The notes under the pieces: model-generated
Database searches by the model: none
The model's input: only the letters and a program-made list of their open reading frames with translations
Told to the model about the DNA's origin: nothing
Part shown: in pieces, positions 1-28,088 of the stretch
How positions within the stretch are numbered: the first letter of the stretch is position 1
How the letters are laid out: the number at the start of each line of letters is the position of its first letter
Translations under genes and position numbers: made by a program
Assembly (NCBI GenBank): GCA_043808325.1
Contig: JAZDEY010000079.1
Coordinates: 1-28,088 of the forward strand
DNA: 28,088 nucleotides
Reading direction: 5' to 3'
Source of the DNA: JAZDEY01 sp043808325 [NCBI: Candidatus Eiseniibacteriota bacterium]
Lineage (GTDB): Bacteria; Arandabacterota; Arandabacteria; Arandabacterales

Positions 1-140
1 GCACCACCCTGGTTCGCCGTGGCCTCTGCCACCAACCGCACGGCGGCCCCAAAGAACTCGCTATTCCACAGCTCGCCGCCCGCCCTGCTGCTTACACGCC
101 ACGGCCAAGCCACTTTGCCGAGTGCAAATTCACGACATAA
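1..140 (-). mobile_element. Integron cassette 5 (partial, runs off the left edge)
   Basis: The cassette begins at the R' core of the attC at 135-192 and reads leftwards out of the window. Only its first 140 bases are visible. They are a close homologue of the start of cassette 4 (490-630): both stretches are 141 bp long, and I estimate 85-90 % identity by eye. One minus-strand frame is open from a GTG at 113 to the edge and includes the residues LVAEATANQGG. I do not recognise the product and cannot see a convincing ribosome binding site. The boundary is certain if the attC call is right; the coding content is undecided. Confidence 0.6.
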
Positions 141-192
141 CGCTGTGGCTGTGCGGCGGGGTTTCCCCGCCCGAACAAGTCACTTGTTATGT
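135..192 (-). repeat. attC site of cassette 4 (short, 58 bp)
   Basis: Read on the minus strand this has R''=ACATAAC (192-186) and R'=GTTATGT (141-135), with imperfectly paired L arms and a short GGCGGGG/CCCCGCC stem. R'' is the exact complement of the R' at the start of the same cassette (630-624), as expected for a cassette that circularises. It is half the length of the two attC sites to its right. The stop codon TAA of a possible 39-residue ORF lies in R''. Confidence 0.75.
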
Positions 193-306
193 GGCACGTG
201 CGTACCACCGCCAGATCTCTACTTCAATACGGCGCGATCTCGCACGGCGCCCGAACACGCGAGTGGACAAAGAATCGTGAAGAACAACTCCGTGCCACTT
301 CATCAT
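187..306 (-). CDS. Possible 39-residue ORF ending in attC
   Basis: An ATG at 306 opens 39 codons ending in TAA at 189-187, inside the R'' core of attC. Cassette ORFs often end at this point. A GGGGG run lies upstream with about 10 bases between it and the ATG, and a weak promoter-like pair lies further upstream. The product is basic (many Arg, motif FGRRARSRRIE) and I recognise no family. It could equally be a chance frame in a gene-less cassette. Confidence 0.3.
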   Translation of the reverse strand: MMKWHGVVLHDSLSTRVFGRRARSRRIEVEIWRWYARAT

Positions 307-368
307 ACCAAGCGCCCCCAAGACGCGGCGGTGACCCACGCCACATCTCAACACACTATACTATTAGA

Positions 369-398
369 ATACTATCCATCGTGTAACCGTCTCACCAA
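369..398 (-). promoter_or_regulatory. Weak promoter candidate inside cassette 4
   Basis: On the minus strand TTGGTG (398-393) and TAGTAT (374-369) are 18 bases apart in an AT-rich patch, upstream of the possible 39-residue ORF. A second TAGTAT lies at 363-358. The match to sigma-70 consensus is only partial. Confidence 0.25.
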
Positions 399-489
399 GA
401 ACCGTAGCGACTTACTCTCGCTCACGCTCTGCACGCCCACCCACTCGGCAAAGCCCAGGCGGCCAGGGCGATCAATCTAGTGCTTTCGC

Positions 490-630
490 GCACCACCCTG
501 GTTCGCCGTGGCTTCTTCCACCAGCCTCGCGCCGGCCCCAAGAACTCGCCTATTCTATTGCTCGGGGCCCGACCTGCTACTTACACGCCACGGCCAAGCC
601 ACTTTGCCGAGTGCAAATCCCCAACATAAC
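490..630 (-). repeat. Cassette leader repeat, second copy (first copy 1-141)
   Basis: Bases 490-630 and 1-141 are homologous over exactly 141 bp, each ending at an ACATAAC core. Substitutions are scattered, and one pair of compensating single-base indels keeps the total length equal. Both end, in minus-strand sense, with codons reading EATANQGG. The two cassettes therefore share an ancestral 5' half and differ beyond it. Confidence 0.8.
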
Positions 631-733
631 GGTGTGGCTAAGCGGCGTAGCCGCAGGGTGGCGCGACGCCTGCGCCTCTGTGCTTGCAGGCGGCGTGACA
701 CTCGGCGGAGTCCGCTTGAGCCACGTGTTAGGA
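624..733 (-). repeat. attC site of cassette 3 (110 bp)
   Basis: Minus-strand R''=TCCTAAC (733-727) and R'=GTTATGT (630-624). The arms GTGGCT-C-AAGCGG and GTGGCT-AAGCGG pair with one extra C on the R'' side, which is the extrahelical base that fixes attC orientation. Apart from the R cores it differs from the attC at 1486-1595 at only five positions and has the same length. R'' is complementary to the R' that opens cassette 3 (1492-1486). Confidence 0.92.
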
Positions 734-892
734 GCGCTCCGGTTCAAGACATCTCATTCCAGCCTGCTGGTCCCCCTGTATTTCCGCGGGCGCAGTGGAT
801 CGGACCATTGTTGTTCCGCTCTGCGCACTGTGATGGTCCCTTTGGCGTCGGTGGTCTTCCGGCCAGTTAGGGAACGCAATCCACGGTGGCAC
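728..892 (-). CDS. Small cassette protein, unknown function
   Basis: A GTG at 892 opens 54 codons ending in TAA at 730-728, inside the R'' core of the cassette's attC. An AGGAGG (906-901) lies eight bases upstream, an ideal ribosome binding site, and the ORF starts only 22 bases after the stop of the membrane protein gene. The product is hydrophilic, rich in Arg, Gln and His (it opens VPPWIAFPNWPEDHRRQ), and has no membrane segment or motif that I recognise. The position suggests it is co-translated with the upstream membrane protein, for instance as a partner or an antitoxin-like regulator, but that is inference. It could also be the remnant of a longer gene truncated by attC. Confidence 0.5.
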   Translation of the reverse strand: MPPWIAFPNWPEDHRRQRDHHSAQSGTTMVRSTAPAEIQGDQQAGMRCLEPERS

Positions 893-914
893 ACGTCAAG
901 CCTCCTATTGCCGA

Positions 915-1469
915 TCAGTAATGTCGAGGATCTCGGGTTGCTCCGGCGGCCACGGCATACCAGAGTCCGGCACCAAGGCTCGCCACGGCTAACGCTGCTA
1001 GCACCAATGTGGTGATGGACGTGCGCGCCGACTCAGCGGAGCGGATAACGGCCGCGCGACACTCGAGCTTCCGGGCTGCGAGCTCCTGGTCAAGCCTCGT
1101 GATAGCGAGCTCAGCTTGTCGTCTGATGTCCTCATCTTCCGACTCGAGGTCCAGCTTGAAGCGCAGGATTGAGTGCTCAATGTCAGCAACACGATCGAAC
1201 GCAACAGCAGATTGCGTGTCCGGATGGCTCAACCAGGCTGCAGTCCCGCACGCAATAGCAACAGATATCCCAGCTGCTAGGGCGGCGAGTCGGCGGTCCC
1301 CCTTGCCGAGGTAGCGGGCTGCAAGGGTAAGTGTGAACACGGCGGCCGCACCAAGAGCGAGCACGTAATTGCCGCGGTCGAACGCGAATGCATTCCTCAA
1401 GGCCTCTCCGAGGACGAGGAGGACGACGAAGCCAGCGGCTCCAATGAAAAGCTCAATCCAGAGGTACAT
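915..1469 (-). CDS. Cassette-encoded membrane protein, unknown function
   Basis: 184 residues. Three hydrophobic segments lie near residues 6-24, 35-52 and 60-80. They are followed by a polar, charged and probably helical stretch around 85-145 (DLESEDEDIRRQAE and RLDQELAARKLE look like coiled coil), then a fourth hydrophobic segment near 150-172. I recognise no family. The ATG at 1469 lies 17 bases inside the cassette, with GAGG just upstream. The topology, with a helical soluble domain between membrane segments, could suit a sensor or a toxin-like membrane protein, but nothing in the sequence decides this. The small ORF directly downstream is probably translated from the same message. Confidence 0.75.
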   Translation of the reverse strand: MYLWIELFIGAAGFVVLLVLGEALRNAFAFDRGNYVLALGAAAVFTLTLAARYLGKGDRRLAALAAGISVAIACGTAAWLSHPDTQSAVAFDRVADIEHSILRFKLDLESEDEDIRRQAELAITRLDQELAARKLECRAAVIRSAESARTSITTLVLAALAVASLGAGLWYAVAAGATRDPRHY

Positions 1470-1485
1470 TGCTACCTCGCGCTGC

Positions 1486-1595
1486 TCCTAACGGTGTGGC
1501 TAAGCGGCGGAGCCGCAGGGTGGCACGACGCCTGCGCCTCTGTCCTTGCAGGCGGCGTGACACTCGGCGCAGTCCGCTTGAGCCACTTGTTAGAC
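1486..1595 (-). repeat. attC site of cassette 2 (110 bp)
   Basis: Minus-strand R''=GTCTAAC (1595-1589) and R'=GTTAGGA (1492-1486). The L arms GTGGCT-C-AAGCGG and GTGGCT-AAGCGG pair with an extra C on the R'' side. The interior forms a long imperfect hairpin with CGCCTGC/GCAGGCG arms. R'' is the exact complement of the R' at the start of cassette 2 (2549-2543). Confidence 0.93.
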
Positions 1596-2548
1596 CACCA
1601 TGTCCTAATGACGGGTCACTCAAAGGGTATCTTCTCCTGATTCCCCTGCTTCTTGTGCCCGCGAACCTTGAGGACCCTGTACTCTCGATTGATGAATGCA
1701 CCCAATTCAGAATCCCACACTTGGTGCAGCTCGAGATCAACGTCCAGAACGTCACCCTTGGCGAAGGCCACCTCGCGACGATCAACTGCCGCCGAGAAGC
1801 TCTCGTCGCGCATGTAGGCGCCGACGCGGTTACCGAGATAGACGAATTCCCACTTCAATTTGGGGTCGAAGCTGACCTTGACAATGGTGAGGGCAACCTG
1901 CTGTATCTCGATCCGCTCGGGCGTTTCAGCGAGGGAAGCACCTGCTGTAAGTTGACCGAACTCGTCTCGTTCCACCGTGAACAGGGGCACATCTGTGCTA
2001 CCTGTGACTTCGAATCTCGTGACCATCGGATCGGCATCCAAGGCCTGGAAAGCTTGGTCCATCTGGAGATTGACGGTCGAGTTGTTGACGTAGATAGCGA
2101 AACTTCGTTTGTCGACGGTGATCTTCGAACCTTGGGTGTTTTGGATGACAACCTTGCCAGCGGTCTCCGTGGTCTGGGCCGGCGGATCCTTCTTAAGATG
2201 TTTGCGTATGTTCAGGATGGCGCCTAGCAGGGTGATGATATCTTTGGCCCGCTGGGAGACGTCTCCGCCGAAAAGGCCACTGGCAGCCGCCCCCGCGAGG
2301 CCGAGCAGAAGGTCCACTTCGAAGCTGCCTGGTCTGGTGGCCCGGATTCTCAGCTCCATAGGTTGAGGATCGCCGATTTCGCGGTTGATCTCTTCGACAA
2401 TTGCTGCGATCGAGAGAAGGCACGGGAGGAGTGTACTCGCACTCAGATCGGCCGGCTCGCCTCCGAAACAGACCACGAACTCAGTGTCCTGCTGTCTTCC
2501 TGCCTTGATCGTCGGCTTAGGCATCAGTATCTCCTATGTGTGGTCTAA
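1492..2548 (-). mobile_element. Integron cassette 2 (302-residue protein)
   Basis: A cassette of about 1.06 kb between the attC sites at 2543-2599 and 1486-1595, carrying one minus-strand gene that fills it almost completely. The gene starts 19 bases after the R' core and stops 21 bases before the R'' core. Confidence 0.9.
1616..2524 (-). CDS. Cassette-encoded protein of unknown function (302 aa)
   Basis: 302 residues. The N-terminal part (1-65) is mixed alpha/beta and ends in a motif reading RATRPGSFEVDLLLG, followed by a Gly/Ala-rich hydrophobic stretch (about 70-90) that could insert in or lie on a membrane. Residues 125-160 carry a beta-rich segment (VVIQNTQGSKITVDKRSFAIYV), here read as separate strands, and the C-terminal third looks like a beta domain ending in a basic tail. 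The ATG at 2524 is preceded by AGGAG with six bases between. I do not recognise a named family and assign no function. The gene lies entirely within one cassette, so it was probably acquired by horizontal transfer. Confidence 0.85.
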   Translation of the reverse strand: MPKPTIKAGRQQDTEFVVCFGGEPADLSASTLLPCLLSIAAIVEEINREIGDPQPMELRIRATRPGSFEVDLLLGLAGAAASGLFGGDVSQRAKDIITLLGAILNIRKHLKKDPPAQTTETAGKVVIQNTQGSKITVDKRSFAIYVNNSTVNLQMDQAFQALDADPMVTRFEVTGSTDVPLFTVERDEFGQLTAGASLAETPERIEIQQVALTIVKVSFDPKLKWEFVYLGNRVGAYMRDESFSAAVDRREVAFAKGDVLDVDLELHQVWDSELGAFINREYRVLKVRGHKKQGNQEKIPFE

Positions 2549-2599
2549 CGGTGTGGCTGAAGGGCGGGCTTCTCCGTCCCTTCGAGCCACTTGTTGGGC
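2543..2599 (-). repeat. attC site of cassette 1 (57 bp)
   Basis: Minus-strand R''=GCCCAAC (2599-2593) and R'=GTTAGAC (2549-2543). The L arms GTGGCT-C-GAAGGG and GTGGCT-GAAGGG carry the extra C on the R'' side, as in the longer attC sites. R'' is the exact complement of GTTGGGC at 3151-3145, the candidate attI core. Confidence 0.92.
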
Positions 2600-3150
2600 A
2601 GCATTATCACCGGCCATCACTTGACAGCCCCATACGATAGAGAACCTCATGCAGGCAGAAGTCCCCTCCGACAAAACGCTCTTGTCGGCTGCCGTTCACC
2701 TGCATGCCCTTGTGCTCGTAGAAGGAATGAGCGTTCGAGTTAGAGTCTACCACCCATAGGACCAGATCCCCTGCCCCCTCCTCGCGCCCAAGTCCCACCG
2801 CGGCGGTGAACAGCGCATTGCCGATGCCCTGTCGTTGTCGCGATGAGATGACGTGGAGATTGTAGATCTCCCAGGCTCCGCTCTCTGATAGTGTATCGCG
2901 CGCTGGACCACATGCGACGTACCCTGTGAGCTCCGCCCCATCTTCGGCGACCACCACCTTGACCCCGTCTTTCAGCTGTTGTTGCCACCTCGCAGTGCGC
3001 GCCACGACGTCGAGCGAATCCAGGAAGGCCGCCGGCATCTCCCGAACATAGGTTCTCCGCCAGCTTGCGATATGGAGTTGAGCAATTCGCTCCGCGTCAT
3101 CCACGGATGCTCGTCTCAGCATTGTCGATCACCCCTCACCGTCTGCCCAA
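2549..3150 (-). mobile_element. Integron cassette 1 (GNAT acetyltransferase), first in the array
   Basis: A cassette of about 600 bp bounded by the candidate attI core at 3151-3145 and the attC at 2543-2599. It carries one gene. As the first cassette it lies closest to the integrase and directly downstream of the candidate Pc promoter, where expression should be strongest. Confidence 0.9.
2607..3122 (-). CDS. GNAT family N-acetyltransferase (cassette gene)
   Basis: 171 residues, usual for a single-domain GNAT. It probably transfers an acetyl group from acetyl-CoA to an amine. The opening LRRASVDDAERIAQLH is typical of the first strand and helix. Motif A lies at residues 86-104 (IYNLHVISSRQRQGIGNAL), with RQRQGIG as the pyrophosphate-binding loop, and SFYEHKGM near 135 is the usual C-terminal motif. 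The ATG at 3122 follows GAGGGG with nine bases between. The substrate cannot be read from the sequence; cassette-borne GNATs include aminoglycoside and toxin-modifying enzymes, but no feature here points to either. Confidence 0.93.
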   Translation of the reverse strand: MLRRASVDDAERIAQLHIASWRRTYVREMPAAFLDSLDVVARTARWQQQLKDGVKVVVAEDGAELTGYVACGPARDTLSESGAWEIYNLHVISSRQRQGIGNALFTAAVGLGREEGAGDLVLWVVDSNSNAHSFYEHKGMQVNGSRQERFVGGDFCLHEVLYRMGLSSDGR

Positions 3151-3217
3151 CTAGTGTTTATACTGATCCGTATGAACCACCTTTGGACTGCTGTCCGGTC
3201 GGTGACCCACTCACACC
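3145..3217 (-). promoter_or_regulatory. Candidate attI recombination site
   Basis: GTTGGGC on the minus strand (3151-3145) fits the GTTRRRY core, and it matches the R'' of the first cassette's attC (2599-2593) exactly as its complement. Cleavage between G and TT would place it at the head of the array. It lies about 165 bases beyond the intI stop codon, not next to the intI start as in common integrons. The integrase-binding sites upstream of the core cannot be defined by eye, so the outer limit given is approximate. Confidence 0.7.
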
Positions 3218-3246
3218 ATCGTAGCACCGGACTGTCATGATTTCAA
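3218..3246 (-). promoter_or_regulatory. Candidate cassette promoter Pc
   Basis: On the minus strand TTGAAA (3246-3241) and TACGAT (3223-3218) are separated by 17 bases. The pair lies between the intI stop and the attI core and points into the first cassette, where an inverted integron would need its Pc. A separate perfect TATAAT lies at 3286-3281 but without a good -35 box. Confidence 0.5.
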
Positions 3247-3316
3247 CAGCTTTCTGACTGTTGTATATGCCGCGGTGGGTATTATACGGTTTCCTGATAA
3301 CACCGGGCCCGCGGGG

Positions 3317-4405
3317 TTATACCGCATCCATAGGGCTCCGCACGCCCTTGCCTCCCCGGTTCAGTACATGGGTGTATACCATGGTCGTCCTTACATCCTT
3401 ATGTCCCAGAAGTTCCTGCACGGTCCTGATGTCATAGCCGCTCTCAAGCAGGTGGGTGGCAAAGCTGTGCCGAAACGTGTGGCAACTCGCTCGCTTAACA
3501 AGTCCGGCATCGCGCACCGCAATCTTGACGGCTTTCTGGACGATGGACTCGTCCATATGATACCGGCCTTGCTGGCGAGTTCTTGGATTAGTCCACCGCG
3601 TTTTCTGCGGGAAGACAAATTGCCATCTCCATTCGCACGCGGCGTAAGGGTACTTGCGAGCGAGTGCGTGGGGCAGGCTCACTCTGCCGTAACCTTCCGC
3701 CAGGTCCTTGTCTTGGATGCTCTTGACCCTTCGTAGGTGTTCGATCAGGGGCTGCCGCGCCGCTTGGGGGAGCATGGTCACTCTGTCCTTGGATCCCTTG
3801 CCGCTACACACGGTGATCTGGTTCGCGCCGAAGTCCACGTCCTGCACCCGCAGCGACACGCATTCGTTGAGCCGAAGACCGGCGCCATACATGAGACACG
3901 CCGCAAGCCACGCCTGACCATGCAGATTGCCCATGACGGCCTTGACTTCCTCCCTGGTCATCACGACGGGCAAGCGCGTGGTCTTCCGGGCACGAACCAC
4001 ATCGCCAAAGTCCCCGACCGGCCTCTTTAGAACGTGGCGATACAGGAACAGTAACGCGCTCAAGGCCTGGTTCTGGGTGGATGCGCTGATCCTGCCCTCA
4101 ATCGCAAGTCGACTGAGGAAGACGTTGATCTCCGTCTCTCCCATCTCCTTCGGGTGCTTGAGTTTGTTGAAGAAGATGAAGCGCTTGGCCCAGTTGCAGT
4201 AGGACTCCTCTGTCCTGCGGCTGTAGTGCCGCGAGCGCATAGCCTGCCGCATCTGGTCCAGCAGCCTGGGCGGCGGACCGAACGGACCCCTCCGGACTTC
4301 ACCCCTGGGAATCTCGCTCGGAGGTAAGCCTGACGGGGCTCCTGCTCCGCCATGAGGCATATTGCCTGGAGAATCCTGCCGCACCTCACCGGTTGGTTTC
4401 GGCAT
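3317..4405 (-). CDS. intI: Integron integrase (tyrosine recombinase)
   Basis: Inserts and excises gene cassettes by recombining attI and folded single-stranded attC. Counting from the ATG at 4405 (362 aa), the SAM-like N domain starts at [11 protein letters not shown] followed by [11 protein letters not shown]. Catalytic residues are R178 (GAGLRLNE), K203 (SGKGSKDR), H309 and R312 (HTFRHS), H335 (LLGHKD) and nucleophile Y344. The IntI-specific insertion (about 247-265, ALARKYPY then EWRWQFVFP) separates it from XerC/D. The frame is open to an ATG at 4537, but the likely promoter puts transcription start near 4537, so I prefer 4405; an ATG at 4360 is also possible. The gene has the same orientation as the cassettes, which lie beyond its 3' end. 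Confidence 0.95.
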
Positions 4406-4543
4406 CGATGGTTCCACAACCCCACCCCCTTTCCACGTACTAACCCAATGCCCCGTGCCAGGCCGACAGCATATATCAGCACACTGGCACCTTGGTTCCC
4501 CAGGGGGGTGCAACGCCAGCCATCTTGCAGCTTCCAAGGCTTA

Positions 4544-4572
4544 AGAGTAGAACTGTGATTGCCCTTTGTCAA
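4544..4572 (-). promoter_or_regulatory. Likely intI promoter
   Basis: A perfect -35 TTGACA (4572-4567) and a weak -10 TACTCT (4549-4544) are 17 bases apart on the minus strand. Transcription would start near 4537. I see no CTGT-N8-ACAG type LexA box over it, so SOS control of the type known for many intI genes is not evident. Confidence 0.55.
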
Positions 4573-4853
4573 GGTCCGGACGCGGCAATCGACGCATGCG
4601 TCTCGAAGTACGATTCACCGCTGTACTATCCATCCGAGCAATTTTCGGTCGGTGGCTGTAACTTGCGTGACGGCATGCCGTTGAGGACGGTGCGGGTATG
4701 AGCAGAGAGTGTTATGCGGTTTCCGCGTTTTGCCATATTGCTTCGGCATAAACCCGCAACAAGATCGGGGGCACTTCTCAGCCTTCTTGAGACCTGTGGT
4801 GAACGGCTCGTCCGGCATTGCTAATCCCGGAAGGTGCGTCAGCGGGAGATCAT
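4573..4853 (-). other. Intergenic region between the HMA-like gene and intI
   Basis: No gene that I can support lies here; a 67-codon minus frame (4818-4615) has no good ribosome binding site or recognisable sequence. The notable element is a perfect 12-bp palindrome GACGCATGCGTC at 4591-4602, about 20 bases upstream of the intI -35 box, which could be a regulator site. Together with the untranslated or extended 5' part of intI, the stretch from 4406 to 4853 separates the integron from the host genes. Confidence 0.5.
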
Positions 4854-5228
4854 CTACTGGACTTCAGTGGAAACGACTTTGAAGTAAGCCATGGGGCCCT
4901 GGCGTGTAGTGATGGGCTGCTCGATGGCAGTAGTAATCTGGTCAGGGCCGATCTTCTGGGGATCGTATTCAAGAACTATGCGGTGCCGGCCGCCATAAGC
5001 GACCAGGCTCACCAACCCAGGCAGTTGCTCAATGTGCTCCCTGAGGAGATTGGCAGTCCCATAGCATTTGACTCCATCCACCGTGAACTTGACTGCGGTA
5101 GACTTCCCCTTGAATTCCTTGTCATAGATGTAGGTGAGCGTGGGAAGACTGATTTTGGAGGCACCGACCACACCACAAATCGCGAGAATCACGATCGCAG
5201 CAGGTATGATCCAGACCTTCTTAGTCAC
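4854..5228 (-). CDS. Small membrane-anchored HMA-like domain protein
   Basis: 124 residues from a GTG at 5228 that follows GGGGGAG; a longer frame back to 5288 lacks such a site. After VTKK comes one hydrophobic segment (about residues 5-23, a signal anchor). From about 45 the sequence has the ferredoxin-like pattern of heavy-metal-associated domains: VKFTVDGVKCYGTANLL, then a helix ending in LPGL, and later VLEYDPQKI. The usual metal-binding CxxC is reduced to a single cysteine (C55 in GVKCYGTA), so classical copper binding is doubtful. It lies directly downstream of the NapH-like ferredoxin gene (96 bases), so the two probably form an operon and may work in one redox or metal-handling process at the membrane. 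The exact function is unknown. Confidence 0.7.
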   Translation of the reverse strand: MTKKVWIIPAAIVILAICGVVGASKISLPTLTYIYDKEFKGKSTAVKFTVDGVKCYGTANLLREHIEQLPGLVSLVAYGGRHRIVLEYDPQKIGPDQITTAIEQPITTRQGPMAYFKVVSTEVQ

Positions 5229-5324
5229 ACAGATCTCCCCCACCAATGCCAAATGCAGATTCGGGACACGGCCAACCAAGATCAGCACTCAGCCTCTGAC
5301 CAAGACGTGCCATAACTTCCGTCA

Positions 5325-6101
5325 TCACACCCCCATGTCAAGAGCGCCCGGGGTGCATTTCGAGACGCACTCCAGGCAATTGGTGCAATCCATCCGCGAT
5401 ACTTTCCGAAGCTTTGAGACGGGGATCCGGTGCGGGCACACTCGGTCGCAGGCGCCACACTCATTGCACTTGGCGCCATCCCGCTTGATCTTCAAGAGTC
5501 CGATCTTGGACAGCGGATCGATCGCTGCTCCCAGGGGGCAAAGGTACCGGCACCAGGACATCTCAAAGAGAAACGCAAGCGCGAGCACCCCCACCAAGAC
5601 AAGGATGCTTACGATCGGAATCAGGCCGTGGCCCTTGGTCCCCGTAAACAGGATGTAGAAGGGGTCGTAGCCTCTAAACACCAGCTCTGATGTTCGGTAG
5701 GACAAGATTATGATGAGTGCCAGGACCACATACTTGAGTTTGGAGAGCCACCAGTCTGCGCCATCCGGAACCCTCAGGGCCTGCCGCTTGATGGCCTTGC
5801 CACGCACCCACGCCAGCCCCTCGGAAATCGCTCCGATGGGGCACACCCAACTACAGAAGCTTTTCTTGGTGGCAATCACTCCGACAAAAAGCGCCAGGGC
5901 AAGGCTCAGGTTCATCTCGCTCAGAGTGCAGATGAATTGCTGCTTCCGGAAGAGACCATAAAGCGAGACCACACCACCCATCGGGCAGTAATACTCCACC
6001 GTGGTCTTTGCCGTCCCAAGCAGCAGTTTGGCGGCGAGCGAAATGACTGCTCCGAGGAAGAAGATCTGGAAAGCTCGTCTGGCGATCTTTATTGGGGCCA
6101 T
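5325..6101 (-). CDS. NapH-like membrane 4Fe-4S ferredoxin
   Basis: 258 residues. Hydrophobic segments lie near 11-28, 64-78, 123-140 and 160-180. Two membrane-proximal CxxxCP motifs typical of the NapH/NosR/CcoG group are at residues 83-88 (CSWVCP) and 184-189 (CRYLCP). The C-terminal cytoplasmic part carries two 4Fe-4S clusters: C212, C215, C218, C222 and C239, C242, C245, C249. A further CPMGG lies at 39. Proteins of this fold pass electrons between the quinone pool or cytoplasmic carriers and periplasmic reductases. No nitrate, nitrous oxide or cytochrome oxidase genes are nearby, so the partner is unknown; the HMA-like gene just downstream is the best candidate. Confidence 0.85.
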   Translation of the reverse strand: MAPIKIARRAFQIFFLGAVISLAAKLLLGTAKTTVEYYCPMGGVVSLYGLFRKQQFICTLSEMNLSLALALFVGVIATKKSFCSWVCPIGAISEGLAWVRGKAIKRQALRVPDGADWWLSKLKYVVLALIIILSYRTSELVFRGYDPFYILFTGTKGHGLIPIVSILVLVGVLALAFLFEMSWCRYLCPLGAAIDPLSKIGLLKIKRDGAKCNECGACDRVCPHRIPVSKLRKVSRMDCTNCLECVSKCTPGALDMGV

Positions 6102-6257
6102 AGTCCTAAACTAACAGGGCGCGGCTCACAAGGAAAGTCCACACCACTCTACGCCCGGCAACCAAGCAGCGAGGTGACGGCTGGCCCGAAGCAAGTGTAG
6201 TAGCGCAGCAAGGGCCACCGGCACCGAGCCCCTGAGCGAAGGACTTCCGCCACGAGG

Positions 6258-7583
6258 CTACCCTCCCCTTATTATCTTCTCCTGGATCGGCGTCCGCTCG
6301 GTCAAGTGAAGCACCTGATCGTAGCCCACCATGTCCATAAAACCGTGGCCGCTTATGTTGAAGGCGATCACTTTCTTCTCGCCGGTCTCCTTGCACCGCT
6401 TGGCCTCATCGATCGCGGCCGCAATGCTGTAGGCCGACTCCGGCGCCGGAAGGAAGCCCTCGGTCCTCACGAAGACCTCGGCCGCATCAAATACGTACTT
6501 CTCATCCTTGGGGTAGGCGACCGTATCGATGTAGCCGAGATTCCTCAGCAGGCTTATGATCGGCGAGCAGCCGTGATACCTCAGGCCGTCGCCGCGGATC
6601 GGCGGGAAATCCGCCTGGTGGCCCAATGTATACATCTTAAGCTGCGGCGTCAATTCCCCATGGTCTGCGTAATCATACTTATACTCGCCCTGGAGGTTGG
6701 GCGCTGCCTGGCTCTGGGCCGCGATGAACTTGATCTTCTTGCCCTTGGTGAGAACGTCCCCCATGAAGGGCATGGCGAAGCCGCCGAAATTGCTGCCGCC
6801 ACCCAGACACGAGATCACGACATCTGGATAGTCGCCGGCTTTCTCGAACTGCTTCTGGGTCTCGAGCCCGATCACCGACTGATGCATGATCACGTGATTC
6901 AAGACCGATCCCAGCGAGTAGACCGCCTTGGGGTCGCGCTCGGCATCCTCAAGCCCCTCGGATATAGCAATCGCGAGCGACCCGGGATGGTTGGGGTTCT
7001 TATCATACAGGGCCTTGCCCACCTTGGTGAGGGGACTCGGCGAAGCATAGACCTGGGAGCCATATAGATTCATGAAATTGCGGCGGGATTCTTTCCACTG
7101 GTAGACGGCCCGCACCCAGTAAACCGTGCACTTGAGACCGACCATCGATGCGGCATAGGAGAGCGCGGTTCCCCACTGGCCGGCGCCGGTCTCGGTCGTG
7201 AGTCTCTCAAAACCTTCCTGCTTGGCATAATAGGCCTGGGCAAGGGCGGTATTGACCTTGTGGCTTCCGGTGGGGCTGTAGAATTCGCTCTTGTAATACA
7301 TCTTGGCCGGTGTCCCCAGTAGTTTCTCGAGCGCCTTCGCCCTGAAGAGGGGCCTTGGGCGGCCTGCCCGCTCGAAGAGCTCCAAGACTCCATCGGGGAT
7401 ATCGATCCACCGCTCGGTCGAGAACTCCTGTCCGAGGCAGGTCTTGATCATCATCCTGGGAAGCATCGCGAGCTGCTTCTCGCCTATGGGCGGCGGAAGT
7501 GGCTGGGGTAGGTCGGGAATGATATTATACCACTTGCGGGGCAATTCGTTGGGTGAGAGCGCTATCTGATAATCGCCTGGCAT
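6258..7583 (-). CDS. trpB: Tryptophan synthase beta chain, TrpB2 type
   Basis: 441 residues, longer than TrpB1 (about 400) and with the long N-terminus of the TrpB2 group (RKWYNIIPDLPQPLPPP). It is a PLP enzyme joining indole and serine to make tryptophan. The PLP lysine is K109 in GSHKVNTA; ETGAGQWG (131-138) is the substrate loop and GGGSN (261-265) binds the PLP phosphate. The ATG at 7583 follows GGAGG. No trpA or other trp gene is in the window; TrpB2 proteins are often encoded alone and have been proposed to salvage free indole or act as serine deaminase. A strong promoter candidate lies about 180 bases upstream, leaving a long leader that may be regulatory. Confidence 0.95.
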   Translation of the reverse strand: MPGDYQIALSPNELPRKWYNIIPDLPQPLPPPIGEKQLAMLPRMMIKTCLGQEFSTERWIDIPDGVLELFERAGRPRPLFRAKALEKLLGTPAKMYYKSEFYSPTGSHKVNTALAQAYYAKQEGFERLTTETGAGQWGTALSYAASMVGLKCTVYWVRAVYQWKESRRNFMNLYGSQVYASPSPLTKVGKALYDKNPNHPGSLAIAISEGLEDAERDPKAVYSLGSVLNHVIMHQSVIGLETQKQFEKAGDYPDVVISCLGGGSNFGGFAMPFMGDVLTKGKKIKFIAAQSQAAPNLQGEYKYDYADHGELTPQLKMYTLGHQADFPPIRGDGLRYHGCSPIISLLRNLGYIDTVAYPKDEKYVFDAAEVFVRTEGFLPAPESAYSIAAAIDEAKRCKETGEKKVIAFNISGHGFMDMVGYDQVLHLTERTPIQEKIIRGG

Positions 7584-7760
7584 TTCAACCTCCTCGAAAA
7601 GATGTGGAAACCGTTGGCCCGAATCAAGATCGAAGCTACCTATGGCTCAAGCCCGCAAGTAAACCGGGGGCATCTGTTCCCCGTCACCTGCATTGGGCGG
7701 GTCGCTCTTGTAAACCCTTCTCGCGAAGCGTCCGGCCAAGCTTCCTGCCGAATTACTCAG
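7584..7760 (-). promoter_or_regulatory. Long untranslated leader of trpB
   Basis: If transcription starts just below the -10 box at 7772-7767, the trpB message carries a leader of about 170 bases. It contains short hairpin candidates such as a GGGG/CCCC stem around 7665-7680 and ends in a good GGAGG. I see no tryptophan-codon leader peptide, T-box signature or known riboswitch core. It is long enough to hold a regulatory structure. Confidence 0.35.
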
Positions 7761-7802
7761 GGTGCCATCCTACCATTGAGGGTAGGCCATGTCAAGCTTG
7801 GC
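7735..7802. promoter_or_regulatory. Nested inverted repeats around the trpB promoter
   Basis: A perfect 9-bp inverted repeat, GCCAAGCTT (7735-7743) and AAGCTTGGC (7794-7802), encloses the trpB promoter. Inside it CCTACC (7769-7774) and GGTAGG (7781-7786) form a second one covering the -10 box and spacer. Such symmetry suits binding by a dimeric repressor. Confidence 0.4.
7767..7795 (-). promoter_or_regulatory. Promoter of trpB
   Basis: A perfect -35 TTGACA (7795-7790), a 17-base spacer and TAGGAT (7772-7767) as -10 box on the minus strand, pointing at trpB. Confidence 0.6.
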
Positions 7803-8320
7803 AGCGCTTGGGTTACGGTGGCCAGCGGCCCGGCCGGCTAGCCGCCGAGGCGATGGCAATGTGCAAGCCCCGGCACATGGAAATCTTTTGCACTGTCTGG
7901 CGGGGTGCCGGCTTCAAAAGGGCTCAGCGGTGGCACACACCCGCGAAGGACTTTGACCGCAATTGCTTTTGATATCAATCGGTTGCAAGGTTTGGGAGCC
8001 CGTGACACCGCCCCTTGTCTTTCTTGCATTTTTAGCTTGCGCTATTATGCGCTGAATTGTTACCATTAGGTATGAGCGGGTCCTGAGGAGCGTGACGGGC
8101 GAGGAACTCGCAGCTCTGCTTCCACACCTTAATGCCCTACTTCCTTAAGGACCCGTTCTTACTATATCTACCCCCGCCGCTCATCAGATCTCAGGTTTCT
8201 AATCCCTCAGATCCCGAGTGCGCTTGCCGGCTCTGGACCCATGCGGTCCCACCAGCCGGCCCTAAACTTAAACCCGGCGTTGTCGAAATAGATGAAAGGG
8301 CGCAGGCTTGACAGATATGG
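7803..8320. other. Intergenic region upstream of the lipoprotein gene
   Basis: No coding frame here looks real. Two structured elements stand out. One is a long-range inverted repeat, 8074-8089 with 8142-8158, enclosing a perfect GCGAG-GAA-CTCGC hairpin (8099-8111). The other is a hairpin at 8226-8260 with GCCGGCT/AGCCGGC outer arms and GGACC/GGTCC inner arms. Neither is followed by a T tract, so they are not simple terminators. No tRNA or other known RNA is recognisable. Confidence 0.5.
8074..8158. repeat. Long imperfect inverted repeat, possible structured RNA
   Basis: The 5' arm GAGCGGGTCCTGAGGA (8074-8089) pairs with TCCTTAAGGACCCGTTC (8142-8158) apart from one mismatch and one bulge. 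The enclosed 52 bases hold a perfect 5-bp hairpin with a GAA loop and a GGGC/GCCC pair. The whole could fold as one branched RNA of about 85 nt, on either strand. It may be a small RNA, a cis-element or a repeated element. Confidence 0.35.
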
Positions 8321-8326
8321 TATAAT
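8315..8326 (+). promoter_or_regulatory. Extended -10 promoter of the lipoprotein gene
   Basis: TGGTATAAT (8318-8326) is a perfect -10 box with the TGN extension. A TTGACA at 8308-8313 is only seven bases away, too close to be its -35, and no other -35 is evident. Transcription would start near 8333, about 45 bases before the ATG. Confidence 0.5.
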
Positions 8327-8377
8327 GTACTCTGGAAGTTGGCAGCCCAGCCCTTGGGCCAAGAGGAGGCGAGTAGA

Positions 8378-9424
8378 ATGAAGCAGTTCGTACTTGTGGG
8401 ATTCGCAGTGGCGCTCGCGGCGATCCTCATTGCCGGTTGCGGCATGTTCGATTCGAACGAGAACCCGATCGACGAGGGGGATAACCTCGCGGCATACGGG
8501 GGCTACACCACGGCCAATGAAGCTCCGGGATTCGGCGACCCCGGCCTGATGGCGCGCCATCCCGAGGACGACCCCTACGACGATGAGGTGTCAAACTACC
8601 CCGAGGTATCGAATGCCCGGCGAGGCGGCGGAGCCAAGATCTATATGCTGCGGATGATCTGGGGTAATATCGATAACCCCGACACCAACGAGAACGTCGG
8701 GGACTGCCCCGTCACCGATTGGTCAGGCTCGATCAAGACCGATGGCGGCGTTCTCATCATACGGCGGCTTATAAGATTTGAGCCCGACGACTACATTGTG
8801 CGGCCGCGCCGTGGTGCGCACCAGGCCGCGTGGGTATCGCACACGCACAACCACGTCGACGGCATACTTTTCGAGATCATCGATGTTCCCGATCCGCGGC
8901 ACAAAGAAGTCAAGAATTCACTGACGATCACGACCCCACTATACAGCGCGGAGATCCCGTTTGACAGCCTCGGTGACCTCAATCAGATCCTGACCTATGA
9001 CGATTGTAATAAGATTTCGCTGGTCGGGACCGAGATCAAGCTGATCCGATGCCCCCGGGGATTCCTGGAAGGCACATGGGTGAGCGAGACCGACACCTCG
9101 GGCAACTTCGAGGGAGCGTGGATCAGGGACGATGGCAATTTGAGCGGTTATCTCCACGGTCGTTATGGCGTCCGTGACGAGGAGCGGGTGCTGGTCGGAA
9201 AGTGGATAACCACATCCGGCGAATTCGGCGGCCTCCTCAAGGGAACTTGGGGCCCCATGATCGATGAGAACGAAGATGATGAGGACGGCCCCGACGGCTA
9301 CTTCGAGGGCACGTGGGTCAACGAGGCCTTGACGGCGGTGGGCCGCTTCAGAGGGCACTACTGCTTCCCGGACACCTCGGCCAATGGCGTATTCCGGGGT
9401 AGATGGGATAGGGACTGCAGGTGA
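8378..9424 (+). CDS. Lipoprotein with C-terminal Gly/Trp repeats, unknown function
   Basis: 348 residues. The ATG at 8378 is chosen because GAGGAGG lies eight bases upstream and it begins a clear lipoprotein signal: a hydrophobic stretch at 4-18 and lipobox IAGC with acylated C21. An acidic, Asp/Asn-rich linker follows (about 25-75). The middle domain (about 85-225) includes WSGSIKTDGG and VDGILFEI and looks beta-rich. The last 120 residues contain about eight short units of the form F/L-x-G-x-W/Y (FLEGTWV, FEGAWI, YLHGRY, LVGKWI, LLKGTW, YFEGTWV, FRGHY, FRGRWD), which probably stack as a beta repeat. It is probably exposed in the periplasm or at the outer membrane. It is the only plus-strand gene here. 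No enzyme motif is seen. Confidence 0.88.
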   Translation: MKQFVLVGFAVALAAILIAGCGMFDSNENPIDEGDNLAAYGGYTTANEAPGFGDPGLMARHPEDDPYDDEVSNYPEVSNARRGGGAKIYMLRMIWGNIDNPDTNENVGDCPVTDWSGSIKTDGGVLIIRRLIRFEPDDYIVRPRRGAHQAAWVSHTHNHVDGILFEIIDVPDPRHKEVKNSLTITTPLYSAEIPFDSLGDLNQILTYDDCNKISLVGTEIKLIRCPRGFLEGTWVSETDTSGNFEGAWIRDDGNLSGYLHGRYGVRDEERVLVGKWITTSGEFGGLLKGTWGPMIDENEDDEDGPDGYFEGTWVNEALTAVGRFRGHYCFPDTSANGVFRGRWDRDCR

Positions 9425-9459
9425 GAAGCCTGTAAGCGGGCTTGAGTCCGATAGATTGG

Positions 9460-9490
9460 GCAGCGAAGATAGAGACTATCTTCGCTGCTC
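9460..9490. terminator. Bidirectional hairpin terminator
   Basis: A perfect 13-bp stem, GCAGCGAAGATAG (9460-9472) and CTATCTTCGCTGC (9476-9488), has a three-base loop. It sits between the convergent lipoprotein and glcF genes. The T tract is weak (TCTCATTCT), but stem strength and position suggest it serves both genes. Confidence 0.7.
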
Positions 9491-10885
9491 TCATTCTAGC
9501 ACGGTCTCTTCGAGCGGAGGATAGCAGGCTGCCACTAGCTCCGCCAGGTGAACCACCCTTTGCGGTAGATGGTTCCTGCGAAGCATGTCTTCAAGCTGCA
9601 TCATGCAGCTTGGGCATGAGGTGGCGACTACTTCCGCCCCGGAAGCTGCTATGTAACTTGCCTTACGCCGGCCTATCCCTCTTGAGAGGTCATAGTGACT
9701 CAGGCTGAATGTGCCCGCGCCCCCGCAACATCGCTCGGCCTCAACCATCTCAATGAAATCCACCTGCGGCAACGCACCCAGCACCTTGCGCGGGGCATCC
9801 CTGACTCCCTGCCCCCGGCTGAGGTGACAGGGAAAGTGATAGGTCACTCTGACGGTATCACTCCGATCGCGGCCGAACTTGAGTTTGGAGTGCTTGGCCA
9901 GGAATTCACTGAAATCGTAGACTTTGGCGCCGAGCCCGCCGGGGCCAAGCCCCAGAATCTTCTCATAGTCGCTCTTCAGAGCGGCGCCGCACGACGCGCA
10001 CGCGATCACGATCGCATCGACCTTGTGTCGCTCGAAGGCCTTAAAGTTTCGGCTCGCAAGCGCGCCTCCGGTCTCCCTGTCCCCCGACGTATAGACCGGC
10101 ATACCGCAGCAGCCCTGGTCGCGTGGGATCACGACCTCGATGCCTTCACCCACCAGGGTTCTCAATACGGCTCTCCCCACGTTGGTATAGATGAGATTGG
10201 TGGCGCACCCCACAAAGAAACCGACGCGCATCCGGGGCGTGGCTTTGGGCCCCACGATCTCGCCATATTCGTCCATAAAGGTCTTCGGGGCAAAGATGGG
10301 AAGGGTCCTATCCTTGTCCAACTTCACCAGTGGGAGCAACATCCGATAGGGGCTCGATGGCGGCAGCCCTTTGAGGATTTTCCGCTCCACCAGGGCCAGG
10401 GCCCTGCTCACGGGCGGTAGCAGGCGCCCTCGCTTCAAGAGATTCCGGAAGATGAACTTCTTGAGGAAGGGGAAGTGACCTCGCGTGAAGATCTCAGCCC
10501 TGGCCGCGAGCACGACCTCGTCAACCTTGATCCCACTCGGGCAGGCCTCCATGCACGCCTTGCAGTTAAGGCACTGGGAGAGTTTGTCCCCGAAGGTGCG
10601 GCTGAGCGATAGGCCGGCCTCGCGGAGCGCTTCGACCATGGCGATCTTACCGCGCGCGCTGCCCGACTCGTCGCGGATCTCGGCGTAGACCGGGCACACC
10701 GATCGGCACAGCCCGCACTTGAGGCACCGCTCGATCTCGGGTAGCACCGCCTCGACCGTGTGATACCTCGCCCGGTCGCCCGGCTCTTCAAAAAGAGCCA
10801 GCTGCCCGGCACGATCGGCTGCCTGGGCGGGCAGCGCGCCCCCCGGATGCTCGAGCCCCTTACGCCTCAGCACCTCACGTGTCAT
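9491..10885 (-). CDS. glcF: Glycolate oxidase-type iron-sulfur subunit
   Basis: 464 residues. Two 4Fe-4S motifs are near the N-terminus: C54, C57, C60, C64 and C105, C108, C111, C115. Two cysteine-rich (CCG) domains follow; each has a CCG motif, GCCGMPVY and ERCCGGAGTF, paired with cysteines further along (ACASCG, TSCPSC). This is the GlcF/LutA/HdrB-like electron-transfer subunit, passing electrons from a flavin dehydrogenase to the quinone pool or another carrier. It overlaps the upstream FAD subunit gene by 11 bases, so the two are translationally coupled and make one complex. No GlcE-type second FAD subunit is present. The substrate (glycolate, lactate or another 2-hydroxy acid) cannot be read from the sequence. 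Confidence 0.92.
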   Translation of the reverse strand: MTREVLRRKGLEHPGGALPAQAADRAGQLALFEEPGDRARYHTVEAVLPEIERCLKCGLCRSVCPVYAEIRDESGSARGKIAMVEALREAGLSLSRTFGDKLSQCLNCKACMEACPSGIKVDEVVLAARAEIFTRGHFPFLKKFIFRNLLKRGRLLPPVSRALALVERKILKGLPPSSPYRMLLPLVKLDKDRTLPIFAPKTFMDEYGEIVGPKATPRMRVGFFVGCATNLIYTNVGRAVLRTLVGEGIEVVIPRDQGCCGMPVYTSGDRETGGALASRNFKAFERHKVDAIVIACASCGAALKSDYEKILGLGPGGLGAKVYDFSEFLAKHSKLKFGRDRSDTVRVTYHFPCHLSRGQGVRDAPRKVLGALPQVDFIEMVEAERCCGGAGTFSLSHYDLSRGIGRRKASYIAASGAEVVATSCPSCMMQLEDMLRRNHLPQRVVHLAELVAACYPPLEETVLE

Positions 10886-12233
10886 AAGACATCTTCCCTG
10901 GATTCATTATGCCTTTGGGGTCGAACGCCGCCTTGATCTTCCTCATCACCTCAAGTCCCACCGCGCCTGTCAAGATCTTTGGAGCCGGCATCCTGCCCGT
11001 GCGGATTTCCATTTCCCCCTGGACGGCGCCACCAAGACCGGTGCACTCGCCCGTCAGTTCGCTGACCATGCCGGCTGCCCGATCCAGCGCATCCCGGTCG
11101 GGCGAACCCGCAACAAGCGCTGCGTGAATCAAGCCCTGGCCCACGTGGCCGAAGATCACCAAGCCCACCCCATGCTTCCGCGCTGCCCCTCCCGCCATCT
11201 CCACCATCACGCCGAGTTTGGCCTTCGGCACCCGGAGCGTTCTGATCATTACGGCCGCGGACCCTTTGATGAGATCACCCAACACCCGGCGCCGGGTCTG
11301 CCACACCTTCTCTACCTTCTCTGCCCTCTCGGCCTCTTCCCCCTCGCCCTCACCGCCCACTGAGATCCCACGGCCCGCCTCCAGCATCTTCTTGACTTTG
11401 GATGCTTCCTCCTCGCAAACCGATCTGGGGCCGTCGAATTCAACGAGCAGGGTCGCCTCCATCATCTCAAGAGCCGATGGGGCAAATCCCGCTGCGACTA
11501 TCTCGCTCGCGGCTTCGGCCGCCCGGACGCGGTCCGGAAATCCGAAGGCGAGCCACCGCCGTTCCTGAGGAAGCGGCAAGACCTTGAGGGTCACCGAGGT
11601 GATGATGCCCAACGTGCCCTCCGAGCCCACCAGGAGGCGCGTGAGATCATAGCCCGCAACGCTCTTCACGGTCCTTGCGCCTACATTTATGAGCCTGGCC
11701 TCCGGGGTCACGACCTCGAGGCCCAGCACGTAGTTCCTGGTGCTGCCGTACTTGATGCCTCTCATGCCCGTGGCTCCTTCAGCCACGTTTCCCCCGACGG
11801 TCGATGAGTCCTCACTGGCGGGATCGATGGGATAGAAGAGACCGTGCCGCTCGACCTCTCTCCGGAACCGGCCCGTTATCACCCCGGGGCCGACCACAGC
11901 ATAGAGATCGTCCCGATGAATCTCGGGGCCGGCCGTCATCCTCTCGGTGGAGACAACGATGCAGCCCTTGGTAGCCGTCGCGCCCCCCCAGAGGCCGGTG
12001 CCACCACCCCTGGGAACCAGCGCGATGCCGCAATCCAGTGCCAGGGCGACAATTCTCAAGACCTCTTCGGATCCGGCGGGTTTCACCACGGCGTCCGGAA
12101 AAGCGATTTCGTTCGGAGGGCAGTTGACTCCTGCGGCATCCGAGAGATACTCCGCAACGGCCGCCTCGCCGGCGAGCACATGCTCGCTACCGATTATCTC
12201 TCTAAGCCTCGCTACCAGTCCGCCGTCACCCAT
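10875..12233 (-). CDS. glcD: FAD-linked oxidoreductase, GlcD-like
   Basis: 452 residues. The N-terminal half is a PCMH-type FAD-binding domain: PRGGGTGLWGGA near 95, DPASEDSSTVGGNVAEGATG near 135-155, and YDLTRLLVGSEGTLGIIT near 195-210. The C-terminal half is FAD-oxidase_C and ends in the usual FDPKGIMNPGKM. It oxidises a 2-hydroxy acid and hands electrons to the overlapping GlcF-like subunit. One oddity: the motif normally GEHGxG near the C-terminus reads GEMEIR (E407, M408), so a conserved histidine is missing, while GHVGQGLIH (the other histidine pair) is kept. The substrate may therefore differ from glycolate or lactate. The gene starts 17 bases beyond the terminator of the ribosomal cluster. 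Confidence 0.92.
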   Translation of the reverse strand: MGDGGLVARLREIIGSEHVLAGEAAVAEYLSDAAGVNCPPNEIAFPDAVVKPAGSEEVLRIVALALDCGIALVPRGGGTGLWGGATATKGCIVVSTERMTAGPEIHRDDLYAVVGPGVITGRFRREVERHGLFYPIDPASEDSSTVGGNVAEGATGMRGIKYGSTRNYVLGLEVVTPEARLINVGARTVKSVAGYDLTRLLVGSEGTLGIITSVTLKVLPLPQERRWLAFGFPDRVRAAEAASEIVAAGFAPSALEMMEATLLVEFDGPRSVCEEEASKVKKMLEAGRGISVGGEGEGEEAERAEKVEKVWQTRRRVLGDLIKGSAAVMIRTLRVPKAKLGVMVEMAGGAARKHGVGLVIFGHVGQGLIHAALVAGSPDRDALDRAAGMVSELTGECTGLGGAVQGEMEIRTGRMPAPKILTGAVGLEVMRKIKAAFDPKGIMNPGKMSYDT

Positions 12234-12249
12234 GCGACACCCCGATCCT

Positions 12250-12286
12250 AAATGAAAACGCAGCCCAGAGGATTCTCCGGGCTGCG
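12250..12286 (-). terminator. Rho-independent terminator of the ribosomal cluster
   Basis: On the minus strand, CGCAGCCC and GGGCTGCG arms (12286-12279 and 12266-12259) with further GAG/CTC pairing inside are followed directly by TTTTCATTT. It lies 22 bases after the rplQ stop codon and ends the alpha operon. Confidence 0.88.
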
Positions 12287-12307
12287 AATGTGCAATCTAC
12301 CTTCTCC

Positions 12308-12778
12308 TCAGCCCCTCGCTTCGGGCAGATTCGTCTCCCCCTTCTCTCTTTCCTTGCTCTTGGCTTCCTTGTCGGCCTGCTTCTTCGCCTTGCGAGCGGC
12401 CTTCGCTTCCTCGACCTTCTCACTCTTCTCGGTAAGCTCCAGGATCACCACCGGGGCGGCATCGCCGTGGCGCCTCGCGAGCTTCATTATCCTTGTATAC
12501 CCGCCCGCTCGCGCCTTGAACCGCGGCCCGATAGTCTCAAACAGGTGCTTAAGCGCCCCGTCGTCCCGCACGTACCGAAACGCCATCCGCCGGGAATGAA
12601 GATCACCCTTCTTGGCCCAGGTTATGATCCTCTCGGCGAGTTTCCGCGCTTCCTTTGCCCGTGCTTCCGTAGTCCTGATACTCTCGACCTTAAAGAGCGA
12701 GGTGACCATGTTCCGCAGCATCATCTCGCGATGGGGCTTCTTTCTGCCAAGCTTCCGACCGACTCTTCTGTGACGCAT
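12308..12778 (-). CDS. rplQ: 50S ribosomal protein L17
   Basis: 156 residues. Residues 1-118 are the normal L17 ([18 protein letters not shown], then [22 protein letters not shown] written here as two parts of one helix). The last 35-40 residues are an extra Lys/Glu/Ala-rich tail ([17 protein letters not shown]) absent from E. coli L17 (127 aa). It binds 23S rRNA close to the peptide exit region. It is the last gene of the alpha block, directly after rpoA as is usual, and is followed by the terminator. Confidence 0.97.
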
Positions 12779-12800
12779 TTACGCCCTTCCTTTATACATG

Positions 12801-13817
12801 CTATCCGTATTGGGCCTTCATTTTTGCCGCCGCTTCCGCCTTCCGCTTATCCATATATTCATCGACGGGGAAACCGAAGTGCAGGCCCATGCTCGTGAGG
12901 ATATCGGAGATCTCCTTCAGGGACTTCCTGCCGAAATTCCTGAATTTGAGCATCTCGGATTCGGTCTTCCTCACCAGATCGCCTATGGTCTTTATCTCCG
13001 CGGTCCGAAGGCAGTTGCTCGAACGCACCGAAAGCTCCAGCTCCTCCACGTTCCGCTCAAGCAGATCGTGAATTCTGATCCATTCGTCGCTGATTTCCTC
13101 GATCTCTTCCTCCGGCGCCTTCTCCTCCTTGGTAATCATCAGCCCGAGATGATTCTTAAGAATGCTCGCCGAGAAGCTGACCGCATCCCGCGGGCTGACG
13201 CTGCCGTCGGTCCAGACCTCGAGGATCATCTTGTCGTAATCCGTGCGCTGGCCCACCCTGGTGTTCTCAACCCGGAAGTTGACTCGCTTGACCGGGGAGA
13301 AATTGGAGTCAACCGGGATCACGCCTATCGGCTTGTCGGTTTGGACTTGCGTCTCCGAAAGCACAAACCCCCGGCCGGTATCCACTGCGATCTCGATCCT
13401 GAGCTTGGCGCCCTTATCCAGAGTCGCGATCCCGATATCGGGATTGAGAATCTCCACGCCGGGATCGCCCGCAAAGCCGCCGGCATTGGCTTCTCCAGGC
13501 CCGTCCATCTCAAGCGTCAGGGTCTTGGCCTCGTCTGCAAGGAATCTGAACCGCATCTTCTTGATGTTGATTATGATCTCGGCGACGTCTTCCCTGATGT
13601 GGGGAAGCGTGGAGAACTCATGCAGCGCCCCATCGATCTTCACACTGGTGACCGCCGCCCCCTGGAGCGATGAGAGTAGAATCCTCCGCAAGGCACTGCC
13701 GATCGTGACCCCAAAACCCCTCTCAAGGGGCTCGACCACGAACCTGCTGTAAGTATCCGTTGCAGATGCTGTGTCGACCTCAACCGCTTTCGGCATCTGT
13801 AAGCTTTTAAATTTCAT
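12801..13817 (-). CDS. rpoA: RNA polymerase subunit alpha
   Basis: 338 residues, normal size. The N-terminal domain (about 1-235) assembles polymerase; its marks are GFGVTIGSALRRILLSSL near 35-50 and DGALHEFSTLPHIREDV. The C-terminal domain (about 255-320), which contacts promoter UP elements and activators, has LELSVRSSNCLRTAEIKTIG followed by FGRKSLKEI. It lies between rpsD and rplQ, the conserved alpha-operon position. Confidence 0.98.
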   Translation of the reverse strand: MKFKSLQMPKAVEVDTASATDTYSRFVVEPLERGFGVTIGSALRRILLSSLQGAAVTSVKIDGALHEFSTLPHIREDVAEIIINIKKMRFRFLADEAKTLTLEMDGPGEANAGGFAGDPGVEILNPDIGIATLDKGAKLRIEIAVDTGRGFVLSETQVQTDKPIGVIPVDSNFSPVKRVNFRVENTRVGQRTDYDKMILEVWTDGSVSPRDAVSFSASILKNHLGLMITKEEKAPEEEIEEISDEWIRIHDLLERNVEELELSVRSSNCLRTAEIKTIGDLVRKTESEMLKFRNFGRKSLKEISDILTSMGLHFGFPVDEYMDKRKAEAAAKMKAQYG

Positions 13818-13862
13818 ACCGAAGATACCTCGTCCTTAGGCTAAACACCAGCCCATCACCCA

Positions 13863-14483
13863 TTACTTGGAGTAGAGCTCTACGATCAGCTGCTCCTGTA
13901 TAGGAATGGGTATGCTTTCTCGACTCGGCGCCTCAACCAGGGTCACCGAGAGCGTATCCGGAGAAACCCTGAGCCAGGGGACAGAGTCGGCCCCTCTCCT
14001 TCCAAGATTGGCCTTTGCAATCTCCTTTATGGAAGCTCTGGGCTCTATCACATCATTGACTCTGACCGAAAAAGACGGTCTGTCAACCTTTCTTCCGTTG
14101 ACTGAGACGTGTCCGTGCCCGATCATCTGTCTTGCCGTATCTCGGGACGGCGCAAAGCCCGATCTATAGACGATGTTGTCGAGCCGGAGTTCAAGAAGCC
14201 TCAACAGGTTCTCGCCCGTGACCCCGTGTTGCCTTGTGGCTCTCTCGAAGTAATTCCGGAACTGAGCTTCAAGCACGCCATAGATCCGCTTGACCTTCTG
14301 TTTTTCCCTAAGCTGCACGCCGTACTCCGTACGCCGCACTCTGGTCCGCTGGCCATGCTCACCGGGAGCGTACGGCCGCCGTTCGACCGCGCACTTGGTG
14401 GTCATGCAGCGTTCGCCCTTGAGGAAGAGTTTTATGCCCTCCCTGCGACAGAGCCTGCATTTCGAACCGGTGTATCTCGCCAT
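13863..14483 (-). CDS. rpsD: 30S ribosomal protein S4 (zinc-binding form)
   Basis: 206 residues. The start MARYTG at 14483 is chosen over an upstream in-frame ATG at 14528 because GGAGGGG lies four bases before it and S4 normally starts this way. Four cysteines near the N-terminus (C9, C12, C26, C31) make it the zinc-binding C+ form. An S4 RNA-binding domain follows (about 95-160, [13 protein letters not shown] then [11 protein letters not shown]). S4 nucleates 30S assembly and represses the alpha operon in E. coli; no leader pseudoknot was searched for here. Confidence 0.97.
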
Positions 14484-14497
14484 CAAACCCCTCCGTT

Positions 14498-14890
14498 TTA
14501 TACCCTTCTTCTCTTGGGAGGACGACACCCGTTATGAGGTATAGGCGTAACATCCCTAATGGCCGTGACGTCAAGCCCCCCGGTCTGAAGCGACCTTATG
14601 GCAGCCTCCCGCGCGGGACCGGGGCCCTTCACTCTCACCTCGACCCTTCTCACCCCGTACCCAAGGGCCTCCCTCGCACATGCTTCCCCGGCGAGCTGAG
14701 CAGCAAACGGCGTACTCTTTCGGGAACCTTTGAAACCGACCCTGCCTGCACTGGACCACGCGACAACATGGCCCTTGGAGTCGGTTATGCTGATAATGGT
14801 GTTGTTGAAAGTCGCCTGAATGTGCGCCACGCCGTTCTCATCGATCCCTCTTTCCTTGCGTTTCGCCTTTCTAGCCTTTGGGTTTGCCAA
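14498..14890 (-). CDS. rpsK: 30S ribosomal protein S11
   Basis: 130 residues from a TTG at 14890. The frame opens at an ATG at 14914, but there GGAGG is only one base away. A second GGAGG sits nine bases before the TTG, and from the TTG the protein reads (M)[14 protein letters not shown], the normal S11 start. The conserved core includes [15 protein letters not shown], the [14 protein letters not shown] helix and [14 protein letters not shown]. It lies on the platform of the 30S near the E site. Its place between rpsM and rpsD is canonical. Confidence 0.96.
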
Positions 14891-14922
14891 CCTTTTGTAC
14901 CTCCATTCCTCCACACTTGTCT

Positions 14923-15309
14923 CTAGGCTTCAGTCTCTGCCTTCTTCTTCTTGATCATCATGCCCTTCTTGGGGCCTTTTCTTGTCCTGGCATTGGTATG
15001 TGTGCGCTGCCCTCTAACGGGGAGGTTCCTGCGATGCCTTAAGCCTCTATAGCAGCCGATATCCATCAGCCTCTTGATATTGCCGCCGGTCTCGGATCGC
15101 AACGCTCCCTCAACCTTGTACTCGCCCTCGATCATCCTTCGGAGCTTTACGGTGTCTTCCTCGCTCAGATTCTTGGTTCGAATGCTGGGATCAACGCCGG
15201 TCTGCTCAAGAATTCTCCTGGCCGCCGATCTACCAACGCCGAAGATGTATGTAAGTGCTATCTCAATCCTCTTCTCGGCCGGCAAATCTACTCCTGCGAT
15301 TCTTGGCAC
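14923..15309 (-). CDS. rpsM: 30S ribosomal protein S13
   Basis: 128 residues from a GTG at 15309 preceded by GGAGGTGG with seven bases between. Conserved motifs are PRIAGVDLP at the start, the H2TH fold with [14 protein letters not shown], and the C-terminal basic tail [16 protein letters not shown] that reaches tRNA in the P site. The last residues add a short KKKK-rich end. It is the first of the rpsM-rpsK-rpsD-rpoA-rplQ block. Confidence 0.97.
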
Positions 15310-15323
15310 GCTTCTACCACCTC

Positions 15324-15437
15324 CTAACCCTGCTTCTGCTTGTGTCTGGGATTCTTACAGATCACGAAAACTATGCCTCGTCTCTTCACGATTATACACT
15401 TGTCGCAAATCTTCTTTACCGATGCTCGCACCTTCAT
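15324..15437 (-). CDS. rpmJ: 50S ribosomal protein L36
   Basis: 37 residues, the normal length, from an ATG at 15437 to TAG at 15326-15324. It opens [14 protein letters not shown] and ends [12 protein letters not shown]11, C14, C27 and H32 form the zinc ribbon, so this is the zinc-dependent form. It lies between infA and rpsM as in many bacteria. It is too short for most ORF cut-offs. Confidence 0.97.
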
Positions 15438-15457
15438 GTCAATGTCTCCTGGTCGCT

Positions 15458-15676
15458 CTACTTGTATCTGTAGATTATCCGTCCCCGGGAAAGATCATAC
15501 GGTGAGAGCGCAACCGTCACCTTGTCTCCGGCCAGTATCTTGATGAAGTGCATCCTCATCTTGCCTGAAACGTGCGCCAGCACCTTGTGCCCGTTTTCGA
15601 GCTCGACCCTGAACATGGCATTGGGGAGTGTCTCGAACACAGTCCCTTCGACCTGTATGCTTTCTTCCTTTGCCAA
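15458..15676 (-). CDS. infA: Translation initiation factor IF-1
   Basis: 72 residues, the standard size, forming a single S1/OB fold. Key stretches are [31 protein letters not shown] and [15 protein letters not shown]-1 sits in the A site of the 30S during initiation. The start codon is TTG at 15676, giving the family start (M)[15 protein letters not shown] lies about six bases upstream. Confidence 0.97.
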
Positions 15677-15719
15677 AACTGACCACCGCCTCCAATAAGA
15701 ACCTGCTACCGACCCGACT

Positions 15720-16481
15720 CTATCCGCACAGGGTCAGCATCTCGGCGCCGTCCTGATTCACGGCTATGGTGTGCTCAAAATGAGCCGAGAGAGCCCCGTC
15801 CTTCGTCACGTACGTCCAGGCATCGTCCAGCATCTTGATCTCGTATCCGCCCATGCTGACCATCGGCTCCACGGCCAGGGTCATGCCCGCCACCAAGAGC
15901 GAGCTCGGGCCGGGGGCCACGAAATTGGGGATCGCGGGTTCTTCATGCATCTCACGGCCTATGCCGTGTCCCACCAGATCCCTGACTACCGAGTAGCCCG
16001 CCTCCTCCACCACCGTCTGTATCGCCCGCGAGATATCGACCACTCTCGCCCCATCCCGCGCCTCCGCGATACCCGCCAGCAACGCCTTCTCGGTCCGCTC
16101 GAGCAGTCTCGCCGCATCCGCGCCGATCTCGCCGACCGGGAAGGTCGCCGCGCCGTCGCCGTGGTAACCTTCCATCAAGACTCCAACATCTATGCTTATT
16201 ATGTCGCCCTCTCGGAGCACCCGCTTACCCGGGATTCCGTGGACGACCTCGGAATTGACCGAAGCGCAGATGCTTGCCGGAAAGCCCCTATAACCTTTGA
16301 ACGAGGGAAGCCCTCCGCTCAAGCGAATGTAATCTTCCGCGATCGTATCCAACTCCCCCGTGGTGACCCCGGGCCTGGTGACCGAGCCCAAAAGCCGCAG
16401 CGTCCCCGCGACAATCCTCGAGCTCCGCCGCATGCTCTCGATCTCATCCCTGGCCTTTATCGCCGTCCATGCTCTCGTCAT
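15720..16481 (-). CDS. map: Methionine aminopeptidase, type I
   Basis: 253 residues. Removes the initiator methionine from new proteins. The five metal ligands are all present: D98 and D109 (ISIDVG, HGDGA), H172 (GHGIG), E205 (AVEPM) and E236 (FEHTI). H81 in VVHGIPG is the substrate-binding histidine. It starts 10 bases after the adk stop, in the secY-adk-map-infA order. Confidence 0.97.
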
Positions 16482-16491
16482 TACAGCCCTT

Positions 16492-17148
16492 TTAATTCTG
16501 CCTCACCTCCGAAATCTCTTCCATGATGGTGGCAAAAACATCTTCCACCTTGCCTTCCCCATCGATCTTCTTGAGGATTCCCTTGGCGCCGTAATACTCC
16601 ACAAGCGGAAGAGTTTCATTACGGTAAACCCTTAGTCTTGTCCTTATGGTGGTCTCGCCGTCGTCGGCCCTGGTGGCAAGCGCGACCCCACACCTGTCGC
16701 ACAGGCCCTCCTTCGCGGGAGGGTTCGCACCAAGATTGTAAAGAGCCTTGCACTGCGGGCAAACCCGCCGGTGGGCCAGTCTCCCCACCACCACCTCGTC
16801 TCCGAGGTCGATAAAGACCACGCCGTCTATCGTCTTACTTCCGCGCTCCAGCATCTTATCGAGCGCCGCCGCCTGGGCAAGGGTTCTAGGATAACCATCC
16901 AGCACGAAGCCCTTGGCGCAGTCGGAGTGGCCGAGTCTATCTTCGACCAGGCCCAGCATCACTTCGTCCGGCACCAGGCCGCCGCTCTCCATAAACCCCC
17001 TGGCCTGTCTACCCAGATCGGTGCCGCGCGCAACCGCATCCCGGAGTATGTCTCCGGTCGATATCTGGGGTATCCCCAGCTTTCGGGCGACCAGCCCCGC
17101 CTGAGTCCCCTTGCCGGCGCCCGGCGGTCCGAGAAAAACCAGCCTCAT
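16492..17148 (-). CDS. adk: Adenylate kinase (zinc-lid form)
   Basis: 218 residues, the long-lid type. Interconverts ATP plus AMP with two ADP. The P-loop GPPGAGKGTQ is at 7-16; DGYPRTLAQA near 84-93 contacts AMP. The lid (about 125-160) carries four cysteines, C130, C133, C150 and C153, which bind a structural zinc as in many Gram-positive and thermophilic enzymes. It starts three bases after the secY stop, so translation is probably coupled. Confidence 0.98.
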   Translation of the reverse strand: MRLVFLGPPGAGKGTQAGLVARKLGIPQISTGDILRDAVARGTDLGRQARGFMESGGLVPDEVMLGLVEDRLGHSDCAKGFVLDGYPRTLAQAAALDKMLERGSKTIDGVVFIDLGDEVVVGRLAHRRVCPQCKALYNLGANPPAKEGLCDRCGVALATRADDGETTIRTRLRVYRNETLPLVEYYGAKGILKKIDGEGKVEDVFATIMEEISEVRQN

Positions 17149-17151
17149 CTC

Positions 17152-18486
17152 TTATCTTCTCCCTCTCAATTTACCCTTCTTCAAGAATCCCTCGTAGTGC
17201 CGCATGATTAGATGGGATTCGATCTGCTGAAGCGTATCCAGGGCCACACCCACCACAATCAAGAGCCCGGTGCCTCCGAAATAGAAGGGCGCCTGGAACC
17301 TGTAAATGAAGATCGAGGGAAGTATGGCAATAAAGGCGAGGAAGAGCGCCCCGGGCAAGGTCACTCTGGTCAACACCCGGTCGATGTACTCGCTTGTCCG
17401 GGTACCCGGCCTTATCCCCGGAATGAACCCGCCGTACTTCTGCATGTTGTCCGCGAGGTCTCTGGGATTGAAGACGATCGCGGTGTAGAAGTAAGCGAAG
17501 AATACGATGATTACGCCGTAGAGAACGTTGTAGATCACCGAGGACGGGCGCAGGTAATCGTTCAGCAGCTGCACGAAACCCGCTCCCCTGGACGCAAAGA
17601 AGGTTGCAATCGTCTGAGGAAACATCAGGATCGACTGAGCGAAGATGATAGGTATCACGCCCGCAGTATTCACCCGCAACGGGATGTGGGTGCTCTGGCC
17701 GCCGTAGACCCGCCTGCCGATCACGCGTTTGGCGTACTGGACCGGGATCTTGCGCATCGCCTGGGTCATCACGATCACGCCCGCTATGATCATCACCATC
17801 AAGAGGGCCAGGAAGATGAACTTAAATAGACTCAGCTCGCGGATTGCGACCGACTGGAATGTCCGGAAGATGTCGTTGGGATACCTGGCGATGATGCCGG
17901 TGAAGATCAGGAGCGAGATGCCATTCCCGATACCCTTATCCGAGATCTGCTCGCCCAGCCACATCAGGAACATGGTTCCCGATGTCAGCGTTATGGTCGT
18001 CATCATCCGGAAGGCCATCCCTCCCATCGGCACGATCGGGGCGCCGCCGCCCGGGACCGGCATGTTCTCAAGGAATATGGAGATTCCGTATCCCTGGATT
18101 ATGCTTAGAAAGACCGTGCCGTAACGGGTGTACTGGGTGATCTTCTTCTTGCCTTCTTCGCCTTCCTTCTGAAGCTTTTCGAAGTACGGTATCACCGCCG
18201 TCAAGAGCTGCAGTATGATCGAGGCGGAAATGTAAGGCATGATGCCCAGAGCAAAGACGGTCGCGCGGGAGAAGGCGCCGCCGGCGAACATGTCATAGAG
18301 GCCCAGCAGGCCGCCGCCCGCATCCTGCATCGCCTTCAGGGCGCTTCCAAGCGCGGTGCTGTCGATCCCGGGTACGGGAACGTATGAACCGACTCTGAAA
18401 ACCACCAGGAGAGACAGCGTAAAGAGAATCCGTCTCCTGAGCTCCGGTATCTTAAATATGCTCGTAGCCTTGTCTAAGAATGCCAT
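17152..18486 (-). CDS. secY: Preprotein translocase subunit SecY
   Basis: 444 residues with the ten-helix pattern of the protein-conducting channel. Recognisable parts are FRVGSYVPVPGID near 30-42, the plug and helix 2 area LLGLYDMFAGGAFSRATVFA, the cytoplasmic loop KRVIGRRVYGGQSTHIP with the invariant basic residues that contact SecA and the ribosome, and FIPGIRPGTRTSEYI. It lies between rplO and adk, as usual for the spc block. Confidence 0.98.
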   Translation of the reverse strand: MAFLDKATSIFKIPELRRRILFTLSLLVVFRVGSYVPVPGIDSTALGSALKAMQDAGGGLLGLYDMFAGGAFSRATVFALGIMPYISASIILQLLTAVIPYFEKLQKEGEEGKKKITQYTRYGTVFLSIIQGYGISIFLENMPVPGGGAPIVPMGGMAFRMMTTITLTSGTMFLMWLGEQISDKGIGNGISLLIFTGIIARYPNDIFRTFQSVAIRELSLFKFIFLALLMVMIIAGVIVMTQAMRKIPVQYAKRVIGRRVYGGQSTHIPLRVNTAGVIPIIFAQSILMFPQTIATFFASRGAGFVQLLNDYLRPSSVIYNVLYGVIIVFFAYFYTAIVFNPRDLADNMQKYGGFIPGIRPGTRTSEYIDRVLTRVTLPGALFLAFIAILPSIFIYRFQAPFYFGGTGLLIVVGVALDTLQQIESHLIMRHYEGFLKKGKLRGRR

Positions 18487-18531
18487 TTCCTCTCCTCAGA
18501 CCAAAGGACCGATGCGGTCCCAATCGAGGTT

Positions 18532-18972
18532 CTAACCTATGAGGCTGACTGTCCCCCCAGCCTTCTCCACTAGCTCGCGAGCCTTGCTTGATATGGCGTG
18601 AACCTTGACCTTGAGTGCGAAGCCGATCTCTCCGGGGCCAAGGATCTTGATCGGAAGCCCCTTCCGCCTGACCAGATTCTTCGCCTTCAGGGTCTCGGGA
18701 TTCACCTCGTCGCCGGCTATAAAGAGCTCGGCAAGACGGCCCAGATTGACCACCTGATGCTCCACCCTTGTGAAATTCTTGAATCCACGCTTGGGTAGCC
18801 TCCGCTGCAACGGCATCTGTCCGCCCTCGAACCAGATGCTTACGGTATTCCTGGCCCTCTGCCCTTTGTTGCCCCGGGTGCTCCGTTTACCGTGGCCGCT
18901 GCCGGGTCCACACCCGACGCGCTTTCGCTTCTTCGTCGCCCCGGGGGCCGGAGCAAGTTCGCTTAGTTTCAC
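18532..18972 (-). CDS. rplO: 50S ribosomal protein L15
   Basis: 146 residues from a GTG at 18972. The N-terminal Gly/Arg-rich extension (RKRVGCGPGSGHGKRSTRG) threads into 23S rRNA; the C-terminal globular part ends in SSKARELVEKAGGTV. It starts five bases after rpmD ends. Size and position are normal. Confidence 0.97.
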   Translation of the reverse strand: MKLSELAPAPGATKKRKRVGCGPGSGHGKRSTRGNKGQRARNTVSIWFEGGQMPLQRRLPKRGFKNFTRVEHQVVNLGRLAELFIAGDEVNPETLKAKNLVRRKGLPIKILGPGEIGFALKVKVHAISSKARELVEKAGGTVSLIG

Positions 18973-18976
18973 CTGA

Positions 18977-19168
18977 CTACTTCTCCTCCTGGATTACCTC
19001 TACACTGACGAGATGCTTAACTCTATCTACCATGCCTCGGATCATGGGGGTGTCCCCATGCTCGACCACGTCATGCGGATGCTTGAGTCCCAATGCCCGA
19101 AGCACCCGCTTGTGGTTCTTGAGGCTGCCTATTCCGCTCTTTGTCTGTTTAATTCGCAATTTTGCCAC
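18977..19168 (-). CDS. rpmD: 50S ribosomal protein L30
   Basis: 63 residues from a GTG at 19168, giving (M)[14 protein letters not shown], the usual L30 start; GGAGAG lies eight bases upstream. A longer frame back to 19192 would sit inside rpsE and has no site. The gene overlaps the end of rpsE by 20 bases. Conserved features are the [16 protein letters not shown] helix and [13 protein letters not shown]. Confidence 0.95.
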
Positions 19169-19829
19169 GTAGATCACTCTCCGATATTCCAAGCACCTCG
19201 GCCACCGACATGCCTCTCATCTTTCCGACATCCCGTGCCCGTCTGAGCTGTAACAGCCCATCGATCGTTGCTTTCACTACGTTGTGAGGGTTGTGAGAAC
19301 CGAGGGATTTTGTGAGAATGTCCTTTACCCCTGCCGGCTCGACAACGCCCCTCACCGCTCCACCCGCGATAACACCCGTACCCGGTGAAGCCGGCTTCAA
19401 GAGAACCCTGCCCGCCCCGCTCCGGCCTATCACCTCGTGAGGAATGGTTGTGCCCAGAAGCGGAATCTTGACCATGTTCTTCTTGGCCGCCTCGCTGCCC
19501 TTCCGGATTGCATCAGCCACTTCGTTGGCCTTGCCGAGCCCAACTCCAACCTGGCCTTTGCCGTCGCCCACCGCCACGATCGCGTTGAAACTAAAACGCC
19601 TGCCACCCTTGACGACCTTGGCGACCCGGTTTATGTGGATCACGCGTTCGATCAGCTGGTTCCCCTCGTCTTCGCCCCGATCGCGGCCGCGGTCAAACCT
19701 GCGGCCTGGAGGTCTCCCTCGTGTCGGCCTTCCGGCATCGCGCCGCGGCGCGGCCTTTGCGGCCTCCGCGGGAACCGCCTCCTTCTTGGTTTCCTCTTGC
19801 TTGTCTTTTCCGCGTAACTCTTCTGCCAA
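19149..19829 (-). CDS. rpsE: 30S ribosomal protein S5 with long N-terminal extension
   Basis: 226 residues against about 166 in E. coli. The normal protein starts near residue 58 ([18 protein letters not shown]), with the fidelity loop [16 protein letters not shown] and [13 protein letters not shown]. The first 57 residues are extra, charged and Arg/Glu/Pro-rich, including [16 protein letters not shown]. The start codon is TTG at 19829 after a GGGGGG run. Extensions of this kind occur in several phyla, so it may help to place the organism. Confidence 0.96.
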
Positions 19830-19850
19830 AGTCCGACCCCCCTTCCAGCC

Positions 19851-20216
19851 TTAGAACTTCAAGCCGGCCTTTCTTGCGGCATCGGCAAGAGCCCTTACCT
19901 GCCCGTGATAGCGGTAACCGGCCCTATCGAACACCACCGCTGATATGCCCTTCTCAAGAGCCTGCTTTGCGATCTCTGCGCCCACCGCAAGGCTCTCGGC
20001 AAACCGCTCCTTGGCGTCCTTGGTCTTCTCGGCTACCGCCTTGGAAGACCCCGCCACCCCAAGGATCGTCGTGCCCGTGGCATCATCCACTATCTGGGCA
20101 TAGATATGCTTGTTGCTCCTGAAGACAACCAGTCTCGGCCGTGAGGCAACACCTCGGATTCTACGTCTGATCCTCACGTGCCTTCTGTCTCGTCCGCTTA
20201 GTCTCTTTGTTGCCAT
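19851..20216 (-). CDS. rplR: 50S ribosomal protein L18
   Basis: 121 residues from the ATG at 20216, with GGGG upstream; two codons further up is also open. Binds 5S rRNA. Motifs are RRIRGVASRPRLVVFRSNKHIYAQ and the C-terminal VVFDRAGYRYHGQVRALADAARK, written here within the family signature. It lies between rplF and rpsE as usual. Confidence 0.96.
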   Translation of the reverse strand: MATKRLSGRDRRHVRIRRRIRGVASRPRLVVFRSNKHIYAQIVDDATGTTILGVAGSSKAVAEKTKDAKERFAESLAVGAEIAKQALEKGISAVVFDRAGYRYHGQVRALADAARKAGLKF

Positions 20217-20228
20217 CAACAAACCCCG

Positions 20229-20774
20229 TTAAGTTTGCGCTGCTCCAGTCTTGCCGGCCTTCCGTCTCACGTACTCACCGACGTATCGTATGCCCTTGCC
20301 CTTATAGGGCTCGGGCGGGAATACTCTCCTGATCTCCGCGGCGGCCTGTCCCACCATCTCTTTGTCCGCGCCGCTCACGTTTATCTTTCTCGGGTCCGGA
20401 ACTTCAATGGTGATGCCTTCGGCGGCCTCGTAGACCACCGGATGAGACATCGATAGATTGAGCGTCAGTTTCTTGCCCTGCACCTGGGCCTTGTATCCGA
20501 CCCCCTCGATCTCCAGCTGCTTTGAGAAGCCCTCTGTGACGCCTTTGACCATGTTGCTGATCAAGATTCTTGCGGTACCGTGAAGGGCGCGGTCATAGCC
20601 CAGATCGCTCGGACGCGTGACCACGACCATGCCGTCGTCGATTGCGACCGTTATGCCCCGGGGCATCGTCTTCTCAATATCGCCCTTGGGACCCTTGACC
20701 TTGACCGTGGCCCCTTCAACCTTGACCTCAACCCCACTTGGGATTGGAACCGGTTTCCTCCCTATTCGCGACAT
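20229..20774 (-). CDS. rplF: 50S ribosomal protein L6
   Basis: 181 residues with the two-domain L6 fold. It opens MSRIGRKPVPIPSGV and has the C-terminal signature PPEPYKGKGIRYVGEYVRRK near 155-174. It sits near the sarcin-ricin loop and the factor-binding site. Normal length and position. Confidence 0.98.
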   Translation of the reverse strand: MSRIGRKPVPIPSGVEVKVEGATVKVKGPKGDIEKTMPRGITVAIDDGMVVVTRPSDLGYDRALHGTARILISNMVKGVTEGFSKQLEIEGVGYKAQVQGKKLTLNLSMSHPVVYEAAEGITIEVPDPRKINVSGADKEMVGQAAAEIRRVFPPEPYKGKGIRYVGEYVRRKAGKTGAAQT

Positions 20775-20787
20775 ATCACACCCTCAC

Positions 20788-21186
20788 TTACCAAATATTG
20801 CAGATTACTTCGCCGCCGATTCCACGCTTCCGAGCGTCGACGTTGGTCATAATGCCGTGCGATGTGCTCATGATTGCCACACCCAAGCCGCCCCGCACGC
20901 TCACAATCTCGTCGGCCCCTCTATAGATTCGCAATCCGGGTCTGGACACTCGCCTCAGGCCGGTTATCACGTTGTCCTCGTCCACGGTGTACTTGAGGTA
21001 TATCCGCAGCCTTCCCTGCTTGGTGTCCTCGATATACCTGTAGTTCGATATGTACCTCTCTCTGAGCAGCACCTTCAGGATCTCCGACTTGACACGCGAA
21101 GCCGGCACCTCGACCTTCTTCTGCTTGGCCTTGCAGCCGTTCCTTATAACTGTGAGCATATCCGCAATCGGATCCGTTACTGCCAT
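20788..21186 (-). CDS. rpsH: 30S ribosomal protein S8
   Basis: 132 residues from the ATG at 21186 (GAGGT upstream). It opens AVTDPIADMLTVIRNG. The C-terminal signature GLGVAIMSTSHGIMTNVDARK binds 16S rRNA helix 21. In E. coli S8 represses the spc operon through a mimic at the start of the L5 gene; I did not identify one here. Confidence 0.97.
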   Translation of the reverse strand: MAVTDPIADMLTVIRNGCKAKQKKVEVPASRVKSEILKVLLRERYISNYRYIEDTKQGRLRIYLKYTVDEDNVITGLRRVSRPGLRIYRGADEIVSVRGGLGVAIMSTSHGIMTNVDARKRGIGGEVICNIW

Positions 21187-21210
21187 CAAACATACCTCAC
21201 GTCTATTTGG

Positions 21211-21396
21211 CTACCAACTCGACTTGACGACGCCGGGAATCTGGCCCATGAGCGAAAGATCTCTGAAACAGATCCTGCAGATTCCGAATTTCCTCAAGTA
21301 CCCCCTGGGCCGCCCGCAGCGATGACATCTATTCCTGTGCTGAACCTTGTACTTCGGCTGGCCTTTCCATTTTTCCATCATTGCCTTTGTTGCCAC
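21211..21396 (-). CDS. rpsN: 30S ribosomal protein S14, zinc type (type Z)
   Basis: 61 residues, the short zinc-binding form. C24, C27, C40 and C43 form two CxxC pairs ([20 protein letters not shown]). The start is GTG at 21396 with GGAGG four to five bases before. It lies between rplE and rpsH, the canonical location. Confidence 0.97.
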
Positions 21397-21413
21397 CGAT
21401 CCTCCCTCGTCTT

Positions 21414-22109
21414 TCAGCTTACCCGGAACGGCATTCCGAGGCTTCTTAAGAGCTCCAATGCCTCTTCATCTGTTTTTGCTGTCATCGTCAGGGTTATGTC
21501 CATCCCCCTGATCTTCACCACTTTATCGTATTCAATCTCAGGGAAGACGATCTGCTCCTTGAGGCCGAAGGTGTAGTTGCCGCGGCCGTCAAAGCTGTCG
21601 GGCGATAGCCCCCGGAAATCCCTGATCCTCGGGATCGCCACGTTCACGAGCCTGTCGAAGAACTCGTACATCCTCGCGCCCCGCAACGTCACCCTGCACC
21701 CCACGGTCATGCCCTTTCTCAGCTTGAAGCTTGCGACCGACCTGGAGGCGCGGGTAATCACGGGCCGCTGACCTGCAATAGCGGTCATGTCGCTTACAGC
21801 TGCATCAAAGAGCTTCGGATCCTTCAGGCCGTCTCCGCAGCCCATGTTTATCACGATCTTCTCCAGCCTCGGGATCTTGAGCAGGTTGGTGTATCCGAAC
21901 CTGGTCCTCAAGGCCGGGATCGCTTCCTCGCGGTATCGGCGAAGCATCCTCGGGACATAACCTTTCTCCATCCGCTCTGAGGCGTCGATCACCCTGTCCG
22001 ACTTGTCCTTGTCCGGCTTGTCTTTGCCCGGCTTCTCTTTGCCCGGCTTGTCCTTGCCAGGCTTGTCCTTCTCAGTCTTTACCTTCTTGCTTTTCTTCTC
22101 CTCTGCCAC
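21414..22109 (-). CDS. rplE: 50S ribosomal protein L5 with Lys-rich repeat extension
   Basis: 231 residues from a GTG at 22109 with AAGGGG upstream, against 179 in E. coli. The normal L5 begins near residue 50 ([16 protein letters not shown]) and contains [13 protein letters not shown] and [18 protein letters not shown]. The first 47 residues are an extra, highly charged segment with tandem KDKPG-type repeats. An internal ATG just before the L5 core has no proper binding site, and no stop interrupts the extension, so I take it as real. L5 binds 5S rRNA and bridges to the 30S. Confidence 0.95.
21998..22072. repeat. 15-bp tandem repeat inside rplE
   Basis: About four to five copies of a 15-bp unit close to GGCTTGTCTTTGCCC (plus-strand reading) encode the Lys-Asp/Glu-Lys-Pro-Gly repeats of the L5 extension. 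Copies differ by one or two bases. Confidence 0.8.
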
Positions 22110-22123
22110 TTTTATTTGCCCCT

Positions 22124-22441
22124 TTACTCCTTGCCGATTACCTCGTTGCACTTGTTACATACCCTGACCGGGCGTCCTTCCGCCAGCCGGGATCGCTTAG
22201 GCCTTGTGTTTTCTCCGCACCTCGGACATACCACCATCACATTGGAGATATGGATCGGCGCTTCCTTCTGCACGATCCCCCCGGGCTGCACCCGCGACCT
22301 TTGCTTGGTATGGCGTTTGATGAAGTTGACGCCTTCCACAAGCACCCTGTTCTTGTCGGGGAAGACCTTCAGTACCCGTCCGGATTTGCCCTTATCGTCT
22401 CCGGTAACAACTTTAACAGTGTCGTCTCTTGCTATACGCAT
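22124..22441 (-). CDS. rplX: 50S ribosomal protein L24
   Basis: 105 residues. The KOW motif is at the N-terminus ([21 protein letters not shown], split here into the KOW strand-turn-strand). The C-terminal part has [11 protein letters not shown] and CNKCNEVIG, two CxxC pairs which may bind zinc. L24 starts 50S assembly. It lies between rplN and rplE. Confidence 0.97.
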
Positions 22442-22454
22442 CTACGCGCCTCCG

Positions 22455-22823
22455 TCACACAACCTCAGGAGCAAGGGAGATGATCTTCATGAACTGCTTG
22501 TCCCTCAGTTCCCTTGCCACGGGCCCGAATATTCTCGAGGCCCTCGGTTCCTTGTCTTCATTTATCAAGACGGCCGCATTCTGATCGAAACGGATGTAAG
22601 AGCCGTCGGGTCTCCTGAACTCTTTCCTGGTCCTTACGATCACGGCCTTCGCGATATCGCCCTTCTTGATTTCACTGGCGGGAAGCGCATCGCGTATGCT
22701 GACTACGACGATGTCACCGACCCGGCCATATCTCCGGTAAGATCCGCCAAGCACCCTCAGGCACTTGGCCGTCCGCGCGCCCGAATTATCTGCTATCGTG
22801 AGTATCGTTTGCTGCTGTACCAT
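22455..22823 (-). CDS. rplN: 50S ribosomal protein L14
   Basis: 122 residues from the ATG at 22823 ([16 protein letters not shown]), the exact family start; the frame is open further up but has no reason to be used. Other conserved parts are [13 protein letters not shown], the [18 protein letters not shown] strand and the C-terminal [12 protein letters not shown]. It lies at the subunit interface. Confidence 0.98.
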
Positions 22824-22834
22824 ACGGCTCCATC

Positions 22835-23089
22835 CTATTCCGCTTTTTTCAAGACCTCGGCCACCCGCCACCTCTTGAGTTTACTGAGCGGCCTGGTCTC
22901 GACGATTCTTACAAGATCACCTTCTTGACACTGCTGTTTCGGATCGTCGGCGTAAAAACGGCGCCTCTTTTTGATCACCTTGCCGTAGACCGGATGTCTC
23001 AGACGCCTTTCTGACTCCACAACGACCGTCTTCTGCATCTTGTTGCTTATCACAACGCCCGATCTGGTCTTTCTTCCCGTAGCCTTCAT
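22835..23089 (-). CDS. rpsQ: 30S ribosomal protein S17
   Basis: 84 residues, an OB fold. Signature [14 protein letters not shown] near the start and the [18 protein letters not shown] motif near the end. Its ATG overlaps the rpmC stop as ATGA, so the two are translationally coupled. Confidence 0.97.
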
Positions 23090-23355
23090 TCTTTGACTTC
23101 CTTCTTATCTCCTGCCCCTTGACCTGTCGCCACTTTGGCTTCCTGGCTCCCCGGCAGTCTCGTCCTGCCGAGCTCGTCGCCCCTCAGGATCGTGAGGACC
23201 CTCGCGAGATCCCGCTTGAGGTACCTGAGTCTCAAGGGATTATCAAGCTTCTGTGTTGAGACACGGAATCTCAGGTTAAACAGCTCCTCACGCAGGTCTC
23301 TTGCAGTCCTCTCAAGCTCCTCTCGCGTGAGCTCTCGATATTTCTCCGGCTTCAT
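23086..23355 (-). CDS. rpmC: 50S ribosomal protein L29
   Basis: 89 residues from the ATG at 23355, longer than the usual 60-70. The L29 two-helix hairpin is at 1-62 ([33 protein letters not shown]). The last 27 residues (from about [11 protein letters not shown]) are an extra, flexible and charged tail. It starts five bases after rplP stops. L29 lies by the peptide exit tunnel. Confidence 0.95.
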
Positions 23356-23359
23356 CGGG

Positions 23360-23773
23360 CTATACCACCTCTCTCGACATGAATCTTGTCTTGATGGGCA
23401 GTTTCCTCGCGGCAAGCAACATCGCCGCGCGCGCAATTGCCTCGTTGACACCACCGAGTTCGAACATCACCCGGCCGGGCTTCACCACCGCGACGTGATA
23501 CTCAGGCGTGCCCTTGCCCTTACCCATTCTGGTCTCGGCCGGCTTGAAGGTCACCGGCTTGTCGGGGTAGATCCTTACCCAGATCTTCCCACCCCGCTTC
23601 ACGTGCCTGGTCATGGCGACTCGAGCAGCCTCGATTTGCCTCGCAGTGATCCATGCTGCCTCAAGCGCCATCAACCCGTACTCGCCAAATTCGATGGTGC
23701 AGCCCCTCCACGCCAAACCGCGGCGCTTGCCCCTCTGCTGCTTTCTATATTTTTCTCTCTTCGGACTAAGCAT
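23360..23773 (-). CDS. rplP: 50S ribosomal protein L16
   Basis: 137 residues, normal. It opens [19 protein letters not shown]; other marks are [19 protein letters not shown] and the Arg/Ile-rich middle. L16 positions the A-site tRNA elbow. It lies between rpsC and rpmC. Confidence 0.98.
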
Positions 23774-23799
23774 CTGCGAGCTCCTCTAGTCCCTGGTCT

Positions 23800-24453
23800 C
23801 TATTTCTTCCCTTGCGTTTCCTCGGGCTTCCCAAAGATCTCGCCGTGGAAAACCCACACCTTGACTCCGCTCGCGCCGTAGGTGGTCCTTGCGGTCGCCC
23901 TGGCAAAATCCACATCGGCTCTCAAGGTGTGCAGGGGAACTCTCCCCTCCATGTACTGCTCTACCCGCGCCATCTCGGCTCCCGAGAGTCTGCCCTTACA
24001 CATTATCTTAATGCCCTTCGCGCCCGCCCTCATCGCAGACGCGATCGCTTTTTTCATCGCCCGCCGGTGGGACACGCGCTGCTCCAGTTGGCTCGCTATG
24101 TGCTCGGCAACCAGTTGGGCATCCAGCTCGGGCTTCTCCACTTCCTGGATATTCACGTGGATCTCTTTCTTGGTGATGTGCTGAAGCTCATCCCTCAGCT
24201 GGTCGACCTCGGCCCCTTTGCGGCCGATTACGATTCCCGGCCTTGCGGTATGAATTGTGACCGTGATCTTCTTCGGGGCTCTGTCAATCACGACCTTGGA
24301 TATACCCGCCCGTTGTAGCCTGCTGGTTATATACTTCCGTATGAAGATGTCTTCCCGCAGGAGCTCGGCGTAGCCCTTCTTTGCAAACCATCGCGAATCC
24401 CAGGTCTTAACGATTCCAAGTCTTAGACCGATAGGATTGGTCTTCTGCCCCAA
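23800..24453 (-). CDS. rpsC: 30S ribosomal protein S3
   Basis: 217 residues. The start is TTG at 24453, giving (M)[13 protein letters not shown], with GGAGGT six bases upstream. The type II KH domain (about 40-105) has [12 protein letters not shown]; the C-terminal domain has [14 protein letters not shown] and [14 protein letters not shown]3 lines the mRNA entry channel. Confidence 0.97.
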
Positions 24454-24465
24454 AACGATACCTCC

Positions 24466-24882
24466 TTACTTCTTGCCCTTTTTCTTAGCAACGTGGGCCT
24501 TTACCTTTCGTATCTTCCTCGTGCCCTTTAGCGCGCGAGGAGTGTCCGTTGTGACCACGATTTTCACGTGACTGAGCCGTTTTCTTATTCTTGACGCCCT
24601 TCCGAATGCCCTCGGCCGCCATCTCGGCATTATAGGGCCCGGATCAATGCTTGCGCTCTTTACATAAAGGGTATCCGGATCCAGTTTGCCGGTTCCCTCG
24701 ACGTCGATCGCATTGGCAATAGCGGAATTCAAGACCTTGGAAACTATTGCCGCCCCTTTCTTGGGCGTGTACTTGAGTACCGCAAGAGCTTCATTGACGG
24801 GCTTGCCCTGAATCAGGCGAGTCACCAGTCTTGCCTTCCTGGGCGATATCAGAACGAAATTCGCTGCTGCCCTTGCCTCCAT
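24466..24882 (-). CDS. rplV: 50S ribosomal protein L22
   Basis: 138 residues, with the core at 1-112 and a Lys-rich tail (KVKAHVAKKKGKK) a little longer than usual. SPRKARLVTRLIQGK near 13-27 is conserved. The exit-tunnel beta-hairpin is at about 80-100 (GPIMPRWRPRAFGRASRI), where macrolide-resistance changes occur in other species. Confidence 0.97.
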   Translation of the reverse strand: MEARAAANFVLISPRKARLVTRLIQGKPVNEALAVLKYTPKKGAAIVSKVLNSAIANAIDVEGTGKLDPDTLYVKSASIDPGPIMPRWRPRAFGRASRIRKRLSHVKIVVTTDTPRALKGTRKIRKVKAHVAKKKGKK

Positions 24883-24892
24883 CGAAAATCCC

Positions 24893-25183
24893 TCACTTTA
24901 CCTTGGTGGCCTTCTCGGCGGAAACCCTGCCGCTGTGTCCCCTGAAAGTCCTTGTCGGAGCGAACTCCCCAAGCTTATGCCCAACCATGTTCTCCGTGAC
25001 GAAGATCGGGATGAACTTATTCCCATTGTGGACGGCCAGAGTATGCGACACAAACTCGGGTGTTACGGTCGAAGCCCTCGACCAGGTCCGGATCACTTTT
25101 TTCTCTCTCGTCCGGTTGAGCTCGTTGATCTTGTCCATAAGCTTCTGGTCCACATGCGGACCTTTTTTAAGAGAACGAGGCAT
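24893..25183 (-). CDS. rpsS: 30S ribosomal protein S19
   Basis: 96 residues. It opens [12 protein letters not shown], and the C-terminal signature is [18 protein letters not shown]. It pairs with S13 in the head of the 30S. Between rplB and rplV as usual. Confidence 0.98.
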
Positions 25184-25198
25184 GCTCCACTGTCCCCC

Positions 25199-26020
25199 CT
25201 ATTTCCTTCTTTTCACGATGAACTTATCGGAACCCTTGCGTTTCCTGGTCTTATAGCCCTTGCTGGGCAGCCCCTGCGGCGAGCACGGATGCCTGCCGCC
25301 GGAACTCTTGCCTTCACCGCCACCCATCGGATGATCAACCGGGTTCATGGCAACGCCTCTTACGCGCGGCCTCCAACCCATCCATCTATACCTGCCGGCC
25401 TTGCCGATCGAGATGCTCCCGTGTTCGACGTTCCCAACCTGACCGATCGTGGCCAGACACTGCTGCCTCACGAGCCTCATCTCGCCGGAGGGCAGCCGAA
25501 GGTGGGCGTAGAGCCCCTCTTTGGCAACCAACCGGACGAAGGAGCCCGCACTCCGCGCAAGCTGCCCGCCCTTGCCCGGCACCATCTCCACGTTGTGGAC
25601 TTCGGTACCGAGGGGTATCTCGCTCAGGGGCATCGCGTTTCCCGGCCTTATCTCCGAGCCGGACCCCGAAAGAACATTGTCCCCGACCGAGAGTCCCACA
25701 GGCCACACGATGTAGCGCTTCTCGCCGTCCACATAGTGCAAGAGGGCTATCCTTGCCGACCGATTGGGGTCATACTCCACGCTCGCAACCCTGGCAGGAA
25801 TGCCGTGCTTGTCGCGCCTGAAGTCTATCCTGCGATATAGCCGCTTGTGGCCGCCGCCCCTGAAGCGCACGGTGACCCGCCCCTGGTTGTTCTTGCCGGC
25901 CTTGCGCGTGAGGTGCTCGACAAGGCCCGGTTCGGGTTTTGTCTTTGTGATCTCCTCGAAGGTATAACCGGTCTTATACCTCAGAGCGGATGTTACCGGT
26001 TTGTACTTTCTGATTCCCAT
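25199..26020 (-). CDS. rplB: 50S ribosomal protein L2
   Basis: 273 residues, normal. It has an SH3-like/OB core with [16 protein letters not shown] near 55-70. The C-terminal loop [12 protein letters not shown] carries the invariant histidine near the peptidyl transferase centre. The end [12 protein letters not shown] is typical. L2 is needed for subunit joining. Confidence 0.98.
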
Positions 26021-26022
26021 GG

Positions 26023-26313
26023 CTACACCTGTTCAAATAGATCGATTGTCTGGCCCGTTTCAAGCGTCACGACGGCTTTCTTCCAATCGGGCCTCTTGCC
26101 GCTGAACATGCCCATCCGCTTGACCTTGCCGTGGGCGACCATTGTCCTGACGCCCTTAACCTTCACGTGAAAGATCTCTTCGACCGCTCGCTTTATCTCA
26201 ATCCTGTTGGCGCCGGTCGCTACCTTAAAGACATACTTGTTTCCTGTCTCCCTCAGCCGCGAACCCTTCTCGGTCACAATAGGCTTGAGAATTATTGATC
26301 GTGCATCCTTCAA
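26023..26313 (-). CDS. rplW: 50S ribosomal protein L23
   Basis: 96 residues from a TTG at 26313, with GGAGG ten bases before. The frame from there gives the family start (M)[16 protein letters not shown], and the nearby ATG (26306) is out of frame. The start overlaps the rplD stop as TTGA. L23 is the docking site for trigger factor and SRP at the tunnel exit. Confidence 0.96.
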
Positions 26314-26936
26314 CTTTTCAGCACCTCCACAAGCACTCCCACTGCGTCCTTATCAATCACCAACGTATCGCAACTCAAGATGTCGTGAATGTTCAGGTCC
26401 TTGGCGACAGCGGTCTTGACCCCGGGAATGTTGCGCGTCGCCTTCATGAGGACGTCGCTCTTGGCGCCCAGTACAAGCAGGCACCGCTGATCGGCGACCC
26501 CCAGTGCCTTAAGCATCTGGACCGCCTGTTTGGTCTTGGCTTCGCCGACCCCCAACCCCTCCACTATCTTGATGCCGCCTTCTTTGGCCTTCGCCGAAAG
26601 CGCCGATCTGATCGCGCTCTTGCGGGCCTTCTTCGGCAGCGAGTAATAGAAATCCCGTTGCTTCGGCCCATGGGCGACTCCTCCGCCCACCCACACCGGG
26701 GAGCTGACCTGTCCGGCCCTTGCTTTTCCCAGCCCCTTCTGCCGCCATGGCTTCTTGGTGCTGGCCTTGACCTCGGACCGCGTTTTGGCCCTGGCGGTTC
26801 CAAGCCTTTGATTGGCCATAAAGGACCGCGACGCTTCGTAAACCAGGTGCTTCTTGACCTTCACATCGAACACACTATCAGGCAGGTCTATCTTGCCTGA
26901 ACTCGAACCACTCGCATTGATCACTTCAAACTCCAT
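26310..26936 (-). CDS. rplD: 50S ribosomal protein L4
   Basis: 208 residues from the ATG at 26936 with GGAAGG seven bases upstream; the frame is open further but that would overlap rplC. The extended loop reaching the exit tunnel is at about 60-90 (KPWRQKGLGKARAGQ). In E. coli L4 also represses the S10 operon by attenuation; whether it does here is not shown. Confidence 0.97.
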   Translation of the reverse strand: MEFEVINASGSSSGKIDLPDSVFDVKVKKHLVYEASRSFMANQRLGTARAKTRSEVKASTKKPWRQKGLGKARAGQVSSPVWVGGGVAHGPKQRDFYYSLPKKARKSAIRSALSAKAKEGGIKIVEGLGVGEAKTKQAVQMLKALGVADQRCLLVLGAKSDVLMKATRNIPGVKTAVAKDLNIHDILSCDTLVIDKDAVGVLVEVLKS

Positions 26937-26950
26937 CGTAGTCCCTTCCG

Positions 26951-27568
26951 TCACTGCCCGCGAACCATCACATAACTTCTGGAATGGCCCGGGACAGCGC
27001 CCTTCACGGCAATTAGATTGTTCTCGGGATCAACTTTGACAACCTCAAGATTCCTGATCGTCTTCCGCGCGGCGCCGGTATGACCCGGCATGTGCTTGTT
27101 CTTCCATATCCTGCCCGGGTAGGCGCACTGGCCGATAGAACCCGGCCGCCGGTGCGACGTGCTCCCGTGAGCATCACCGCAACCGTGGAAGCCCCAGCGC
27201 TTCACGACTCCCTGGAAGCCCTTGCCCTTGGTCACGCCTGTGACGCGCACCTGCTCGCCCACCTTGAATACGTCCGCCCTGAGCTCCATGCCGACCTTGA
27301 AACCAGATATGTCTTCGAGCCTGATCTCGCGTAAGAGCTGCGCCGGCTCCAGGCCTGCCTTCGCGTAGACGCCAACCAGGGGTTTCTTGGCCCGCGACTT
27401 CTTACGCCTGCCAAACCCTATCTGGATCGCATTGTATCCGTGCTTGCTCTTGGTCTTCACTTCGACCACGGCGCACGGTCCGGCTTCAATCACGGTGACG
27501 GGGACCACGTCTCCCTTGTCATCGAAGACTCGCGCCATTCCGATCTTTCGCCCTATCATCCCTTTCAT
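26951..27568 (-). CDS. rplC: 50S ribosomal protein L3
   Basis: 205 residues. It opens MKGMIGRKIGMARVFDDKG. The central loop that reaches the peptidyl transferase centre is at about 125-160 (KRWGFHGCGDAHGST, then GSIGQCAYPGRIW). Normal size and position between rpsJ and rplD. Confidence 0.98.
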   Translation of the reverse strand: MKGMIGRKIGMARVFDDKGDVVPVTVIEAGPCAVVEVKTKSKHGYNAIQIGFGRRKKSRAKKPLVGVYAKAGLEPAQLLREIRLEDISGFKVGMELRADVFKVGEQVRVTGVTKGKGFQGVVKRWGFHGCGDAHGSTSHRRPGSIGQCAYPGRIWKNKHMPGHTGAARKTIRNLEVVKVDPENNLIAVKGAVPGHSRSYVMVRGQ

Positions 27569-27599
27569 ACAAGCTCACCTTCCTCGGGAAGACTCTTCG

Positions 27600-27908
27600 C
27601 TACACCTTGATCTCGATGTCGACTCCAGCGGGGAGATCCAACTTCATCAGGGCCTCCACCGTCTGAGGAGTCGACTCCCAGATGTCAATCAGCCTCTTGT
27701 GAGTCCGAATCTCGAACTGTTCCCTCGATTTCTTATCCACGTGACACGACCGAAGCACTGTATAGACCGAACGCTTGGTCGGCAAGGGTACCGGGCCCGA
27801 AACCTTCGCCCCGCTCTGCTTAGCAGTTCGAACGATCTCCCGGGCAGAGCGATCAACCGTAGCGTGGTCAAAGCCCTTCAGTCTTATCCTGATCTTCTGT
27901 CCAGGCAC
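27600..27908 (-). CDS. rpsJ: 30S ribosomal protein S10 (NusE)
   Basis: 102 residues from a GTG at 27908 with GGAGGT six bases upstream, giving (M)[14 protein letters not shown]. It ends in [15 protein letters not shown], and [16 protein letters not shown] is the conserved helix region (here [16 protein letters not shown]). S10 also acts as NusE in transcription antitermination with NusB and NusG. It follows tuf by 35 bases. Confidence 0.97.
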
Positions 27909-27943
27909 CTAAATACCTCCGTTCTTACGTAACCGGTTTATTG

Positions 27944-28088
27944 TTATGCGTATATCTCACCGACAACGCCCTGGCCCACGGTCTTCCCACCCTCTCTCAC
28001 CGCAAACGTCAACCCGCGCTCCATCGCTATCGGTGTTATCAACTCCACCTCTACCGTTATGTTGTCGCCCGGCATCACCATCTCGCGT
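27944..28088 (-). CDS. tuf: Elongation factor Tu (C-terminal end, partial)
   Basis: Only the last 47 or so codons are in the window; the gene continues beyond the right edge. They read [17 protein letters not shown], then [18 protein letters not shown] and [11 protein letters not shown] before TAA. This is domain 3 of EF-Tu, which carries aminoacyl-tRNA to the ribosome. Its position just before rpsJ joins the str and S10 blocks, as in many bacteria. Confidence 0.96.

What the first reader, a model, noticed from the sequence alone, without database searches (positions are those of the whole stretch)
1..4572. Chromosomal integron with inverted layout: intI in the same direction as its cassettes
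The intI gene and the cassette genes are all on the minus strand, and the cassettes lie beyond the 3' end of intI. The extrahelical C in three attC sites sits on the side that gives the same minus-strand orientation, so attC polarity agrees with gene polarity. In the well-known class 1-3 and Vibrio integrons intI is divergent from the array and attI lies at its 5' end. The inverted arrangement is known from Treponema denticola and a few other lineages. The rest of the window shows a chromosomal setting, beside a full ribosomal cluster, with no transposase, plasmid or resistance gene.
Basis: partly seen in the sequence, partly recalled or inferred. Interest (0 to 1): 0.78.

Follow-up and report, generated by a model that had tools for sequence, protein, structure and literature searches.

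The report
Inverted chromosomal integron with four attC
This is a gene-capturing element (an integron) whose integrase gene points the same way as its captured genes instead of away from them; it belongs to an already described "inverted" group, which here turns out to be spread over several little-studied bacterial phyla.

Summary
An intact integron integrase gene (3317 to about 4405, minus) is followed on its 3' side by an attI-like site and an array with four attC sites (not three) of the same polarity. Each complete cassette's first bases complement the R'' of its own attC (4 of 4), which puts attI at 3145-3151, 165 bp after the intI stop. No attC was found in the 23.8 kb on the 5' side.

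The layout is not a one-off. Of 137 integrases in a tree, 115 had a layout call; 49 of the 52 inverted ones, window included, fall in one 71-row group without a standard-layout member. The group holds Planctomycetota, the phylum of a Rokubacteria genome (16 inverted, 0 standard, 15 undetermined) and parts of two more phyla. The literature already knows an "inverted integrase group", so this is a new member of a known kind.

New details: the phylum spread, a semi-conserved attI behind intI, a separate inverted pair on phage-like contigs, and a candidate anti-phage gene as a cassette. Recombination and cassette transcription were not shown. The host is placed, by SecY alone, as a deep FCB-group lineage.

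The parts
3317..4405 (-). intI, integron integrase (tyrosine recombinase); start codon unsure: the open frame runs to 4537 (TTG), the first in-frame ATG is at 4405
   Evidence: TIGR02249 457 bits over residues 92-405 of the 406-aa frame; 2a3v E 9.4e-87; frame
3145..3316 (-). attI region between intI stop and first cassette; core GTTGGGC at 3145-3151, exchange expected between G 3151 and T 3150
   Evidence: core predicted from R'' of the first attC and found 7/7, 165 nt after the stop; the 40 nt before the core are conserved in 13 sequences, window included: sum IC 17.5 vs random anchors mean 2.7, max 6.4
2549..3150 (-). cassette 1 (602 bp), GNAT acetyltransferase ORF 2607-3122 (171 aa)
   Evidence: boundaries from attC/attI junctions; Pfam Acetyltransf_1 4.8e-14
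2543..2599 (-). attC of cassette 1 (57 bp)
   Evidence: score 22.7, extra base on left arm
1492..2548 (-). cassette 2 (1057 bp), ORF 1616-2524 (302 aa), family PDC-S42 (PADLOC candidate defence) / NCBIfam LAPAL
   Evidence: PADLOC PDC-S42 5.4e-31; NF053583 4.7e-51; PHROG 3243, unknown function, 7.6e-35; no Pfam match
1486..1595 (-). attC of cassette 2 (110 bp)
   Evidence: score 23.2
630..1491 (-). cassette 3 (862 bp), ORF 915-1469 (184 aa), no family found
   Evidence: no NCBIfam, Pfam or PADLOC match, only weak PHROG matches (best E 0.097)
624..733 (-). attC of cassette 3 (110 bp), 95% identical to the attC of cassette 2 over 105 nt
   Evidence: score 19.9; repeat D2
141..629 (-). cassette 4 (489 bp), no minus-strand ORF of 60 aa or more
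   Evidence: ORF list; junctions
135..192 (-). attC of cassette 4 (58 bp)
   Evidence: score 19.9
1..140 (-). start of cassette 5, cut by the window edge; resembles the start of cassette 4
   Evidence: repeat D1, 158 nt, 84%

Best explanation
A sedentary chromosomal integron of the inverted (reverse) group. Shown from sequence: an intact IntI frame; an attI-like site 165 bp downstream of its stop; four attC sites of one polarity, so cassettes point the same way as intI; and a layout shared with the integrase's relatives. Inferred from what is known of integrons: IntI pairs folded single-stranded attC (the strand written as + here) with double-stranded attI, cuts at G^TT, and inserts the newest cassette directly behind intI, so cassette 1 (acetyltransferase) is the latest arrival. 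Inferred and weakly supported: cassettes are transcribed in the intI direction, by a promoter in the attI region or by read-through from intI, since no terminator was seen between them.
For: intI and conserved catalytic residues. Four attC of one polarity, none found on the 5' side. Four of four cassette junctions self-complementary. attI core predicted and found 7/7 in 37 of 51 inverted loci, against 4.5% when targets are swapped between loci (2418 swaps). The 40 nt before the core are conserved in 13 sequences of the window's subgroup, window included. 49 of 52 inverted integrases share one group with 0 of 63 standard ones. In 28 Rokubacteria-phylum intI contigs the contig end is nearer on the 3' side in 24 (p 0.00018; medians 1.55 kb and 12.9 kb), as expected if variable arrays break assemblies there (these are the 28 of 51 places whose contig length I fetched; no standard-layout control was run).
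Against: The attC scan is mine, not IntegronFinder. Of 207 non-redundant relatives 93 gave no clear layout (92 undetermined, one with both), and 20 of 289 sites of 17 or more lie in orientations that fit neither layout. In 14 of 51 inverted loci the attI prediction failed 7/7; at 6 of 7 or better it is uninformative (44 of 51 against 48% of swaps). In the careful tree of 63 rows the 29 core inverted rows were not recovered as one clade, although one clade is not rejected (p-AU 0.44); in the 137-row tree the support of 94 is below the 95 mark. The promoter-like site in attI is no better than chance (1 found, 0.6 expected in the scanned stretch). No activity was shown.
Confidence: 0.92

Rival explanations
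1. An ordinary integron in which intI alone was flipped recently, by a local inversion or an assembly error.
For: The platform differs from class 1-3 and Vibrio integrons only in intI direction (the standard layout is recalled and seen in 63 relatives).
Against: The same layout recurs in independent assemblies: 51 other loci were called inverted, and 48 of them share the window's group; the attI core lies at a similar place (median 166 nt after the stop over 37 exact matches, window 165).
Confidence: 0.02
2. A lone intI beside an unrelated cluster of attC sites (CALIN), with the true attI elsewhere.
For: No experiment shows that this IntI uses these sites; most archaeal integrons of PMC9668308 were CALINs (passage).
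Against: The attI core predicted from the first attC lies 165 nt behind the stop and its flank is conserved with relatives; no attC on the 5' side in 23.8 kb.
Confidence: 0.04
3. A decaying, inactive integron.
For: The start codon of intI is unclear; cassette 4 has no recognised gene.
Against: Open frame with catalytic residues kept; self-complementary junctions 4 of 4 and intact L arms.
Confidence: 0.12

Closest known systems
Reverse integron of Treponema denticola and other Treponema (PMC3607928, PMC7691350, PMC6557892; passages seen)
   [quoted passage not shown] chromosomal; attI between intI and the first cassette
   Different: Different host lineage. No Treponema IntI was in the tree, so common membership of one group was not tested here.
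Inverted integrase group (PMC10500605; sub-clade within the soil/freshwater clade in PMC8352920; passages seen)
   Same: Layout, and clustering of the integrases in one group
   Different: Members found here include the phylum of a Rokubacteria genome, which is not among the 14 phyla listed in PMC8618304 (passage)
Blastopirellula marina and Chlorobium phaeobacteroides reverse integrons (named in PMC6557892, passage)
   Same: Layout; the closest planctomycete integrases found here are 60-64% identical to the window's
   Different: Those two species were not retrieved; other planctomycete integrases are 43-58% identical
Archaeal integrons (PMC9668308, passages)
   Same: attI described as immediately downstream of intI
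   Different: Archaeal hosts; not compared by sequence here
Class 1 integron (IntI1)
   Same: IntI1 51% identical to the window's IntI
   Different: intI divergent from the array (from the literature, recalled)

Membership tests
integron | IntI integrase of the integron family | tested here: met
   TIGR02249 457 bits, cut-off 265
integron | attC sites with R/L boxes and extrahelical base, one polarity | tested here: met
   four sites, scores 19.9-23.2; shuffled DNA 0 of 16 or more in 227.6 kb
integron | attI next to intI | tested here: met
   core at 3145-3151, conserved flank; place inferred, not shown by recombination
integron | IntI-mediated attI x attC recombination | not testable with these tools
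   needs an assay
inverted (reverse) integron group | intI transcribed in the direction of the cassettes | tested here: met
inverted (reverse) integron group | IntI in the group of inverted integrases | tested here: met
   71-row group, 49 inverted, 22 undetermined, 0 standard, SH-aLRT 94; one clade neither recovered nor rejected in a second, thinned tree
inverted (reverse) integron group | same group as Treponema IntI | not tested
   no Treponema sequence was retrieved
mobile integron (class 1-5) | on a plasmid or transposon with resistance cassettes | tested here: not met
   beside TrpB-like, NapH-like, glcD/glcF-like genes and ribosomal genes (read); no transposase or named resistance family over its cut-off among the ten proteins scanned
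SOS-regulated integron | E. coli-type LexA box before intI | tested here: not met
   CTGT-N8-ACAG within 1 mismatch: 3 in the window, none near intI, 7.1 expected
SOS-regulated integron | GAAC-N4-GTTC type LexA box before intI | tested here: inconclusive
   10 in the window, 10.2 expected; one 1-mismatch match at 4487-4498, ahead of the ATG at 4405

The most novel reading that the evidence does not exclude
The inverted group is a separately evolving integron lineage in which integrase and cassettes form one transcription unit: whatever switches on intI also switches on the newest cassette, so capture and expression are coupled, unlike in standard integrons where the two are transcribed apart. 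This lineage has moved among at least four phyla (as far as the genome bins can be trusted) and is the only form seen where layout could be called in the Rokubacteria phylum (16 of 16).
Probability: 0.25. Interest if true: 0.6.

Novelty: new member of a known kind. Interest (0 to 1): 0.4.

Why it matters
Inverted integrons are usually told as an oddity of Treponema and a few others. Here the layout follows the integrase family tree across Planctomycetota, a Rokubacteria phylum, and parts of the phyla of an Acidobacteria and an Ignavibacteriales genome, many of them known only from metagenome bins. That makes two questions testable: where cassettes are inserted and how they are expressed when intI reads into the array; and whether one flip, long ago, founded the group. 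Integrons in these hosts are also a little-sampled cassette store; one cassette here belongs to a candidate anti-phage family.

Tried and rejected
Rfam search of the window: no match. attC scan: the spacer filter was wrong; the version gave the right sites but was insensitive on relatives; a looser one was noisy; the version is used for scores, and layout counts come only. Host placement by nearest SecY (Rokubacteria phylum, 65%) was dropped after the SecY tree joined the window to Gemmatimonadaceae, Calditrichia and Ignavibacteriales rows (95/91). Residues that tell inverted from standard IntI (at least 85% against at most 25%): none. Behind intI, terminator-like sites in 1 of 44 inverted and 6 of 63 standard loci, shuffled 1.3 and 3.9; promoter-like sites forward/reverse/shuffled 7/0/3.7 in inverted and 7/2/7.4 in standard loci: no firm signal. 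Promoter in cassettes 4-5: none. PDC-S42 in papers: 0. Cassette-2 protein in phage records: one weak match, 23%.

Rows dropped: L082 (called inverted on one marginal site, 17.1) was left out and of the core; the phage-contig pair L002/L003 out of the core (57, 83) and; viral L005 and L012 (standard, long branches) out. In one search, sites nearer than 60 nt to the stop and L027 (near copy of L026) were left out, and L256, though in the window's subgroup, stood in the other set.
Full report
What is there. Reading the minus strand, the order is intI (stop ends at 3317), a 165-bp gap, then cassettes. The intI frame gives TIGR02249 at 457 bits and its best solved relative is 2a3v, named IntI4 there (that it is the V. 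cholerae integrase is recalled). Cassette 1 holds a GNAT acetyltransferase; cassette 2 a 302-aa protein of the NCBIfam LAPAL family, which PADLOC models as PDC-S42 (5.4e-31) and PHROGs as family 3243 of unknown function (that PDC stands for a phage-defence candidate is recalled); cassette 3 a 184-aa protein without a family; cassette 4 has no minus-strand frame of 60 aa or more; cassette 5 is cut by the window. On the other side of intI lie 4Fe-4S, TrpB-like and glcF/glcD-like genes and the ribosomal cluster, read from translations.

attC polarity. The four sites carry the extra base on the 5' arm of the minus strand. A scan that allows up to two such bases scores them 19.9-23.2, where block-shuffled DNA gave none of 16 or more in 227.6 kb. 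None of 15 or more lies upstream of intI in 23.8 kb. As a control of polarity, the same scan on 207 non-redundant relatives (within 8 kb of intI) found 169 sites of 17 or more in the standard arrangement (5' side, opposite strand), 100 in the inverted one (3' side, same strand), and 14 and 6 in the two arrangements that fit neither.

Junctions and attI. In a free circular cassette the first bases after the cut pair with R'' of the same cassette's attC. All four complete cassettes obey this over 7 of 7 bases (read), which places attI at GTTGGGC, 3145-3151. With the same rule on 51 inverted loci (window included) the predicted 7-mer was found within 600 bases behind the intI stop in 37, against 4.5% of 2418 swapped pairs; at 6 of 7 or better, 44 of 51 against 48% of swaps, so only the exact matches inform. 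Their median distance is 166 nt. In 13 sequences of the window's subgroup, some of them near copies, the 40 nt before the core hold 17.5 bits against at most 6.4 for 200 random anchorings; in 19 other inverted loci 6.1 against at most 4.2.

Spread. TIGR02249 was found in 69 of 392 genomes of the phylum of Botrimarina (Planctomycetota; E at most 1e-70), 33 of 95 of the phylum of a Rokubacteria genome (1e-70; 32 over the family cut-off), 71 of 247 of the phylum of a genome titled Acidobacteria (1e-90) and 70 of 247 of the phylum of an Ignavibacteriales genome (1e-90). Layout calls (inverted / standard / undetermined): Rokubacteria phylum 16/0/15, Planctomycetota 12/6/9, Acidobacteria phylum 6/11/13, Ignavibacteriales phylum 6/11/12, the 80 loci of named genomes 9/32/36 plus one with both (after removal of repeats and short matches), viral contigs 2/2/7, one plasmid 0/1/0. 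Per phylum search only the 30 best-scoring genomes' loci, plus three further Rokubacteria-phylum places, were taken, so these are not unbiased rates.

Tree. In a quick tree of 137 integrases (52 inverted, 63 standard, 22 undetermined; undetermined ones only where close to the window or of the Rokubacteria phylum), inverted and standard labels need 3 changes with undetermined rows not counted; the standard rows as a group need 3 against a shuffled mean of 45.3, 0 of 500 as low. 49 inverted and 22 undetermined rows form one group without any standard row, SH-aLRT 94. The window sits in a 29-row subgroup (18 inverted, 11 undetermined, support 99) with integrases from all four phyla searched, which suggests transfer between phyla unless bins are wrong. 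The three inverted rows outside are L082 (one marginal site) and the phage-like pair L002 and L003. In a careful tree of 63 thinned rows (31 inverted, 32 standard) the labels need 3 changes, starred branches force at least 2; the 29 core rows are not exactly one clade there, but one clade is not rejected (p-AU 0.44). The tree is unrooted, so direction of change is not known.

Host. SecY is nearest by identity to the Rokubacteria phylum (65%, best of 90 matched genomes of 95), but a careful SecY tree of 31 rows joins the window to Gemmatimonadaceae, Calditrichia and Ignavibacteriales-phylum rows with 95/91, several of them long-branched. I read it as a deep FCB-group lineage (group name recalled); one gene, so tentative. 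L050, titled Acidobacteria, has an integrase inside the Rokubacteria-phylum cluster and may be a misbinned contig.

Literature. [quoted passage not shown] Inverted IntIs are a sub-clade within the soil/freshwater clade (PMC8352920, passages) or one of three groups (PMC10500605, passages). So the kind is known. A search for integron + Rokubacteria + cassette gave 0 papers; none of the 14 papers of a second search, with Methylomirabil as one of six terms, holds that word; and the 14-phylum list in PMC8618304 (passage) does not name the phylum. The library is partial; subscription papers are missing. Integrons on phages are known as such (PMC9892861, passages).

Mechanism. Capture by IntI at the site behind intI is inferred from anatomy and from what is known of integrons. 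Expression is open: neither terminators nor promoters between intI and the first cassette stand out from chance in the window or over 44 inverted loci, although promoter-like sites there point forward in 7 and backward in 0 (3.7 in shuffles).

Noticed in passing
L002:5001-7700 and L003:5001-8600 (viral contigs): Inverted integrons with four and five attC sites of 17 or more (L003 six of 15 or more) on contigs with phage-like replication genes and a methyltransferase gene in each array; their integrases lie far from the main inverted group, so this looks like an independent flip.
   Followed up: partly
window 1616-2524, minus: Cassette protein matching PADLOC candidate defence family PDC-S42 and NCBIfam 'LAPAL putative phage structural protein': two conflicting labels for one family.
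   Followed up: partly
window 1-158 and 490-647: 84% repeat of 158 nt covering the starts of cassettes 5 and 4 and the adjoining end of the attC before each; the complete one (cassette 4) has no minus-strand gene of 60 aa or more: a gene-less cassette.
   Followed up: partly
L050: Contig titled Acidobacteria whose integrase lies inside the Rokubacteria-phylum cluster; possible misbinning.
   Followed up: no
L026, about 2060-2640: Two strong attC sites (25.3, 23.8) 5.9 and 5.4 kb upstream of intI, on the intI strand, in a Pirellula contig that also has one in the inverted place: the upstream two fit neither layout.
   Followed up: no
window 8339-9424, plus: Lipoprotein-like 361-aa protein with repeated G/F/W-rich stretches (seen by eye), no family in Pfam or NCBIfam.
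   Followed up: no
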